The notes under the pieces: generated by a model
The model's input: the letters and a program-made list of their open reading frames with translations, nothing else
What the model was told of the DNA's origin: nothing
Database searches by the model: none
Shown: positions 1 to 64,000 of the stretch, piece after piece
Position numbering within the stretch: the first letter of the stretch is position 1
Layout: every line of letters starts with the position of its first letter
Assembly (NCBI GenBank): GCA_958296105.1
Contig: OY282441.1
Location: 655,800 to 719,799, forward strand
Length of the DNA: 64,000 bases
Source: an uncultured Dehalococcoidia bacterium
GTDB taxonomy: Bacteria; Chloroflexota; Dehalococcoidia; Lucifugimonadales; UBA1123
Direction: 5' to 3'
Position numbers and translations under genes: made by a program

Positions 1-632
1 ACGGGCCTGCGGCATCGGGCAAATCTACGGTGGGGCGCGACGTGGCGGAAAGGCTGGGGTTCGGCTTCCTGGACACTGGCTCGATGTATCGGGCGGCTGC
101 GCTGTGGGCGATCAGGCGCGGGGTCGACGTGTCGGACGAGGCAGGGCTGACTGCGCTGGCGGAGTCTGTGCGGATGGATCTGGACGGCGACAGGCTGAGG
201 GTGGACGGGGTGGACGTGACGGACTGGCTGAGGATGCCCAACGTGGAGCGGAACGTGTCGGCGGTGTCGGCGGTTGCGGGGGTCAGGCGCGCGCTGGTTC
301 CACAGCAGCGGCGCATCGCTGAGGACATGCCCATCGTCATGGTCGGGCGCGACATCGGCACGGTGGTCTTGGCGGATGCGCGCGTCAAGGTATATCTGGA
401 TGCGACGGTCGAGATTCGGGCGAGGCGCAGGTACGCGGAGATTATGGGGGCGGGGATGGACGTAGATCCGGGCCACGTGCTGTGGGAGATAGCGAGGCGG
501 GATCGGGTAGACGCGGGGCGGGCGGACTCGCCGCTGGCGGTGGCGGAGGATGCGGTTGTGATTCATACCAACGACCTAGACGCGGGCGAGGTGGCAAGCA
601 GGATAGTCGATCTGGTGGAGGGGAGACAGTGA
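1..632 (+). CDS. cmk: Cytidylate kinase, 5' end cut by window edge
   Basis: This gene encodes cytidylate kinase, which phosphorylates CMP/dCMP with ATP in the cytoplasm. The reading frame is already open at base 3 and begins with a P-loop, GPAASGKSTVGRDVAERLGF, which is the N-terminal nucleotide-binding loop of the family; only a few residues are therefore missing. FLDTGSMYRAAALWA follows, the NMP-binding segment typical of CMP kinases, and VMVGRDIGTVVLADARVKVYLDA matches the family core. The GTG at 30 is an internal codon, not the start. The stop overlaps the GTG of the following acyltransferase, so the two are translationally coupled; cmk-plsC neighbours are common in bacteria. Confidence 0.95.
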   Translation, partial: GPAASGKSTVGRDVAERLGFGFLDTGSMYRAAALWAIRRGVDVSDEAGLTALAESVRMDLDGDRLRVDGVDVTDWLRMPNVERNVSAVSAVAGVRRALVPQQRRIAEDMPIVMVGRDIGTVVLADARVKVYLDATVEIRARRRYAEIMGAGMDVDPGHVLWEIARRDRVDAGRADSPLAVAEDAVVIHTNDLDAGEVASRIVDLVEGRQ

Positions 633-1306
633 GCGCGGTCTATCACGTGAGCAATGTTCTACAGCGGCTGACGCTGCGCGCGTTCGCGGACTGGAAGGTG
701 AGCGGCGCGGAGAACGTGCCGCCGATGGGCGCGCTGGTGCTGATAGCGAACCACATGAGCAACTTGGATCCGTCCATGCTGAGCGTGAGCGTGCCGAGAC
801 GGCTGAACTATCTGGCCAAGGACGATCTGTTCGGGGCGGTGGGGCCTGTGGGCAGGTGGTATCTGCGCGGCTACGGCGCGTTTCCGATAGACCGCGTGGG
901 GGTGGACGCGCGCGCGTTCAGGTGGGCGCTTCGGCGTCTTCAGCGCGACGCGGCGCTGGTGATCTTCCCGGAGGGGACGAGGAGCCGCACGGCGAGCATG
1001 AACGAGGCGAAGCCGGGCGCGGTCAGCCTGATCCTCAAGTCGGGCGCGACGGTGCTTCCGGTGGGGATAACCGGCACGGAGCGGATGCAGGCGTTCGCGC
1101 GAGTGGTCAATCCAACGGGCAAAATACGGATCAACATAGGTCAGCCGTTCTCGCTTCCGAACATCGAGGGGCGGCCAAGCCGCGAGCTGCTGATGTCTAT
1201 GACGACGGACATGATGCGCCGCGTGCGCGACCTGCTGCCGGAAAGCTACCATGGATACTATGCCGAGAGCGGGAAGGTTCGGGTGGGGAGTGAGACGGGC
1301 GGCTGA
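629..1306 (+). CDS. plsC: 1-acyl-sn-glycerol-3-phosphate acyltransferase
   Basis: The predicted product (225 aa) is a lysophosphatidic acid acyltransferase that makes phosphatidic acid at the inner face of the membrane. It contains the catalytic HX4D motif (NHMSNLD) near residue 50 and the substrate-binding FPEGTRSR block, in the order and spacing of the PlsC family. I chose the GTG at 629 because it overlaps the cmk stop (GTGA) and gives a normal-length protein. An upstream ATG in the same frame lies inside cmk and would add about 50 low-complexity residues. Specificity for acyl-CoA or acyl-ACP cannot be read from the sequence. Confidence 0.93.
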   Translation: MSAVYHVSNVLQRLTLRAFADWKVSGAENVPPMGALVLIANHMSNLDPSMLSVSVPRRLNYLAKDDLFGAVGPVGRWYLRGYGAFPIDRVGVDARAFRWALRRLQRDAALVIFPEGTRSRTASMNEAKPGAVSLILKSGATVLPVGITGTERMQAFARVVNPTGKIRINIGQPFSLPNIEGRPSRELLMSMTTDMMRRVRDLLPESYHGYYAESGKVRVGSETGG

Positions 1307-1376
1307 GCGCGAAGGTTATCCGCCGGACGAGGGTTTTGCGCTCTCCGCTGCGGTGAATAGGGACGGTATCTGAGAG

Positions 1377-3221
1377 ATGTGCGGGATAATTGGGTATTCG
1401 GGCGAGGGGCAGGCGGCGCAAGTTCTTCTGGACGGTCTGGAGACGCTGGAGTACAGGGGATACGACAGCGCGGGGATCGCGGTGTTCGGGCCGGACGGGA
1501 CGGCGCGGATATTCAAGAAGTCTGGCAAGCTGGCGAATCTCAGGTCTTCTCTGAGCGGGACGATGCCGGCGGGGCAGTGGGGAATCGGGCATACGCGCTG
1601 GGCTACGCACGGACGGCCAACGGACGAGAACGCTCATCCGCATACGGACTGCTCCGGCGAGGTGGTGGTCGTCCACAATGGGATCGTGGAGAACTACAGG
1701 GAGCTGCGCCGCGATCTGGCGGCGCGCGGTCACGAGTTCGACTCTGAGACGGATTCGGAGTGCATCCCGCACATGATCGAGGACCACATGGGGCGGGGAC
1801 TCGACCTAGTGGAGGCGGTCAGGTTGACGGCGCGGAGCGTCAGGGGCGCGAACGCGCTGGTGGCGGTCTGCAAGCGCGAGCCGGGCAGGCTGGTCGGGGC
1901 GCGGCTCGGCAACGCGGGCGGCATAGTGGCAGGGCGCGGAGAAGAGGGGGCTATCCTGTCGTCAGACCTCCCTGCCCTTCTGCCGCACACGCGCGAGGTG
2001 TTCTACCTGTCGGCTGGGGAGATGGTCTCGCTGAGCGAGTCGGAGATGTCGTTCACGACGGTGGAGGGCGGCTGTATAGACAAGCTGGCGGCGCAAGTCG
2101 CCTACGACGCGCGCGCGGCGGAGAAGGGATGCCATCGCCACTACATGCACAAGGAGATACACGAGCAGCCTTCGGCGCTGGCGAGCTCGTTCGCGGGCCG
2201 TCTTTCGCTGGACGATCTCTCGGTGGACCTCTCGGAGCTGGATCTGCCGCGCGATCTGGTCGAGTCTACGGAGCGCGTCATGCTCGTGGGCATGGGTACG
2301 AGTATGCACGCGGCGATGGTGGGCAGGCTCTGGATGGAGTCGCTGGCGCGCATACCGGCGGAGTTCGACAACTCATCCGAGTTCAGATACCGCGAGCCTG
2401 TGCTGGACGAGAGGACGCTGGTAGTGACGATCAGCCAGTCTGGGGAGACGGCGGACACGCTGGCGGCGATGGAGCTTGCGGCGGAGCGGGGGGCGCGGCA
2501 GATCACGCTGTGCAACTTCCTGGGGCCGCAGAGTACGAACGTGGCCGAGCGCACGCTGCTGATCAGGGCGGGTCAGGAGGTGGCGGTTGCCGGATCCAAG
2601 ACGTTCACCTGCTCGCTGGCCGGGCTTCTGCTGCTGGCGCTGGAGCTGGGGGCGCGCAGGGGCGCGATAGACGAGGCGAGGATGGGCGAGATCGTCTCGG
2701 AGCTGGCGGGGCTGGCGGACGCGATAGGGGCGATGCTCGGCGAGGAGGGGCGATACGTGGATCTGGCGCGGAAGTACGCGCAGAGGTCTGACTTCCTGTT
2801 CCTAGGCAGGGGCTACGGCTTTCCGCTGGCGATGGAGGGCGCGCTGAAGCTGAAGGAGGTCAGCTACATCCACGCGGAAGGGTACCCGGCGGGCGAGATG
2901 AAGCACGGCCCCATATCGCTGATAGACGAAGACATGCCCGTTGTGGCGATCGCGCCGAGCGACTCCACGCTGGACAAGATGCGGTCGAACATCAGCGAGG
3001 TGCGCGCGCGGGGGGGAGACGTCATCGCCATCGTGACGGAGGGGGATTCGGACACGGCGGAGATGGCGGACGAGGTGATCGAGATTCCGGCGGCTTCGGA
3101 GATACTCAACCCGTTCCTGGTATCTATACCGATGCAGCTGACCGCATACCACATCGGGGTCCGGAGGGGCTGCGACGTGGATCAGCCCAGGAATCTTGCG
3201 AAGACGGTTACGGTGGAGTGA
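1377..3221 (+). CDS. glmS: Glutamine--fructose-6-phosphate aminotransferase (isomerizing)
   Basis: GlmS (614 aa) converts fructose-6-phosphate and glutamine into glucosamine-6-phosphate, the first step toward UDP-GlcNAc. The start MCGIIGYSG places the catalytic N-terminal cysteine at position 2 after Met removal, fixing the ATG at 1377. The N-terminal half is the class II glutaminase (TRWATHGRPTDENAHPH, VVHNGIVENY). The C-terminal half carries two SIS sugar-isomerase domains (VGMGTSMHAAM, ISQSGETADT, LGRGYGFPLAMEGALKLKE) and ends LAKTVTVE as expected. Length is normal. The 70-base leader is too short to hold a glmS ribozyme. Confidence 0.97.
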   Translation: MCGIIGYSGEGQAAQVLLDGLETLEYRGYDSAGIAVFGPDGTARIFKKSGKLANLRSSLSGTMPAGQWGIGHTRWATHGRPTDENAHPHTDCSGEVVVVHNGIVENYRELRRDLAARGHEFDSETDSECIPHMIEDHMGRGLDLVEAVRLTARSVRGANALVAVCKREPGRLVGARLGNAGGIVAGRGEEGAILSSDLPALLPHTREVFYLSAGEMVSLSESEMSFTTVEGGCIDKLAAQVAYDARAAEKGCHRHYMHKEIHEQPSALASSFAGRLSLDDLSVDLSELDLPRDLVESTERVMLVGMGTSMHAAMVGRLWMESLARIPAEFDNSSEFRYREPVLDERTLVVTISQSGETADTLAAMELAAERGARQITLCNFLGPQSTNVAERTLLIRAGQEVAVAGSKTFTCSLAGLLLLALELGARRGAIDEARMGEIVSELAGLADAIGAMLGEEGRYVDLARKYAQRSDFLFLGRGYGFPLAMEGALKLKEVSYIHAEGYPAGEMKHGPISLIDEDMPVVAIAPSDSTLDKMRSNISEVRARGGDVIAIVTEGDSDTAEMADEVIEIPAASEILNPFLVSIPMQLTAYHIGVRRGCDVDQPRNLAKTVTVE

Positions 3222-3281
3222 TTGCGGCGTATGCGGCGCTGTGCTAACTTGGCGCGAGACGAGCGCGATTAGGAGCCTGAG

Positions 3282-3503
3282 TTGCTAGAACATGTTGAAA
3301 AATTTGGCATCTACCTGAACGCCGCCGAGGGGAAGGTGGTTCGGATAACGTCTCCCTACTGGTTTCCGGAGGAGCCGGACTGGGTGTACGTGACGAGCGA
3401 GGTCAACGCTACGCTTCTGGCGATCCGCGAGAAGATACGGGAGCGGTCGCTTTCGGACGACCCGGAGGGTGTGACTTGGGGCAGGATCCCACTTCTGGAC
3501 TGA
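3282..3503 (+). CDS. Small hypothetical protein
   Basis: This encodes a 73-residue protein of unknown function, with no recognised family. It is soluble-looking and mildly acidic, with two WV/W-containing segments (YWFPEEPDWVYVTSE) and no membrane segment. The TTG start at 3282 is supported by an AGGAG six bases upstream (3271-3275). A possible extended -10 (TGC TAACTT, 3242-3250) lies about 30 bases before the start. It stands alone between glmS and the MFS transporter, on the same strand. Confidence 0.6.
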   Translation: MLEHVEKFGIYLNAAEGKVVRITSPYWFPEEPDWVYVTSEVNATLLAIREKIRERSLSDDPEGVTWGRIPLLD

Positions 3504-3542
3504 TGGGGATGGGGCGATGAGGGGACGCTGGGAGTCCGTTTC

Positions 3543-4856
3543 GTGCTGACCGTGCTGAGCAGGGTTCTCAGCATGCCGCCTGCGCTGCGCTACCCGAAGT
3601 ATCGCGCCTACTGGCTCGGCACTCTGGCGTCTGTGGGCGGCTTCCAAGTGCTGATGTTCGCGCAGGGCTGGCTGACGTACGAGCTGACCGGATCGACGCT
3701 GGCGCTTGGGTGGGTGAGTCTCGCCAGCGCCTCGTCAGCGGTGGCGCTGAACCTGTTCGGCGGGGTGTTCGCGGACAGGCTGGATAAGCGCAAGCTCATC
3801 TTCGCGGCGCAGCTGATCACGGCGTCGCTGATCTTCCTGCTCGGCGCGCTTACGATGCTGGAAGTGGCGCGGCTGTGGCATATCATCGTTCTGGCGTTCG
3901 CTGCGGGAGCGGTGAACGCATTCGATCAGCCGGCGCGCCAAGCTCTGTATCCGCATCTGATAGAGCGCAAGGCGATTATGAGCGCGGTTGCGCTGAATTC
4001 GGCGATATGGCAGGGAACTCGTATCGTGTCTCCGGCTGCGGCGGGCTTCATCATCGGCTGGACCAGCACCGCCGCGGCGATCTTCGTGGCAGCCGCCGGG
4101 TTCGTGGTCATGGCGGCGGTGATCGCGTTTCTGCGGATTCCCAAAATCGAGATCGGCTCACGTGGAAACGCGCTGGGCGACCTCGTGGAGGGGCTGAAGT
4201 TCATCAAGGGCAACCCTATATTCTGGTTCCTGATCGGGATGACGTTCTTCAACAGCTTCTTCGGCATGGCGTACATAATGATGATGCCGGCGTTCGCGGT
4301 GGACGTGCTGAAGGTGGGGTCGGAGGGCCAAGGGGTGCTGATGGGCGTTAGCGGGGTTGGCGCGCTCACGATGACGGTTCTTCTCGGCGCGGTGGGCAAC
4401 TTCCGACGCAAGGGGCTTCTGATCATCGGCGGCGGGCTGGGATTTGGGCTGACGATCTCGGCGTTCGCGCTGACTTCGGAGTACGTGGGGTCGTATCAGC
4501 TGGCGATGGCGCTGATGGTGGCGATGGGGGTTTGCAGTACGACTTACATGATCACGATAATGAGCTCGCTTCAGCTGCTGGTGCCGGACAGGATGCGCGG
4601 GCGCGTGATGGGCTTCTACGGCATGACGTGGAGCATAATGCCGATCGGCGGGTTCTGGGCGGGAGCGATGGCGGAGTTCGCGGGTGTGGCAGTGACGGTT
4701 GCCATAGGCGGCGGTCTGGTGGCGGCGTTCGCGCTGGGGCCGGCGCTGGTGAACAGGCAGGTGCGGAACCTGGGGGCGATTCTGGAGATGGCGGGAGGCG
4801 ATGGGAGAGGGGCGGCTGGCGAGCGGGTGGCTTCAGGGACGATGGAGAAGGCTTGA
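3543..4856 (+). CDS. Major facilitator superfamily transporter (EntS-like)
   Basis: The 437-residue product has about twelve hydrophobic helices and starts PKYRAYWLGTLASVGGFQV, the pattern of the MFS_3/EntS group of exporters. The loop after helix 2 reads FGGVFADRLDKRKLIF, the cytoplasmic GxxxDRxxRR signature between helices 2 and 3; FDQPARQALYPHLI is the conserved stretch after helix 4. MRGRVMGFYGM marks the equivalent loop in the second half. It probably exports a small molecule from the inner membrane by proton antiport. The substrate is unknown and the neighbours give no clue. The GTG at 3543 is used; a start a few codons downstream is possible. Confidence 0.85.
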   Translation: MLTVLSRVLSMPPALRYPKYRAYWLGTLASVGGFQVLMFAQGWLTYELTGSTLALGWVSLASASSAVALNLFGGVFADRLDKRKLIFAAQLITASLIFLLGALTMLEVARLWHIIVLAFAAGAVNAFDQPARQALYPHLIERKAIMSAVALNSAIWQGTRIVSPAAAGFIIGWTSTAAAIFVAAAGFVVMAAVIAFLRIPKIEIGSRGNALGDLVEGLKFIKGNPIFWFLIGMTFFNSFFGMAYIMMMPAFAVDVLKVGSEGQGVLMGVSGVGALTMTVLLGAVGNFRRKGLLIIGGGLGFGLTISAFALTSEYVGSYQLAMALMVAMGVCSTTYMITIMSSLQLLVPDRMRGRVMGFYGMTWSIMPIGGFWAGAMAEFAGVAVTVAIGGGLVAAFALGPALVNRQVRNLGAILEMAGGDGRGAAGERVASGTMEKA

Positions 4857-4981
4857 CCTAAGCGCGGCGGCTCACTCAAAGAGTTTCGGGTACACGGCTG
4901 CGCCTGCTGCCGACGCGTGTTCCCAAGACGGGACCCGCAGGCTGACGATGGTCGCATTCAGCTGGGGCTTGGTCTCGCCTA

Positions 4982-5242
4982 TCAGCCCAAGAGCTTGTTC
5001 AGGGCAACGTTGACTGCGACTCCGACTCCCACAGCGCTCACGAGCCACCTTATCAAACGGGACTCCATGGCTGATAGATCGGCTCTCAATCGGGACTCCA
5101 TAGCGGCTATATCGGCTCTCCATTTGACGACTTCGGTTCTCAGCTCGGCTACGTCGGCTTTCGTCGCCAGATGGTCGTATGCGCCTTCGAGTCGGCTGAC
5201 TCGCTCTTCGGTGGATGGTCTGTCGTCCGTTTGGGTGGTCAT
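4982..5242 (-). CDS. Coiled-coil protein with C-terminal membrane anchor, copy 4 of 4
   Basis: This is an 86-residue protein and the promoter-distal member of a four-gene tandem family. The N-terminus (MTTQTDDRPSTEERVSRLEG, then AYDHLATKADVAELRTE) is shared by all copies. A short coiled coil follows, made of heptad-like and 11-residue units (two copies of RAD(I/L)xAMESRL), then one hydrophobic C-terminal helix (WLVSAVGVGVAVNVALNKLLG). The overall plan resembles DUF1640/CCDC90-type proteins. It is the most divergent copy (W in place of G/L at VVKW, NKLLG rather than NRLLG). Function unknown. Confidence 0.7.
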   Translation of the reverse strand: MTTQTDDRPSTEERVSRLEGAYDHLATKADVAELRTEVVKWRADIAAMESRLRADLSAMESRLIRWLVSAVGVGVAVNVALNKLLG

Positions 5243-5275
5243 ATCCCCTCCGATGCCGCCTGTGTGGGATGCCGC

Positions 5276-5524
5276 TCAGCCCAAGAGCCTGTTCAGGGCA
5301 ACGGTGACTGCGACTCCGATTCCCGCAACGCTCACGATCCACTTTACCATTCGGGCCTCCATAGCGGCCATCTCGGCTCTTCCTTTGGCGACTTCAGTTC
5401 TCAGCTCGGCTATCTCCGTGCGCACGTCGGCTACGTCGGCTTTCGTCGCCAGATGGTCGTATGCGCCTTCGAGTCGGCTGACTCGCTCTTCGGTGGATGG
5501 TCTGTCGTCTGTTTGGGTGGTCAT
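5276..5524 (-). CDS. Coiled-coil protein with C-terminal membrane anchor, copy 3 of 4
   Basis: At 82 residues this is the shortest copy of the tandem family. It has the same N-terminus and the same C-terminal anchor (WIVSVAGIGVAVTVALNRLLG). The coiled coil is reduced to RTEIAEL-RTEVAKG-RAEMAAMEARM. The loss or gain relative to its sisters falls in whole 7-residue or 11-residue units, which keeps both the reading frame and the coiled-coil register. The spacer to the next copy is about 33 bases and is itself conserved between copies, so each duplication unit includes gene and leader. Confidence 0.7.
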   Translation of the reverse strand: MTTQTDDRPSTEERVSRLEGAYDHLATKADVADVRTEIAELRTEVAKGRAEMAAMEARMVKWIVSVAGIGVAVTVALNRLLG

Positions 5525-5557
5525 ATCCCCTCCGATGCCGCCTGTGCGGGATGCCGC

Positions 5558-5827
5558 TCAGCCCAAGAGCCTGTTCAGGGCAACGGTGATTGCGACTCCG
5601 ATTCCCACGGCGCTCACGAGCCACTTTACCATTCGGGTCTCCATGGCAGCCATCTCGGCTCTCAATTTGACGACTTCGGTTCTCACATCGGCTACCTCTA
5701 TTCGCACCTCGGCTATCTCCGTGCGCACGTCGGCTACGTCGGCTTTCGTCGCCAGATGGTCGTATGCGCCTTCGAGTCGGCTGACTCGCTCTTCGGTGGA
5801 TGGTCTGTCGTCTGTTTGGATGGTCAT
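5558..5827 (-). CDS. Coiled-coil protein with C-terminal membrane anchor, copy 2 of 4
   Basis: This 89-residue copy has four consecutive heptads (RTEIAEV, RIEVADV, RTEVVKL, RAEMAAM) before the single membrane helix. It therefore differs from its neighbours by insertion of two heptads. A single tail anchor with no signal peptide predicts a cytoplasmic coiled coil attached to the inner membrane, probably oligomeric. This prediction rests on sequence pattern only. It begins MTIQTDD rather than MTTQTDD. Confidence 0.7.
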   Translation of the reverse strand: MTIQTDDRPSTEERVSRLEGAYDHLATKADVADVRTEIAEVRIEVADVRTEVVKLRAEMAAMETRMVKWLVSAVGIGVAITVALNRLLG

Positions 5828-5863
5828 GGGGGATCCTCCTATGCCGCCTGTGTGGGATGCCGC

Positions 5864-6199
5864 TCAGCCCAAGAGCCTGTTCAGGGCAACGGTGACTGCG
5901 ACTCCGATTCCCACAACGCTCACGATCCACTTTACCATTCGGGTCTCCATGGCGGATAGATCGGCTCTCATTCGGGTCTCCATAGCAGATAGATCGGCTC
6001 TCATTCGGGTCTCCATGGCGGATAGATCGGCCCTTCCTTTGGCGACTTCAGTTCTCACCTCGGCTGCCTCTATTCGCACATTGGCTATCTCTGTGCGCAC
6101 GTCGGCTACGTCGGCTTTCGTCGCCAGATGGTCGTATGCGCCTTCGAGTCGGCTGACTCGCTCTTCGGTGGATGGTCTGTCGTCTGTTTGGGTGGTCAT
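5864..6199 (-). CDS. Coiled-coil protein with C-terminal membrane anchor, copy 1 of 4
   Basis: This is the first and longest copy (111 residues). After the shared N-terminus and three heptads it carries three nearly perfect 11-residue units (RADLSAMETRM), encoded by a 33-bp tandem repeat at about 5946-6035, then the tail anchor WIVSVVGIGVAVTVALNRLLG. A G/A-rich ribosome-binding stretch (GGATCCCCC complement) precedes the ATG. It faces the divergent GatC-like gene across an about 110-base intergenic region with a palindrome (6246-6261) that could serve both directions. Confidence 0.7.
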   Translation of the reverse strand: MTTQTDDRPSTEERVSRLEGAYDHLATKADVADVRTEIANVRIEAAEVRTEVAKGRADLSAMETRMRADLSAMETRMRADLSAMETRMVKWIVSVVGIGVAVTVALNRLLG

Positions 6200-6245
6200 G
6201 GGGGATCCTCAGATGTCGTTCGGGGCGCGGCGGTCTTGCGTTGAG

Positions 6246-6261
6246 AGTATGCTATCATACT
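6246..6261. promoter_or_regulatory. Palindrome overlapping divergent extended -10 promoters
   Basis: AGTATG-CTAT-CATACT is a perfect 6-bp inverted repeat with a 4-base centre. Read rightward it contains TGC-TATCAT (extended -10) for the GatC-like gene; read leftward it contains TGA-TAGCAT for the coiled-coil array. It could be a shared promoter with an operator, but this is inferred from sequence alone. Confidence 0.4.
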
Positions 6262-6307
6262 TGGCGAACATGCAAGGTCGATACGAAGTCAAGTGGAGTG
6301 TGACACC

Positions 6308-6517
6308 ATGCCGGCGCGAGCCAGACAGGTTACCAGAGATTCGATACTGGCGCAGGCGGCGGCGCTGGGACTCGTCATCGAGGAGGGGGAGATGGACGGG
6401 CTGGCAGGGCGCGTGAGGTCGGCGGCGGAAGACGTAGAGAAGATGGACGGGCTTGGAATCGAGGGGCGGGAGCCGGCGGTGAAGTTTCGCGCGCGCGCCG
6501 AACGGAGCGGGCTATGA
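6308..6517 (+). CDS. GatC-like small protein coupled to an amidase
   Basis: This is a 69-residue acidic helical protein (start MPARARQVTRDSILAQAAALG). It looks like the short GatC-type partner or an amidase accessory subunit, because it directly precedes an amidase-signature enzyme and overlaps it by four bases (ATGA at 6514). The ATG at 6308 has GGAG nine bases upstream (6295-6298). It has no clear catalytic motif. Similarity to GatC is weak and rests mostly on size, position and the LAGRVRSAAEDVEKMD segment. Confidence 0.6.
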   Translation: MPARARQVTRDSILAQAAALGLVIEEGEMDGLAGRVRSAAEDVEKMDGLGIEGREPAVKFRARAERSGL

Positions 6518-7944
6518 CTTCGGCATCCGATGAGCTTTGCTTTCTGACGGTCAGCGAGGCGGGGCGGCGGATCGAGGCGCGGCAGCTGTCGCCGGTAGAG
6601 CTGGTCGAGGCGCACATCGACAGGATAGAGCGCACCAAGCCGGCGCTGAATTCGTTCATAACTCTGCTGGCCGACGAGGCGCTGGAACAGGCGCGCGAGG
6701 CGGAGCGGGAGATCGCGGCGGGGGGATACCGGGGGCCGCTGCACGGCGTCCCCATAGGGCTGAAAGACCTTTACTATACGAAGGGGATTCTCACGACGGT
6801 CGGCAGCAAGATCATGCGCGACTTCACGCCGGGTTACGATGCCGCCGTGACCGAGCGGTTCGAGGAGGCGGGGGCGGCGCTGCTGGGCAAGCTCCAGATG
6901 CACGAGTTCGCGCTAGGCGCGACCAGCGTCAACCCGCACGACGGCCCGGCGCGCAATCCGTGGGACACGTCCAGAATCACGGGGGGATCGAGCGGAGGGT
7001 CGGGGGCGGCGGTGGCGTCCGGCCAGTGCATGGCTGCGCTGGGCAGCGACACGGGCGGCTCCATCCGAATACCCAGCGGGCTGTGCGGAATTGTGGGGCT
7101 GAAGCCGACTTTCGGGCGCGTGTCGAGATACGGGGTGCATCCGCTGTCGTGGAGTCTCGACACCGTTGGGCCAATGACGAGAACCGCGCTCGATTCGGCA
7201 ATCGTCCTCAACGCGCTGGCGGGGTACGACGCGCGAGATCCTTCATCGGTCGATGTCCCTGTCGAGGACTTCACGGCGGGCATAGAAGGCGGAATTCGCG
7301 GGCTGCGGATCGGTGTTCCCACAGACTTCTTCTACGACGTGATCGACGAGGAGGTCGCGGCTGCGATGTGCGAGGCGGCGGGGGTTCTGACAGAGCTGGG
7401 GGCGACTGTGGAGCGCTGCTCGATACCCGCGCTCGACCACGCGCTGGGCGTATCGGGCGCGATACTGGTTACGGAGGCGGCGGAGACGCTGTTCGACCAC
7501 CTGCGGGATAGGCCGGAGGACATAGGGGCGGACGTGCGGGCGCGTCTGTACCTAGGGGCAATGACGCCGGCGGTCGATTACATCAAGGCGCAACGGGCGC
7601 GGAGCGCGTACAACGCGCAGCTCGCCGACGCGATGAAGACCTACGACCTGCTGATAGCGCCGAGTGTGGCGGTGGGCGCGCCGCGCATTGACCAAGAGCT
7701 GGTGGAGGTGGGCGGCAGGCGGGAGAACGCGCTGTCGCTCATGTCGAGGCTGACGCGGCCATTCAACCTGACTGGGCAGCCAACGATCTCCATGCCGTGC
7801 GGGTTCACATCGGAGGGGATGCCGATTGGGATGCAGATAGCGGGCAGGCTGTGGGGGGAGTCCACCGCGCTCAGGGCGGCGCACGGTTACGAGCAGGCTA
7901 CGGAGTGGCACACGAGAAAGCCGGGGGGATTGGTCGGTGGATAG
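6514..7944 (+). CDS. Amidase-signature enzyme (GatA-like)
   Basis: This 476-residue protein is an amidase-signature hydrolase with the Ser-cisSer-Lys triad. Lys84 is in GVPIGLKDLYY, the cis-serine in TGGSSGGSGAAVASG (about 159-160), and the nucleophile Ser183 in GSDTGGSIRIPSG. It resembles GatA, the amidase subunit of the Glu-tRNA(Gln)/Asp-tRNA(Asn) amidotransferase, and the GatC-like gene just upstream fits that. No GatB is present here, however, and many stand-alone amidases share these motifs. I therefore call a GatA-like amidase rather than GatA proper. A true GatA would act with GatB on mischarged tRNA; a stand-alone enzyme would hydrolyse a small amide. Confidence 0.88.
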   Translation: MTSASDELCFLTVSEAGRRIEARQLSPVELVEAHIDRIERTKPALNSFITLLADEALEQAREAEREIAAGGYRGPLHGVPIGLKDLYYTKGILTTVGSKIMRDFTPGYDAAVTERFEEAGAALLGKLQMHEFALGATSVNPHDGPARNPWDTSRITGGSSGGSGAAVASGQCMAALGSDTGGSIRIPSGLCGIVGLKPTFGRVSRYGVHPLSWSLDTVGPMTRTALDSAIVLNALAGYDARDPSSVDVPVEDFTAGIEGGIRGLRIGVPTDFFYDVIDEEVAAAMCEAAGVLTELGATVERCSIPALDHALGVSGAILVTEAAETLFDHLRDRPEDIGADVRARLYLGAMTPAVDYIKAQRARSAYNAQLADAMKTYDLLIAPSVAVGAPRIDQELVEVGGRRENALSLMSRLTRPFNLTGQPTISMPCGFTSEGMPIGMQIAGRLWGESTALRAAHGYEQATEWHTRKPGGLVGG

Positions 7945-7967
7945 CGCGGTTTTGACATGGGGGATCA

Positions 7968-8245
7968 GTCTCTCCCTAACCCTCTCTTCGAGGGAGAGGG
8001 GATGAATTGGAACCTGTCGATCTGTCATATCCAAAGTGGACACCCTCACCCTAACCCTCTCCCTAAGGGAGAGGGGATGACTTGGAGAGGGGATGGAATG
8101 GAACACACGGTACAAGGGGGCGGAATGGCAGAATGATTCGACCTCTACCTTCTTCGAGGGAGGGGGGATGGCTTGGAAGCTGTCGATCTGTCATATTCAA
8201 GTGGGCACCCTCACCCTAGCCCTCTCCCTTCGAGGGAGAGGGGAT
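7968..8245. repeat. Palindromic repeat cluster A (CCCTCTCCCT family)
   Basis: Most of the 460-base gap after the amidase gene is made of about four copies of a stem-loop element, CCCTCACCCTAACCCTCTCCC then a short loop and AGGGAGAGGGGAT. They are interspersed with three copies of TGTCGATCTGTCATAT (near 8018, 8178 and 8274). The arms are perfect or nearly so (CCCTCTCCCT/AGGGAGAGGG). I see no coding potential. Confidence 0.85.
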
Positions 8246-8343
8246 AACTTGGGGAGGGTATGGCTTGGAATATGTCGATCTGTCATATCTAAATTGAAGC
8301 GGATGATTCAACGAGCGGTGAAATCGGTGATGCGCCCTGCCCT

Positions 8344-8376
8344 ACCCGTCTTCCGGCCTTCGCCGGGATGACGGGT
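8344..8376. repeat. Second palindromic element (ACCCGTC...GACGGGT)
   Basis: ACCCGTC-TTCCGG-ccttcg-CCGGGA-TGACGGGT folds into a long hairpin just upstream of the hydrolase. It resembles the widespread CCCGTCAT/CCGGCGAAGGCCGG intergenic repeats and differs in sequence from the CCCTCTCCCT family. Confidence 0.7.
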
Positions 8377-8406
8377 GGGAGGCTGTATATATATGGAGGA
8401 GCTATC

Positions 8407-9336
8407 GTGACAACAGACGTTTCCAGCGGGGGGCTGTCGCTCCACGACGCGGCGCGCGCGCAAGGGGTGACTTTCGAGCGCGAGGCGGTGCCGGAGGATA
8501 GGTTCGTCGATGCCAACGGGATGACGTTCCACTATCTGGACTGGGGCAATCCGACGGCGCCGGATATGCTGCTGCTGCACGGGTTCGCGCAGACGTGCCA
8601 CTCGTGGGACTTCGTGGCTCTGGCGTTCTGCGACAGGTTCCACGTGGTATCGCTGGACCAGAGGGGACACGGCGACAGCGACTGGGCGGAGGACGGCGAC
8701 TACTCGCCAGAGACTCAGCAGGCGGACATCGCGGCGGTGGTGGCGGCGGTGGGGCTGAAAGACTTCGTGCTGATGGGGCTGTCTATGGGCGGGCGCAACT
8801 CTTTCACCTACGCCGCGAACCATCCGCGCGACGTGCGCGCGCTGGTGATAGTGGACGCAGGCCCCCAGAACATGCGCTCAGGCTCGCAGAACATCCGCAG
8901 CTTCGTTCAGCAGGAGGACGAGCTGGACTCGGTAGATGCTTTCGTGGAGCGCGTGCTGAAGTACAACCCGCGCCGCGACCCTGTGCAGGTGCGCGGGTCG
9001 ATCATGCACAATCTGAAGCAGCTGCCAAACGGCAAATGGACGTGGAAGTACGACAGGCGGCTGAGACAGCCGGGCGGGCGCAGGTTCCAGCATAACGCGG
9101 CTATGACCGAGCGGCTATGGGGGTACATGGAGAGCCTCGCCTGTCCCACGCTGGTGGTGCGGGGGGCGCAGAGCGACATCATCGCGCTGGATACCGCTGA
9201 CGGGATGCACAAGCGCATACCCAACGGGCGTATGGCGACGGTGGAAGACGCGGGGCATCTGGTGATGGGCGACAATCCATCCGGGTTCGAGAAGGCGGTG
9301 ACGGGGTTTCTAGGGGAAGTGGAGACGAGCGAGTAA
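8407..9336 (+). CDS. Alpha/beta hydrolase
   Basis: This 309-residue protein has the alpha/beta hydrolase fold. LLLHGFAQTCHSWD is the oxyanion-loop HGF motif, GLSMGGRN is the nucleophile elbow with Ser126, and DAGHLVMGDNP contains the catalytic His. The GTG at 8407 was chosen because GGAGGA lies six bases upstream; the ATG at 8368 lies in the palindromic repeat. The substrate cannot be predicted; epoxide hydrolases, haloperoxidases and ester hydrolases share this pattern. The gene stands alone between repeats and the HTTM gene. Confidence 0.88.
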   Translation: MTTDVSSGGLSLHDAARAQGVTFEREAVPEDRFVDANGMTFHYLDWGNPTAPDMLLLHGFAQTCHSWDFVALAFCDRFHVVSLDQRGHGDSDWAEDGDYSPETQQADIAAVVAAVGLKDFVLMGLSMGGRNSFTYAANHPRDVRALVIVDAGPQNMRSGSQNIRSFVQQEDELDSVDAFVERVLKYNPRRDPVQVRGSIMHNLKQLPNGKWTWKYDRRLRQPGGRRFQHNAAMTERLWGYMESLACPTLVVRGAQSDIIALDTADGMHKRIPNGRMATVEDAGHLVMGDNPSGFEKAVTGFLGEVETSE

Positions 9337-9370
9337 GGCAGGATCGAGAAGCGAGGGGGCTTCGCTCGAC

Positions 9371-10747
9371 ATGGTCTCGCGGCGGCGAATTCGCCCGAGC
9401 GGGATGAAGAAGCTCGTCTCGGAACTCGAACTCGCGTCTGCGCGTCCCGTGAGCGCGGCGTCCGGGGCGGTCTTTCGCATCGTCTTCGGTCTGCTGGGCG
9501 TCGCGGCGGTGATTCGCTTCGCGGCCAAGGGCTGGATAGCCGAACTCTACATCGAACCTGTCCACCACTTCACATACTCCGGCTTCTGGTGGGTTCAGCC
9601 CTGGCCGGGGCTTGGGATGTACGTCCACTTCGCTCTGCTCGGAATTGCAAGTCTGGGCGTTGCGCTCGGCTATCGCTACCGATTGTCGATTGCGGCGTTC
9701 TTTCTGCTGTTCACGTATGTGGAGCTCATAGACAAGACGACCTATCTGAACCACTACTACTGGGTCAGCCTGATGAGTTTTCTGATGATCTTCCTGCCGC
9801 TGGGCAGGTGGTGGTCTGTGGACTCGTGGCGGAATCCGGAAATTCGAGGCTGCGCGGTCTCGGCGTGGGTGGTATGGGTACTGAGGGCGCAGGTCGGCGT
9901 GGTGTACGTGTTCGGAGGCGTCGCCAAGCTGAACGCGGATTGGCTGCTCGACGCGCAGCCGCTGAGAATATGGCTGTACAACAGCTCGGACGCCGCATTG
10001 ATAGGGCCTCTGGTCACGGATGCGTGGGCGGCTTACGCGATGAGCTGGGGCGGGGCGATATTCGACCTGACGATTGTTGGCTGGCTGCTGTGGCGGCGCA
10101 GCAGGCCGGTAGGGTATGCCGCGCTGGTGGTGTTCCATATCGCCACCTGGATGCTGTTTCCGATAGGGATGTTTGGGTGGCTGATGATCGGCGCGTCAGC
10201 GGTGTTCTTCTCCCCTGACTGGCCGCGCAGATTCACGCCGTCCATGCTGCGCTGGCGGGCGGAGGCGCTCACGCAGCCGGCGCCGGCCGCGCGGCTTCGG
10301 GGAATCGCGCTGGCGGCGGTCGTCGCGCTGGCGGTCGCGCAGATTGCGATGCCGCTGCGCCACTGGGCATACCCGGGCAACGCGCGCTGGAACGAGGAGG
10401 GGTATCGTTTCTCGTGGCGGGTGATGCTGACCGAGAAGGTGGGACACGTCAAGTTCAGGGTCAGCGTTCCTGCGACCGGCGAGAAGTGGCTGGCGTATCC
10501 CGAGGACTATCTGACTCCCCTACAGGTCGAGCGGATGGCGTATCAGCCGGATATGATACTCTCTACGGCGCGGCTGATCGCCGCGGATGTCGGAGATCGG
10601 GGCCACACCGTGGAGGTGCGCGCGGATGCGTTCGTCGCCTTCAACGGCAGGCAGGCGGCGCGGCTGGTGGATCCAGACGTCGATCTGGCTCGGATCGAGC
10701 CGGGAATATGGCCGAAGAGGTGGATACTGCCCGCGCCCAAGGGGTAG
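9371..10747 (+). CDS. HTTM-domain membrane protein (vitamin K-dependent gamma-carboxylase-like)
   Basis: This 458-residue protein matches the HTTM/gamma-carboxylase family. It has about seven hydrophobic helices in the first 300 residues, the HFTYSGFWWVQPWPG loop, and ELIDKTTYLNHYYW (Lys122, His128). That segment corresponds to the human carboxylase DKTSWNNH segment containing the catalytic lysine. The last 150 residues form a soluble lumenal-type domain (RFSWRVMLTEKVGHVKFRV). Animal homologues carboxylate glutamates using reduced vitamin K. Bacterial members are mostly uncharacterised, so the reaction here is inference. A later ATG at 9404 is an alternative start. Confidence 0.8.
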   Translation: MVSRRRIRPSGMKKLVSELELASARPVSAASGAVFRIVFGLLGVAAVIRFAAKGWIAELYIEPVHHFTYSGFWWVQPWPGLGMYVHFALLGIASLGVALGYRYRLSIAAFFLLFTYVELIDKTTYLNHYYWVSLMSFLMIFLPLGRWWSVDSWRNPEIRGCAVSAWVVWVLRAQVGVVYVFGGVAKLNADWLLDAQPLRIWLYNSSDAALIGPLVTDAWAAYAMSWGGAIFDLTIVGWLLWRRSRPVGYAALVVFHIATWMLFPIGMFGWLMIGASAVFFSPDWPRRFTPSMLRWRAEALTQPAPAARLRGIALAAVVALAVAQIAMPLRHWAYPGNARWNEEGYRFSWRVMLTEKVGHVKFRVSVPATGEKWLAYPEDYLTPLQVERMAYQPDMILSTARLIAADVGDRGHTVEVRADAFVAFNGRQAARLVDPDVDLARIEPGIWPKRWILPAPKG

Positions 10748-10789
10748 CGCTCCTCCACGAGGGAAGCGCATGGGGATGATAGGGTCTCT

Positions 10790-11310
10790 TTCTCACCCTC
10801 TCCCCAACCCTCTCACGTCTAGGGAGAGGGGGTCTGTTGGCTGGGGATGATGGGGGCTCTTTTTCACCCTCACCCTAGCCCTCTCCCGTCAAGGGAGAGG
10901 GGATCTGTTGAATGGGATTCAGGATTATCCCCGCATATTTGCCCACTCCTCTCAGACAGGGAGATTATAGGGACTCACCCTCACCCCAACCCTCTCCCGT
11001 CAAGGGAGAGGGGGTCTGTTGGCTGGGGATGATGGGGGCTCTTTTTCACCCTCACCCTAGCCCTCTCCCGTCAAGGGAGAGGGGATCTGTTGAATGGGGA
11101 TGATGGGGTCTCTTTCTCACCCTCTCCCCTGCACTCTCACGTATATATAGGGAGAGGGGGTCTGTTGGCTGGGGATGATGGGGGCTCTTTTTCACCCTCA
11201 CCCTAGCCCTCTCCCGTCAAGGGAGAGGGGATCTGTCGAATGGGGATGATGGGGTCTCTTTCTCACCCTCTCCCCTGCACTCTCACGTATGTAGGGAGAG
11301 GGGGATGTCG
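10790..11310. repeat. Palindromic repeat cluster B with 74-bp higher-order units
   Basis: The 600-base gap after the HTTM gene is almost entirely repeats. About seven stem-loops of the CCCTCTCCC...GGGAGAGGGG family occur. A roughly 74-base unit (GGGGATGATGGGGGCTCTTTTTCACC through GGGGATCTGTTGAATGGG) recurs near 10844, 11028 and 11170. Variant stem-loops with loops of different length (ACGTATATATAGGGAGAGG, ACGTATGTAGGGAGAGG) alternate with it. I see no gene inside it. Confidence 0.85.
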
Positions 11311-11351
11311 AATGGGATTCGGGATTGTACGGGTGGCGGTTCGGATGTGAC

Positions 11352-12435
11352 TCAGCGCATACTGTCTCCGTCGGTGTCGCTGAATCCGACGGCTATGGAC
11401 AGCAGGCTCACTATCTCGGTGTCCAGTGTTTGCTGAAGCTCTGACAGGCGATCATATACGAATCGAAGCTGATGCTGCCTGTCGCGCAGCGCGGCGCTCA
11501 TGGGGCCCTCTACGGCTGCGATGGCGTCCAAAGAGGCTTCGAAATGCTCGCGCATCCTCAGATTGGTCTCGTCAGAGAGAGGGTATCGGATATGCCAAGC
11601 GCGTCGGGCGAGTCGTGGCCGATGTACACGTCCCGAAGGCCAAGTACTTCGTTTTGCAGATCGGCTAGTCCGTTGTCGGCCGCGCCGCCGGGTATGGCGG
11701 AGTAGTCCGCGCCGCCCTCGCGCAGTCCGAGCGCGGCTGCCAGTCGCATATCCACTATGGCGCGAATCAGGAACACCTGTGTCCGCACCAACTCGGTGAC
11801 GGCGACAGTGGTCAGCAGCGAGCTCGACGAGCGGCCGGTGAAGAATTCGGCATATGCAGGGTTGGACTCACTTCCATCTTCCCAGTCCGCCAGTATTGCC
11901 TCGCACTCGGAGCGGAGCGAGCGGCCCAGCGCTGCCACATAGTCGCATCTCGGAGAGGACGGATCGGAGAGGCGTTCCAGCGCGTCGTCTGCGAACAGCA
12001 GATATTCGACCGCGCCAAACCCGCGCTGCGTCGAACTCAGCTCATCGCGTATGGTCTCCTGCGTGGCGGCTGGACGCTCCCTGAGCAGCTTTTCGATGCG
12101 TTCCGGCTCGACAGGCGACCAATCCATCAGTCCGATGGATCGACGATCCATGATAGGGCCGAACCACGTCGCTTTGGAGCGCATCCATGGGGCGCGGGCA
12201 TCCCGCCACGCGCTGCGGGCATGGTCGAGCGCGGAGGGTGAAGGGGTGGCGCAGAGCGCGGTCAGCGCGTCGTCCAGCCGTGCGATCTCGGTGGCAGTGG
12301 CGCGGTAGCCTGGGACGATGACCAGATCGGCAAGGCTTGCCAGAACCTCGTCCTCTGGCGGGCCGCCGGAGCCGCAGCCGATGAGCAATGCCAAGAGAAG
12401 CACGGAGGGGAGGGCTAAAGCGGGTGGGCGAACCA

Positions 12436-12436
<1 letters not shown>
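11352..12436 (-). pseudogene. Imelysin-like lipoprotein, frameshifted near the C-terminus
   Basis: This is a second imelysin-family (peptidase M75-like) lipoprotein. It starts at ATG 12436 with a lipobox (LLLALLIGC) and overlaps the upstream cytochrome stop by one base. It carries the imelysin-type segment FGAVEYLLF, although the family GxHxxE histidine is absent. The frame closes early at 11558, while the natural C-terminus (NLRMREHFEASLDAIA onward) continues to 11352 in another frame. The break lies at an eight-base CT run (11574-11581); removing one CT restores a continuous protein of about 360 residues. It could be a true pseudogene, a phase-variable gene or an assembly error. Confidence 0.75.
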
Positions 12437-13848
<1,412 letters not shown>

Positions 13849-13860
13849 TGCCGACCTGTG

Positions 13861-15018
13861 TCAGCTGACGCTGATCGTTATGCCGACCTGCTTGGCGGCG
13901 TCGACGATCGTATCGGTCTGGTCTTCGAGGGACTCTATGGTTCGGAGGACTGCCTGCCTGCCCGCGGACTGGTCCGAAACGCCTTCGCGCAGGTGCTGAT
14001 CGAACGGGGCGGGTATGGCTTTTGCGAGGCTGACGCTTTCTCTAATCTGCGAGACGAGTCTGGCGGCAAGCTCTTCGTCCTGAGCTTCGATGATGTCCAC
14101 GATTCCGGGGCCGGAGACTGCGCCGTAGTCGCCGAGGAAGACCATCTGGATGCCGAGCGCGTTGCCCACGATGTCGGCTTTGGTGTTGTCGGAGAAGCAG
14201 GAGTGTTCGTCTTCCTGAGACCGCGCCTCGAAAGCGACGGTCATGCGCTCTCCGGCTAGCTCGCCCCGACTGAGCTCGCCGATGCCGGTTATGATGTTGT
14301 CGATTGCGGCGTCGGAGTCCATCGCCAAGAACTGCGACCGGTAGCTGTCGCCGCGTGCGGGCGACCAAGCATCGACCAGATCACCGAGATTGTCCAGCAG
14401 CAAGTCGGACGTGACGGCGAGATAGGCGGCGCGCCGGTCGGCGTTGGGGTTGGTGGTGTAGTCTTCGAGCGGGCGTTCTCCGGGCCCGGTCGCGCTCAGG
14501 TCCTGGCCCCACAGCAGGAACTCGATGGCGTGCCAGCCTGTGGATACATTCTCCTCGCCGCCCTGCTCGTTGAGCGAGATCAGCAGGTCGGCGTCTATGA
14601 CGGGGAATTCGGCTGGGTTGTTGATCACGCCGGCGGAGGGGCTGCCCTGCACGTAGTCGATGTAGGACTCGTCCAGCGGCCATGCGTTGATCAGGCCCTC
14701 GGGGCCGTTGTCAGGGTTGTCTATGGGGCCGTCGTAGAAGCGGAACGCCTCCGTGGGGCCGTAGTCGTCGCGCGCCGCTAGCCACATTCGCTTTGCGGAT
14801 TCGAGATGCCCGGGGGTCGGGTTAGCGATGAACTGGTCGATGGCGGCATCCATTGCCTGCGCGGACGCGAGACTCCTGGAGTACAGGTGATGGACGCCGT
14901 CGGCGTAGTTCTCGACCACGGCAGCCTTCAACTCGTCGTCCGGGCCGCTCGACTGGCAGGACGCTAGAATCCCTGCGATGAGCGCTGTCAGTATGATCAG
15001 CGGTATGGTTCTCGTCAT
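13861..15018 (-). CDS. Imelysin-family lipoprotein (peptidase M75-like)
   Basis: This 385-residue lipoprotein begins with a signal sequence and lipobox (ALIAGILASC) and contains the imelysin GxHxxE motif in GWHAIEFLLWGQDLS. Further family-typical segments are LINAWPLDESYIDYVQG and GPGERPLEDY. Imelysins (IrpA, ICMP) are surface or periplasmic proteins linked to iron uptake; despite the M75 label, peptidase activity is doubtful. It is the first gene of a three-gene operon with a DHOR cytochrome and a second imelysin. The AT-rich upstream region with a palindrome (15094-15108) suggests regulated expression. Confidence 0.88.
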   Translation of the reverse strand: MTRTIPLIILTALIAGILASCQSSGPDDELKAAVVENYADGVHHLYSRSLASAQAMDAAIDQFIANPTPGHLESAKRMWLAARDDYGPTEAFRFYDGPIDNPDNGPEGLINAWPLDESYIDYVQGSPSAGVINNPAEFPVIDADLLISLNEQGGEENVSTGWHAIEFLLWGQDLSATGPGERPLEDYTTNPNADRRAAYLAVTSDLLLDNLGDLVDAWSPARGDSYRSQFLAMDSDAAIDNIITGIGELSRGELAGERMTVAFEARSQEDEHSCFSDNTKADIVGNALGIQMVFLGDYGAVSGPGIVDIIEAQDEELAARLVSQIRESVSLAKAIPAPFDQHLREGVSDQSAGRQAVLRTIESLEDQTDTIVDAAKQVGITISVS

Positions 15019-15093
15019 GGGTATCTCCTCCGCGCATTTTGATATGTTAACTTTTGTGATTAGTCCATAGTCCGATTTTGAGTTAGTATATCC

Positions 15094-15108
15094 TTACTAT
15101 TTTAGTAA
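15094..15108. promoter_or_regulatory. Candidate operator upstream of imelysin operon
   Basis: TTACT-ATTTT-AGTAA is a perfect 5-bp inverted repeat within an unusually AT-rich stretch (15045-15135), 76 bases before the imelysin start. Position and context suggest an iron-responsive regulator site, but it matches neither the Fur nor the IdeR consensus well. Confidence 0.3.
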
Positions 15109-15164
15109 ATGCAACCACTGTGAAATAATTATGCAGCACGAACTATCTGGGAAAGTCTGTGCAT

Positions 15165-15500
15165 CGGGATCACCCTCTCCCTTCGAGGGAGGGGGGGTTT
15201 TTGTATCAGTTTAGTAGGCAGGGGGATCACCCTCACCCTAACCCTCTCCCGTCAAGGGAGAGGGGATTTCTGTAATGCTGGCCAATGAGAGGGAGGGGGC
15301 TTCTGTAACGCTGGCCAATGAGGGAGTGGGGACTTTGTAACGCTGGCCAAAATGATGCAGCATCGCGTTAGTAGGTAGCAGGATCACCCTCACCCTAGCC
15401 CTCTCCCTCAGAGGGGGAGGGGATTTCTGTAATGCTGTCCAATGAGAGAGTGGGGGCTTCTGTAACGCCGTCCAATGAGGGAGGGGGGGCTTCCGTACTG
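15165..15500. repeat. Palindromic repeat cluster C
   Basis: Several full and degenerate copies of the CCCTCTCCC...GGGAGAGGGGATTT element occur here. Each is followed by TCTGTAA(T/C)GCTG(G/T)CCAATGAGAG, a flank close to the one at clusters E and F (GTATCGCTGTCCAGTT). Degenerate copies retain only the flank. Nothing coding is seen. Confidence 0.85.
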
Positions 15501-15518
15501 CCAAGGGCGATATCTGAT

Positions 15519-15548
15519 TTGCTGTTGGGATTCTCGGCATGGTAGAAT
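15519..15548 (+). promoter_or_regulatory. Promoter of rpsO-pnp
   Basis: TTGCTG, an 18-base spacer and TAGAAT preceded by TG (TGG-TAGAAT, 15540-15548) form an extended -10 promoter about 50 bases before the rpsO start. Confidence 0.5.
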
Positions 15549-15600
15549 TCTCCTTGAAGAAGGAAGAGAACAAGAACAGACAGGGACCCAGGAGACGGGA

Positions 15601-15864
15601 TTGGACGGGGCTGAGAAGCAGGCCATAGTAGCTGAGTACAGGATGAACGAAGACGATACAGGGTCGACCGAAATTCAGGTGGCCCTGCTGACAGCCAAGA
15701 TCAACCGTCTTACCCAGCATCTGAGAGAGAACAAGCACGACGAATCCACTAGACGCGGGCTCCTCAAAATGGTAGGACGCCGACGTCGTCTGCTGCGATA
15801 CCTCAATCGCGAGAGCGTAGCGCGCTACAGAACTCTGATTTCCAGACTCGGCCTTAGAGGCTAA
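15601..15864 (+). CDS. rpsO: 30S ribosomal protein S15
   Basis: S15 (87 residues) binds the central domain of 16S rRNA early in 30S assembly. [19 protein letters not shown] and [20 protein letters not shown] are the family signatures and the end LISRLGLRG is typical. The TTG at 15601 is chosen because GGAG ends six bases upstream and because it gives the normal 87-89 residue length. The frame is open further upstream, but only through repeat-derived sequence. rpsO followed by pnp is a widely conserved gene pair. Confidence 0.95.
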
Positions 15865-15875
15865 TCCCCCCTCGC

Positions 15876-15906
15876 AGCGCCCCGACAGCGGGCGCTCTTC
15901 TTCTTT
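15876..15906 (+). terminator. Hairpin between rpsO and pnp
   Basis: AGCGCCC (15876-15882) pairs with GGGCGCT (15890-15896) across a 7-base loop and is followed by CTTCTTCTTT. It could be a terminator, an attenuator or an RNA-processing site between rpsO and pnp. Confidence 0.55.
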
Positions 15907-15942
15907 AACTGTGGGTTCCACATTAGGAGGCTCTACGCCAAG

Positions 15943-18390
<2,448 letters not shown>

Positions 18391-18406
18391 CTAGAGGAGG
18401 TGTCGC

Positions 18407-19201
18407 ATGTCATCCATCAACGTGGTGGTACACGGAGCGCTGGGCAAGATGGGGCAGGAGGCGCTGCGGGCGGTGTCGAGCGCGGATGACATGCGGCCAG
18501 TCGGCGGGGCCGACAGGATGGCGGAGCCCGGGCAGATGTCGCTTCCAGACGGCTCGGGCCGGATACCGGTGTCCAATGACCTCGCCGACGTGCTGGACGG
18601 GGCGGACGTGGTGGTGGACTTCTCCAGCGCGGACGGCGCCATGGAGGCGCTGCGCCGTGCCTCCGCGCGCAAGGTGAACGTGGTCGTGGGGACGACCGGA
18701 CTGGTCGAGGCAAACTACCGGGAGGCGGATGGGCTGGCGGACGAGCATGGCGTGGGCATAATCATAGCTCCGAACTTCGCCATGGGCGCGGTGCTGATGA
18801 TACATCTGGCCAAGGTGGCCTCGCGGTTCTTCGACTACGCGGATCTGACGGAGATGCACCACGAGGCGAAGATAGACGCTCCATCGGGCACCGCGCTGGC
18901 GATCGCGCAGGCGGCGGTGGAGGGCAAGTCCGGCGGCTTCACGAACGTGCGCGCCGAGAAGGAGCTGATAGCTGGGCCGAGAGGCGGCGACTACGAGGGC
19001 ATCAGCGTACACAGCGCGAGGATGCCCGGGCGGATGGCGCACCACGAGCTGGTGCTGGGCGCGCTTGGGCAGACGCTGACGATCAGGCACGACTCGATCA
19101 ACCGTGAGAGCTTCATGCCGGGCGTGATGATGGCGATTCGAGAGGCGGCGAGCCGCAAGGGGCTGACGGTGGGGCTGGAAAAGATAATGGGGCTTGGGTG
19201 A
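18407..19201 (+). CDS. dapB: 4-hydroxy-tetrahydrodipicolinate reductase
   Basis: DapB (264 residues) reduces the product of DapA with NAD(P)H in lysine/diaminopimelate synthesis. It shows the nucleotide-binding GALGKMGQE loop, VGTTGL, PNFAMGAVLM, and the catalytic EMHHEAKIDAPSGTAL segment. A strong GAGGAGGTG ribosome-binding site precedes the ATG. It follows pnp by 16 bases on the same strand and may be co-transcribed with it. asd and dapA of the same pathway lie downstream after an interruption by an oppositely oriented gene. Confidence 0.96.
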   Translation: MSSINVVVHGALGKMGQEALRAVSSADDMRPVGGADRMAEPGQMSLPDGSGRIPVSNDLADVLDGADVVVDFSSADGAMEALRRASARKVNVVVGTTGLVEANYREADGLADEHGVGIIIAPNFAMGAVLMIHLAKVASRFFDYADLTEMHHEAKIDAPSGTALAIAQAAVEGKSGGFTNVRAEKELIAGPRGGDYEGISVHSARMPGRMAHHELVLGALGQTLTIRHDSINRESFMPGVMMAIREAASRKGLTVGLEKIMGLG

Positions 19202-19327
19202 GTGGAAATACCACATCGGCGCCTGTGGGGCTGCCGATGTGGCTCGCTGCGGCGATGCGGGAGGGGGCCGAGGCTGATGCCGAGTTCCAGTGTCTGGCGC
19301 GGGGTGGTGGTCGGCTCTGTATTCGAG

Positions 19328-20170
19328 CTATTCTCTGATGATCACAAGAGTTACGCCCGAATCCTGCGCTAGCCGTCTGTCATGGTGGGATATGCTGTCT
19401 CCGATTACGGCTGGCACGACACGCTCACCGGTGACGGACGACAGGGTGTTCGCCCGATCCGCCGCGCGGCTTATGTCGTGCGAATCGATGGTCACGGAGA
19501 TTTCGATAACAGCGTAGGCAGGGGTTCTATCCGCTCTGCTTGCGCCTGCGATTATGAGGTCTGCGCGCTCCAGATCATAGCCCTGCTCAGCGGTGATTAG
19601 CTGGCGCTCTTCCGAATCGGCGATCTTGGAAGGAAGCTCGTTGGCGTGGGCGGAGGAGTACTCTCCCTGTAGGATTCTGACTTCGCGCATCTTGAAGTCG
19701 CGGTACGCGGTGTTGACGATGTAGCGCGTTATCCTGTGTTCGTAGTTTCTGCCCATCAGGTTGCCCAGCTGACCCTGCATTCTGTCTTGGCGGCCTTCCA
19801 TTCTCTCAAGGCGGCCTTCCATTCTGGTTTGGCGGCCTTCCATTCTGTCTTGGCGGCCTTCCATTCTGTCGAGGCGACCTTCTATTCTGACTTGGCCAGC
19901 TTTCAGGTCGGATACGTCCTGCTCCAGATGATCGACCCTAATACTCAGGCCTTCTACCTTGTTACTCAGACCTTCCACCTTCGCGGGCAGATCCATCAGG
20001 CCTTCCACCTTCGCGGGCAGATCCATCAGGCTGTCCACCTTGGACGGGAGCAGCAGGAAATCGTCCGTTAGCAGGGTTCTCAGCAGGATGCGCCTAGCGG
20101 CCGGGTTTTCGTCCAGCTCGGACACCAGACGCGCCGCCAGAGTTTCGGGATTCAGGGTTTGGCTGGTCAT
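19328..20170 (-). CDS. Coiled-coil protein with degenerate PD-(D/E)XK-like C-terminal domain
   Basis: This 280-residue protein has three parts. An N-terminal helical segment (SELDENPAARRILLRTLL) includes short repeats of MDLPAKVEGL. A long coiled coil is built from heptads of the RMEGRQD type (five in a row, 21-bp DNA repeats near 19785-19880). The C-terminal alpha/beta domain contains ADLIIAG and AYAVIEISVTIDSHDI. That domain resembles a PD-(D/E)XK fold, but the expected lysine is replaced by serine (IEIS), so it may be inactive. Function is unknown. Its 5' end is duplicated immediately upstream. Confidence 0.65.
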   Translation of the reverse strand: MTSQTLNPETLAARLVSELDENPAARRILLRTLLTDDFLLLPSKVDSLMDLPAKVEGLMDLPAKVEGLSNKVEGLSIRVDHLEQDVSDLKAGQVRIEGRLDRMEGRQDRMEGRQTRMEGRLERMEGRQDRMQGQLGNLMGRNYEHRITRYIVNTAYRDFKMREVRILQGEYSSAHANELPSKIADSEERQLITAEQGYDLERADLIIAGASRADRTPAYAVIEISVTIDSHDISRAADRANTLSSVTGERVVPAVIGDSISHHDRRLAQDSGVTLVIIRE

Positions 20171-20346
20171 CGGGGTCTCTCCACCTTCGCGGGCAGATCC
20201 ATCAGGCTGTCCACCTTGGACGGGAGCAGCAGGAAATCGTCCGTCAGCAGGGTTCTCAGCAGGATGCGCCTAGCGGCCGGGTTCTCGTTCAACTCGGACG
20301 CCAGACGCGCCGCCAGAGTTTCGGGGTTCAGGGTTTGGCTGGTCAT
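20167..20346 (-). CDS. Truncated duplicate of the neighbouring coiled-coil gene's 5' end (59 aa)
   Basis: This short reading frame repeats the first about 57 codons of the downstream gene with a few substitutions (LASELNENPAARR against LVSELDENPAARR). It then runs out at ERPR-stop, its stop overlapping the next ATG (ATGA). The same GGAGAGACCCCG leader precedes both copies, which are offset by 176 bases. It is a partial tandem duplication that leaves a short, possibly translated leader ORF coupled to the full-length gene. Confidence 0.6.
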   Translation of the reverse strand: MTSQTLNPETLAARLASELNENPAARRILLRTLLTDDFLLLPSKVDSLMDLPAKVERPR

Positions 20347-20377
20347 CGGGGTCTCTCCTCAGTATCCCTCCAAGAGT

Positions 20378-20386
20378 ATAATAGCA
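20378..20386 (-). promoter_or_regulatory. Extended -10 element for the coiled-coil gene
   Basis: On the minus strand TGC-TATTAT lies about 32 bases upstream of the first ATG (20346). It matches the TGN-TANNAT form seen at other promoters in this window. Confidence 0.4.
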
Positions 20387-20468
20387 TGTTCGGGCGAGGC
20401 GTTCACTGGAACTGATCGTTGGCTACACGCTATGATTTCGGGTAAGAAATTGCTTATGGGGGTTTCGG

Positions 20469-21488
20469 GTGAACGAGTGCAGTATTGCGATTGTCGGCGC
20501 GACAGGGGCCGTGGGAGAGGTCTTTCTCAGAATAGTCGAGGAGCGGGATTTTCCGGCGAGGTCGATACGGCTCTGCGCGTCCGAGAGGTCGGTGGGCAAG
20601 CGGCTGAGGGTGAAGGGCGAAGAGATCGAGGTGGAGCTTGCGACTCCAAAGCTGCTGAGCGAGGTGGATTTCGCGTTCATAGCGGCATCGACGGCGGTTA
20701 GCCGCGAGCTTGCGCCGCTGGCTGCGAAGAACGGGGCGGTTGCCATAGACGACAGCTCGGCGTTCAGGATGGAGGCGGACGTTCCGCTGGTGGTGCCGGA
20801 GGTGAATGGCGAAGACCTAGATGGCCACCGGGGGATCGTGTCTATTCCCAACTGCACCACCACGCCGCTGGTGATGGCGCTGAAGCCGCTGCACGAGCAG
20901 AACGCGGTGCGGCGCGTCATCGCGTCTACGTACCAGTCCGTGACCGGCACGGGCGCGGCGGCGCGGCGGGAGATGGAAGAGCAGTCTCGCGCGGCTCTGG
21001 AAGGTCGCAAAGTCAGCGCGGAGGTCTACCCCCATCAGATAGCGTTCAACGTTCTTCCGCACGTGGAGCCGTTCTGGGAGAACGGGTACACGAACGAGGA
21101 GATGAAGATGCAGAACGAGACGCGCAAGATCATGCACGCGCCGAACATAAGGGTCTCGGCTACGTGTGTGCGCGTGCCGGTGGCGATCAGCCACAGCGAG
21201 GCGGTGAACGTGGAGTTCAGCGAGCCGATCAGCCCGGGCGAGGTGCGCGAGATTCTCGCGGGCGCGGCAGGGATCCGGCTGGTGGACGATCCACAGTCCA
21301 ACGTGTATCCTATGCCAATCGAGGCGGACGGCGAGGACGAGGTGCTCGTCGGACGCATTAGGTCCGATTTGGCTCTGGACAACGGGGTGGCGATGTGGCT
21401 CTCGTGCGACAACCTTCGCAAGGGGGCGGCGCTGAACTCGATTCAGATTGCCGAGGAGATGATGGAGAGGGGCCTGCTTCGCAGATAG
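20469..21488 (+). CDS. asd: Aspartate-semialdehyde dehydrogenase
   Basis: Asd (339 residues) makes aspartate-4-semialdehyde, the branch point to lysine, threonine and methionine. It has the N-terminal GATGAVGEVFL NADP loop, the active-site Cys129 in SIPNCTTTPLVMAL, and the QIAFNVLPHV and RVPVAISHSEAVNVEF segments. It starts at GTG 20469 (GTG AAC GAG TGC), placing the Rossmann loop at the normal distance. dapA follows after 28 bases, so the two probably form an operon for diaminopimelate synthesis, with dapB nearby. Confidence 0.96.
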   Translation: MNECSIAIVGATGAVGEVFLRIVEERDFPARSIRLCASERSVGKRLRVKGEEIEVELATPKLLSEVDFAFIAASTAVSRELAPLAAKNGAVAIDDSSAFRMEADVPLVVPEVNGEDLDGHRGIVSIPNCTTTPLVMALKPLHEQNAVRRVIASTYQSVTGTGAAARREMEEQSRAALEGRKVSAEVYPHQIAFNVLPHVEPFWENGYTNEEMKMQNETRKIMHAPNIRVSATCVRVPVAISHSEAVNVEFSEPISPGEVREILAGAAGIRLVDDPQSNVYPMPIEADGEDEVLVGRIRSDLALDNGVAMWLSCDNLRKGAALNSIQIAEEMMERGLLRR

Positions 21489-21516
21489 TGGGTCTCCTGC
21501 TGCACAGGAGGTTGAA

Positions 21517-22416
21517 ATGGCTGAGATCGGACGGCTCCTGACCGCTATGGTGACGCCCTTCGATGAAGATGGCGAGATAGACTACGGGAAGGCGCGCCAG
21601 CTTGCGCGCGCGCTTCTCGACTCTGGCACGGACGGGCTGGTGATCGGCGGCACGACCGGAGAGTCGCCCTCTATGAGCGACGACGAGAAGGTGCGGCTGT
21701 TCGCGGAGGTCAAGGAGGAGGTGGGCGATCAGGCGGCGGTGATCGCGGGAACGACTGACAACAATCATCGCAAGTCGGTGGAGCTGTCGATAGAAGCCGA
21801 GAAGGTCGGCGCGGACGGGCTGCTGCTGACGGTGCCCGCCTACAACAAGCCAACCATGGAGGGGCTGTACCAGCACTTCAAGGCGATTGCGGCTGCCAGC
21901 TCTCTGCCCGGCATCCTGTACAACGTGCCTTCGCGCACATCTCTGAACATGGACGAGGCGACCACGCTGAGGCTGGCGGAGATCGACAACATCGTTGGCG
22001 TGAAGGAGGCTTCGAGCGACCCGGTGCAGATAACGCGGATCATCGACGGCGCGCCGGATGGCTTCAGGGTGTGGTCTGGGAACGACGACGAGACGTTCTC
22101 GATCATGTGTACGGGCGGCTACGGCATCGTGAGCGTGGCGGCGCACATCGTGGGGCTTCAGATCAAGGAGATGATGGGCCGGATTCTGGAGGGCGACATC
22201 GAAGCGGCAGCCGCCGAGCATCGCAGGCTGCTTCCGCTGTTCAAGGCTATCTTCTGGGTGACGAATCCCATCCCGATCAAGTACGCGGTGAATCGCGCGG
22301 GTATGGATATCGGCAAGCCGCGCCTGCCGCTGTGGGAGGCGGACGATGCGTTCACCAGCAGGTTCGACCCGCTGATGGACGGGTACGACATAGACCTGCC
22401 AGCTAACGGGGCGTAA
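21517..22416 (+). CDS. dapA: 4-hydroxy-tetrahydrodipicolinate synthase
   Basis: DapA (299 residues) condenses pyruvate with aspartate semialdehyde. It carries GGTTGESPSM (substrate threonines near 46-47), Tyr135 in LYNVPSRT, and the Schiff-base Lys163 in IVGVKEASSD. AGGAGG lies just upstream of the ATG. It is directly downstream of asd, which supplies its substrate. The family also contains look-alike aldolases, but the context and motifs favour DapA. Confidence 0.95.
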   Translation: MAEIGRLLTAMVTPFDEDGEIDYGKARQLARALLDSGTDGLVIGGTTGESPSMSDDEKVRLFAEVKEEVGDQAAVIAGTTDNNHRKSVELSIEAEKVGADGLLLTVPAYNKPTMEGLYQHFKAIAAASSLPGILYNVPSRTSLNMDEATTLRLAEIDNIVGVKEASSDPVQITRIIDGAPDGFRVWSGNDDETFSIMCTGGYGIVSVAAHIVGLQIKEMMGRILEGDIEAAAAEHRRLLPLFKAIFWVTNPIPIKYAVNRAGMDIGKPRLPLWEADDAFTSRFDPLMDGYDIDLPANGA

Positions 22417-22418
22417 GG

Positions 22419-22444
22419 CGACGGCGCGAGCGCTCGCGCCGTCG
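22419..22444. terminator. Bidirectional hairpin between convergent genes
   Basis: CGACGGCGCGAGC is followed directly by its exact reverse complement GCTCGCGCCGTCG, a perfect 26-base palindrome between the 3' ends of dapA and the dehydratase gene. There is no T-run. Confidence 0.5.
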
Positions 22445-22458
22445 ATCTGTCGGTCCGG

Positions 22459-23421
22459 TCAGCCGGAGAGCTGCAAGAGGCGCGAGCGGTCTATGTTGCC
22501 TCCGCTGAGGACGCAGGCTACGGTCTCCCCTGCCCTCACCTCGATCTGGCCGGAGATCAGGGCGGCGTAGGACGCGGCGGCGGCCGGCTCTGCCAAGACC
22601 TTGACGCGCTCTAGTATCAGCCACATCGCCTCGACGATGCGCGAGTCGTCCACTATGACGACATCGTCCACGAACGCTTTGACGTGCGCCAAGTTGTGAT
22701 GTCCCACGAACGGGGCTGCCAAGCCGTCGGCGACGGTGTCGAGGCGCTCCATGTGTACGGGCGCGCCCTCTTTCATGGCGAGCGTCATGCCGGGCGCTCC
22801 GCGCGGCTCCACGCCCACGACCCTGATATCGGGGTTGGTCAGCTTGAGGGCGGCGGAGACGCCGGATATCAGCCCGCCGCCGCCTATTCCGCAGATCACG
22901 GTGTCCACGCGCGGCGCGTCTTCTACGATCTCGGCTCCCAGCGTGCCGGCTCCGGCTATGGTGGACAGGTCATCGAACGGGTGAACGAGGGTGAGATCGC
23001 GTTCGCGCTGTATGTCGAGCGCAGTCTGGAGCAGGTCGCCTTCGGAGAGGACGACAGCGCCGCCGTAGCCGCGCGTGGCGTCTATCTTCGACTGCACGGC
23101 GTTGACGGGCATGACCACGGTCGAGGGAACGCCTGCCATCGCCGCGGCGTATGCCAGAGCCTGCGCGTGGTTTCCCGACGACAGGGTTACGACTCCCCGC
23201 CGTTTCTGTTCGTCCGAAAGGCTTGCCATCTTGTTCAAGACGCCTCTGGGCTTGAACGATCCGGTCTTTTGGAACATTTCGAGCTTGAGGAGCAGGCGGA
23301 CGCCGAGCATGTCTCCGAGAAAGGCGGAGGACGCCATCGGGGTGCGGTGGACGTGGGGCGCGATCAGCAGGGCGGCGGCGCGGATCTGGTCTAGGGTTGC
23401 GAGCTGGTCGGAATCGGTCAT
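22459..23421 (-). CDS. Threonine/serine dehydratase (PLP-dependent)
   Basis: This 320-residue fold-type II PLP enzyme has the Schiff-base Lys57 in GSFKPRGVLNKM, the SSGNHAQALAYAA loop and the glycine-rich phosphate cup GIGGGGLISGV. It lacks a C-terminal ACT regulatory domain, so it resembles catabolic threonine ammonia-lyase or serine racemase/dehydratase rather than the feedback-inhibited IlvA. It would make 2-oxobutyrate or pyruvate plus ammonia. It converges on dapA. Confidence 0.88.
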   Translation of the reverse strand: MTDSDQLATLDQIRAAALLIAPHVHRTPMASSAFLGDMLGVRLLLKLEMFQKTGSFKPRGVLNKMASLSDEQKRRGVVTLSSGNHAQALAYAAAMAGVPSTVVMPVNAVQSKIDATRGYGGAVVLSEGDLLQTALDIQRERDLTLVHPFDDLSTIAGAGTLGAEIVEDAPRVDTVICGIGGGGLISGVSAALKLTNPDIRVVGVEPRGAPGMTLAMKEGAPVHMERLDTVADGLAAPFVGHHNLAHVKAFVDDVVIVDDSRIVEAMWLILERVKVLAEPAAAASYAALISGQIEVRAGETVACVLSGGNIDRSRLLQLSG

Positions 23422-23458
23422 GCGGGGATCACACCTTCCTTCTATCGACTATCGAGGC

Positions 23459-23642
23459 GACTATCGACGCGATTGGCGGCGCGCTTGCTGGCGGCGCGCT
23501 TGGCGGATGTCTTGCCGTTCGATGGGCAGCCCCACGCTAGTGTACATTCTATCGACTATCGACGCGATTGGCGGCGCGCTTGCTGGCGGCGCGCTTGGCG
23601 GATGTCTTGCCGTTCGATGGGCAGCCCCACGCCAGTATACAC
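23459..23642. repeat. 95-bp tandem duplication of the endonuclease III gene 3' end
   Basis: A segment of about 90 bases beginning GACTATCGACGCGATTGGCGG occurs twice, 95 bases apart. The right copy (from about 23554) encodes the C-terminus of endonuclease III. The left copy (from about 23459) lies downstream of the stop and is non-coding; the period is not a multiple of three. Confidence 0.85.
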
Positions 23643-24268
23643 TCTTGGCAGCGCGGTCTCTGGGCTTTGCACACCTGCCGCCCGTGTCTGATGAGGTACA
23701 CGTGGAACGCGAACACGTCTTCGGGGGCGACCATAGGCTCCAGAATGTCGTGGGCGGCGTCCGCGGAGACCTTCGGGCCGATCAAGCCAAGCCTCTTCGA
23801 GACGCGGTATATGTGGGTATCGACCGGCATGGCGGGCATTCCGAGCGAGAAGCACAGTATGATGGCAGCCGTCTTGGGGCCGACGCCGGGGAGCGCCTTC
23901 AGCCACGCTTTGGCTTCGCGCATGGGCATCTCGGCGAGGAAGGACAGGTCGAACGAGCCGACCTGCTCACGCACGATCTCCAATACGCGCTTGATTCGGG
24001 CTGACTTCTGCTTGGCGAGTCCGCCGGACTTTATGGCGTCTTCGATTGCCTCAGCGGGCGCGTCTGCGATGGCGTCCAGACCTTCGAACGCGCGCATCAG
24101 GCTGAGGAAGGCGCGTTCGGAGTTTATGTCGGAGGTGTGCTGGGACAGTATGGTGTACACCAGCTCCTCGGCGGGGTCGTATCGCGGCTGCCACTCGGCC
24201 GGCCCGTAGTCCGCGCCCAGTGTGGTCATGACGTCCGCGGCGCTAACCGTCTTCTTGCTGTGTCTCAT
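23549..24268 (-). CDS. nth: Endonuclease III (DNA glycosylase/AP lyase)
   Basis: Nth (239 residues) removes oxidised pyrimidines in base-excision repair. The helix-hairpin-helix LPGVGPKTA contains catalytic Lys132, and MPVDTHIYRV contains Asp150. Four cysteines (200, 207, 210, 216) have the C-X6-C-X2-C-X5-C spacing of the 4Fe-4S cluster. The ATG at 24268 follows GGGAG by seven bases and is preferred to an in-frame TTG at 24292. The C-terminal tail after the cluster is Lys/Arg/Ala-rich and is encoded by the duplicated segment. Confidence 0.93.
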   Translation of the reverse strand: MRHSKKTVSAADVMTTLGADYGPAEWQPRYDPAEELVYTILSQHTSDINSERAFLSLMRAFEGLDAIADAPAEAIEDAIKSGGLAKQKSARIKRVLEIVREQVGSFDLSFLAEMPMREAKAWLKALPGVGPKTAAIILCFSLGMPAMPVDTHIYRVSKRLGLIGPKVSADAAHDILEPMVAPEDVFAFHVYLIRHGRQVCKAQRPRCQECILAWGCPSNGKTSAKRAASKRAANRVDSR

Positions 24269-24303
24269 GGCAATGCTCCCTGCGCTCGGCAACGCTGGTT
24301 GAG

Positions 24304-24309
24304 ATTATA
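24304..24309 (-). promoter_or_regulatory. -10 element of nth
   Basis: A consensus TATAAT on the minus strand lies 36 bases upstream of the nth start codon. No good -35 is visible. Confidence 0.4.
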
Positions 24310-24522
24310 CTCCACTCCTCGCGTGAACGGGCGCGGGGAGGCGGCTCGTATTCGGATGTATGCGGTCGAGGCGTCCGATGGGATATGCTGGATGCCGGAA
24401 GTGTCACGCGCGCGGCAGGGCTGACGCGGTGGCTGCCACTTGACAGCCTCAAACGGCTGAATTACTGTCAACGCGAAATTGCCGTTCGTCCCGTCTCCAG
24501 CCAGCCTTCCGGAGCAGCGCAT

Positions 24523-25443
24523 ATGACCCAACAGCAAGTAATGGACGATCTCGCGGATCCGAGAAAGCCGATCAGGCACGCGGATCTGATGCAGCTGTCG
24601 GGTATGGCGAGGTCCGAGGCTGCGGGGGTGATGTCCTCGTGGGTGGGTGTCTCCGCGGCGCGCAAGTCGGAACTGATCGAGCGCATGGTGGAGATGGCGG
24701 AGGAGAACATCGAGCTGGACTTCAGCGGCGTGCTGAGGGCGTGTCTCAGAGACGCGCACGCGGGGGTTAGGGAGAAGGCGGCGCTGGGGCTGTGGGATTC
24801 GGACGATCGCAGCATCGTTCGCCCGCTGGTCGAGCTTCTGGGCGGCGACCCTAGCTCCAGTGTGCGCGCGGCGGCTGCCACTACGCTCGCCAAGTTCGCG
24901 GAGATGGCGGGGGAGGGCAGAATGACCAAGCGGGACGTCCAGAGGATAAGGGGGGCGCTTCTTGCGGTGATAGAGCGCGAGGACGAGGAGATCGAGACGC
25001 GACGACGAGCCATCGAGTCCGTCGCCGCGTTCGATTCCGACCGAGTGAGGTCTATCATATCTCAGGCTTACGGCGACGCGGACGTCAGGCTGAAACAGAG
25101 CGCGATCTACGCAATGGGCAGAAGCTCGGACGAGCGCTGGCTGCCCACGGTTCTGCGCGAGACTCGCAGCGAAGACGCGGCGATGAGGTTCGAGGCGGCG
25201 ACTGCCTGCGGACTGCTGGGCGACGACGACATGACGCCGCATCTGATAAACATGCTCAATGACGAGGACAGTCAGGTGCAGCTTGCGGTGGTGCGCGCTC
25301 TGGGCGTGATCGGGGGCGACCTGGCGCGGCGCGCGCTGATGCAGGCGATCAGGCTGGGCGACGACGCCGTGGAGGAGGCGGCAGAGGAGGCGCTCGCGCT
25401 GATCGAGTTCGACGAAGATCCCCTGGGATTGCGGGTAGATTGA
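24523..25443 (+). CDS. HEAT-repeat protein
   Basis: This 306-residue protein is mostly helical with four or five HEAT-type repeats (for example HAGVREKAALGLWDSDDR, DVRLKQSAIYAMGRSSDERW, DSQVQLAVVRALGVIGG). Such proteins are scaffolds; no catalytic residues are visible. The ATG at 24523 has GGAG eight bases upstream; the frame is open further back without a ribosome-binding site. Its stop overlaps the TTG start of the next gene (TTGA), so the HEAT protein and the NAD-kinase-like protein are probably translationally coupled and may work together. Confidence 0.8.
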   Translation: MTQQQVMDDLADPRKPIRHADLMQLSGMARSEAAGVMSSWVGVSAARKSELIERMVEMAEENIELDFSGVLRACLRDAHAGVREKAALGLWDSDDRSIVRPLVELLGGDPSSSVRAAAATTLAKFAEMAGEGRMTKRDVQRIRGALLAVIEREDEEIETRRRAIESVAAFDSDRVRSIISQAYGDADVRLKQSAIYAMGRSSDERWLPTVLRETRSEDAAMRFEAATACGLLGDDDMTPHLINMLNDEDSQVQLAVVRALGVIGGDLARRALMQAIRLGDDAVEEAAEEALALIEFDEDPLGLRVD

Positions 25444-26438
25444 GCTTAGTCGGAATCATAGCCAATCCTGCCGCTGGGAAGGACATCAGGCGGATAGTGG
25501 CTCAGGGCAGGTTCGTGCCGAACCACGAGAAGGTGAACACTCTCAAGAGGGCGCTTTCGGGTCTGGACGCCGCCGGCGTGGAGCGCGTGCTGTTCATGCC
25601 CGACAGCGGCTCGCTCGGTCTCGGCGCGCTGGAGGGGGAGGCGCTGAGCCTAGAAGCGGGGTTCGTGGAGATGCCGATATTTCACGAGGAGGCGGACACG
25701 TCCAGGGCGGCGGGGGCAATGCGCGAGGCGGGCGCGTCCTGCATCGTCACGCTGGGGGGAGACGGAACGAACCGAGCGGTTGCCAAGCAGTGCGGAGATA
25801 TCCCGCTCATGCCGCTCTCCACCGGCACCAACAACGTGTTTCCGATGATGCTGGAGGGGACTGTCGCGGGACTCGCCGCGGGCGTGGTGGCGACGGGGCT
25901 GGCGGACGTGGAGCGGTCGGTATCGAGACACACGCGCCTAGAGGTGTTCTTCGACGGCGAGCTGAAGGACATCGCGCTGGTGGATATTGCCGTATCGACG
26001 GAGCGGTTCGTGGGCGCGAGGGCAATCTGGGACATGGCGACGGTCTACGAGCTTTTCCTGACGAGGGCGGAACCCACGAGCATAGGGCTATCCGCTATCG
26101 GCGCGCAGCTGAGGATGACTCTAGCCGATGAGCCTGTCGGTCTGTACGTGAGGCTCGGGGAGGGCGCGGGGGAGGTGATGGCGGCGGTGGCTCCCGGGCT
26201 GGTGCGCACCGTCGGCGTCTCCGAGTGGCGGGCGGTCGAGGCGGGCGGATCGGGTGTGTCGGTAGATCTGCGTCCCGCCACGATCGCGCTGGACGGCGAG
26301 CGCGCGTTCAGCCTTCCGGCGGCGAGTAAGGTCGAGGTGAGGCTGGGGCTGAACGGGCCCAGGGTGATAGACCCTGCGCGCGCGCTGGCGCTGGCGGCGG
26401 GGAAAGCTCCGCCTTCGCGGGCGGGGCCGGCGGGCTGA
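25440..26438 (+). CDS. ATP-NAD kinase/AcoX-like protein
   Basis: This 332-residue protein has the diacylglycerol/NAD kinase fold signatures VTLGGDGTNRAVAK (GGDGT) and PLSTGTNNVFP, followed by a beta-rich C-terminal domain. The start MSLVGIIANPAAGKD is typical of the AcoX/ATP-NAD-kinase-like group found in acetoin-catabolism loci. True NAD kinase activity is not certain, because AcoX proteins have no settled function. The TTG start overlaps the upstream HEAT gene. Confidence 0.8.
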   Translation: MSLVGIIANPAAGKDIRRIVAQGRFVPNHEKVNTLKRALSGLDAAGVERVLFMPDSGSLGLGALEGEALSLEAGFVEMPIFHEEADTSRAAGAMREAGASCIVTLGGDGTNRAVAKQCGDIPLMPLSTGTNNVFPMMLEGTVAGLAAGVVATGLADVERSVSRHTRLEVFFDGELKDIALVDIAVSTERFVGARAIWDMATVYELFLTRAEPTSIGLSAIGAQLRMTLADEPVGLYVRLGEGAGEVMAAVAPGLVRTVGVSEWRAVEAGGSGVSVDLRPATIALDGERAFSLPAASKVEVRLGLNGPRVIDPARALALAAGKAPPSRAGPAG

Positions 26439-26446
26439 CGGGGATT

Positions 26447-26615
26447 TTTCCCGCCCTACCCTGCGGGGATTGCGTATCTGTCCGAGTCGGGCTATCAGGA
26501 GTGATAGGGCATCCAACGGATTTTTTTCCTGCTCTGCCCTGCCCTGCGGGGATTGCGTATCTGTCCGAGTCGGGCTATCAGGAGCGATAGGGCATCCAAC
26601 GGATTTTTTCCTGCT
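26447..26615. repeat. 83-bp direct repeat upstream of ggt
   Basis: The block CTGCGGGGATTGCGTATCTG to GGGCATCCAACGGATTTTTT occurs at 26461 and again at 26544 (period 83), with a third partial copy of its end near 26611. It fills about half of the 360-base gap before the gamma-glutamyltransferase gene. The remainder (26616-26798) shows no gene. Confidence 0.85.
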
Positions 26616-26798
26616 CTGCGGGGAATTACAGCGATGATGGGAGTGAGAACGAACTCCCCATCTCCGCGCTCCTCGTACTCCTATGGTTGCAGGGTGTGAA
26701 GGCAGTAGACGAGTCGAACCGCAGGCGGGAAACCGGCTCTCACCCGATGGGAGAAGGGGGTTCTCGTAAGAATACACAACGAGATAGAGGGGAGGGTT

Positions 26799-28391
26799 AT
26801 GAATTTCGCATCGCGGCGTTCCAACGTGCGCGCGGTCAACGGGATGGTCTCGACTACGCAGCCTCTGGCGGCTGTGGCGGGGCTGAGGATGCTGATGGAA
26901 GGGGGCAACGCCGTAGATGCGGCGGTGGGCGCGGCTGCCACGCTGAACGTGGTGGAGCCTCACTCCACCGGCGTGGGCGGAGACCTGTTCGCGCTGGTGT
27001 GGTCGGCGGACGAGAAGCGGGTGCGCGCGCTGAACGCCAGCGGCAGGTCTTCTGAGAATGCGTCTCTGGAAGAGCTGGTCCGCGCTGGTCTGCGCGTGGT
27101 TCCCGACCAGAGTCCCTACGCGGTCACGGTTCCGGGCGCGGTGAGCGGCTGGGAATCGCTGCTCGAACGATACGGCAGGATGGGGCTGTCGGATGTTCTC
27201 GCGCCAGCTATCGGCTATGCGGAAGGCGGCTTTCCCGTGTCGGAGGTGATCAGCGATCACTGGAAGGCGGGCGCGTCCAGGCTGCGCGCGGGGCCTGCGG
27301 GCGGCGAGCTGCTGCTGAACGGCGAGCCGCCCAAACCGGGCGAGGTGATGCGGATTCCCACTCTGGGGCGGACGCTCAGGGCGATAGCCGAAGGCGGCGG
27401 GGAGGCGTTCTACAAGGGGCCGACGGCGGAGCGCATATCGAGGTTCACGCAGTCGATGGGGGGCTGGCTGTCCGAGCGCGACTTTGCGAGCCACCGCTCG
27501 GAGTGGGTGGAGCCTGTGAGCGCGTCGTATCGCGGGTTCGACTGCTGGCAGTGTCCGCCGCCTTCGCAGGGGGTGAACGCGCTGATGGCGCTCAACATCT
27601 GCGAGGGGTTCGATCTTGCCGAAATGGGGGTTCAGAGCGCGGACTCCTTTCATCATCTGATCGAGGCGATGAGGCTGTCGTTCGCGGACTCCTTGGAGTA
27701 CGTCTCCGACCCGGATCGGATGTCGGTTTCCGCCGCCGATCTGCTGTCGAAAGAGTACGCGGCGGCGCGGCGGTCTTCGATCATGTCGGACCGCGCTCTG
27801 GACATCGCATCGCCGGGCAGGCCGCTGGAGCATCACGACACGGTGTACGTGAGCGCGGCTGACGGGGATGGCAACGCCTGCTCGCTGATCAACAGCGTGT
27901 TCATGTCGTTCGGCAGCGGGCTGGTGGTTCCGGGTACGGGAATCGCGCTGCACAATCGCGGCGCCTCGTTCGTCTTGGACGCCGAACACGTGAACTGTCT
28001 GGAGCCGCGAAAGCTGCCCTTTCACACGCTCATTCCCGGAATGGCGACGAGGGCGGGCGAGCTTGCGCTGAGCTACGGGGTGATGGGCGCGATGCAGCAG
28101 GCGCAGGGGCATCTTCAGATATTGACGAACATGATCGACTTCGGGCTGGATCCTCAGCAGGCGCTGGACGCGCCCAGGTTCAGCGTGCGGCTGGGTCAGG
28201 GGGTGGGGATAGAGAGCGGCGTGGATCCAGAAGTGGTTCGAGGTCTGTCTTCGCGCGGCCACAGGATGCTGGTTATGGAGGCGCACGGCACCCTGTTCGG
28301 GAGCGGGCAGGTGATCGCCAGAGACGCGGAGACGGGGGCGCTGACTGCGGGGTCCGAGCCGCGCTCGGACGGCATGGCGGTTGGGTTCTAG
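26799..28391 (+). CDS. ggt: Gamma-glutamyltransferase family protein
   Basis: This 530-residue N-terminal-nucleophile hydrolase contains GGNAVDAAVGAAATLNVVEPH, the glycine-rich GVGGDLFAL, and the autocleavage/nucleophile Thr348 in HHDTVYVSAADGDGN. It would mature into two subunits by cleavage before Thr348 and transfer or hydrolyse gamma-glutamyl groups. No signal peptide is visible, so it is probably cytoplasmic, as in many YwrD-type homologues. GAGGGGAGGG precedes the ATG. It ends before a hairpin that may terminate transcription. Confidence 0.93.
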   Translation: MNFASRRSNVRAVNGMVSTTQPLAAVAGLRMLMEGGNAVDAAVGAAATLNVVEPHSTGVGGDLFALVWSADEKRVRALNASGRSSENASLEELVRAGLRVVPDQSPYAVTVPGAVSGWESLLERYGRMGLSDVLAPAIGYAEGGFPVSEVISDHWKAGASRLRAGPAGGELLLNGEPPKPGEVMRIPTLGRTLRAIAEGGGEAFYKGPTAERISRFTQSMGGWLSERDFASHRSEWVEPVSASYRGFDCWQCPPPSQGVNALMALNICEGFDLAEMGVQSADSFHHLIEAMRLSFADSLEYVSDPDRMSVSAADLLSKEYAAARRSSIMSDRALDIASPGRPLEHHDTVYVSAADGDGNACSLINSVFMSFGSGLVVPGTGIALHNRGASFVLDAEHVNCLEPRKLPFHTLIPGMATRAGELALSYGVMGAMQQAQGHLQILTNMIDFGLDPQQALDAPRFSVRLGQGVGIESGVDPEVVRGLSSRGHRMLVMEAHGTLFGSGQVIARDAETGALTAGSEPRSDGMAVGF

Positions 28392-28402
28392 GGTGAAGTA
28401 GA

Positions 28403-28449
28403 AGTACGGCCCATCCTCCCGGGGGGTGGAAGACAGGCCGTACTCGATT
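28403..28449 (+). terminator. Hairpin after ggt
   Basis: AGTACGGCC (28403-28411) pairs with GGCCGTACT (28436-28444), enclosing a smaller GC hairpin, and is followed by CGATTT. It is 12 bases after the ggt stop. Confidence 0.5.
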
Positions 28450-28465
28450 TAGAGAGGAGTTTGAC

Positions 28466-28546
28466 TTGGCCTCCTCGCAGGGTGTCGATCCGATGTGGGA
28501 TGCGCCTTTCGGCGAAAACTTGTGTTCTGCTTACGTTGTGTTCTAA
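28466..28546 (+). CDS. Possible 26-residue small ORF
   Basis: TTG at 28466 has a GAGGAG-type site six bases upstream and opens a 26-codon frame (starts MASSQGVDPMWDAPFGEN, ends AYVVF) just after the ggt hairpin. There is no homology I can recognise. It could be a real small protein or chance. The downstream AT-rich stretch has the palindrome GTTCTA-ATAA-TAGAAC (28540-28555). Confidence 0.25.
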   Translation: MASSQGVDPMWDAPFGENLCSAYVVF

Positions 28547-28665
28547 TAATAGAACGAACGGATGTGTTTGTCAATGGCGGCGCGAACGGATATTCGGGCG
28601 ATTTTGGGGAGGATTGCCGTGATTCGGCGTGGTCGCCGCTGTCTGACGCTGTCGGGGGAGGCGTC

Positions 28666-29181
28666 TCAGGCGCGCAGTCTGCTGGCGGCGGCGTAGTCGG
28701 ATTCGGCTTCGGCGCGCTTTCCGATTCCCCACAGCGCAAGGCCGCGCTGGGCGTAGGCGAACCAGAATTTGGGGTCTAGGTCTATCGCGCGGCTGAAGTC
28801 GGCGATGGCGAGATCGAGGTCTCCTGTGTCGGCGTGGGCGATGCCGCGGTTTACGAGCGCGTCTCGGTAGGCGGGGTCTATCGCCAAGGCGCGTCCGTAG
28901 TCTTCGATGGCGGCGGCGAACTGTTCGGTGAATCTGAGCGCGATGCCCCGATTGTTATAGGCGACGGGATCGGATGGGCGCAGATCGAGGGCGGTCGAGT
29001 AGTCCTGAATCGCGTCCTGAAACTGGCCGGAGTCCAAGTGGGCGTTCGCGCGCCGGAAGTAGTGGATGGCTGAGTGTGGATGCAGGTCGATCTCGTCGGT
29101 CAGGTGGAGGATGAGCTGGGCTAGGTAGTCGCGGTCGCTGGTCGCGCTGAGGTTGGGGTCGCCGCGCCATGGGTACGTCAT
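28666..29181 (-). CDS. TPR-repeat protein
   Basis: This 171-residue protein consists of about four tetratricopeptide repeats (HYFRRANAHLDSGQFQDAI, AYNNRGIALRFTEQFAAAI, ALVNRGIAHADTGDLDLAI, AYAQRGLALWGIGKRAEA). It is a likely protein-interaction scaffold. There is no signal peptide. It lies downstream of the EVE gene on the same strand, separated from it by copies of that gene's 3' end. Confidence 0.85.
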   Translation of the reverse strand: MTYPWRGDPNLSATSDRDYLAQLILHLTDEIDLHPHSAIHYFRRANAHLDSGQFQDAIQDYSTALDLRPSDPVAYNNRGIALRFTEQFAAAIEDYGRALAIDPAYRDALVNRGIAHADTGDLDLAIADFSRAIDLDPKFWFAYAQRGLALWGIGKRAEAESDYAAASRLRA

Positions 29182-29191
29182 CGGTCATCCT

Positions 29192-29490
29192 CTGGCGATT
29201 GGTCACGGGCTGGACCGAGAGGCGGGAACTCTTTCTTGGACGGCGCGAGGCGGGCGGGCATGGATCGAGCGCTGCCTAGACGCTCATGCCGAGTGTGAGA
29301 ATTATCTTCCACTGGCGATTGGTCACGGGCTGGACCGAGAGGCGGGAACTCTTTCTTGGTCGGCGCGAGGCGGGCGGGCATGGATCGAGCGCTGCCTAGA
29401 CGCCTAGACGCTCATGCCGAGTGTGAGAATTATCTTCCACTGGCGATTGGTCACGGGCTGGACCGAGAGGCGGGAGTTCTTGACGAGAAC
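29192..29490. repeat. Tandem copies (120 and 128 bp) of the EVE gene 3' end
   Basis: CTGGCGATTGGTCACGGGCT begins three successive blocks at 29192, 29312 and 29440. The right-most is the coding 3' end of the EVE-domain gene. The other two lie downstream of its stop and carry the same coding-like sequence without an open gene. An extra 8-base duplication (CGCCTAGA) separates the second and third copies. Confidence 0.85.
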
Positions 29491-29877
29491 CATATCCTGA
29501 AGGTGGTCGTGGCTCTTGATCTGCTGTAGGGTGACGGGCTTGTGGAACTTGTTCTCGGCTCTGATGTCCACCATGTACCAGATGGGATTGTCGGGGGCGC
29601 TGCGGGGGTCGTGATGGTCGGAGTTTGGGTCCCAGGCGGTGAAGTCGGGATAGCCTGCCTTGACGACTATGGCGTATCCCACCACCGCGTTGGGCTTGGA
29701 GTTGGAGTGGTAGAACAGGACGCCGTCTCCGACCTGCATGTCGTCGCGCATGGTGTTGCGCGCGGTGTAGTTGCGCACGCCGTCCCACTCTGCGATGCGC
29801 TCTTCTTCTTTCAGCAGGTCGTCGTACGAGTAGACGCCCGGTTCGGACTTCATCAGCCAGAATCTGCGTTCGGGCAT
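29404..29877 (-). CDS. EVE-domain protein
   Basis: This 157-residue protein is a single EVE domain (thymocyte nuclear protein 1/PUA-like). FWLMKSEPGVYSYDDL at the N-terminus, WDGVRNYTARNTMR and GDGVLFYHSN are the characteristic segments. EVE domains bind modified bases in DNA or RNA, such as methylated or hypermodified cytosines, and are often linked to modification-dependent restriction. Here it stands alone, so a role in modified-nucleotide sensing is inferred from the family only. Confidence 0.93.
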   Translation of the reverse strand: MPERRFWLMKSEPGVYSYDDLLKEEERIAEWDGVRNYTARNTMRDDMQVGDGVLFYHSNSKPNAVVGYAIVVKAGYPDFTAWDPNSDHHDPRSAPDNPIWYMVDIRAENKFHKPVTLQQIKSHDHLQDMVLVKNSRLSVQPVTNRQWKIILTLGMSV

Positions 29878-29878
29878 T

Positions 29879-29990
29879 GGTCTCTCCTCAGCTTCAATTC
29901 GGATTCAGTGAAAGTTTCTCCTCTCAATGAAAATCAAAGGGAAGAACAAAGGTCTCTCCTCAGCTTCGATTCGGATTCAGTGAAAGGGCT
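29879..29990. repeat. Direct repeat between EVE and response-regulator genes
   Basis: GGTCTCTCCTCAGCTTC(A/G)ATTCGGATTCAGTGAAAG occurs at about 29879 and again at about 29952, filling the 118-base gap between the two genes. The copy adjoining the EVE start includes its GAGGAGAG ribosome-binding region (minus strand). Confidence 0.75.
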
Positions 29991-29995
29991 AGCGG

Positions 29996-30445
29996 CTACC
30001 GGTCGTCCGGGAGTGTGGAGACGTTGACCCAGTAGTCCAGCACGCTCTTGATCATGGAATTGAAGCGAACTCTGTCTATGGGCTTGTTGACGTAGCTGTT
30101 GGCGCGGAGGCCGTAGGAGTAGAGCAGGTCCTGCTGGGCGGTGGAGGTGGTCAGCACGACCACGGGGATCATGCCCAAGCTCTGGTCGGACTTGACCTCC
30201 GCCAGCACCTCGCGCCCGTCCATTCCGGGCAGGTTCAGGTCGAGCAGGATAAGGTCAGGCCTCGGGGCGTCTTGGTACTCCCCTTCCATTCTCAGGAACT
30301 CCATAGCCTCCTCGCCGTCTTCGGCGTGGTGAAGGCTGTGGTGAAACTCGGTGTCTCTGATGGCTTCCTGCGTAAGCCTGGCGTCGGCTGGGTTGTCCTC
30401 TACGAGGAGTATCTGAACGGGTCTTTCCTGACTGCCCAAGGTCAT
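29996..30445 (-). CDS. Response regulator (CheY/Rcp-like single receiver)
   Basis: This 149-residue stand-alone receiver domain has acidic-pocket residues in VEDNPADARL, the phosphoacceptor Asp69 in LILLDLNLPGMDG, Thr99/100 in VVVLTTS and Lys121 in YVNKPID. There is no output domain, so it signals by protein contact, as Rcp1-type regulators paired with phytochrome-like kinases do. The start at 30445 follows AGGAGG and overlaps the kinase stop by four bases (ATGA), making the two a translationally coupled pair. Confidence 0.93.
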   Translation of the reverse strand: MTLGSQERPVQILLVEDNPADARLTQEAIRDTEFHHSLHHAEDGEEAMEFLRMEGEYQDAPRPDLILLDLNLPGMDGREVLAEVKSDQSLGMIPVVVLTTSTAQQDLLYSYGLRANSYVNKPIDRVRFNSMIKSVLDYWVNVSTLPDDR

Positions 30446-32676
30446 CTCTTGGCCTCCTGTGACGTGGAAATCGTAAAGTGGAAGGTCGAGCCTTTGCCGA
30501 CTTCTGACTCGACCCATATCCTGCCGCCGTGCCGCTCCACTATCTTGGCGCAGAATGCCAGCCCTATGCCGGCTCCCGGATACTTGCTTCGCTTGTGCGC
30601 TCTCTTGAACATGCCGAATACGCGCTCTTGGTAGCGGGCGCGTATGCCGATTCCGTTGTCGGATACGGAGAACTGCCAAGCGTCTTCGCCGCGTGTGGAT
30701 GATACGTGAACTACGGGCGCACAGTCATCTTGTCTGAACTTGATCGCGTTGGCGATGAGGTTCTCCAGCAGGTGCGCTATCTGCACGGGGTCTCCGATCA
30801 CCTCGGGGAGGGGGTCGGACGTTATACGCGCCTGAGACTCCTTTATGGAGACGTCCAGATCGGCTATGGCGTTGGCGAGCGCGCTGTTGCAGTCGGTCGG
30901 CTCGAAGGGGTTGCCGTGCGACTCCATCTTGGAGTAGTCGAGCAGGGCTTCGATGAGCGTTCTCATGCGGTGGACGGCGTCTATGGTGAATCCGATGAAG
31001 TCTCTGGCGTCCTGATCCAGCTCGTCGGCGTATCGCTCTTCGAGCAGGTGTACGTAGCCGGCGATGACGCGCAGCGGCTCCTGCAGGTCGTGTGAGGCGA
31101 TGTAGGCGAACTGCTCCAGCTCGGCGTTGGAGCGCACCAGCTCCTCCGCCTGTCGCTGAAGCTCTCTGTCTGCCTCTACGGTCTCGGCGTGCAGCTGGGA
31201 GCTTGCTATGGCGCCGGCGACCTGCGCGGCGATCAGCTCGGCTACCTCGATGTCGCGCGGGGTGTAGACGTCCGAGCTGAGCGAGCGGAAGTTCAGTGTT
31301 CCTATGACGACTCCCTGATAGAACAGCGGCACGCTCAGGAACGAGCGCAGGCCGGCGTCGTACTCGCGTTCGAGTCCGGGGTACTTCTCCAGGGTTGCCT
31401 CTCTGGTGGTGGCGTGGAACACGCCTGCGCGCCGACTTAGGCGGGTCTCGTCTGTGAACGTTCCTGCCAACGGTGTGGTGTTGCCCACGCTGCGGCCGGG
31501 AACCTGCGCTCCAAAGACGTAGGCTGTCTGGAAGTCGGTGGTCTCATCGTGAACTAGGTTGATGGATATGCGGTCGAACGGGATGAGGTGGCGCGCCTGC
31601 TCGGCGAAGCCGGCGTAGACCTGCTCGATTTCGAGCGAGGACGATATCACTCTGCCGATGGCGGCGAGGGCGGCGTTCTGGGCGGCGAGTCTGGTCGCCT
31701 CCGCTTCGGCGGCGACGTGCTGGGCGTAGAGCTGGGAGCTGGCTATGGCTGGGGCGATCTGGTCGGCGACCTTCCTTATCAGGTCGAGGTGGTGGAAGTT
31801 GTAGGCGTTGGCGTCCAGAGAGCGCAGGTGAAGGACGCCCAACACTTCGTTTCTGAACAGAATGGGTGATTCGATTACGGACTTGAGGCCGGAGCGCACC
31901 ATCTTGGGGAAGCGCGCGTGTATCTCGTCTAGGTCGCCCTGGAAGATGATCGCTTCGCGTGTTTCCAAAGCGTGGCCCATCGTGGTGCCTTCCACTGGGA
32001 TGCTTACTCCGCGCTCGCGGCCCGGGGCGTAGACGCCGAGTACGTATTCGTTTCTGAATGTCTGCGATTCGCGGTCGTACATGCTGATGGCGATGCGGTC
32101 GAAGGGGATGAGCCGCCTTACCTGAGTGGCGAAGCCTTCATACACGTCGTCTATATCAAGAGACGAGGTTATTATTCTGCCGACCTCTGCGAGAAGGGCG
32201 TTCTCGTCCGCCAGAAGCTCTGCCTCAGCGGTCGCCGCCTCCAAAGCTCTCTGCGCCGCCATCTCCTGAGTGACGTCGTCGGAGTAGACGCTGATCTGAT
32301 CGGAGTCTTCTGAGATGACCACTTTCTGGCTGAAGGTTCTGTCGCCCACGCGCACCTCGCGGGTGACGGACTCGGCGCCGGAGCGCTTCATTTCGTCTGC
32401 GACGTCTCGGACGCCTTCGAGCAGGGGATGTCTGAAGCCGAGCAGGTCGAGGGTCGGGAACATGTCTCTGGCGGCGTTGCTGCGGTAGGCGACGGCGCCA
32501 TCGAATTCGATCTCTACGACTGCGCTGGGGCTGTGATCCGCCAGCGCAGCGAGGCGCGCGAGAACGCTGCTGACTCGTCTGTGCGCGCTCTCGGCGGCTT
32601 CGAGCTCTGCGATGCGCCTGTGAGCCGCTTCCAGCTGCTGCTGGATCGGGCTGTGGAGGACGTGCTGACTATTCAC
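30442..32676 (-). CDS. PAS-GAF-GAF sensor histidine kinase
   Basis: This soluble histidine kinase has about 744 residues. In order it has a coiled coil, a PAS domain (about 40-140), two GAF domains (about 165-310 and 330-480), and a HisKA dimerisation domain with the phospho-His near residue 528 (YIASHDLQEPLRV). The ATPase domain follows (ENLIANAIKF, SVSDNGIGI, GAGIGLAFCAKIVE). No membrane helix is visible. The GAF domains resemble each other, but no obvious chromophore Cys can be assigned. I chose GTG 32676 because GGAG lies nine bases upstream; the in-frame GTG at 32703 lacks such a site and overlaps a divergent promoter. Confidence 0.93.
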   Translation of the reverse strand: MNSQHVLHSPIQQQLEAAHRRIAELEAAESAHRRVSSVLARLAALADHSPSAVVEIEFDGAVAYRSNAARDMFPTLDLLGFRHPLLEGVRDVADEMKRSGAESVTREVRVGDRTFSQKVVISEDSDQISVYSDDVTQEMAAQRALEAATAEAELLADENALLAEVGRIITSSLDIDDVYEGFATQVRRLIPFDRIAISMYDRESQTFRNEYVLGVYAPGRERGVSIPVEGTTMGHALETREAIIFQGDLDEIHARFPKMVRSGLKSVIESPILFRNEVLGVLHLRSLDANAYNFHHLDLIRKVADQIAPAIASSQLYAQHVAAEAEATRLAAQNAALAAIGRVISSSLEIEQVYAGFAEQARHLIPFDRISINLVHDETTDFQTAYVFGAQVPGRSVGNTTPLAGTFTDETRLSRRAGVFHATTREATLEKYPGLEREYDAGLRSFLSVPLFYQGVVIGTLNFRSLSSDVYTPRDIEVAELIAAQVAGAIASSQLHAETVEADRELQRQAEELVRSNAELEQFAYIASHDLQEPLRVIAGYVHLLEERYADELDQDARDFIGFTIDAVHRMRTLIEALLDYSKMESHGNPFEPTDCNSALANAIADLDVSIKESQARITSDPLPEVIGDPVQIAHLLENLIANAIKFRQDDCAPVVHVSSTRGEDAWQFSVSDNGIGIRARYQERVFGMFKRAHKRSKYPGAGIGLAFCAKIVERHGGRIWVESEVGKGSTFHFTISTSQEAKR

Positions 32677-32696
32677 TGATGCAAGCTCCAGATTCG

Positions 32697-32726
32697 TTGA
32701 CACCCCGCGAGGGGGAACGCTAAACT
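32697..32726 (+). promoter_or_regulatory. Promoter of the cytidylate-kinase-like gene
   Basis: Consensus TTGACA (32697-32702), an 18-base spacer and TAAACT (32721-32726) lie about 143 bases upstream of the start at 32869, in the divergent gap from the histidine kinase. Confidence 0.5.
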
Positions 32727-32868
32727 TTGCGCGCTTGGCCGATGGGATGCTGGCTGTCGCCGGCGACTATCGAGCTTGGGCGCGAAGATCGGCAAGGGCG
32801 CCGCAAAGGTCTAGTCTGCATTATTACTTTTCGACGGCTGAGGGCGCAAGTACGGAGCGAGGTTAGAT

Positions 32869-33609
32869 ATGGCCGTTATAGCGACTGGGGGGCTGTCAGG
32901 GGGCGGGGGGCGCTTTCTGGGGCCCGAGCTTTCGAGGCGAATCGACGCGGACTACGTGGACAGGCTGATTCTGTCGAACGTGGCGCGCGAGCTTCAGGCG
33001 ACGGTCGAGGCGCTCGATCAGAGGGAGCGGCGGCCTGCGACTCGCACGGAGCGGTTCTCTCGGATCATCCAGAGGATCATGGAGCGCACGGCGTACACGG
33101 GGGGCGGGCCAGACCCGTACTTCGGCACGGTGTATCCCGAGTTCCTGGTCTCGGAGTACGACGAGCTGCCGACTCTCGTAGCCACTCGAGGCCACGAGAT
33201 AGACGACGATGCCTACATCGCGGCGATCAGGAACGTGATAGAGGACCTGGCGAGCGGCAACAACGTTGTGATAGTCGGGCGCGGCGCGCACATCATCTTG
33301 GAAGACAACCCGAACGTGCTTCGCGTGGGGCTGATAGCCACGTTCGAGGACAGGGTGGAACGGGTGATGGTGCGCGAGAGGATGGGGAGAAGTGAGGCGG
33401 AGGAGGCGATAGCGGCAAGGGACGCGGCGCGTCTGCAATACTTCCAGCGCTTCTTCGAGATAGACGATCCAGACTCTGCGGATCACTACCACCTAGTCAT
33501 CAACACCAGTGAGATGAATCTCGACGCCGCAGCGGACATCATCATACGGGCGTCCGAGGAGCTGGAGCTGGGCAGGCTGTCGAGGCACGCCTTCAGGGTG
33601 GAGCCGTAG
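32869..33609 (+). CDS. Cytidylate kinase-like family protein
   Basis: This 246-residue protein resembles the cytidylate-kinase-like family PF13189. It has a glycine-rich loop (IATGGLSGGGGRFLGPELSRR) in place of a canonical GxxGxGK[ST] P-loop, then ADYVDRLILSNVA and the nucleotide-fold core VVIVGRGAHIILED and VGLIATFEDRVERV. The missing P-loop lysine suggests altered nucleotide use or loss of kinase activity. A conventional cmk lies at the left edge of the window, so this is a second, divergent family member. Its substrate is unknown. Confidence 0.82.
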   Translation: MAVIATGGLSGGGGRFLGPELSRRIDADYVDRLILSNVARELQATVEALDQRERRPATRTERFSRIIQRIMERTAYTGGGPDPYFGTVYPEFLVSEYDELPTLVATRGHEIDDDAYIAAIRNVIEDLASGNNVVIVGRGAHIILEDNPNVLRVGLIATFEDRVERVMVRERMGRSEAEEAIAARDAARLQYFQRFFEIDDPDSADHYHLVINTSEMNLDAAADIIIRASEELELGRLSRHAFRVEP

Positions 33610-33777
33610 GCTGCGCGGCTGGCTGGGGAATGCGCCTATACTCCTCATCATAATCATCATCATCATAAAGGCATAAAGGCATAAAGGCTATGTCATAAAG
33701 GCTGGTATATGCTGTGGGCGTGACGCCGCTTCCAGATACGGGCGGCTGCCTGCGCCAAGAGCTTACTACTATAGGGC

Positions 33778-34614
33778 TTACCGCCAGGAGCTTACTACTA
33801 TGGGCTTTCCCGTCTCCGGGTGGCTCAGGACGCTGACGCGCGCGCCGTATGCCTTCGCTATGTTTTCGGGTGTGATCAGCTCGGCGGGCGCGCCCTCCGC
33901 CAGCACGGTTCCATCGCACATCAGGGCTATGCGGTCGCAGAACTGGGCGGCGAGGGTCAGATCGTGTACGGCGGCGATGACGGTCTTTCCGGACAGCGCC
34001 TGTCGGCGCAGTGTATCCATGATAGCGGGCTGGTAGGCGAGGTCGAGGTTGGCGGTGGGCTCGTCGAGAAGCAGGGCGGGCGTCTGCTGAGCGAGCGCAA
34101 GCGCGACGGCGACTCTCTGCCTCTCGCCGCCGGACAGCCGATCCACGTGCCTATCCGCCAGACGCTCGGAGTCGGTCATTCGCATGGCTTCGAGCGCGAT
34201 GGACAGGTCTTCGGCGCTCTCCCACGAAAGGGTTCCGAGGTGCGGGTTGCGTCCCATCAGCACGACTTCGACGGCGGCGGTGGCGGGGGGCAGGTCGGGG
34301 TCTTGGGGAACGACGGCGACGAGGGCGGCGCGTCTGCGCGCGGGCAGTGACGCGATGTCCACGCCTCCGACTCGCACGGAGCCGCGCGCGGGCTTCATCG
34401 TGCCTGCCATCAGCTTGAGCAGGGTCGACTTGCCCACTCCGTTGGGGCCCGCTATGGCGGTGAAGCTGCCGGGCTTGGCGTGGAGATTCACTCCCGAGAG
34501 GACGCGCCTATCTCCGTAGGACGCCCACACGTCATCTATGGCGATCCCGCTGGCGGGGTCGTGTTCGGGACGGGGGAGGCGCGGGCGCGCGAGCTCGAGA
34601 AGGGAGCGGATCAC
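33778..34614 (-). CDS. btuD: ABC transporter ATP-binding protein (BtuD/FecE type)
   Basis: This 278-residue ATPase has Walker A GPNGVGKS (56-63), the Q-loop VPQDPDLPP, the ABC signature LSGGERQR, Walker B ALLLDEPTANLDL and the switch His in AAVHDLTLA. It powers the adjacent BtuC/FecD-type permease. The GTG at 34614 overlaps the permease stop (GTGA). Iron-siderophore and B12 importers share this fold. The cobalamin riboswitch in front of the operon argues for vitamin B12 or another corrinoid as substrate. Confidence 0.93.
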   Translation of the reverse strand: MIRSLLELARPRLPRPEHDPASGIAIDDVWASYGDRRVLSGVNLHAKPGSFTAIAGPNGVGKSTLLKLMAGTMKPARGSVRVGGVDIASLPARRRAALVAVVPQDPDLPPATAAVEVVLMGRNPHLGTLSWESAEDLSIALEAMRMTDSERLADRHVDRLSGGERQRVAVALALAQQTPALLLDEPTANLDLAYQPAIMDTLRRQALSGKTVIAAVHDLTLAAQFCDRIALMCDGTVLAEGAPAELITPENIAKAYGARVSVLSHPETGKPIVVSSWR

Positions 34615-35708
34615 GTGATGCTCCTGCGGCGGCGCATCAGCACGTAGAGGAAGAACGGCGCGCCGCAGAATGCGGTTACGATTCCGACCGGAAGCTCTCC
34701 GGGGCTGACGACGGTTCGCGCCACGAGGTCCGCCAGCACCAAGAAGGCGGCTCCGACGAGGCCGGACATGGGGAGTATGAACCTGTAATCGACGCCCCAC
34801 AGCAGCCTGACGGCGTGGGGGGCGACGAGGCCTACGAATCCGATCAGTCCGCTGAATGATACGGCGGCGGCGGTGGCGAGGGTGGCGGCGGCGATGAGCA
34901 GGAGCTTCGCCTTCTCCACCTCTACGCCGAGCATGGCGGCGTGTTCCTCGCTGAGCTGCATGACGTTGAGGATTCGGGCGAGGGCGATGATGACTGCCAA
35001 ACTGGGGGCTAGGTACATGAGGGCGGCTGCGCTGTCGCTCCACTCGGCGGCTATGAAGCTGCCGAGCAGCCAGCTGATGACGGGGCGCAGGTCTGGATCG
35101 CTTCTTATCATCAGCAGGCTGGTTACGGAGCCGGCGAGGGCGGATATGGCGACGCCTGCCAATATCAGGGTGGCAAGGGGGGTTCCGGCGGCGCTTCTGG
35201 CGATGGAGTATGCCGCAGACACAGCGGCGATGCCGCCGGCGAACGCGGCGATGGGCAGCATGGCGACGCCGCCAACGACGAGGGGGAAGCCAGTCAGCAA
35301 GACGAGGGTTGCGCCGAGTCCGGCGCCGGACGCCACGCCCACTAGGTAAGGGTCTGCGAGCGGGTTCTTGAACAAGCCCTGATAGGCGGCTCCGGCGATG
35401 GCGAGTCCGCCGCCAACGAGCGCGGCCAGGGCGACTCTCGGCAGCCTGAGATGCCACAGTATCGTATCCCACGAGGCGGGAACGTCGGGGGGCGATGCGG
35501 CGCCCGTCATTCTAGCGGCGAGTATGTCGAGCAGCGCGCCAAGTGGAATATCCACGGATCCGCGGCTGGCGGCGAGCATGGCGGCGGCGGCGAGCGCCAA
35601 TCCGCCAGCTAGCAGTCTCCACCACGGATAGCGAAGACCGACCAAGCGGGATGCGAGGTCGGCGGCGGCGGCGGGCGCGGGCGGGCGGCGGCGCGTCTGT
35701 CTTGCCAC
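34611..35708 (-). CDS. btuC: ABC transporter permease (BtuC/FecCD family)
   Basis: This 365-residue integral membrane protein has about ten helices and the family segments GALLDILAAR, GLFKNPLADPYLVGVASGAGLGA, GFVGLVAPHAVRLLWG and GELPVGIVTAFCGAPFFLYVLMRRR. It forms the membrane channel of the importer. The gene lies between the binding protein (gap of six bases) and the ATPase (4-base overlap), so btuF-btuC-btuD form one operon. The first 30 residues are rich in Arg, Pro and Ala and precede helix 1. Confidence 0.94.
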   Translation of the reverse strand: MARQTRRRPPAPAAAADLASRLVGLRYPWWRLLAGGLALAAAAMLAASRGSVDIPLGALLDILAARMTGAASPPDVPASWDTILWHLRLPRVALAALVGGGLAIAGAAYQGLFKNPLADPYLVGVASGAGLGATLVLLTGFPLVVGGVAMLPIAAFAGGIAAVSAAYSIARSAAGTPLATLILAGVAISALAGSVTSLLMIRSDPDLRPVISWLLGSFIAAEWSDSAAALMYLAPSLAVIIALARILNVMQLSEEHAAMLGVEVEKAKLLLIAAATLATAAAVSFSGLIGFVGLVAPHAVRLLWGVDYRFILPMSGLVGAAFLVLADLVARTVVSPGELPVGIVTAFCGAPFFLYVLMRRRRSIT

Positions 35709-35714
35709 GTTCGC

Positions 35715-36821
35715 CTACCTGAACAGGCCGGGGTACACGAGCCGCGCCAGCTCTTCGACTCCCTCTACGAACCTGGGGCTGGCGACGGACAGGGCGTTGG
35801 AGGAGATGGAGACTATCGCGCCGTTCCTGACGGCGCGAACGTTGGCGAAGGCGGGGTCGGTCGTAAACTGCTCGGCGCTGGAGGAGATGATTATAGTCGG
35901 GTCGCTCTCTACGATCACCTCCGGGCTGATCTGGGCGTATCCCTGTATGTCCGCCGCCACGTTCTCCAGCTTCAGCAGGTCGAACACCTCCTGCATGAGG
36001 GTTCCCTGTCCGGGTGTCCAGTAGCCTCCGACGTCCTGAAAGACGATGGGGCCTGCGCCGATGGGGGACATGGTCTCCTCTACCCGGGCGACTCTAGCCT
36101 CGAATTCGAGCGCGACCTTCTCGGCAGAGTCCGGGCTGCCGACTATCATGCCCCACATTCTGATTCTGTCGGCGATCTGGATGAAGTCGTCGGACAGGGT
36201 GGGCATGTACAGGGCATGGAGGCCGGCGCGCTCCAAGTCTTCGGTGAACCTGTCGAAGAAGATGAAGACGAGGTCCGGCTCCAAAGCGACTATGGCTTCC
36301 ATGTCCATATCGAAGGCGTCTCCCACGCGCGGGATCGACTCCGCCTCGGGGGGGTAGTCCACGAAGGAGTGGGTGGCGATTATGCGGTGTCCCTCGCCTA
36401 TGGCGAAGAGTATCTCGACGAGGGCGGAATCGAACGCCACGATTTTCTGGGGCGGCTCGTGGAAGGTGATCTCTCGTCCCTCGCCGTCCGTCACGGTCAC
36501 GGGGAAGACGGCAGGTATGGGGGTCGGCTGGGCTGGGGCGGCGCGGGCGAGCGGGGGGGCCGAAGGTACGGCGCGGGGGGGCGGCGGGAGTGCAGCGAGA
36601 GCGGGCGGCGCGGGCGCGGCGGCGGCGGGCAAGGCGGGCTGAACGGACTGCGCAGGCGCGGCGGCGGCGGGCAAGGCGGGGGCCGGCGGCGCGGGCGGTC
36701 GAGGCTGCGACGGGGCGTCGGGGGCGTCGGCGGTACATCCAAGCGCGAGGGCGAGGGCGATGATGAGGGCGAGCGCCAAGATGGGGACGACTATCTTCGA
36801 CAACTGCTTCGGTGTGAACAC
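35715..36821 (-). CDS. btuF: Corrinoid/iron-type ABC transporter substrate-binding lipoprotein
   Basis: This 368-residue exported lipoprotein has a signal helix and lipobox (ALALALGC) followed by a roughly 75-residue linker rich in Pro and Ala with repeated ALPAAAAPA units. The substrate-binding domain of the BtuF/FepB family follows (KIVAFDSALVEILFAIGEG, IPRVGDAFDMDMEAIVALEPDLVF, ENVAADIQGYAQISPEVIVESDP). The GTG at 36821 follows GGAGGAGG by six bases; an upstream frame runs into the riboswitch and is not coding. The long Pro/Ala linker probably spaces the domain from the membrane. Confidence 0.93.
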   Translation of the reverse strand: MFTPKQLSKIVVPILALALIIALALALGCTADAPDAPSQPRPPAPPAPALPAAAAPAQSVQPALPAAAAPAPPALAALPPPPRAVPSAPPLARAAPAQPTPIPAVFPVTVTDGEGREITFHEPPQKIVAFDSALVEILFAIGEGHRIIATHSFVDYPPEAESIPRVGDAFDMDMEAIVALEPDLVFIFFDRFTEDLERAGLHALYMPTLSDDFIQIADRIRMWGMIVGSPDSAEKVALEFEARVARVEETMSPIGAGPIVFQDVGGYWTPGQGTLMQEVFDLLKLENVAADIQGYAQISPEVIVESDPTIIISSSAEQFTTDPAFANVRAVRNGAIVSISSNALSVASPRFVEGVEELARLVYPGLFR

Positions 36822-36868
36822 TTGCGCCTCCTCCACGTGGGAGGGCCTGCGAGAAGGCTGCAAAGAGA

Positions 36869-36897
36869 GACCCCGCTTCCAAAGAATGGGCGGGGTC
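36869..36897 (-). terminator. Terminator in the btuF leader (riboswitch expression platform)
   Basis: On the minus strand GACCCCGC pairs with GCGGGGTC across 13 bases and is followed by TCTCTTTG. It lies between the cobalamin aptamer and the btuF start, consistent with ligand-controlled premature termination. Confidence 0.75.
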
Positions 36898-36919
36898 GGT
36901 GCGGCTTGCGGGCTGCGCC

Positions 36920-37075
36920 CGTACCTTTCCTCGAAGGCCAAGACATCGACGGGAGCAGTGGACCGGGCTCGCTCCGACTGAATCGGGGCCTACCGTTGCG
37001 GGACAGCGCTGGACTTTGACCAGCTTCCTCTATCAAGCCCTGTGAAGGGCGCTCCCACCGTATGCGATTCGATTT
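36920..37075 (-). promoter_or_regulatory. Cobalamin riboswitch
   Basis: The leader RNA (minus strand) contains the aptamer landmarks in order: CGGTGGGAGCGCCCTTCACAGG, then GTCCAGCGCTGTCCCGCAACGGTAGG, then AGTCGGAGCGAGCCCGGTCCACTG. They match the CCCGCAACGG core and the AGTCxGG...CCACTG stretch of the cobalamin (B12) riboswitch. It sits upstream of the importer operon and is followed by a terminator hairpin. High B12 should switch the operon off. Confidence 0.85.
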
Positions 37076-37154
37076 TCGAACATGCCCGACCATCGGCGGG
37101 CAGGGTCAATGATGTACCGAGTGGGCGGGGGATGTCAAGTGACCGATTGGGGTG

Positions 37155-37215
37155 ATGTGGGGTGTCACCCTCTACCTAGCACTCTCCCTTCGAGGGAGGG
37201 GGGATTTCTGTAACG
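37155..37215. repeat. Palindromic repeat copy D
   Basis: A single CACCCTCTACCTAGCACTCTCC...AGGGAGGGGGGATTTCTGTAACGC element lies between the riboswitch and the gyrB leader. The surrounding 37076-37345 region shows no gene. Confidence 0.75.
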
Positions 37216-37300
37216 CGGAGGGGGGGCTTCCATTCGGTTGGAGAATCCCACGCCAGCGCGGGGGGATGACGGGATGGCGCTTCGCGCAAGTGTGAACTAG

Positions 37301-39775
<2,475 letters not shown>

Positions 39776-39811
39776 GGGGGCATGGGCTTGGGTCTGCCGC
39801 GCGCGCCGGCG

Positions 39812-40738
39812 CTAAGTCCACATGCCAGTGCTGAAGTAACGCTCGCCGATGTCGTTGAAGATGGTGACGACGTTTCCGGCTCTGGCTCGCTGCGCGGTGT
39901 GGATGGCTCCGAGCATGTACGCGCCGGAGCTTTGGCCGGCGAACAAGCCCTTCGAGGCGAGGGCCAAGGAGACGCCTCGGGCCTCGTCCACGTCTATGGG
40001 GAGCATCTCGTCGACTACGCTCTCATCGAGGGTGGCAGGGACGATGTGACCCTCTCCCAGCGGCTTCAGCCCCTCTACGCCGGGCCACTCGGGGGGGTTG
40101 ATTCCAACGACTCGTATGGATGGGTCATGCTCCTTGAGCCGCCGCCCCACTCCGCTGATGGTGCCGCCGGTGCCGACTCCGGCGACGAAGTGGGTTATGT
40201 CTGGGACCTGGCGGAGTATCTCCTCTGCGGTGGTGTCGTAGTGGGCGCGGGGGTTGTTCATGTTGGAGTACTGGTCGCACCAGAAGTAGCGGTCGGGCGC
40301 GCTCTCGAAGCGGCGTCTGACCTCGTGGAGGGTCTCGTCGTAGCCGAGCATCGGATCGGTGAAGATTATCTCGGCGCCGTGCGCGATGAGGCGCTTCTTG
40401 CGCTCCTCGCTGGCGTTCTCGGGCATGACGAGGGCGACTTTGTATCCCAGTGTGGCTGCGATCATCGCGTATGCGATGCCGGCGTTGCCGGACGTGGCGT
40501 CGAGAATCGTCTTCTGCGGGGTCAGGTCGCCGGACAGAATGGCTTCGACGAGCATCCGAAGGACGGGGCGATCCTTGATGGAGCCGCCGGGGTTCAGGTG
40601 TTCGTACTTGGCGAAGACGCGCGCCTCGCCGAGGTCGCGGCCAAGGTCTATCTCGGCGACGGGTGTGTTGCCTATCGCCTTCAGGGGCGGGTAGCTATCG
40701 ACAAATTCTAGAAACTCCCTGGAAGGAGCCAACTTCAT
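39812..40738 (-). CDS. Cysteine synthase family protein
   Basis: This PLP enzyme of about 308 residues is related to O-acetylserine sulfhydrylase and cystathionine beta-synthase. The Schiff-base Lys55 is in HLNPGGSIKDRP, followed by DATSGNAGIAYAMIA and the phosphate-binding GVGTGGTISGVG. It would make cysteine or a related thiol amino acid. The start is uncertain: ATG 40738 gives a typical N-terminus but its GAGG is unusually close, while an in-frame TTG at 40777 lacks a good site. It converges on gyrB with a 36-base gap. Confidence 0.88.
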   Translation of the reverse strand: MKLAPSREFLEFVDSYPPLKAIGNTPVAEIDLGRDLGEARVFAKYEHLNPGGSIKDRPVLRMLVEAILSGDLTPQKTILDATSGNAGIAYAMIAATLGYKVALVMPENASEERKKRLIAHGAEIIFTDPMLGYDETLHEVRRRFESAPDRYFWCDQYSNMNNPRAHYDTTAEEILRQVPDITHFVAGVGTGGTISGVGRRLKEHDPSIRVVGINPPEWPGVEGLKPLGEGHIVPATLDESVVDEMLPIDVDEARGVSLALASKGLFAGQSSGAYMLGAIHTAQRARAGNVVTIFNDIGERYFSTGMWT

Positions 40739-40837
40739 ACCTCGTTTGGCTAGTATCTGCCCAGAGGGTATGGGCAAGCCGTATGGAGTATATCCAGTTC
40801 GAGAAAGCGCGTCCAGTTGAGATGTCGCCTAGCCGTC

Positions 40838-41060
40838 TCACATCGAGGGAAGGGGGATTTCACTGACGCTTGGCTGGTGGGGCTTCACCCTAACCCTCTC
40901 CCTCAAGGGAGAGGGGATTTCTGTATCGCTGTCCAGTTTGGGGGGGCTTCACCCTCACCCTAACCCTCTCCCTCAAGGGAGAGGGGATTTTCGTTGCGGG
41001 TGGGGCTTCACCCTCACCCTAGACCTCTACCTTCGAGGGAGAGGGGATTTTCGTACCGCA
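40838..41060. repeat. Palindromic repeat cluster E
   Basis: Four copies of a composite element occur here: GGGGCTTCACCCTCACCCTA, CCCTCTCCCT, a short loop, AGGGAGAGGGGATTT, then TCGTA(C/T)CGCTGTCCAG-like flanks. The last copy ends inside the truncated PIN-toxin frame. No gene is seen between 40739 and 41013. Confidence 0.85.
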
Positions 41061-41139
41061 GACCAAATTTATACGGCATCGGGAGGCTGTCGAGAAAATC
41101 GCAAAGGGCGGATACTACGTTGGTATCCAAGACGATCAT
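41014..41139 (-). pseudogene. Truncated PIN-domain toxin (FitB/VapC-like) remnant
   Basis: Downstream of the antitoxin, an ATG at 41139 opens with MIVLDTNVVSAL, the hallmark N-terminus of PIN-domain toxins with the first catalytic Asp. After about 20 residues the frame leaves the family and runs into a palindromic repeat (ending ...ENPLSLEGRGLG). The other acidic catalytic residues are absent, so the toxin is not functional. Confidence 0.7.
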
Positions 41140-41149
41140 GGCTGCCAAC

Positions 41150-41392
41150 TCAGTGGAGGCGAGGGGCGCGGATGGACTCGCGCGGCGGCAGGTCGAGATC
41201 GACGCCGCCCAAAGGGGCGAATCGGGCGTGAATGGCGCTCGCCAAGTCTTCTGGCGGCGGGGTTCCTCGATCGAGCGCGGCGCGCAGTATGCTATGGGTC
41301 TCCTGCTCAATGGATCTGCCGTTCTCGGCGGCCCTGACTCGCAGACGCCTCTCCAGAGATTCTTCCAGATTGCGCACCGTGATACTTGCCAT
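41150..41392 (-). CDS. FitA-like ribbon-helix-helix antitoxin (orphan)
   Basis: This 80-residue protein starts MASITVRNLEESLERRLRV and continues AAENGRSIEQETHSILRAAL, the FitA/VapB-type ribbon-helix-helix pattern. It would bind its own operator and neutralise a PIN-domain ribonuclease. The ATG at 41392 has GGAG eight bases upstream. Its toxin partner begins 10 bases downstream but is destroyed by a repeat element, leaving an antitoxin without toxin. It may persist as a regulator, as an anti-addiction module or by chance. Confidence 0.82.
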   Translation of the reverse strand: MASITVRNLEESLERRLRVRAAENGRSIEQETHSILRAALDRGTPPPEDLASAIHARFAPLGGVDLDLPPRESIRAPRLH

Positions 41393-41489
41393 GATCGCAT
41401 CTCCGCTTGGGGTGTAGGTTAACGATACTGAGATTGCGCTGAAATCACAATATGAATTTCGTGGAGACTGGAGATAGAAGCTGTCCATG

Positions 41490-41690
41490 CGGGGCTTCAC
41501 CCTCTCCCTTCTAAGGAGAGGGGATTTCACTAACGCTTTGTATGTGGGGCTTCACCCTCACCCTAACCCTCTCCCTCAAGGGAGAGGGGATTTTTGTATC
41601 GCTGTCCAGTTTGCGGGTTGGGGCTTCACCCTCACCCTAACCCTCTCCCTCAAGGGAGAGGGGACTTTTGTCCCGCTGTCCAGTTGAGGG
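41490..41690. repeat. Palindromic repeat cluster F
   Basis: Three copies of the composite GGGGCTTCACCCTCACCCTA/CCCTCTCCCTcaAGGGAGAGGGGATTTTTGTATCGCTGTCCAGTT element occur between the antitoxin and ligA. The rest of 41393-41786 shows no gene. Confidence 0.85.
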
Positions 41691-41786
41691 GGCAATTCTC
41701 CTAGATTACAGGCGGCAAACGGCGATATGATCTGTCGATACTGCCGATACTGCGCGCGAAGCGGCTACTGCATCTAGGGGGATGAA

Positions 41787-43904
41787 ATGACGACCGCGGG
41801 AGACGGGGTACAGGCGAGAATCTGCAATTTGCGTGAAGAGATCAGACGACATGACTACCTCTATCACGTGAAGGACAGTCCGAAGATATCGGATCGGGAG
41901 TTCGACGGGCTGATGAGGGAGCTGGGGCGGCTGGAAGGGGAGAATTCGGATCTGGTGACCGCCGATTCGCCTACTCAGCGGGTGGGCGGGGCGCCGACGG
42001 ACGGGTTCGAAGAAGTGACGCATCGGCGAACGATGCTGAGTCTAAGCAACGCCTTCGACGAAGTGGAGCTGGCGGCGTGGCACGCGCGGCTCTGCGGGCT
42101 GCTGGAGACGGATCAGTTCGACATGGTATGCGAGCTGAAGTTCGACGGTCTGGCGGTGGCGCTCACCTACGAGGGCGGAAGGCTCGTTCGAGGGGCGACG
42201 AGGGGGAACGGAATCGTGGGCGAGGACGTCAGCGCAAATCTCAAGACCATCAAGAGTGTTCCGCTCAGGCTGCGAGGCAGCCGAATTCCGGATCTGATCG
42301 AGGTGAGGGGCGAAGTCTATTTCCCCAAGTCCAAGTTCGAGAAGTTCAACGCTCGACGGGAGAAGGAGGGGCTGCCGACTTATGTCAATCCGCGCAACAC
42401 GGCGGCCGGGTCGCTAAGACAGCTGGATCCCAAGATGACGGCGGAGCGGCCACTGGATATCTTCGCGTATTCGGTCGGATACTCGGAGGGGGGGGAGGCC
42501 GTGGATACTCAATGGGAGACGCTGCGCCTTCTGGACGAGCTGGGATTCAAGGTGAATGCGTACAATCGGGTATTTCGCGCTCTGCCGGAGGTGATCGACT
42601 GGTACAAGACGTGGCTCGAACGGGTTCACGATCTGGACTACGGCTGTGACGGGCTCGTCGTCAAGGTGAACAGGCTTGACTATCAGCAGCATCTGGGCGA
42701 GGTGGGGCGCGAGCCGAGATGGGCGATCGCGTACAAGTTCCCGTCCGAGCAGGCGACGACTACGCTGCTGGACGTCAGGTTCAACGTCGGTCGCACAGGC
42801 TCCATCAACCCCTACGCGGTGCTGGCGCCGGTGTACGTGGGCGGCGCAACGGTCAGACAGGCGACGCTGCACAACGAGGACTATATCGCAGAGAAGGGGC
42901 TTCGGAAAGGGGACGTGGTGGTTGTGGAGCGCGCCGGCGAGGTGATTCCGCAGATCGTCAGGGCGCTGGCGGAGAAGCGCGGCTGCTCCGACGAGCAGGC
43001 GCACATGCCGCGCAAGTGTCCGAGCTGCTCGGAAGCGGTGATACGGCGCGAAGGCGAAGCTATGTCCTACTGCGCGAACGCCTCGTGTCCGGCGCAGCTG
43101 GTTCGGCGCACGGAACACTTCGTGAGCAAGGGCGCAATGGACATCGAAGGGATGGGCGTCAAGCAGTGTCAGGCACTGATAGACGCGGGGCTGCTGAAGG
43201 ACGTTGCCGATATCTACGCGCTGAAAAGCCAGCGCGACAGGCTGATCGCAATGGAGCGTATGGCGGAAAAGAGTGTATCGAACCTGCTGGAGGCGATCGA
43301 CAAGAGCCGCTCGCAGCCGCTGAGCAGGGTGCTGGTCGCTCTGGGAATCGAACACGTCGGCGCGGAGGTCGCGGTTGCGCTCGCGCGCCGCTTCAGGGAG
43401 ATCGGGAAGCTGATGGGCGCGTCAGTGGAGGATCTGGTGGCTCTGAACGCCATTGGGCCGAAGATAGCCGAGTCGGTTCACAGCCACTTCGGGCAGGAGT
43501 CGAATCGGCGCGTGGTGGAGAAGCTGGCGGAAGCCGGGGTGAACATGGCGGAGGGGGAGGCTGAAGGAGGCGATGACGTGGACGCGCTCGCGGATATGCG
43601 GTTCGTGGTAACGGGCAGGCTGGCGGGCTACTCCCGATCCGCTATTCAGGGTCGTATCAAGGATCTGGGGGGGGCGGTCTCCGGATCGCTGAGCGGCAAG
43701 ACCAACTATCTGGTGGCGGGCGAGGGCGCAGGGTCGAAGCTGGCAGACGCGGAGAGGCTGGGGGTGAAAGTCCTGTCGGAGGAGGAGTTCGAGCGGCTGG
43801 TGACGGATCGGACTCTGGCGATGGCGAATTCGGTTTCGGAGGAAGGGGCGGAATCGCTCTCCATCCAATCCAGCCTATTCAAGGGAGGGGCAGATGGTGG
43901 GTAG
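41787..43904 (+). CDS. ligA: NAD-dependent DNA ligase
   Basis: LigA (705 residues) seals nicks using NAD+. It has the Ia/adenylation domain with catalytic Lys118 in CELKFDGLAVAL, an OB fold, and a four-cysteine zinc finger (CPSCSEAVIRREGEAMSYC then CPAQ). Helix-hairpin-helix repeats (ALGIEHVGAEVA, LNAIGPKIAESV) and a C-terminal BRCT domain (RFVVTGRLAGYSRSAIQGRI) follow. It extends about 25 residues past the BRCT domain. The ATG at 41787 follows AGGGGGATG; an ATG five bases earlier is out of frame. Confidence 0.97.
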   Translation: MTTAGDGVQARICNLREEIRRHDYLYHVKDSPKISDREFDGLMRELGRLEGENSDLVTADSPTQRVGGAPTDGFEEVTHRRTMLSLSNAFDEVELAAWHARLCGLLETDQFDMVCELKFDGLAVALTYEGGRLVRGATRGNGIVGEDVSANLKTIKSVPLRLRGSRIPDLIEVRGEVYFPKSKFEKFNARREKEGLPTYVNPRNTAAGSLRQLDPKMTAERPLDIFAYSVGYSEGGEAVDTQWETLRLLDELGFKVNAYNRVFRALPEVIDWYKTWLERVHDLDYGCDGLVVKVNRLDYQQHLGEVGREPRWAIAYKFPSEQATTTLLDVRFNVGRTGSINPYAVLAPVYVGGATVRQATLHNEDYIAEKGLRKGDVVVVERAGEVIPQIVRALAEKRGCSDEQAHMPRKCPSCSEAVIRREGEAMSYCANASCPAQLVRRTEHFVSKGAMDIEGMGVKQCQALIDAGLLKDVADIYALKSQRDRLIAMERMAEKSVSNLLEAIDKSRSQPLSRVLVALGIEHVGAEVAVALARRFREIGKLMGASVEDLVALNAIGPKIAESVHSHFGQESNRRVVEKLAEAGVNMAEGEAEGGDDVDALADMRFVVTGRLAGYSRSAIQGRIKDLGGAVSGSLSGKTNYLVAGEGAGSKLADAERLGVKVLSEEEFERLVTDRTLAMANSVSEEGAESLSIQSSLFKGGADGG

Positions 43905-43948
43905 TCGAACTCGGCTGGTGTGTCTCCCTTACGTATCCAAGCCCGACG

Positions 43949-44175
43949 TTCGAAGCGCGGGGGATGCTGGGCTGCGTATGCGCAAGTGTGGGATTATCTC
44001 TATCCCAAGCGAGACTGTTCGAAGCGCGGGGGATGCCGAGGCGGAGGACGCTAGGCTGCGTCAGCGCAAGTGTGGGACTACTTCTTCCCGAGCCAGACGT
44101 TCGAAGCGCGGGGGATGCCGAGCCGGGGGATGCTGGGCTGCGTCAGCGCAAGTGTGGGACTACTTCTTCCAAGAA
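43949..44175. repeat. Tandem copies of the LLM oxidoreductase gene 3' end
   Basis: TTCGAAGCGCGGGGGATGC recurs at 43949, 44018 and 44100, each followed by GCTGCGT...GCGCAAGTGTGGGA (43980, 44064, 44145). The right-most GCGCAAGTGTGGGACTACTT is the coding end of the LLM gene (44143). The other two copies lie downstream of its stop, fill the 240-base gap to ligA, and have accumulated changes. Confidence 0.85.
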
Positions 44176-45093
44176 TCTGGCGAGCTGGGTCTGCTGGTCG
44201 AACGAGGCGAATCTGACGATCATCGTGGACGCGCCGGCGTTCTGGTAGCTTCGGATTCTCTGCACCGTCAGATCGGAGGGGCCATACGGTCCCCAGCGGC
44301 TGCCCCATATGTTGGCGCCGTAGTACATTTTGAGGAATCTATCCGCCTCGTCGGCTGACTCGCTGGGGTCTGCGCCTAGGTTGACGGTCATGTAAAAAGA
44401 GCGTTCCAGCGAGTCTGGGGAGCGTCCGAGCGCGCGGGCGTGGAGATCGACGCGGGCGAGCGCCTTCGCGTACTCTCGTGGGTAGTCGGATATGGAGATG
44501 ACGCCCGAGCCGAGCCGAGCGGCGCGCTGGAACTGGGAGTCTCTGTTGGCGCGCCAGTGGGAGGCGACGAGGAACGGGACTCCGCCCGTCTGCGGCGACT
44601 TGGGGGCGATCGCCGCGCCGTCTAGGTGGAAGTGTCTGCCCGCGCGCGTGACTGTCTCTCCGCGAGTGAGGGCGCTGACTATCTCCAGGACTTCGTCGAA
44701 GCGAGAGCCGCGCGTTCGCGCATCCACCCCGGCGATGCGCCACTCCTGACGCTGGGCTTCGTTGAACGCGCCGCCCACGCCCACGCCGAGAACCAGCCTT
44801 CCGCCGGAGACGAAGTCTAGGGTTGCCGCCTGATGCGCGAGATGGACGGGATGCCTCAGCGCGGCGAGCAGGACGGCGGTTCCCAAGCGGACGCGCCGGG
44901 TGTGGGAGGCGATGGCGGCCAAGGCGGTCAGCGGCTCGAGGCGGGGCTTGGCGGTGAGGCTGTCGCCCACCCAAACGGAATCGAGCGCGGCATCCTCCGC
45001 AGTCCGCGCCAAGCCGATCACCTCGTCGAACCCTCGCGGGTCCGCGCCCTCCATGACGATGCGGCGCGTGGGCAGAAGAACTCCGAATTTCAT
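44143..45093 (-). CDS. LLM-class (F420-type) flavin-dependent oxidoreductase
   Basis: This 316-residue TIM-barrel enzyme is of the luciferase-like monooxygenase superfamily. It starts MKFGVLLPTRRIVMEG and has LDSVWVGDSL, RVRLGTAVLL, HPVHLAHQAATLDFVSGGRLVLGVG and a late YQNAGASTMIVRF. Many such enzymes use coenzyme F420. The ATG overlaps the stop of cofC (ATGA) and cofD lies just upstream, so this enzyme is made together with the F420 biosynthetic genes. That supports F420 over FMN as its cofactor. The substrate is unknown. Confidence 0.9.
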   Translation of the reverse strand: MKFGVLLPTRRIVMEGADPRGFDEVIGLARTAEDAALDSVWVGDSLTAKPRLEPLTALAAIASHTRRVRLGTAVLLAALRHPVHLAHQAATLDFVSGGRLVLGVGVGGAFNEAQRQEWRIAGVDARTRGSRFDEVLEIVSALTRGETVTRAGRHFHLDGAAIAPKSPQTGGVPFLVASHWRANRDSQFQRAARLGSGVISISDYPREYAKALARVDLHARALGRSPDSLERSFYMTVNLGADPSESADEADRFLKMYYGANIWGSRWGPYGPSDLTVQRIRSYQNAGASTMIVRFASFDQQTQLARFLEEVVPHLR

Positions 45094-45716
45094 TCAGCAG
45101 GCTCCCTTACGGCGCCCGCCAGTCGAACGATGGACTGAGCGCCCCTCTCAATGCAGATCAGCAGGTCGTCTATGGTATCCAAGTCGCGCTCGAAGCCGAG
45201 TGAGCGCATCTCGCGCATCTCCAGCCCAAGCTCGCGGGCGTGAAGCCTGTGACGCTCGGCGCTGCCGAGCCCGAGCTTGGGCGTGAAGGCGGAGGACGGC
45301 GGCGCGAACAGTCCGTTGGTGCCGCCATCGTAAGCGGGGCAGATGGTGAGTACCTCGCCGCCGTCCGACCTGTCGATCGCGGCGTTCACGTCTCCGGCCG
45401 TCAGCATGGGCAGATCTGCGGGGACGTATGCGGCGGAATGTCCATCCGCCCATACGCTGGCGAAGGCGTCTGCGAGCGTATGGTTCAGATCCATGAACTC
45501 ATCGGGTCGCCAGAGCGCGCCTTCGGACAGGGATATCGAGCGCACGTGGTCATCTCCGCCGACAACGAGGGTTCGGGAAATTTCGGAGCGGCGCAGGGCT
45601 TCGAGAACCCACGATAGCATGGAGAGGCTGAGCGCGGCGCGCTGGGACGGGTTCAGGTGGGCGCGCAGTCTCGTCTTGGACTGCGCCAGCGGCTTCATCG
45701 GCACGATTGCCACCAT
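45090..45716 (-). CDS. cofC: 2-phospho-L-lactate guanylyltransferase
   Basis: CofC (208 residues) activates 2-phospholactate (or phosphoenolpyruvate) with GTP to build the F420 side chain. It starts MVAIVPMKPLAQSKTRL, the nucleotidyltransferase signature, then YVPADLPMLTAGDVNAAI and CPAYDGGTNGLFAPP. The ATG at 45716 gives a family-typical N-terminus, although no strong ribosome-binding site is visible; an in-frame ATG at 45758 overlaps the end of cofD. cofD, cofC and the LLM gene form one operon. Confidence 0.93.
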   Translation of the reverse strand: MVAIVPMKPLAQSKTRLRAHLNPSQRAALSLSMLSWVLEALRRSEISRTLVVGGDDHVRSISLSEGALWRPDEFMDLNHTLADAFASVWADGHSAAYVPADLPMLTAGDVNAAIDRSDGGEVLTICPAYDGGTNGLFAPPSSAFTPKLGLGSAERHRLHARELGLEMREMRSLGFERDLDTIDDLLICIERGAQSIVRLAGAVREPAE

Positions 45717-45738
45717 ATGGAAATCAGGCGTCAGGAGA

Positions 45739-46671
45739 TCAGGCGTCAATTGTCGCATCCAGAATGCGCCGCGCCAGCTCGATCTTGTCGGCTTCCGTCT
45801 CCATTACCGTGTTGGTGACCAGAGGGCGCATCCCCAGAGCGCGAATGTCCGGGGACAGGTGGGCGTCTATCTGGTCGATGACGAACACATCGCACAGTCC
45901 GACGTACTGGCGCGCGACTCCGACGCAGGAGACATCCTCGCCAAGCTCGCTCAGCAGCTTTGCCGCCGGACCTCTGAGCGCCTGTCCGCCCACTATGGGG
46001 CTGACGGCGATCTTGACGCCGGCGAAGCTCTCTATGGCGGCGCGCGCGCGCGGCACGGCGAGCATAGGGGCGATGCTCAGGTACGGGTTGGACGGGCATA
46101 CGATCAGCATATCGGAGGAGTCTAGGGACTGGCGCAGCGCGGGGGACATTGCCGCCGACTGCGCGCCCTCGAATCTCAGCTCTGTCACGACCGGCTCGCA
46201 GCGCATCTTCACGAAGTAGGTCTGGAAGGGCATCGGTCCCCGGTCGGTCACGACGGTCGTTCTAACGCGGTCGTCGGTCATGGGGGCTACTGGGTGGGCG
46301 ATGTCTAGGCTGAGACACAGGCGGCTCGTGACCTCCGACAGCGTCTTGCCCTGCCTGAGCATCTGGGAGCGGACTATGTGGGTCGCCATGTCCTGATCGC
46401 CAAGTCCGAACCACGTATCCATGCCGAGCCTGCCGAGCGAATGGAGTGTGGCGAACGACTCGCCGGCTATGCCCCATCCGGTATCCGGGTTGGACATTCC
46501 CGCCAGTGTGTACATCACGGTGTCGAGGTCTGGGGATACGTGAAGGCCGTAGAACTCCTCGTCGTCGCCGGTGTTGACGACTATCCGAAGGTCGTCTGCG
46601 CCTAGTACTCTGGCGAGTCCGAGGCAGAGTTTAGCGCCTCCGACGCCACCAGCCAGAGCCAAGACTTTCAT
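45739..46671 (-). CDS. cofD: 2-phospho-L-lactate transferase
   Basis: CofD (310 residues) joins the CofC product to the deazaflavin Fo, forming F420-0 (or its dehydro form). It starts MKVLALAGGVGGAKLCLGLA, then VVNTGDDEEFYGLHVSPDLDTVMYTLAG, and later CPSNPYLSIAPMLAVP. CAGGAGG lies just upstream of the ATG. The first genes for Fo synthesis and CofE are not in the window. The promoter region is shared divergently with recF. Confidence 0.95.
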   Translation of the reverse strand: MKVLALAGGVGGAKLCLGLARVLGADDLRIVVNTGDDEEFYGLHVSPDLDTVMYTLAGMSNPDTGWGIAGESFATLHSLGRLGMDTWFGLGDQDMATHIVRSQMLRQGKTLSEVTSRLCLSLDIAHPVAPMTDDRVRTTVVTDRGPMPFQTYFVKMRCEPVVTELRFEGAQSAAMSPALRQSLDSSDMLIVCPSNPYLSIAPMLAVPRARAAIESFAGVKIAVSPIVGGQALRGPAAKLLSELGEDVSCVGVARQYVGLCDVFVIDQIDAHLSPDIRALGMRPLVTNTVMETEADKIELARRILDATIDA

Positions 46672-46891
46672 CGAGCGGCCTCCTGAAATCGCGCCAGCTT
46701 TGGGGTGATCACGGATCGGAACGTGGCTACTGTAACACGCAGACAGCGGGGCAACCAACAGGGCTGCGCTCGGAAAATTGCAAATGGGCAGTTTTCTAGA
46801 GCGGGAGACTGGAAGAGAGTCCGCCGCGTGATGGTCGACCGCCCTCGAAGCGGTCTTCGGACGGCGTATCGGGGCTTTGGGAATTTCGGCT

Positions 46892-48124
46892 GTGCTAGAA
46901 TCAGCGCGAGGCGCGACGCGCCAGCGCAAGGGGGACAGTCTCATCCGTATCCGCAGGCTTCGACTTACGAACTTTCGCAACTATGCGGCGCTCGACCTGC
47001 CTATCGAAACCGGCACGACGGTTATCGAGGGGGCGAATGGACACGGCAAGACGAATCTGCTGGAATCCATCTATCTGATGTCCATAGGCAGGTCTCCGCG
47101 CACTTCGACGGATCGGGAGATGGTCAGGAAAGAGGCGCTGGGGGAGTATCAGCCGCATACTCAGATAGTCGCGGAGGTGGAGACTGCGGCGGGGGACGTC
47201 TCGCTTCAGATAGACCTGTCGGCGCGGCGAGCGGCGGGGGGCGCGGCGCGAGTGAGCAAGACGTTTCGGGTAAACGGGGTTGCGAGGAGGTCGGCGGAGT
47301 TCGTGGGGGTTCTGAAAGCGGTGCTGTTCGCGGCCGAGGACATCCACCTGACCAGCGGGCCGCCCTCGGCGCGCAGAAGGTACATGGACATACTGGTCTC
47401 GCAGATGGGGCGGGCGTACCTGAGAGACGTACAGGAGTACCAGAAGCTGGTGACGCAGCGGAATCACCTTCTCAAATCGGTGCGGCGGCGGCATTCGGCG
47501 GCGGCGGAGCTGGAGTTCTGGGAGGCGCGGATGGCGCAGCGAGCGGCGCGAATCATGGATGCGAGAGTCGAGGCGATCGGGGCGCTGAGTGAGGCGGCGC
47601 GTCCGATTCACCGCGAGCTGAGCGGCAGCGATCAGCCTATGTCGCTCACGTACTCGCCATCGGCGGAGGTCGGGGAGTACGAGGACGTTCGCGCTCTTTC
47701 GAGGCTGATTCTCGGCGCGATCCAGCGGCAGCGAGAGCGTGAAATAGCGGCGGGCTTCTGTCTGATAGGCCCTCACCGCGACGATATCAAGGTGTCGATA
47801 GGGGATATGGACGCGGGCGCCTACGCATCGAGAGGGCAGGCGAGGACGGTGACGCTGGCGATGAAGCTGGGGGAGGCGCAGCTGCTTGCGGACGCCTGCG
47901 GAGAGCAGCCGGTCATCCTGCTGGATGACGTGGTATCGGAGCTGGACCCGGCGCGCGGCAGGCACGTCTTGGACCGGGCGGCGAGTTACGAGCAGACGCT
48001 GATGACCACCGCCGAGCCGACTATGGCGAGCGCGTTCGGCAGTCGCGCAGTCAACCGAATATGCGTCAGCTCCGGCAGCGCGGCTGCGGTGCGCGGGCGA
48101 GCCGATCGGGAGGGGCAGAAATGA
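46892..48124 (+). CDS. recF: DNA replication/repair protein RecF
   Basis: RecF is an SMC-like ATPase that loads RecA at gapped DNA. Walker A is VIEGANGHGKTNLLES, the signature is YASRGQARTVTLAMKLGEAQ, and Walker B is PVILLDDVVSELDP. The conserved N-terminus (IRIRRLRLTNFRNY) has no ATG/GTG/TTG in front of it apart from TTG 46877 and GTG 46892, which lie upstream of or within a probable -10. AGGGGG (46929-46934) sits eight bases before ATC 46943, which would give the family-typical start. The given start is therefore provisional. The stop overlaps the sirtuin ATG. Confidence 0.92.
   Translation: MLESARGATRQRKGDSLIRIRRLRLTNFRNYAALDLPIETGTTVIEGANGHGKTNLLESIYLMSIGRSPRTSTDREMVRKEALGEYQPHTQIVAEVETAAGDVSLQIDLSARRAAGGAARVSKTFRVNGVARRSAEFVGVLKAVLFAAEDIHLTSGPPSARRRYMDILVSQMGRAYLRDVQEYQKLVTQRNHLLKSVRRRHSAAAELEFWEARMAQRAARIMDARVEAIGALSEAARPIHRELSGSDQPMSLTYSPSAEVGEYEDVRALSRLILGAIQRQREREIAAGFCLIGPHRDDIKVSIGDMDAGAYASRGQARTVTLAMKLGEAQLLADACGEQPVILLDDVVSELDPARGRHVLDRAASYEQTLMTTAEPTMASAFGSRAVNRICVSSGSAAAVRGRADREGQK
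46893..46901 (+). promoter_or_regulatory. Extended -10 of recF
   Basis: TGC-TAGAAT predicts transcription from about 46908. It lies inside the open frame upstream of the conserved RecF N-terminus, so starts before this point are unlikely to be used. Confidence 0.45.
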
Positions 48125-48900
48125 CTTTGCAAGATACCGAAGCGGCAATCCGCCTAGCTTCCGATCTTATCGCGGAATCGGATCATCTGGTCGCGCTGGT
48201 GGGCGCGGGGCTGTCGGCGGAGAGCGGGATTCCGACTTTCAGGGGCGCGGGCGGTCTGTGGTCCAAGGTGGGGGAGCCGAGCATGAACGGGTACGAGCAG
48301 TTCCTAGCCGACCCGGCGGGATGGTGGGAGAATCAGCTGGACCCGGCGGCAGATCCGGCGCGGACGGAGTTCAGGGAAGCGATCGACTCTGCCGAACCCA
48401 ACCCCGCCCATCACGCGCTGGCGGAGCTGGAGCGTATGGGGGTTCTGAAGGCGACGATCACTCAGAACGTGGACGATCTTCACAACAGGGCCGGCTCCAA
48501 GCGGCTGATCGAGATACACGGCAACCGCACGAAGGTAAGGTGTATTGGCTGCGAGGGCAGATGGTCGAGAGACGAATTCTCTTATGACGCGCTTCCTCCG
48601 ATCTGCCCGAAGTGCGGCGAGCTTCTCAAGGGGGATACGGTGATGTTCGGCGAGCCGATTCCGCCGTCTGTGATCGACGCCTGCTATCGGGAGGCGACGC
48701 TGTGCGACTGCATCATGGTATGCGGGACGTCTGCGACGGTCTATCCGGCGGCGGGGTTTCCGCAGATCGTCACGAGTGGAGGCGGCATCGTGATCGAGGT
48801 GAACCCCAATCCTACGCCGCTGTCTCGGATTGCTGTCGTGACGCTCAGGGGGGCGGCCGGGGCGCTGCTGCCGAAGCTGGTCGAGCGGCTGAGGGGGTAA
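48121..48900 (+). CDS. cobB: Sir2-family NAD-dependent protein deacylase
   Basis: This sirtuin of 259 residues removes acyl groups from lysines using NAD+. It has the NAD motif GAGLSAESGIPTFRG, TQNVDDLHNRAGS, catalytic His133 in EIHGN, and a zinc ribbon of Cys141, 144, 162 and 165. The Ala/Tyr-Arg pair of desuccinylases is not evident, so simple deacetylation is the default. The ATG overlaps the recF stop (ATGA), an unusual pairing that implies co-expression. Confidence 0.93.
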   Translation: MTLQDTEAAIRLASDLIAESDHLVALVGAGLSAESGIPTFRGAGGLWSKVGEPSMNGYEQFLADPAGWWENQLDPAADPARTEFREAIDSAEPNPAHHALAELERMGVLKATITQNVDDLHNRAGSKRLIEIHGNRTKVRCIGCEGRWSRDEFSYDALPPICPKCGELLKGDTVMFGEPIPPSVIDACYREATLCDCIMVCGTSATVYPAAGFPQIVTSGGGIVIEVNPNPTPLSRIAVVTLRGAAGALLPKLVERLRG

Positions 48901-48906
48901 TCCGAA

Positions 48907-49000
48907 CGGCAAGGCGGCTTGGTCTTCGATTCTTACAGCCGCGTTCCTGCGCGGAACACGATTCGCCCGTAGGCAAGGCGGCTTAGTCTTCGATGCTCCA
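48907..49000. repeat. Short echo of the WD40 gene 3' end
   Basis: GGCAAGGCGGCTT(G/A)GTCTTCGAT appears at about 48909 and again at about 48974. The right copy contains the WD40 gene stop and last codons. The left copy lies downstream of that stop, between the convergent sirtuin and WD40 genes. Confidence 0.7.
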
Positions 49001-49870
49001 GAGCCTGCATCTTCCATCGGCGCTGACGGCGGCGGCGAGCGATCCATCGGGAGAGGAGCATACGCCGTACATGCCCTTGATGCGGGTTTGCGCCAATGCC
49101 ACGACATCGAACGTGACCGAGTCTAGCAGTCTCACTCCGCCGGCGACGGAGCAGACTAGAAGGCTGCGTCCCGGCGTGGGAGCGACGGAGTTCAAGGCGC
49201 CGTCCGGCATCTGCGCGGAGGCGCTAGGCTCTGACGCGCCGGGCGGGAACCTGAGCAGACGGCCTTCGTAAGTGTGGCAGAACAGATCGCCGTCCGGGAG
49301 AAAGACGCTGCCGACTGCCGCGCTGCCCTTCGCCTCCATCTCGGAGACCAGCTCGCGCGATTCGACATCCCATATCTTGACGACGCCGCCGATTCCAGAA
49401 GCCGCGAGAGTCTCGCCGTCTGCGGAGAAGCTGAGGGAAGTAACGTGGCGCGGATGGGAGCGAAAGACGCGGAACTGCTCGGACTCGCGTTCCCAGATGC
49501 CGACTCTTCCATCGTAAGAGGACACGGCGGCGAACGATCCATCGGGGGAGAACCTGGCCGATGCCAAAGTGTTCCTGAAGCCGGTGAGGGTGTGGAGTGG
49601 CTCGGCGGATTCGTAGCTCCAGACGATGGCGGCGCGGTCGGAAGATGCGGTGATCGCCGTAGAGCCGTCGGGCGATATGGAGATGGCGTTGACGCTCTTT
49701 TCGTGTCCCTCGAACATGCGCAGCGGTTCGAGATCCGGAACGGACCACACCTTCGCCAGCGCGTCCATGCCTGTGGTTGCGATTTCGCCGCCGTCCGGCG
49801 AGAACGTGACGCCCTGCGCGTGGCGGGGGTGTGCCTTGAGATCGTTCAGTGGGCGCAGATGCAATTTCAT
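48983..49870 (-). CDS. WD40-repeat protein
   Basis: This protein of about 295 residues is built of six or seven WD40 blades (for example GVTFSPDGGEIATTGMDALAKVW, AISISPDGSTAITASSDRAAIVW, SLSFSADGETLAASGIGGVVKIW, CRLWSIED at the end). It is predicted to be a single beta-propeller that mediates protein binding. No signal peptide or enzymatic domain is present. The ATG at 49870 is used; a TTG two codons earlier is equally possible. Stand-alone cytoplasmic WD40 proteins have no predictable partner. Confidence 0.88.
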   Translation of the reverse strand: MKLHLRPLNDLKAHPRHAQGVTFSPDGGEIATTGMDALAKVWSVPDLEPLRMFEGHEKSVNAISISPDGSTAITASSDRAAIVWSYESAEPLHTLTGFRNTLASARFSPDGSFAAVSSYDGRVGIWERESEQFRVFRSHPRHVTSLSFSADGETLAASGIGGVVKIWDVESRELVSEMEAKGSAAVGSVFLPDGDLFCHTYEGRLLRFPPGASEPSASAQMPDGALNSVAPTPGRSLLVCSVAGGVRLLDSVTFDVVALAQTRIKGMYGVCSSPDGSLAAAVSADGRCRLWSIED

Positions 49871-49928
49871 CTCCAAGCAAGATTAGCTGACGTGTCGCCA
49901 TTCAATGATACACGACGCTGGGCGGGTG

Positions 49929-50588
49929 TCAGCGGTGTTTTGTGAAGATCGTAACGTTCGGGGCTGGGAATTCGGCGCGCCATCCCATCCACTGCCCTAT
50001 CCAGCGCATGGTGGCGCGGGTGTAGAAGGCGATGTGGGTGGGGTCGCGCTGGTAGCCCCACGCTGGGAACGTGGATCTGTCGTCCAGCATACCGGTCATT
50101 ATTCCGAGCTTGCCCCCCAGACGCAGCGCGCGGTCTATGAGGCGCAGCGTATCTCTTGGCGTTCTGAGATGCTCGATGGTTTCGGTGCAGGTTATGAAGT
50201 GGTAAGAGCGATCCAGCGCCGATGTGTCTGGGAAGAAGTGCAGATCGTACTTCTCGACATCGAAGCCGTCTTCGCGGATCATCTGCGCGAGGGCCGGGCC
50301 GGGGCCGCAGCCGTAGTCGAGGCCGGACGATCCCTCGGGCAGCTGCGGCTGGAGAACGCTCCACAGTCTATCCAAGAACTGGCGGTATCGGACGTCTGCC
50401 GGGTCGTTGTCGTGCAGCAGGTAGCGGTCGATCTCGGCGGCGATGGGCAGATGAAAGCGCGGCGGCACGAATGCCAGATCGCACGTGGCGCACTCGTAGA
50501 ACTCGCGGACGCCGTGCCTGTCGTCCGAGCGATGGAGGAATCGGGGGCGGGAGTCGAGGCACAGGGGGCAGGTCGGGCTGGCGCTCAT
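49929..50588 (-). CDS. Class I SAM-dependent methyltransferase with zinc-ribbon N-terminus
   Basis: This 219-residue protein starts with two CxxC pairs (CPLC, CATC) that probably bind zinc, followed by a class I methyltransferase fold (GLDYGCGPGPALAQM as motif I, TCTETIEHLRTP as motif IV). Similar proteins methylate sugars or natural products, but the substrate is unknown. The ATG at 50588 overlaps the stop of a short upstream ORF (ATGA), suggesting coupled translation. Confidence 0.85.
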   Translation of the reverse strand: MSASPTCPLCLDSRPRFLHRSDDRHGVREFYECATCDLAFVPPRFHLPIAAEIDRYLLHDNDPADVRYRQFLDRLWSVLQPQLPEGSSGLDYGCGPGPALAQMIREDGFDVEKYDLHFFPDTSALDRSYHFITCTETIEHLRTPRDTLRLIDRALRLGGKLGIMTGMLDDRSTFPAWGYQRDPTHIAFYTRATMRWIGQWMGWRAEFPAPNVTIFTKHR

Positions 50589-50779
50589 ATCCACACACTC
50601 ACGGGCGCGGGGAGGTCGTCCGGGGGTTCGTATACAGTGATGCGGCGCGCGTACAGGTCGGCGATGGAGTCGCTCGGATCGAGAACGTTCACGCCGTCCA
50701 GCGCCATGCCGTCTGCCATAGGCTGCCACCATCCCCAAGAGTCTGCGCCAGATGGTAACAGTGTTTCGGAAAATTGCAA
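50585..50779 (-). CDS. Short ORF coupled to the methyltransferase
   Basis: This is a frame of 64 codons from TTG 50779, or 44 codons from ATG 50719. It ends VYEPPDDLPAPVSVWI and overlaps the methyltransferase start. The ATG version (MADGMALDGVNVLDPSDS) looks more plausible because the TTG lies close to possible promoter sequence. No family is recognised. The overlap is the main argument that it is translated. Confidence 0.4.
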   Translation of the reverse strand: MQFSETLLPSGADSWGWWQPMADGMALDGVNVLDPSDSIADLYARRITVYEPPDDLPAPVSVWI

Positions 50780-50946
50780 AAGCGCGGCTTAGAGGGATCC
50801 TGTTACGGTTTTGCGAGCAGATTCAATTGCAGCCGTCGTTCGACATGCGGACGCCCAAAATGGGGGGCGAAAACGAGTGAGCGGCGAGGTTCGCTCCAGA
50901 CTGGGCTTTTGGCGGCGTATGGGGATCTTTGCAAGCTGCCGAAGGT

Positions 50947-50975
50947 TTGACTGCCTTTTTCCGCTCGGTTACAGT
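50947..50975 (+). promoter_or_regulatory. Promoter of the DinB-LLM operon
   Basis: TTGACT (50947-50952), a 17-base spacer and TACAGT (50970-50975) lie 50 bases before the DinB start. A second TACAGT follows 15 bases later, within an imperfect direct repeat (GGTTACAGTCTC, GGCTACAGTCTC). The rest of 50780-50946 shows no gene. Confidence 0.55.
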
Positions 50976-51025
50976 CTCGGTTGGCTACAGTCTCGGAGAG
51001 TCTGATTTCATGGAGGTAAGAGGGC

Positions 51026-51550
51026 ATGGCCACACAGGACGAGGAGGCGCGGCGAGTCAGGTCTTACTTGCAGTCGCAGGGTGAGAGGTACACGTTCGCC
51101 GAGCTTTGGACGCGGCTGATCAGGGCGAGGGTATCGCTGATGGACGCGGCGGAGGGGGTGACTCAGGAGCAGGCGGATTTCAGGTTCGCGCCCGACGAGT
51201 GGAGCATCTCGGAGGTGCTGCATCATCTGGTTACCAGCTCTGGAAGGGTCGCCGAGCTGGTGGAGGGGCTTTCTCGCGGTGAGTCCGTCGAGTCTGGAAG
51301 GATAGACCCGCCGCGCGAGGAGACGAGTCTGAGTATAGACGAGCTGCGGGCGCGGCTGCGGGACGACTCGATTTCGTGGTCGGCGCTGACGGAGCGGCTC
51401 TCCCCCGCTCCCGCCACCACGCCGACGGCGGCGCACTCGTTCTTCGGCGAGCTTCACGCGCGGGCGTGGTATCTGTTCCAGCGGGTTCACGACCTGGATC
51501 ACGCGGGGCAGATCGCCAAGAACAAGGCGGCGGATGGGTACCCGGAGTGA
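51026..51550 (+). CDS. DinB-superfamily protein
   Basis: This 174-residue four-helix-bundle protein is of the DinB/YfiT type, with probable metal ligands in EVLHHLV and HARAWYLFQRVHDLDHAGQI. Members include thiol-transferases (mycothiol, bacillithiol) and stress-induced proteins. The exact function is not predictable. GGAGGTAAGAGGGC precedes the ATG. Its stop overlaps a GTG in the frame of the next LLM enzyme, so the two are probably co-expressed. Confidence 0.85.
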   Translation: MATQDEEARRVRSYLQSQGERYTFAELWTRLIRARVSLMDAAEGVTQEQADFRFAPDEWSISEVLHHLVTSSGRVAELVEGLSRGESVESGRIDPPREETSLSIDELRARLRDDSISWSALTERLSPAPATTPTAAHSFFGELHARAWYLFQRVHDLDHAGQIAKNKAADGYPE

Positions 51551-51570
51551 GTGAAGAGGAGCGCGCGCAG

Positions 51571-52611
51571 ATGAAGATTGCGGTGAATGTCAGCTCGGAC
51601 GCGGATGGCGGCTGGGAGAGCGCGGCGGCGTTCGCGCTGGAGGCGGAGCGGCTGGGGGCGGAGTCGATCTGGTCAGGGGAATCTTGGGGGTTCGACGCCA
51701 TAACGCCGCTGGCGTATCTGTCGGCGCGGACGCGGCGAATCGGGCTGGGGACGGGGATCGTGCAGCTTGGGAGCAGGTCGCCGGCGAACCTCGCCATGGC
51801 TGCGATGTCTATGCAGTCGCTGTCCGGCGGGCGGTTTCGGCTCGGGCTGGGGGCGAGCGGGCCGCAGGTCGTGGAGGGATGGCACGGCGTCCCGTTCTCG
51901 CGTCCGATACAGCGCACGCGGGAGATGATCGAGATAGTGCGGCTGGCGACTGCGGGCGAGCGGCTGTCCTACGATGGGGAGGTGTACCGCCTTCCCCTGC
52001 CAGATGGCGAAGGGAGGGCGATAAGGTCGAGCGCGGAAGCTGTCCACGTGCCGATATACGTTGCCGCGCTGGGGCCGCGCAACCTGGAGCTGACCGGGGA
52101 GCTGGCGGACGGGTGGATCGGCGGGTCGTTCATCCCGGAGACGGGCGAGGCGTTCCTGAAGCATCTGAGGGCAGGGGCCGAGCGCGCGGGGCGGTCGCTC
52201 GACGATCTGGACTTGCAGATACCGCTCTCGGCGGAGCTCACGGACGACGTGGAGGAGGCGGGCAAGCGGCACGCGCGAGGGTACGCCTTCACGTTCGGGG
52301 CGATGGGGTCGCTCAGGAACAACTTCTACAAGAACGCATTCGCAAGGCAGGGCTTCGCCGAGGAGGTGGACGAGGTTCAGCGTCTGTGGATGGACAGGGA
52401 GCGCGACAAGGCGCGCGACGCGGTTCCGGTGGAGCTGGCGATGAAAGCCAACCTGATCGGCACTCCCTCGATGATTTCGGAGAGGCTGAGGGTCTACCGC
52501 CAAGCCGGGATCACCACGCTTCGGCTGGGGCTGGCAGGGGCGAACAACGGCGAGAGGCTGGACACGCTGGGGCGAGTGATGGATTTGGCAAAGGGACTGG
52601 ATCAGGCTTAG
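51571..52611 (+). CDS. LLM-class F420-dependent oxidoreductase
   Basis: This luciferase-like TIM-barrel enzyme of 346 residues starts MKIAVNVSSDADGGWESAAAF. It has RRIGLGTGIVQLGSRSPANLAMAAMSMQSLSGGRFRLGLGASGPQVVEGWHG and IGTPSMISERLRVYRQAGITTLRLGL, closely matching F420-dependent LLM families. cofC and cofD elsewhere in the window show that the cell makes F420. The ATG at 51571 has AGAGGAG nine bases upstream; GTG 51547 is an in-frame alternative that overlaps the DinB stop. Confidence 0.9.
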   Translation: MKIAVNVSSDADGGWESAAAFALEAERLGAESIWSGESWGFDAITPLAYLSARTRRIGLGTGIVQLGSRSPANLAMAAMSMQSLSGGRFRLGLGASGPQVVEGWHGVPFSRPIQRTREMIEIVRLATAGERLSYDGEVYRLPLPDGEGRAIRSSAEAVHVPIYVAALGPRNLELTGELADGWIGGSFIPETGEAFLKHLRAGAERAGRSLDDLDLQIPLSAELTDDVEEAGKRHARGYAFTFGAMGSLRNNFYKNAFARQGFAEEVDEVQRLWMDRERDKARDAVPVELAMKANLIGTPSMISERLRVYRQAGITTLRLGLAGANNGERLDTLGRVMDLAKGLDQA

Positions 52612-52748
52612 AATCAGGTGAGAGGAGATGGGAGACGCGGGCTTGCAAGCCCCGAACCGGGGCATTTCGCTACTCTCCGTAGTCGGACGATGGGCGTCCA
52701 TTCCAAAGCAGCTCGGACACGGCGCAGGAAACCAGAGGGAGGCGCGCA

Positions 52749-53498
52749 ATGTACGCGAGGGAGAAGCTCAAGTCGGCGAAGACGCGCAGGCGGTACACGA
52801 AGCTGCCCGACCCGCCAGATCCTACAGATATGACGCAGCACAAGTACATAACCGAAATCGACACCATCCTCAGAACGCGGTACGGGGGACGCGCGGACGT
52901 GTACATAGATGGGCAGGGCTATCTGTGCTATCGCACCACCGAGCTCATGTTCGCGCCGGACTGCATAATCTCCTTTGGCGTGGACGCCGAGGCGCTCGAA
53001 GATGCCAACGGATACGCCATAAGTGAGGTGGGAAAGCCGCCGGACTTCGTGCTGGAAGTGGCGTCTCCATCCACAGGCAGGCGCGACTACACCGAGAAGC
53101 GCGTGGGATACGAGGGGCTGCTCGTGGGCGAATACTGGCGCTTCGACAACACGGGCGGCGAGTACCACGACCGCGCGCTGGCAGGCGATCTGCTGGTGGA
53201 CGGCAGATACGTCGACATAGAGCTGCACGTGGAGGCGGACGGGATGATCTGGGGACACAGCCCGGCGCTGGGACTCGATCTGTGCTGGGACGACGGGCGT
53301 CTGCGCTTCTACGACCCGGTGGCTGGAGAGTACCTGCGCAGCCATTCGGAAGCGGAGGCGGAGCGCATCGCAGCGGAAGCGGAGCGCGACTCGGCCGAAG
53401 CCAGAGCGGGCGTGGCAGAAGCCAGGGCGACTGTGGCGGAGGCGGAAGTCCGCCGGCTTCGGGAGATGCTGCTCAGGCTCGAAGGAGGGGACGGCTAA
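52749..53498 (+). CDS. Uma2-family PD-(D/E)XK protein, copy 1 of 4
   Basis: This 249-residue protein has a Uma2 domain (PF05685, restriction-endonuclease-like fold), with PDC at 70-72, Glu103 in DFVLEVAS, and Lys117 in RRDYTEKRVGYEGL. A C-terminal coiled coil of Ala/Glu/Arg heptads ends RLREMLLRLEGGDG. Uma2 proteins are expanded in cyanobacteria and Chloroflexota, and their function is unknown despite the nuclease-like fold. It has the shortest tail linker type (ATVAEAEVRRL). The leader GAGGGAGGCGCGCA is shared by all copies. Confidence 0.85.
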   Translation: MYAREKLKSAKTRRRYTKLPDPPDPTDMTQHKYITEIDTILRTRYGGRADVYIDGQGYLCYRTTELMFAPDCIISFGVDAEALEDANGYAISEVGKPPDFVLEVASPSTGRRDYTEKRVGYEGLLVGEYWRFDNTGGEYHDRALAGDLLVDGRYVDIELHVEADGMIWGHSPALGLDLCWDDGRLRFYDPVAGEYLRSHSEAEAERIAAEAERDSAEARAGVAEARATVAEAEVRRLREMLLRLEGGDG

Positions 53499-53590
53499 GC
53501 GTCGTCCGAACCCTGAAGTCGGGCGCGGACCTGCCGCATCTCGCGCAGGTCGGCGAGCATACGGCGCAGGAAATCAAAGGGAGACGCGCA

Positions 53591-54385
53591 ATGTACGCGA
53601 GGGAGAAGATCAAGACGGCGAAGACGCGCAGGCGGTACACGCTGCTGCCCGACCCGCCAGATCCTACAGATATGACACAGCACAAGTACATAACCGAAAT
53701 CGACACCATCCTCAGAACGCGGTACGGGGGACGCGCGGACGTGTACATAGATGGGCAGGGCTATCTGTGCTACCGCACCACCGAGCTCATGTTCGCGCCT
53801 GACTGCATAATCTCCTTTGGCGTGGACGCCGAGGCGCTCGAAGATGCCAACGGATACACCATAAGCGAGGTGGGGAAGCCGCCGGACTTCGTGCTGGAAG
53901 TGGCGTCTCAGTCCACAGGCAGGCGCGACTACACCGAGAAGCGCGTGGGCTACGAGAGGCTGCTCGTGGGCGAATACTGGCGCTTCGACAACACGGGCGG
54001 CGAGTACCACGACCGCGCGCTGGCAGGCGATCTGCTGGTGGACGGCAGATACGTCGACATAGAGCTGCACGTGGAGGCGGACGGGATGATCTGGGGACAC
54101 AGTCCAGCGCTGGGGCTGGACCTGTGCTGGGACAACGGGCGTCTGCGCTTCTACGACCCGGTGGCTGGAGAGTACCTGCGCAGCCATTCGGAAGCGGAGG
54201 CGGAGCGCATCGCAGCGGAAGCGGAGCGCGCCTCGGCGGAAGCCAGAGCAGGGGTGGCAGAAGCCAGAGTGGGCGTGGCGGAGCATTGGCTGGCAACGGA
54301 GCGGCAAGCCAGAGAAGCGGCGGAGGCGGAAGTCCGACGGCTTCGGGAGATGCTGCTCAGGCTCGAAAGAGGGGACGACGGCTAA
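53591..54385 (+). CDS. Uma2-family PD-(D/E)XK protein, copy 2 of 4
   Basis: This copy (264 residues) is nearly identical to its sisters in the Uma2 core, with Q for P in EVASQSTGRRDYTEK and R for G in VGYERLLV, both shared with copy 3. The coiled-coil tail is longer (extra GVAEARVGVAEHWLATERQA units) and ends LERGDDG. The core PD, Glu103 and Lys117 residues are intact. A reading frame opens upstream through the CcmI-like tail fragment, but the conserved ATG with its GGAG-type leader marks the start. Confidence 0.85.
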   Translation: MYAREKIKTAKTRRRYTLLPDPPDPTDMTQHKYITEIDTILRTRYGGRADVYIDGQGYLCYRTTELMFAPDCIISFGVDAEALEDANGYTISEVGKPPDFVLEVASQSTGRRDYTEKRVGYERLLVGEYWRFDNTGGEYHDRALAGDLLVDGRYVDIELHVEADGMIWGHSPALGLDLCWDNGRLRFYDPVAGEYLRSHSEAEAERIAAEAERASAEARAGVAEARVGVAEHWLATERQAREAAEAEVRRLREMLLRLERGDDG

Positions 54386-54480
54386 GCGTCGTCCGAACCC
54401 TGAAGTCGGGCGCGAACCTGCCGCATCTCTTCGCGCAGGTCGGCGAGCATACGGCGCAGGAAACCAGAGGGAGGCGCGCA

Positions 54481-55230
54481 ATGTACACGAGGGAGAAGAT
54501 CAAGACGGCGAAGACGCGCAGGCGGTACACGCTGCTGCCCGACCCGCCAGATCCTACAGATATGACGCAGCACAAGTACATAACCGAAATCGACACCATC
54601 CTCAGAACGCGGTACGGAGGACGCGCGGACGTGTACATAGACGGGCAGGGCTATCTGTGCTACCGCACCACCGAGCTCATGTTCGCGCCGGACTGCATAA
54701 TCTCCTTTGGCGTGGACGCCGAGGCGCTCGAAGATGCCAACGGATACACCATAAGCGAGGTGGGGAAGCCGCCGGACTTCGTGCTGGAAGTGGCATCTCA
54801 ATCCACAGGCAGGCGCGACTACACCGAGAAGCGCGTGGGCTACGAGAGGCTGCTCGTGGGTGAATACTGGCGCTTCGACAACACGGGCGGCGAGTACCAC
54901 GACCGCGCGCTGGCAGGCGATCTGCTGGTGGACGGCAGATACGTCGACATAGAGCTGCATGTGGAGGCGGACGGGATGATCTGGGGACACAGTCCGGCGC
55001 TGGGACTCGATCTGTGCTGGGACGACGGGCGTCTGCGCTTCTACGACCCGGTGGCTGGAGAGTATCTGCGCAGTCATTCGGAAGCGGAAGCGGAGCGCGC
55101 CTCGGCGGAAGTCAGGGCGGGCGTGGCAGAGCATTGGCTGGCAGCGGAGCGGCAAGCCAGAGAAGCGGCGGAGGCGGAAGTCCGACGGCTTCGGGAGATG
55201 CTGCTCAGGCTCGAAGGAGGGGACGGCTAA
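54481..55230 (+). CDS. Uma2-family PD-(D/E)XK protein, copy 3 of 4
   Basis: This 249-residue copy starts MYTREKIKTAKTRRRY. Core catalytic-type residues are conserved. The tail has lost the ERIAAEA heptads (AEAERASAEVRAGVAEHWLA), so its length equals copy 1 by a different combination of units. It shares the Q and R substitutions with copy 2, suggesting that these two are each other's closest relatives or have exchanged sequence. Confidence 0.85.
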   Translation: MYTREKIKTAKTRRRYTLLPDPPDPTDMTQHKYITEIDTILRTRYGGRADVYIDGQGYLCYRTTELMFAPDCIISFGVDAEALEDANGYTISEVGKPPDFVLEVASQSTGRRDYTEKRVGYERLLVGEYWRFDNTGGEYHDRALAGDLLVDGRYVDIELHVEADGMIWGHSPALGLDLCWDDGRLRFYDPVAGEYLRSHSEAEAERASAEVRAGVAEHWLAAERQAREAAEAEVRRLREMLLRLEGGDG

Positions 55231-55325
55231 GCGTCGTCCGAACCCTGAAGTCGGGCGCGGACCTGCCGCATCTCTTCGCGCAGGTCGGCGAGCATACGGC
55301 GCAGGAAACCAGAGGGAGGCGCGCA

Positions 55326-56138
55326 ATGTACGCGAGGGAGAAGATCAAGTCGGCGAAGACGCGCAGGCGGTACACGCTGCTGCCCGACCCGCCAGACCCT
55401 ACAGATATGACGCAGCACAAGTACATAACCGAAATCGACACCATCCTCAGAACACGGTACGGAGGACGCGCGGACGTGTACATAGATGGGCAGGGCTATC
55501 TGTGCTATCGCACCACCGAGCTCATGTTCGCGCCGGACTGCATAATCTCCTTTGGCGTGGACGCCGAGGCGCTCGAAGATGCCAACGGATACACCATAAG
55601 CGAGGTGGGGAAGCCGCCGGACTTCGTGCTGGAAGTGGCGTCTCCATCCACAGGCAGGCGCGACTATACCGAGAAGCGCGTGGGATACGAGGGGCTGCTC
55701 GTGGGCGAATACTGGCGCTTCGACAACACGGGCGGCGAGTACCACGACCGCGCGCTGGCAGGCGATCTGCTGGTGGACGGCAGATACGTCGATATAGAGC
55801 TGCACGTGGAGGCGGACGGGATGATCTGGGGACACAGTCCGGCGCTGGGACTCGATCTGTGCTGGGACGACGGGCGTCTGCGCTTCTACGACCCGGTGGC
55901 TGGAGAGTACCTGCGCAGCCATTCGGAAGCGGAAGCGGAGCGCATCGCAGCGGAAGCGGAGCGCATCGCAGCGGAAGCGGAGCGCGACTCGGCGGAAGCC
56001 AGAGCAGGCGTGGCAGAAGCCAGGGCGGGCGTGGCGGAGTATGGGCTGGCAGCGGAGCGGCAAGCCAGAGAAGCGGCGGAGGCGGAAGTCCGACGGCTCC
56101 GGGAGATGCTGCTCAGGCTCGAAGGAGGGGACGGCTAA
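55326..56138 (+). CDS. Uma2-family PD-(D/E)XK protein, copy 4 of 4
   Basis: At 270 residues this is the longest copy. It has two ERIAAEA heptads and two EARAGVA units before the common end RLREMLLRLEGGDG. The core matches copy 1 (P and G at the two diagnostic positions). Its 3' end meets the 3' end of the convergent CcmI-like gene, which overlaps it by four bases. This arrangement is the source of the tail fragment carried by the other copies. Confidence 0.85.
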   Translation: MYAREKIKSAKTRRRYTLLPDPPDPTDMTQHKYITEIDTILRTRYGGRADVYIDGQGYLCYRTTELMFAPDCIISFGVDAEALEDANGYTISEVGKPPDFVLEVASPSTGRRDYTEKRVGYEGLLVGEYWRFDNTGGEYHDRALAGDLLVDGRYVDIELHVEADGMIWGHSPALGLDLCWDDGRLRFYDPVAGEYLRSHSEAEAERIAAEAERIAAEAERDSAEARAGVAEARAGVAEYGLAAERQAREAAEAEVRRLREMLLRLEGGDG

Positions 56139-56491
56139 GCGTCGTCCGAACCCTGAAGTCGGGCGCGGACCTGCCGTATCTCTTCGCGCAGGTCGGCGAG
56201 CATACGGCGCTCCTCATCGGGCGCAAGCTCCATGTCGCGCATGACCTGTGCGGCCTCGGACATGAGCTGGCGGCGGACGGCGCGGTAGTCGTCTTCGGTC
56301 TGGTTTCCGAGTATGCGGTCCAGCTCCGCGCTGGATAGGCCGGCGACGGCGGACTCCCAGCGTCTCATCAGGTCTGCCTGCGGAGCGCCCTCGTCGTACT
56401 CGAACTCGTCGCGGCGCAGACGCGCTACGAACGGCCACAGGATGAACACGGCGGGGACGAGGGTCAGCAGTATGGCTGCGAAGACGAGCAT
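56135..56491 (-). CDS. CcmI-like cytochrome c biogenesis protein
   Basis: This 118-residue protein has an N-terminal membrane helix (MLVFAAILLTLVPAVFILWPF) and a cytoplasmic/periplasmic helical part (LDRILGNQTEDDYRAVRRQLMSEAAQVMRDME). It resembles the first domain of CcmI. It lies six bases downstream of ccmF on the same strand, supporting a role in heme delivery to apocytochromes. The full-length CcmI TPR domain is missing, as in many short homologues. Its last 24 codons are the segment duplicated in the Uma2 array. Confidence 0.75.
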   Translation of the reverse strand: MLVFAAILLTLVPAVFILWPFVARLRRDEFEYDEGAPQADLMRRWESAVAGLSSAELDRILGNQTEDDYRAVRRQLMSEAAQVMRDMELAPDEERRMLADLREEIRQVRARLQGSDDA

Positions 56492-56497
56492 AGAGAG

Positions 56498-58486
56498 CTA
56501 CGCGCCGGCGGGGTGGGCGCCGCGTGGGACGGAGACGACGGCGGGCGCGGGACGGCGGCGGGGGGAGAGGGCGATCAGCGATCCGAGCAGCAGCACGGGG
56601 CCGGACGCCCACATCCACCAGACCATCGGGTTGATCAGCACGCGGAACACGGCCTGGCCGTCTCCGGAAAATTCGGACGGCACTATGTAGAAGTCCTCGA
56701 TGGGTGTGCTGTGTATCGCGCCAATAGTCGAGGCGATGCGGAACTGCGGGTACTCGGCCTTGAAGGGTTCCATCACGCCCAAGTATCTGTCGCCGGAGTA
56801 GACGTCGAATCGCGCGTAGGCCTCCTCCCTGTCGGGGAAGCTGGTGTGAGTCGTTCCCATGTAGGTGAAGGAGTAGTCGCCGAGTGTTCGGGTGTCGCCG
56901 GGGCGCATGACGAAATCGCGCTGAACGCTGTAGAACGAGGATGCGGCGGCGCCGGCGGCGAGCATGATGATGGCGAGGTGGACGACGTATCCGCCGTAGC
57001 GCGGTCGGTTGGCGGCGAGCAGTCTTGCGAAGGCGAGGTGGTACGGCTCGCCGGCTCGGTGGCGCGAGAGTGTTCCGCGCAGCCACTCCTGGCCTATGCC
57101 CGCCACGACCAAGGCGCAGGTCGCGGACGCCAGCAGCGCCACCGGTCGGGTGACGCCGAGCGCGGCGAGCGCGACTGTGGCGGCGAGCGCGAACGCGAGA
57201 GGCCAGCGCAGCATCCTGAACATGTTTCGGGGCGCGGCGCGCCGCCAGGGGAGGATGGGGCCCACTCCCATTAGAAGGACGATTCCCAGAAGCATGGGGC
57301 CGTTGACTCTGTTGAAGAACGGCTGGCCGACGGTGACCACCGTGTCGCTGGCGGCCTCCGAGAAGATTGGAAAGATCGTCCCCCACAGGGTGGCGAACGC
57401 CACGGCGAGGAACAGGACGTTCTGGGTGAGGAACGCGCTTTCGCGCGAGAGTATCGACTCCAGTCTGCCTCGACTCCTGAGGGACGGGGATTTCCAGATG
57501 AAGGCGGCTGTGGACGCTATCAGCGTCACCGCCATGAACAGCAGGAACAGCCAGCCCATCGTCGACTGGGCGAACGAGTGGACGGACGGGACTGGGCCGC
57601 CGCGGTTGATGAACATGCCGAGCTGCGCCATAGTGAAGGCGATGATGATGATTGCCATGTTCCACATTCTGAACATGCCGCGCCGCTTCTGAACCATTAT
57701 GGAGTGGACGAAGGCGGTCATGGCGAGCCAAGGCATGAGGGCGGAGTTCTCGACGGGGTCCCAAGCCCAGTATCCGCCCCAGCCGAGTATGGTGTACGCC
57801 CACCACGAGCCGAGCATCAGCCCAAAGGTGAGGACGAGCCACGCTATCATGCCCCACAGCCGGCCCTGATCGACCCACTCATCGCTGCCGCCCTTGTTGG
57901 CGAGCAGCGCGCCCATGGCTATGGAGAAGGGTATTGCCACTGAGACGAGTCCTGCCATCTGAAGGGGCGGGTGGATGAACATTCCGAAGTGGACGAGCAG
58001 CGGGTTGATGCCCTGCCCGTCCGCTGGGACAGCCTCCAGCCGCGCGAGCGGGTTGGCGAGAAAGAGCATGACGCCCAGCAGAAAGGCTAGTACCAATGCC
58101 ATGATTGCGGTGGCATACGGGGACGTGTACGGCAGCTTGCGCCGTATGCCGACAATGGCGGCGAGCGACATGAGGGAGAAGATCACGGCGAGATACAGCA
58201 TGGAGCCTGCGTTGCCGGCGTAGAAGGCGACCCACGTATAGGCGCGCGGCATTGCCAGATTGCTGTTCTCGGCAACGTAGCGCACTGAGAAGTCGCTGGT
58301 GACGAAGGCGTAGACGAGGGCGGCGGTGGAGACGAGCAGCAGCGCGGGGACGCTGTACATGCCGAATCTGCCGCTGACGAGCAGCTCGGAGGAGCGGCGC
58401 GCCACGCCGAGCGCGGACGCGAGCGCGGCGTACACGCAGACGACGAACGCGAGCGCCAAGGCGAGCTGTCCGGCTTCTACGATCAT
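56498..58486 (-). CDS. ccmF: Heme lyase CcmF/cytochrome c assembly protein
   Basis: CcmF (662 residues) is a polytopic membrane protein with about 15 helices that transfers heme to apocytochrome c. The tryptophan-rich WWD motif is clear (GWGGYWAWDPVENSALMPWL), preceded by the conserved histidine segment HPPLQMAGLV. The ATG at 58486 overlaps the ccmH stop (ATGA); an open frame further upstream overlaps ccmH and is not coding. Together with CcmH and the CcmI-like protein it forms a system I module, though CcmA-E are not in the window. Confidence 0.95.
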   Translation of the reverse strand: MIVEAGQLALALAFVVCVYAALASALGVARRSSELLVSGRFGMYSVPALLLVSTAALVYAFVTSDFSVRYVAENSNLAMPRAYTWVAFYAGNAGSMLYLAVIFSLMSLAAIVGIRRKLPYTSPYATAIMALVLAFLLGVMLFLANPLARLEAVPADGQGINPLLVHFGMFIHPPLQMAGLVSVAIPFSIAMGALLANKGGSDEWVDQGRLWGMIAWLVLTFGLMLGSWWAYTILGWGGYWAWDPVENSALMPWLAMTAFVHSIMVQKRRGMFRMWNMAIIIIAFTMAQLGMFINRGGPVPSVHSFAQSTMGWLFLLFMAVTLIASTAAFIWKSPSLRSRGRLESILSRESAFLTQNVLFLAVAFATLWGTIFPIFSEAASDTVVTVGQPFFNRVNGPMLLGIVLLMGVGPILPWRRAAPRNMFRMLRWPLAFALAATVALAALGVTRPVALLASATCALVVAGIGQEWLRGTLSRHRAGEPYHLAFARLLAANRPRYGGYVVHLAIIMLAAGAAASSFYSVQRDFVMRPGDTRTLGDYSFTYMGTTHTSFPDREEAYARFDVYSGDRYLGVMEPFKAEYPQFRIASTIGAIHSTPIEDFYIVPSEFSGDGQAVFRVLINPMVWWMWASGPVLLLGSLIALSPRRRPAPAVVSVPRGAHPAGA

Positions 58487-59004
58487 CCGCCGTCCTCTCG
58501 GGGGCGCGGAGGCGGACCTTCGGCGGGGTCGGGGTCCAGGGCGCCTTCCAGTCTGGCCAGGTAGGCTGACCGAGCGGAGTCGTCTTCCCCGTCCCTGCCC
58601 GTCTGCGTGGAGGGCGGCGCGGCGCGCATCCAGCGCAGGGTCAGCAGCAGCGCGGCGAGCGCGAGAGCGAACGCCACGGGCGGGACGAACCAAGCGGCGA
58701 GGCCGAACCCGCTGGTGGGCGGTTCGAGCAGGACGCTGGGGCCGTACCTCTCCACGAAGAAGTCTCTGATCTGATCGTCGCTCCAGCCCTCGGCGAGCTT
58801 CTCGCTCACGATGGCGCGCATCTGACCGGCGAGGGCGTTCTGGCTCTGGTCTATGGACTCGCCGGGACAGACGGGGCACATGATGGTCTGGTTCAGCTGC
58901 TGCGCTCTGCGCTCGACGTGGGGAACGTCGCGCTGGGCGGAGATGACGCATGCCGCCAGCGTGAGGGCGGCGGCGAGCAGTATGGCTGTGGATGCCGATT
59001 TCAC
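58483..59004 (-). CDS. ccmH: Cytochrome c-type biogenesis protein CcmH
   Basis: CcmH (173 residues) has a lipoprotein-like signal (ALTLAAC), the redox motif CPVC at 43-46 in IMCPVCPGESIDQSQNALAGQ, then SDDQIRDFFVERYGPSVLLEPP and a C-terminal membrane helix. It keeps apocytochrome cysteines reduced for heme attachment. It is the first gene of the ccmH-ccmF-ccmI-like operon. Its likely clients in this window include the di-heme cytochrome at 12.4-13.8 kb. Confidence 0.94.
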   Translation of the reverse strand: MKSASTAILLAAALTLAACVISAQRDVPHVERRAQQLNQTIMCPVCPGESIDQSQNALAGQMRAIVSEKLAEGWSDDQIRDFFVERYGPSVLLEPPTSGFGLAAWFVPPVAFALALAALLLTLRWMRAAPPSTQTGRDGEDDSARSAYLARLEGALDPDPAEGPPPRPREDGG

Positions 59005-59321
59005 GGGGTCAATTATAGCGGATCCAAGGGGGTTGTCTGAATCCCGATTTTTACGCTATCCCCGCGATGTGCGATGGAGGATGGGCATGACTCGAAATTC
59101 CAGGATCCGGAGCGTCGAGGTTCTTCTTTAAGAGCAACGTCCGAATTTAGGGCGTGTTAACGCTAACTCGTCTGGAAGTGTTGCTGTTCCTAAAGTCTAT
59201 CGAAGCTCATGGGGTTGGAAACGGAACTCACACAAGCTCAAGTTGAGCTAATACAGCACTGTATGCCTGTACAACGTGGAAATATCAGCATCCTCGCATC
59301 GTTCTTCGAGCCACTCCTCCA

Positions 59322-61829
59322 CTATTTCCGAGTTGGAATATCTCGTAGAATGCTCGCGTCGAGAGACGAGAAAACATCTGGGTACAGCAAACCCCGTGTT
59401 TTCATCACTTCATACAGGTCATTGTTAAGACTTAGGGGAGTTGTCCGTACTGCTGCATCCCACAGTGCGCTGACCAATCTGTCGCCGAGTTCCATGAACT
59501 GCTGTAATTCGACGACCTTCATGTCCGGCGAGGGACTCGCGTTATCGGTAGTCGGCGACAAAGGTCCGACGAAAACCGGAATAATTTCCGACGGCTGATG
59601 GTTGTCCTTTACCCATTGAACGTGGTTATGCAGCTGACCCACGTAGTCTTTTCGGTAGAATGATGTCTGTTGTTTGCCAGTCTTTACCTCCATGCAGACG
59701 GCGGCCCCATCTTCTCCAAGCCAAAGAACGTCTGGACCCGTACCAGATTCATTATCTGGCCTTGTGGATCTCAGGCCGAGATATTGACCCAGACAACGCA
59801 GGGCTTCTTCCGTCTGACGCCAAGACCCATTCCCGTTAAGTGGCACAAGATCTTGGGTGATCGTCTTGGGAATCTCAACGGAGATGGAATTCGAGTGTCC
59901 GATCCGCATTTGTTCTGCGACATGCGACACTTGTGGCGGAACCGGTGTCGCCGTAGCTGGTGGACTCGGGGTATGACGCGGCATATCGGATTGGGCTACA
60001 TAGGCTCTCCCGTAAAAATGCGCGGCATTCGTGTCGTCACCGCCCATCTCGAAAGCGAAACCGAGCCATAAGCTCAACCATGCTCCAGTATATTGACTAA
60101 ACTCAAAGGCATCTGGAAGAACCGCGTCCAAAACACCCGCCGCACTCTGGAAATCCCTGTCCCAAAAGGCTTTCCCGAATCTTGCTTCAGCGAGAGCAAC
60201 TTCGAGCGCTTTCTCCATGTCAATTGGATCGCTTTCAGAAGACAAATCCCTCATGTTGTCTGTGTAGAACTGGATCCATCCAGGGGCGCGATCAAGGCAA
60301 GCGGCGGCGGCTGAAGCTAGCCCGTCGGTATCTTGCGCGCTCTTGGAGACGTCTTCCCCGATTTGTATCTGCTTTTGCAGGAACTTGGGCAGCAGAGAGC
60401 GGTTACGCGGTAGAAGAAGCCATTCCACCAAACCCTTTCCAGTAAGTAGAACGACTCCGTGATCACTCATACCTCTTGAGATGCGTCCAAAACTTTGGAC
60501 GATCCGCGATGCCAACATACTGCGCAGACTATTTTGCATGTTCAACCGCTCCCATTGGAAACGTTCCAAAGGGCCCGATCCTGTTGGCAGTTCGTCTAGC
60601 ACCATCATCCGGCAAGTGTCCCCGGGCAGGTCTATACCGTCATATCTGGCAGCGAGTATCAGCTTTTTCGGTGGTTTGGCATTGCGAAACGAATCGACGG
60701 CTTGTGGTACGTTGGGGGGTGGCTGGGCTATCTCGGACCACTTCTTACCCCCAGAAAAACTGGGAACCAGTATCAACGCCTTTTTGTCCTTTATGACCTC
60801 CTTGGCTGACGCTACGTCATCATCATCTACCCCTTCGACTACGGACGGGATGAGTATCATCCTTTCGCACTCGCCTGCTGTGGTGGATGGAGCCACTATC
60901 CTGTCAGGCTGGCGGCCAAAAGCCCTTACGAAGCTGTCGGGGGCGCTCAATGTTGCCGACAAGTAAACTCGCCTAACTCCCTTGTTAAAGTAAGGCAGCG
61001 TGGAAACTGGCACTACCGGGGGCGTAAGTGTTACTTCCTTATCGGAAATTAAGAGACAGCACAGGTCTTCATGGTCTCGAATATGCTCCCAAGAAAACAT
61101 AGTGCTGAGCGGTTCCCTGAGATTGGCGCTGAGGAGTAATCGGCGCAGTTCTCTGACATTACGCCGTACCTCGGATGGGTGTGCGAAAAACTGGCTTGAG
61201 GATTCCCCACTGGAAACTTCAGCATAGCTGCTCTCCAAGCCTACCGAATCGTGATATGGTCGAAACAACGCGACTATCTGTTCATAGGTTTCAGTCAATT
61301 CCGCACGGGCAATCGATAGCGAGAATTGGTCGCGCAGAATATGTTCGGCGGTATGGGCGTCGTCGAATATGACGGCAGCTACATCGCCCGACCTAAATCG
61401 AGTTTTGCCGTTAAATAGCGCTTGATATGTGGTTACGCATGGAGCTTCAGCGCGATGGTATAGGCCATCAGGTGAAAATTTCCCGTGGTAATAAGTTGTC
61501 GCTGGCAGCCCATAATCCCTAGCTTTGTTAGCAGTCTGCTCAACAAGCTGAATCGAGTTACATGCGTAAACAACCTTACGCCGGGTCTCGTTCACCAAAG
61601 ATTGGGCGATGAGCAACCCTACTAGGGTCTTTCCTGCACCCGTATTCAGGACAACTGCCACGTCGTTCAAGGCCCTGTGGTCGTTCCATTCGCGTAAAGC
61701 ATCCCCTTGAGCCAACCAAAGGTCATTTATATTGCCGTCGGTAACGGCGGATGCTTGGAAAATCTCTATGGGATCTGTCGGTTTTGCTTGCTGGCTCTGT
61801 ACTTGGATTTTGGAAAAGTCGAAGCTCAT
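59322..61829 (-). CDS. DinG/XPD-like helicase fused to a PD-(D/E)XK nuclease domain
   Basis: This 835-residue protein is a two-domain candidate defence or repair enzyme. The SF2 helicase part has Walker A TGAGKT (63-68), motif II DDAH (156-159), SAT (291-293), the DinG/XPD-type RYDGIDLPGDTC and motif VI QSFGRISR (445-452). No iron-sulfur cysteine cluster is evident. A TPR-like stretch (about 580-615) is followed by a PD-(D/E)XK domain: GPD (698-700), then CMEVKTGK with Glu714 and Lys716. AAGGAG precedes the ATG at 61829. Base composition is clearly less GC-rich than neighbouring genes, and a decayed transposase lies just upstream, both suggesting horizontal acquisition. Confidence 0.85.
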   Translation of the reverse strand: MSFDFSKIQVQSQQAKPTDPIEIFQASAVTDGNINDLWLAQGDALREWNDHRALNDVAVVLNTGAGKTLVGLLIAQSLVNETRRKVVYACNSIQLVEQTANKARDYGLPATTYYHGKFSPDGLYHRAEAPCVTTYQALFNGKTRFRSGDVAAVIFDDAHTAEHILRDQFSLSIARAELTETYEQIVALFRPYHDSVGLESSYAEVSSGESSSQFFAHPSEVRRNVRELRRLLLSANLREPLSTMFSWEHIRDHEDLCCLLISDKEVTLTPPVVPVSTLPYFNKGVRRVYLSATLSAPDSFVRAFGRQPDRIVAPSTTAGECERMILIPSVVEGVDDDDVASAKEVIKDKKALILVPSFSGGKKWSEIAQPPPNVPQAVDSFRNAKPPKKLILAARYDGIDLPGDTCRMMVLDELPTGSGPLERFQWERLNMQNSLRSMLASRIVQSFGRISRGMSDHGVVLLTGKGLVEWLLLPRNRSLLPKFLQKQIQIGEDVSKSAQDTDGLASAAAACLDRAPGWIQFYTDNMRDLSSESDPIDMEKALEVALAEARFGKAFWDRDFQSAAGVLDAVLPDAFEFSQYTGAWLSLWLGFAFEMGGDDTNAAHFYGRAYVAQSDMPRHTPSPPATATPVPPQVSHVAEQMRIGHSNSISVEIPKTITQDLVPLNGNGSWRQTEEALRCLGQYLGLRSTRPDNESGTGPDVLWLGEDGAAVCMEVKTGKQQTSFYRKDYVGQLHNHVQWVKDNHQPSEIIPVFVGPLSPTTDNASPSPDMKVVELQQFMELGDRLVSALWDAAVRTTPLSLNNDLYEVMKTRGLLYPDVFSSLDASILRDIPTRK

Positions 61830-61904
61830 CTCCCTACGCTCCTTTGCGGTTTGTTTCGTTTGCCGGGATCTCATTCACCACTGGCAATAAGCTATCTGTG
61901 TTCA

Positions 61905-62440
61905 TCAAACAGATTTATTATAGACCGTTAAAAGGGGATTGGCTAGAAGCCATCTCAATAAATGCCTGAGCAAGATGACGATGTATCCGAGATGAACGAA
62001 GCCGAGCCAGCAGTCGGCATGGTACTCATACCTGACCGCCAATCTGCGGAAGCTGCCCCAGCCAAGCGAACACAGTCTCTCGACCTTCCAGCGTTTCCTG
62101 TAACGCGCAGCGGTCGTCCGTCCTGGGTCATTGAGAGCAACATCGAGGGGGGCGGAGTCGTAAGCGCGGTCGCCGATGGGTCTTTGGGGCAGCTCGTCGA
62201 CCAACATGTCTTCCAACGTGGCTTCTACGAGTCTGACCTCCATGAGGCGAAGCGCTCTCGGTGTGTACGGCGACAGGAAGACCGGAACGGTCTGCCACTG
62301 CCATGAGCTTCGTATCCCTGCCACGCTTGGTCATTCCAACCTGTTTTGGCAGCTGCGAATGGATAGGTTCGGGCGCGTCCTGCCAGCGCTCCCAAAATAG
62401 CGCCTGCCAAATTGGGACGCTTCCCCAGTTGGGGGTTGGG
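61905..62440 (-). pseudogene. IS5-type DDE transposase remnant, frameshifted
   Basis: This is the C-terminal half of an IS5-family transposase. [20 protein letters not shown] and HTESASPH occur in one frame, then [25 protein letters not shown] and RYRKRWKVERL...FRRLAVRYEYH in the next frame. The join at about 62241 needs deletion of one G (CATGGAGG where CATGAGG is expected). The N-terminal region is missing or scrambled. I see no clear terminal inverted repeats, so the element is dead. Confidence 0.8.
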
Positions 62441-62704
62441 GAATTTCGTTGGCGGCTGGTGGTACAATGGCTACGAAGCGGGTGGCGCGCCTCGTTCTTC
62501 TATATATTCCTGTATATGTTCTGCTCGCAGCCGATTGGGGCGAACGATCTGATACAATCGGGCAGGCGCGCGGATGGCGGACAGTACGGTCTTCATGCGG
62601 ATTTGGGGTTCTGTCAGAATCGGGGTTCGCGGGATGGATCGGCGCGTGTTCGCGATGGCGCGTATTCATCGAAACTGTGCGGAAGCTGTGTGAGGAGCAA
62701 ACCG

Positions 62705-63688
62705 ATGTCCGTTCTACTTGTCGCATCAGATCGGCCCGGCGCGGGGAAGACGGCGGTGGCCGTCGGGCTGGCTCGCGTAGCGCGGCGGGCAGGCATCGGC
62801 GCGGCGGCGTTCAAGCCGTTCGCATCGAGCGCGGACGACCGCGACGCTCGCGTCATCGGCGAGCTGGCGAATCGGGCGCCGGACGGCTGGCCCATGTCGA
62901 TCGGCGATTCGGGGCCGACTGCGGACGACCTGCGCTCGACGGCAGGCGCGCTCGAAGACGCGGGCGCGGAGCTGTCCATCGTGGAGCTTCCGTCTGCGGC
63001 GGGGCCCGAAGGGGCAAGGGCGGCGGCGGACGCGCTGGGCGCAAGCGCGCTGCTTGTGGCAGGCTATCGCCGAGGTCTGACGGGGGATGATCTGAAGGGC
63101 TGGCGCGACAGGCTGGGCGACAGGCTCATCGGCGCTCTGGTGAACGGGGTCACGAGATACATGGGGACGGAGGCGAGGAACGTCCTCGCTCCGTCTGTGG
63201 AAGGCGCGGGCGTGAAGTGTCTGGGGCTGATACCCGAAGACAGGCTGATGCTGTCGGTCTCCATCGAGGAGGCGCGGGCAGGGCTTGGCGGTCGGTACGT
63301 GGTGGACGAAGGCGACACGAACGGGCCGATCGAGTGGTTCCAGGTCGGCGGGATGAGCCTAGATCCGGGGGAGCTGCGCTTCGGCCTGTACGAGAACAAC
63401 GCCGTGGTCGTCAGGGGGGACAGGCCGGACATACAGATGTCTGCGCTGAACGCCTCCGCCTCGTGTCTCGTGCTGACCGGGGGCATCGAGCCTATCGAGT
63501 ACATCCTCTACGAGGCGCGCGAGGAGGAGACGCCGATCATGGTCGTCGAGCCGGATACGCTGGCGACTATGGCCGCGCTGGAAGGGGTCAGCGCAGGGGC
63601 GCGGATGGACGGCGAGGTGAAGGCGCGACGGTTCAGCGAGCTATTGGAAGCTCACGTGGATATGGACGCGCTCCTGCCGCCCAAGTAG
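62705..63688 (+). CDS. BioD-like P-loop/DRTGG-domain protein
   Basis: This 327-residue protein starts MSVLLVASDRPGAGKTAVAVGLA, a dethiobiotin-synthetase-like P-loop. After the ATPase-like half come a linker (GLGGRYVVDEGDTNG) and a C-terminal DRTGG-type domain (ENNAVVVRGDRPDIQMSALNASASCLVLTGG). The layout resembles the N-terminal region of long phosphotransacetylases and stand-alone AAA_26-DRTGG proteins, which are thought to sense nucleotides. No Pta catalytic domain follows. GAGGAG eight bases upstream supports the ATG at 62705. An extended -10-like TGG-TACAAT occurs at 62460-62468. Confidence 0.8.
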   Translation: MSVLLVASDRPGAGKTAVAVGLARVARRAGIGAAAFKPFASSADDRDARVIGELANRAPDGWPMSIGDSGPTADDLRSTAGALEDAGAELSIVELPSAAGPEGARAAADALGASALLVAGYRRGLTGDDLKGWRDRLGDRLIGALVNGVTRYMGTEARNVLAPSVEGAGVKCLGLIPEDRLMLSVSIEEARAGLGGRYVVDEGDTNGPIEWFQVGGMSLDPGELRFGLYENNAVVVRGDRPDIQMSALNASASCLVLTGGIEPIEYILYEAREEETPIMVVEPDTLATMAALEGVSAGARMDGEVKARRFSELLEAHVDMDALLPPK

Positions 63689-63915
63689 GGCGAATCCAAC
63701 GGCCTGTGGGAGTGTGGGCGATCCGAGCCGCATCCGCAAGCGACGGCGCGCTGGGGAAGGATCAGTTGTCCAAGCTGCCGGGGAACTCGCCGGCGGGTAT
63801 TCTCCGCTCGCGCTGGCATTACATCTGGGGTTCGTCATCTTTGGGTTCATCGTTGATGCGATACGCAATAGTGTTAACATGCCCTAGCATATTGAGCATT
63901 AGAGGCATCTTTCAA

Positions 63916-64000
63916 TCATATTCCTAGTGTCTTCCGTAACTGTCTATATTGACCGTTGGATGCTATGTTTTCGAGCCGGTTCTTCTGGTATTTCTTGATG
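63916..64000 (-). CDS. Possible 3' end of a gene entering from the right edge
   Basis: On the minus strand the last 27 codons of an open frame (KKYQKNRLENIASNGQYRQL, RKTLGI, stop) run in from the window edge. Composition is AT-richer than the neighbouring housekeeping genes. The residues look like a helical C-terminus, but the fragment is too short to assign. The gap 63689-63915 shows no gene. Confidence 0.4.
   Translation of the reverse strand, partial: IKKYQKNRLENIASNGQYRQLRKTLGI

Follow-up and report, generated by a model that had tools for sequence, protein, structure and literature searches.

The locus studied here lies in the genome of an uncultured Dehalococcoidia bacterium, a single contig of 3.18 Mb, and all positions refer to a window of 64,000 nucleotides of it. 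The left neighbour is an LLM-class F420-dependent oxidoreductase ORF (51376-52611, + strand), the true start of which is probably further in and whose best NCBIfam model, TIGR03559, scored below its cut-off. It is followed by a flank of 107 bp (52612-52718), unique in the genome, and by four head-to-tail Uma2 units on the + strand, with starts at 52719, 53561, 54451 and 55296 on which the sequence, the repeat finder and the junction alignment agree. To the right lie an intact gene for a small protein of 118 aa (56135-56491, - strand), with a homologue in the corresponding position in each of five relatives, and an ORF of the ccmF type (56498-58951, - strand), with homologues in all 12 relatives searched; the name ccmF is the assignment of the preliminary description and of ourselves rather than the outcome of a family search. 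The small gene had been called ccmI-like, a name that it owes to its position beside ccmF; the family searches gave no Pfam match and an NCBIfam match below the cut-off. The 107-bp flank was also considered as a repeated element and rejected, as the own-genome DNA search with the positions before the repeat found it at a single place.

Structure of the array and its empty site

Unit 1 (52719-53560, 842 bp) holds a Uma2 gene at 52749-53498 and, at 53495-53560, a fragment of the tail of the ccmI-like gene with one 3-bp deletion. The gene and tail fragment are at 53591-54385 and 54382-54450 in unit 2 (53561-54450, 890 bp), and at 54481-55230 and 55227-55295 in unit 3 (54451-55295, 845 bp). In unit 4 (55296-56203, 908 bp), the stop codon of the Uma2 gene (55326-56138) overlaps that of the ccmI-like gene itself. 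The tail that recurs in units 1-3 is made up of the last ~70 bp of the ccmI-like gene. The repeat finder gave unit spacings of 842, 890 and 845, with copies 96-98% identical over 300 nt. The frames of all four copies were open (249, 264, 249 and 270 aa), as had been noted before. Scans for promoters and terminators yielded no signal clearly above chance.

The motif ACGGCGC stands at the left border (52719-52725), at the three internal junctions (53561-53567, 54451-54457 and 55296-55302) and at the right border inside the ccmI-like gene (56204-56210); the four-copy array and the motif at these five positions, both given in the preliminary description, were confirmed base by base. The sequence CATACGGCGCAGGAAA, present at all three junctions, is the right flank joined to the left flank with an overlap of 7 bp, and the base-level alignment of the four units and flanks agrees with the structure proposed earlier. 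The array is accordingly a tandem duplication, with head-to-tail copies and one common novel joint of right flank to left flank. ACGGCGC occurs 26 times on the + strand of the window, which is 63% G+C; of 200,000 breakpoint pairs placed at random with 0.5-4 kb between them, 0.095% shared at least 7 bp, so that the short identity at the breakpoints is beyond chance (P 0.00095 for random breakpoints).

Twelve genomes were compared at the corresponding site. In G001, G004, G005, G006 and G007 the ccmF, ccmI-like and LLM genes were all present, the last two tail-to-tail and with no Uma2 gene between them, and the site was therefore without Uma2 in 5/5 informative relatives. The other seven genomes were uninformative on this point: the ccmI-like gene beside ccmF was not found in G002, G003 and G010, and in G016, G036, G039 and G046 it was present with no LLM match following. 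The unit tail aligned to the ccmI-like tails of the five informative relatives; ACGGCGC was not seen in the aligned tail of G001. Because the two genes are convergent without Uma2 in every informative relative, the tail is native sequence, and the array is derived, having been inserted first and duplicated afterwards. No single-copy relative of this locus was found, the five relatives having no Uma2 there at all. Both the carriage of the neighbour's tail in the units and tandem duplication between 7-bp microhomologies, as first suggested, are thus supported by the junctions and by the empty-site comparison.

The Uma2 proteins and the divergence of their copies

Copies 1 and 4 scored 39.8 and 40.8 bits against the Pfam Uma2 family (PF05685, cut-off 27), and all four copies were above the cut-off in the genome-wide Pfam search. 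A phmmer search against solved structures gave no sequence match for the Uma2 copy, and the relation was found by fold. With a structure model of pLDDT 88.9, the top Foldseek matches were 9y1l, 6okh, 3ot2 (DUF820) and 1wdj (TT1808), with E 3e-7 to 2e-4 and TM normalised by target of 0.42-0.60, and the modelled protein shares its PD-(D/E)XK fold with Uma2/DUF820 proteins of known structure. P70-D71, E103 and K117 were invariant in 16 aligned sequences of relatives; in the model, the strand 100-104 is followed by a helix (111-123) that contains K117. These residues are predicted to form a PD-EXX-K active site with a displaced lysine, and all four copies retain the predicted catalytic residues; the assignment follows PMC551604 rather than a superposition of structures. 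As a difference from the described Uma2/DUF820 family, the protein continues beyond the stretch matched by Pfam (59-159) into a long coiled coil at the C-terminus (residues 199-267). There was also a weak match (E 1.5e-10) to PDC-S03, a candidate defence family that PADLOC lists without a description.

The four copies differ at 51 gap-free sites and also, in the coiled-coil tail, by indels whose lengths are 21 bp or a multiple of it; the variation among copies is concentrated in this tail. Most variable sites were private to a single copy and a few were 2:2, a star-like divergence, and synonymous divergence was ~9% (mean pS 0.094). The term near-identical, applied to the copies previously, therefore means about 96-98% at the protein level. 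Recency, which had been offered as one reason for this similarity, is only partly right: a mean pS of 0.094 and the mostly private variable sites indicate that the copies are not very young and that all four have been present for a while. The other reason offered was selection for dosage, and here the pN/pS of 0.19 in this ACGGCGC-bordered four-copy array indicates purifying selection but does not demonstrate selection for dosage as such. The non-coding parts of the units diverge less than the synonymous sites, which is unexplained by simple divergence.

Uma2 arrays in the genome and its relatives

The Pfam search found 76 Uma2 genes at 32 loci of this genome, and 20 of these loci are tandem arrays of two to seven copies (64 genes in 20 arrays). 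This setting was beyond the reach of a description confined to the window. In a tree of the 76 Uma2 proteins and 53 from relatives, all 20 arrays were monophyletic with support of 0.97-1.0, and pooled pN/pS was 0.14-0.52 in every one of them. In eight relatives, tandem copies were present at 8/136 Uma2 loci, and the congener G003 has 30 loci with two tandem. One orthologous locus (L039 vs L101) has two copies in this genome and one in the congener. Other tandem Uma2 genes, among the matches listed in a survey of the class, were pairs in G027, G099 and G123 and a triple in G143.

The arrays do not share their ends. In the own-genome search, no unrelated site had the 0.85-kb unit with these ends, and the two nearest arrays share only the Uma2 gene itself with the four-copy array. 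In a second array (L034), each of the two junctions has an overlap of 10 bp; among the junctions listed, overlaps of at least 7 bp were present in 2/20 arrays, and most other arrays had copies abutting with 0-2 bp or separated by up to 138 bp matching neither flank. Microhomology is therefore not a general rule for Uma2 arrays.

Within the same genome, luciferase-like genes were arrayed at no more than 1/37 loci and PIN genes at 0/7. Tandem-duplicated regions of any kind numbered 12 in 580 kb of this genome (two of them Uma2) vs 1 in 400 kb of G003, and non-Uma2 regions 10 vs 1 (one-sided binomial p 0.027). The latter included an RDD protein in three copies, an aspartic-protease-like pair, a dppC pair, two pairs of a small helical protein and a HEPN-like pair.

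Tandem duplications, paralogue cassettes and high copy numbers per genome have been reported for Uma2/DUF820/COG4636 genes, of the same Pfam family and predicted fold, in PMC551604 and by Makarova et al. (2009; PMC2701414). According to the former, tandem duplications of such genes are rare in general and one run of four is reported, whereas arrays of up to seven were found here at 20/32 loci, in Dehalococcoidia; base-resolved junctions and a host-gene tail are further points of difference. A literature search on Uma2, DUF820 and COG4636 listed no paper describing such arrays in Dehalococcoidia. As tandem cassettes and the idea of self-driven duplication have been in print since 2005-2009, the present array is a further, and strong new, case of a known phenomenon. 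A comparable situation is that of the recombination-promoting nuclease Rpn in Thermosynechococcus, where a genome in which Uma2 has also expanded carries tandem arrays of 11, 3 and 3 Rpn copies (PMC9403480); Rpn, however, is of a different nuclease family, and no junction-level description of its arrays was found in the sections of that paper available.

Origin and maintenance of the arrays

The array very probably arose by a single Uma2 insertion, tandem duplication at microhomology and subsequent unequal exchange to four copies, with in-place duplication at other loci as well. A single Uma2 gene would have entered the short gap between the convergent LLM oxidoreductase and ccmI-like genes. 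Illegitimate joining of the ACGGCGC in the ccmI-like gene to the one lying 30 bp ahead of the Uma2 gene, most probably by template switch or slippage in replication or repair, would then have duplicated a segment of 0.85 kb and left both neighbours undamaged. Homologous unequal exchange between the repeats would have raised the copy number to four, after which the copies would have diverged under purifying selection that kept the proteins working. The 19 other Uma2 loci would have undergone the same in-place duplication with different borders each time. We infer this order of steps and the recombination mechanism, as well as what favours duplication of Uma2. Ku-type end joining was rejected as the source, being unlikely because Ku was not found in this genome (it was found in 3/12 genomes searched). 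Loss of MutS as a cause of raised duplication was likewise rejected, as two MutS-type genes are present, as in 11/12 genomes searched (G004 has one). E. coli lac amplification (PMC3161906) and yeast CUP1 arrays (PMC4232551) similarly have a novel joint with scant homology or none and expand head-to-tail with an identical joint in every repeat, microhomologies of 3-30 bp being known at E. coli amplification junctions (PMC3161906). Those are recent, selected amplifications, whereas the arrays here are diverged and maintained and would have formed by a similar mechanism.

As to why Uma2 copies accumulate, it is possible, although short of probable, that the extra copies were selected, either for more product or for diversified copies, for example of a defence or toxin-like nuclease. 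The weak PDC-S03 match, the concentration of variation in the coiled-coil tail and pN/pS values that stay below 1 in each of the 20 arrays are consistent with this, and Uma2 has been termed a likely solo toxin (PMC2701414); purifying selection, however, means that function is kept and is no proof that dosage was favoured. A rather unlikely explanation is that Uma2 is not special and that, in a duplication-prone lineage, tandem duplications over small dispensable genes in convergent gaps survive. The other tandem genes of the sampled 580 kb (the RDD triplet, the dppC pair and others) and their excess over the congener argue for it, but duplication per locus is far commoner in Uma2 than in the sampled genes, and purifying selection on all 20 arrays argues against purely neutral retention.

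It seems improbable that Uma2 nucleases nick or break DNA near their own genes and that repair yields tandem copies, a selfish proliferation of the kind that Feder and Bujnicki put forward in 2005 (PMC551604). The prevalence of arrays at Uma2 loci over luciferase-like and PIN loci points to it, as do the matching fold, the invariance of the predicted catalytic D71, E103 and K117, and the presence of more tandems elsewhere in the genome richest in Uma2. However, with only two of its 30 Uma2 loci tandem, G003 indicates that owning these genes is not sufficient for arrays; moreover, borders vary among arrays with no common cut-site motif seen, and the nuclease activity is a prediction. The stronger version, in which Uma2 would be a recombinogenic nuclease that amplifies its own genes in place and also raises tandem duplication chromosome-wide, is quite doubtful; if true, this genome would have been caught with 20/32 loci amplified, and the low-array congener would be a natural control.

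An assembly artefact is very improbable and was rejected: the genome is uncultured and the relative found is a metagenome assembly, but the copies are several percent apart and carry private substitutions and indels, their frames are intact, and the 20 arrays have distinct borders. The 7-bp direct repeats flanking the array might recall the target-site duplication of a repeatedly inserting mobile element, a reading that is extremely unlikely and was rejected, as the native ccmI-like tail lies inside the right repeat and is absent left of the left one, which insertion would not produce, and as the borders of arrays elsewhere are different and their ends are not shared; the fixed ends and external target-site duplication of a transposable element are thus absent.

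Based on the preferred origin by insertion and in-place duplication, microhomology in convergent gene ends would let a duplication incorporate part of a host gene without harm. The proliferation of Uma2, a widespread family of putative nucleases with no known function, has been a puzzle since 2005. Twenty independent in-place arrays and a nearly array-free congener offer replicates within one genome, cleanly defined junctions and a control, which makes it possible to distinguish selection from self-driven breakage and from plain tolerance. With the present array being one of 20 in a single genome, the old idea of self-multiplication becomes testable.

Structure and origin of the array

The array (52719-56210) lies between the LLM oxidoreductase gene and the ccmI-like gene, a minus-strand gene of 118 aa named by its position next to ccmF, in a genome assembled as one contig of 3.18 Mb, of which the window covers bases 655800-719799. 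The sequence and a repeat finder gave four head-to-tail units starting at 52719, 53561, 54451, and 55296. Each opens with ACGGCGC, followed by a 30-bp leader, a single open frame for Uma2, and the terminal ~70 bp of the ccmI-like gene; the leaders contain a ribosome-binding-like GGGAGG (GGGAGA in unit 2). Unit 4 continues into the intact ccmI-like gene, and the stop codons of its Uma2 gene and of the ccmI-like gene overlap. A tandem duplication at microhomology that carried along the tail of the neighboring gene had been proposed in the preliminary description. This was supported, as ACGGCGC forms a 7-bp overlap joining the right flank (CAT) to the left flank (AGGAAA) in all three junctions, and the tail is found in each unit. 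Among 200,000 random breakpoint pairs in the window, the chance of an overlap of 7 bp or more was 0.00095. From the identity of the junctions we infer that the founding duplication occurred once and was followed by exchange between the repeats. Support is good for the joint, for a single founding duplication, and for constraint on the copies.

Twelve relatives were compared at this locus, and no Uma2 was present there in five of them (G001 of the same genus and G004-G007 of the same family); the other seven were uninformative, because the LLM match did not follow or the ccmI-like gene was undetected. In these five, ccmF and the ccmI-like gene were followed on the opposite strand by genes for the LLM oxidoreductase and a DinB-like protein; the ccmI-like and LLM stop codons overlapped or were separated by no more than some tens of bases. 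Since the ccmI-like tail could be aligned across these species, it is native and was copied with Uma2 rather than brought in by it.

The four units differ at 51 gap-free sites, most of them private to a single copy; a few sites pair unit 1 with 4 and unit 2 with 3, and others pair 1 with 2 and 3 with 4. Mean pairwise divergence among the copies was 0.094 at synonymous and 0.018 at non-synonymous sites (our own Nei-Gojobori counts, in which non-independent pairs were pooled). The array is therefore not freshly made, and its copies evolve under constraint. Differences were concentrated in the C-terminal coiled coil, where 7-residue blocks have been gained or lost. By hand count, the leaders and neighbor-tail fragments within 52719-56210 differ by ~2.5%, against 9% at synonymous sites, to which conversion or hidden constraint may contribute.

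Uma2 arrays in the genome and its relatives

A Pfam search found 76 Uma2 genes in the genome, none with an in-domain stop, at 32 loci, 20 of which are tandem arrays of 2-7 copies (64 genes altogether). In a tree of these 76 sequences and 53 from fetched stretches of relatives, a subset of the relatives' Uma2, each of the 20 arrays formed a clade (support 0.97-1.0); every array would thus have expanded where it stands or been kept uniform there. Pooled pN/pS was 0.14-0.52 in all 20. The three-copy array of stretch L026 was closest to the window array, followed by the five-copy array of L027, and DNA similarity among the three loci was limited to the gene and closely adjacent sequence; one ancestral Uma2 would have reached three places, each copy multiplying locally. 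Among the junctions listed, the overlap was 10 bp in L034, 7 bp in the window array, 2 bp in L027, and 0-1 bp in L030, L035, and part of L033. For the remaining arrays, the two matches were separated by a few bases or by more (maximum at least 138 bp), in part through divergence at the edges of old arrays.

Beside the same neighbor DNA, L027 carries a long-type Uma2 array and L108, from the congener G003, a short-type Uma2 gene, as if the spot had been colonized twice. Two single-copy Uma2 genes at unrelated sites (L040:2791-3741, ~1.1008 Mb; L041:2342-3292, ~0.4113 Mb) share 91% identity over their full length; their cores are almost the same, their two ends clearly distinct, and homology stops near the start and stop codons. 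This pattern resembles gene conversion between dispersed copies, or a gene moving alone.

With the tandem criterion used for Uma2 in the genome itself (gap under 1 kb), 8 of 136 Uma2 loci were tandem in eight relatives, where arrays may be hidden in the fragmented G001, G002, and G036; the five relatives with 1-6 contigs had 7 of 72, and G003 (6 contigs) 2 of 30. Within the genome itself, at most 1 of 37 luciferase-like loci and none of 7 PIN loci were tandem (Uma2 20/32 vs. luciferase-like 1/37, Fisher p = 3e-8). One neighbor gene adjoins a single Uma2 in G003 (L101) and two here (L039); these Uma2 were sisters in the tree (support 0.73).

Other tandem duplications

Tandem regions (unit at least 300 bp, identity at least 80%) were sought in 29 evenly spaced 20-kb stretches of the genome (580 kb) and 20 of G003 (400 kb). 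Twelve were found in the former, Uma2 being involved in two, and one in the latter; several of the twelve repeat part of a gene or are not clearly genic. Tandem copies of complete genes comprised an RDD triplicate, an aspartic-protease-like pair, small helical-protein pairs, a HEPN-like pair, and a dppC pair, all names being read by eye from translations. Together with the Uma2 array counts, these numbers show that the genome is generally prone to duplication, and its Uma2 loci far more strongly.

The three RDD-type membrane protein genes (L039:4039-5485, up to 97% identity) directly follow a Uma2 pair. The small helical proteins, which by eye we take to resemble PaREP1-type proteins, form two separate pairs (L137:1087-1897 and L155:11279-12181), a family duplicating in place. 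A very long ankyrin-repeat-like gene (L061:6600-12400) has many internal repeats at the DNA level, and window 4982-6218 is a tandem repeat of a ~300-bp unit without a convincing single gene across it.

The protein and the possible causes of its duplication

The array copies match the Uma2 profile of Pfam; the AlphaFold model (pLDDT 88.9) has a long C-terminal helix (199-267), and Uma2/DUF820 structures were among the first-ranked in Foldseek. D71, E103, and K117, invariant in 16 of 16 aligned sequences, fit the PD-EXX-K site given by Feder and Bujnicki (2005; PMC551604), who placed the family among PD-(D/E)XK nucleases. A weak match to PADLOC PDC-S03 hints at a defense role and proves nothing.

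The repeated duplication of Uma2 could reflect tolerance within a duplication-prone lineage, selection on extra copies, or breaks made by the putative nuclease. The 30 mostly single Uma2 loci of G003 speak against the presence of the gene being sufficient for array formation.

Feder and Bujnicki also described tandem duplications as generally rare, with a single run of four, and proposed that these nucleases favor their own multiplication, including by tandem duplication. In Makarova et al. (2009; PMC2701414), Uma2 is a likely solo toxin, mostly in cassettes of paralogs, and a table gives COG4636-COG4636 pairs (114). Other papers report 15 Uma2 paralogs in Thermus thermophilus (PMC1274311), a Uma2 expansion with Rpn arrays in Thermosynechococcus (PMC9403480), amplification junctions with 3-30 bp of microhomology in E. 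coli (PMC3161906), and CUP1 arrays arising by unequal non-homologous recombination (PMC4232551). As tandem Uma2 cassettes and amplification by microhomology have already been published, the present array is a further case of a known type, and it is unusual in its extent and resolution.

Follow-up and report, generated by a model that had tools for sequence, protein, structure and literature searches.

A gene near one end of the 64,000-nucleotide stretch of Dehalococcoidia DNA analyzed here (the window) appears to join a helicase and a nuclease in a single chain, and raises the question of whether it is a defense system and, if so, whether it is one already known. Our answer is that it is almost certainly a horizontally acquired member of Hna (PDC-S28), a single-protein abortive-infection system, and that it belongs to a subclade apart from the Hna of S. 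meliloti. A defense role for the gene is very likely. Hna is said to have been published as a single-gene defense system by Sather et al. in 2023.

The Gene and Its Helicase Motifs

Read from the sequence, the gene is an intact ORF of 835 aa on the reverse strand (59322–61829, starting at 61829), and profile and structure matches identify it as a single-gene helicase-nuclease of the Hna/PDC-S28 family. An upstream ATG at 61874 is a possible alternative start; in relatives, the start is the methionine of MxFDFSK. Selection on the gene is purifying, with dN about 0.2 versus a dS above 2 that is near saturation. The helicase motifs listed in the original prediction could all be located in this ORF, on the same strand, and were compared across an alignment of 25 rows (eight in the Hna clade and 17 others). 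In the Walker A motif TGAGKT (residues 63–68; 61626–61643), T, G, G, K, and T are kept in 25/25 homologs and the third residue is variable. Q41 (61707–61709), the equivalent of Q39 that coordinates ATP in Hna, is invariant in all 25 rows, as is the SAT of motif III (residues 291–293; 60951–60959). The Q, G, R, and R of motif VI, QSFGRISR (residues 445–452; 60474–60497), are likewise invariant, and the DDAH box (residues 156–159; 61353–61364) and the RYDGID of helicase domain 2 (residues 395–400; 60630–60647) were placed by the alignment. Pfam models hit the protein with ResIII (1e-11), DEAD (5e-8), and Helicase_C_2 (1e-5). A middle stretch once described as TPR-like is indeed helical, with four helices at residues 538–612 (59994–60218, reverse strand) in the predicted structure; Pfam and NCBIfam matched neither a TPR nor a nuclease family in the protein.

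A C-Terminal PD-(D/E)XK Nuclease

The GPD (residues 698–700) and the E and K of the nuclease core proposed at the C terminus are present, in a domain of about residues 655–795 (59445–59867, reverse strand) recognized as PD-(D/E)XK from its predicted structure and fold matches. The catalytic P699, D700, E714, and K716 (59682–59735, reverse strand) are invariant in 25/25 rows and correspond to P712, D713, E727, and K729 of Hna, active-site residues that were mutated in the published study (PMC13381803). A sequence search with the nuclease domain alone gives just a weak match to Hna (E 0.25), and comparison of folds was therefore needed. Folded alone, the domain matches Hna residues 660–840 (Z 17.7, rmsd 2.8, 179 residues), with the nickase BspD6I and FokI next (Z 10–11). 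The original prediction had staked its nuclease on residues 670–760 adopting the PD-(D/E)XK fold, and the resemblance to Hna and then to FokI-type nucleases bears this out. Hna likewise heads the structural matches to the whole-chain model (Z 30.4, 681 residues, with domain placement unsure at an rmsd of 13.9), and the best match outside Hna is DinG (Z 17.4); confidence in this model is middling (pLDDT 69, pTM 0.57), and residues 315–413 are poor. A nuclease can be inferred with confidence.

Membership in the Hna/PDC-S28 Family

PADLOC represents PDC-S28 by two models, PDLC04986 and PDLC04987, and both match the window protein over approximately its full length, at 910 bits (E 5.5e-274) for the better-fitting model and 547 bits (2e-164) for the other. 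Scored against the same pair of models, the tested Hna of S. meliloti (845 aa, taken from pSymA at locus L005 and given the name SMa2245 in PMC12445080) reaches 1020 and 400 bits. The best model differs, being PDLC04987 for the window protein and PDLC04986 for the tested Hna. Because the tested Hna matches both models, PDC-S28 and Hna are one family, and the window protein is a member of it. In the literature searched, a single paper mentions PDC-S28 by name. In a survey of B. cereus, PDC-S28 is one of the PADLOC candidates coinciding with systems to which DefenseFinder gives another name. A phmmer search of the PDB returned Hna (10uj, E=2e-61, window residues 4–756) as the sole full-length relative there; the chain of 10UJ, 9YHN, and 9YKJ is Hna according to PMC13381803, where the Hna mechanism is also published.

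Identity to the tested Hna is just 24%–27%. The two proteins have in common a single gene of ~840 aa, SF2 HEL1–HEL2 domains without Fe-S cysteines, a C-terminal PD-(D/E)XK domain with catalytic P-D, E, and K, and a full-length structural match. The features of sequence, structure, and gene neighborhood by which we delimit the family are seen in the window protein: full-length similarity to Hna and to the PDC-S28 models, SF2 motifs lacking the XPD-type four-cysteine Fe-S cluster, a C-terminal PD-(D/E)XK domain retaining the residues mutated in Hna, and a single gene with no conserved partner, its neighbors varying among the relatives examined.

Insertion between ccmH and a DRTGG-Domain Gene

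That the gene is foreign in composition to its flanks, as first proposed from the letters, is now measured, with a GC content of 0.519 in the gene and 0.637 elsewhere in the window; GC3 is 0.54, versus 0.83–0.86 in the flanking genes. By Pfam, the left flank is ccmH (CcmH, PF03918; 58483–59004, reverse strand), followed by ccmF, and the right flank is a gene with a P-loop (AAA_26/CbiA-like) and a DRTGG domain (62705–63688, forward strand). In 7/7 genomes of the same family (G001–G007), ccmH and the DRTGG gene are divergent neighbors a few hundred bases apart, and a homolog of the window gene was found in 0/7 of these genomes; the gap in the window is 3.7 kb (59004 to 62705). The inserted segment, to which no strand is assigned, runs approximately from 59025 to 62550, its ends being placed by the last recognizable promoter sequences within poorly conserved intergenic DNA. 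The dead IS5-type transposase reported beside the gene is there as well, as a decayed remnant in at least two frames (61905–62359, reverse strand; partial match to NCBIfam NF033580), and further copies of this remnant DNA lie elsewhere in the same genome. A promoter-like TAGCCA-17-TATAAT upstream of the gene (61917–61945, reverse strand) is a consensus match only, and a scan for promoters and terminators gave a number of sites not clearly above that in shuffles.

Because the site is empty in seven of seven family members, the GC content is 52% versus 64%, an IS5-type remnant adjoins the gene, and copies at 68%–72% identity occur elsewhere, the window gene is a horizontally acquired insert. Those copies are found at 68%–71% identity in three genomes of the same order but of other families, and at 72% in a fourth bin.

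Distribution and Neighbors of the Relatives

Among about 300 genomes of the phylum Chloroflexota, four others have a homolog. Homologs are also carried on 240 plasmid records, where they adjoin IS elements, integrases, toxin-antitoxin genes, and conjugation genes. The neighbors of the close relatives in the phylum vary: a serine recombinase and a HicB-like protein at L004, an HTH protein at L003, and a methylase-, GHKL-, and metallo-beta-lactamase-like group at L002. Had homologs been confined to syntenic housekeeping loci, the proposal of an anti-phage candidate would have lost its ground; the neighbors are instead a varied set of mobile, toxin-antitoxin, and defense-like genes.

Two genomes of different families share, at 97.6% identity, a 4.2-kb block made up of the Hna homolog and a metallo-beta-lactamase-fold gene and set in unrelated flanks (L002 8348–12553 and L039 419–4623). 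Among the relatives examined, this two-gene block is common to that one recent pair only. It points to recent transfer, and could in part be a binning artifact, several of the relatives being metagenome bins; neither the empty site nor the plasmid copies depend on this pair being correctly binned. The family-wide empty site and the near-identical block across families speak for gene-sized transfer in Dehalococcoidia-related Chloroflexota, and the homologs place Hna-type defense in these uncultured bacteria.

Two further observations concern these genomes. Next to the Hna homolog of L002, the stretch 4749–8843 encodes an N6-methylase-like protein, a double GHKL-ATPase-like protein, and a 233-aa product that no Pfam family matches; these are possibly a separate defense module. 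Two members of the Hna family, from different subclades, occur in genome G074; they are 68% (L040 8696–11203) and 32% (L008) identical to the window protein.

Mechanism and the N-Terminal Loop

By analogy with Hna, the SF2 motor would bind ATP and single-stranded DNA, and would keep the C-terminal PD-(D/E)XK nuclease from acting in cells that are not infected. On the same analogy, we infer exonuclease activity for the window protein, and phage defense with abortive infection as its probable outcome. The catalytic part of the Hna mechanism would very likely be valid here; a search of the literature found no phage assay of this protein's subclade.

The part of the mechanism that governs restraint and triggering is a different matter. 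The column of Hna R36, which coordinates ATP, holds R throughout the Hna clade (8/8 rows) and W or Y in all 17 other rows (W38 in the window protein), and that of P34 in the dimer loop holds P in 6/8 rows of the Hna clade and mostly D elsewhere (D36 in the window protein). T30 and D31 of the dimer interface fall opposite D31 and G32 in the 25-row alignment, a T-D pair lying one column earlier, so that this placement is alignment-dependent; in a pairwise-style alignment the loop region of the window protein is two residues longer than that of Hna. Since it does not match the T30/D31/P34 interface and the R36 that characterize the S. meliloti-type subclade, we file the window protein in the family but outside that subclade. 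The unrooted tree likewise splits the window clade from the Hna clade (support 98/96 and 100/99), grouping the window protein with five Chloroflexota sequences and with plasmid copies of Swingsia, Janthinobacterium, and an S. meliloti strain.

With P34 and R36 replaced and T30/D31 unmatched in its lineage, the dimer autoinhibition and SSB triggering of Hna are not simply transferable to the window protein, and the dimer and trigger part of the mechanism is uncertain for it. Of the clades sampled, only one carries the residues on which the published autoinhibition model rests, and the model is therefore not to be extended to the whole family without testing.

The systematic replacement of P34 and R36, with W or Y at position 36, also suggests a reading that overlaps the explanation preferred here: an Hna-family protein whose nuclease works as in Hna, and whose autoinhibition and phage trigger differ. 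The division of R36 and P34 between the clades and the strong separation of the tree favor it. However, dimer surfaces often diverge though the dimer persists, and the Q-motif glutamine is the same throughout. When R36 and Q39 of Hna were mutated together, ATPase activity was lost and nuclease activity gained (PMC13381803). We consider altered sensing of this kind possible, at somewhat less than even chances.

Other Explanations

Membership in Hna/PDC-S28, with or without altered sensing, has to be set against a chromosomal repair helicase of the DinG/XPD type that has gained a nuclease and serves DNA repair instead of defense. The core is DinG/XPD-like, and the window protein has the helicase core fold in common with DinG, XPD, and CasDinG; however, it differs from all of these in having no Fe-S cysteine set, with just C90 and C131 between Walker A and Walker B where the four-cysteine region would be, and in its extra C-terminal nuclease. 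Scores on the DinG, YoaA, and rad3 models are 15–19 bits against cut-offs of 247–789, which speaks against a DinG or ExoDinG repair gene, and the type IV CRISPR DinG (Csf4/CasDinG), whose model has a cut-off of 400 bits, was rejected at a score of 16. ExoDinG (e.g., S. aureus DinG) combines a DinG-like core with 3'-5' exonuclease function (PMC12345164, PMC13381803), and the exonuclease of B. subtilis DinG is described as DEDD (PMC12525004); this ExoDinG exonuclease is N-terminal and of DEDD type, whereas that of the window protein is C-terminal and PD-(D/E)XK. In Hna, the arch domain is reduced (PMC13381803). The patchy, plasmid-borne distribution and foreign composition also argue against a repair gene, as does the fact that the full-length relative of tested function is the phage defense protein Hna, and we regard this explanation as very unlikely.

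The suggestion in the original prediction that the fused system might be undescribed drew on the expectation that helicase-nuclease pairings are usually two genes, and could also appeal to a nuclease covered by no Pfam family, but it is scarcely credible now that the PDC-S28 and Hna matches reveal the same fusion in a family with a published mechanism, three PDB entries (10UJ, 9YHN, and 9YKJ), and a place in PADLOC.

Other Features of the Window and Genome

Elsewhere in the window, four tandem Uma2-family (PF05685) genes at 52749–56138 on the forward strand are 96.5%–99% identical over their first 200 aa. The 3.18-Mb genome of the same organism has 76 Uma2 matches above the family cut-off, many of them arrayed in tandem; for a putative nuclease family, this expansion is unusual. 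Tandem or dispersed repeats of the CTCACCCTCACCCC...AGGGAGAGGGGA type at 10771–11304, 15255–15497, and 41545–41685 seem to belong to a repeat family dispersed in the source genome.
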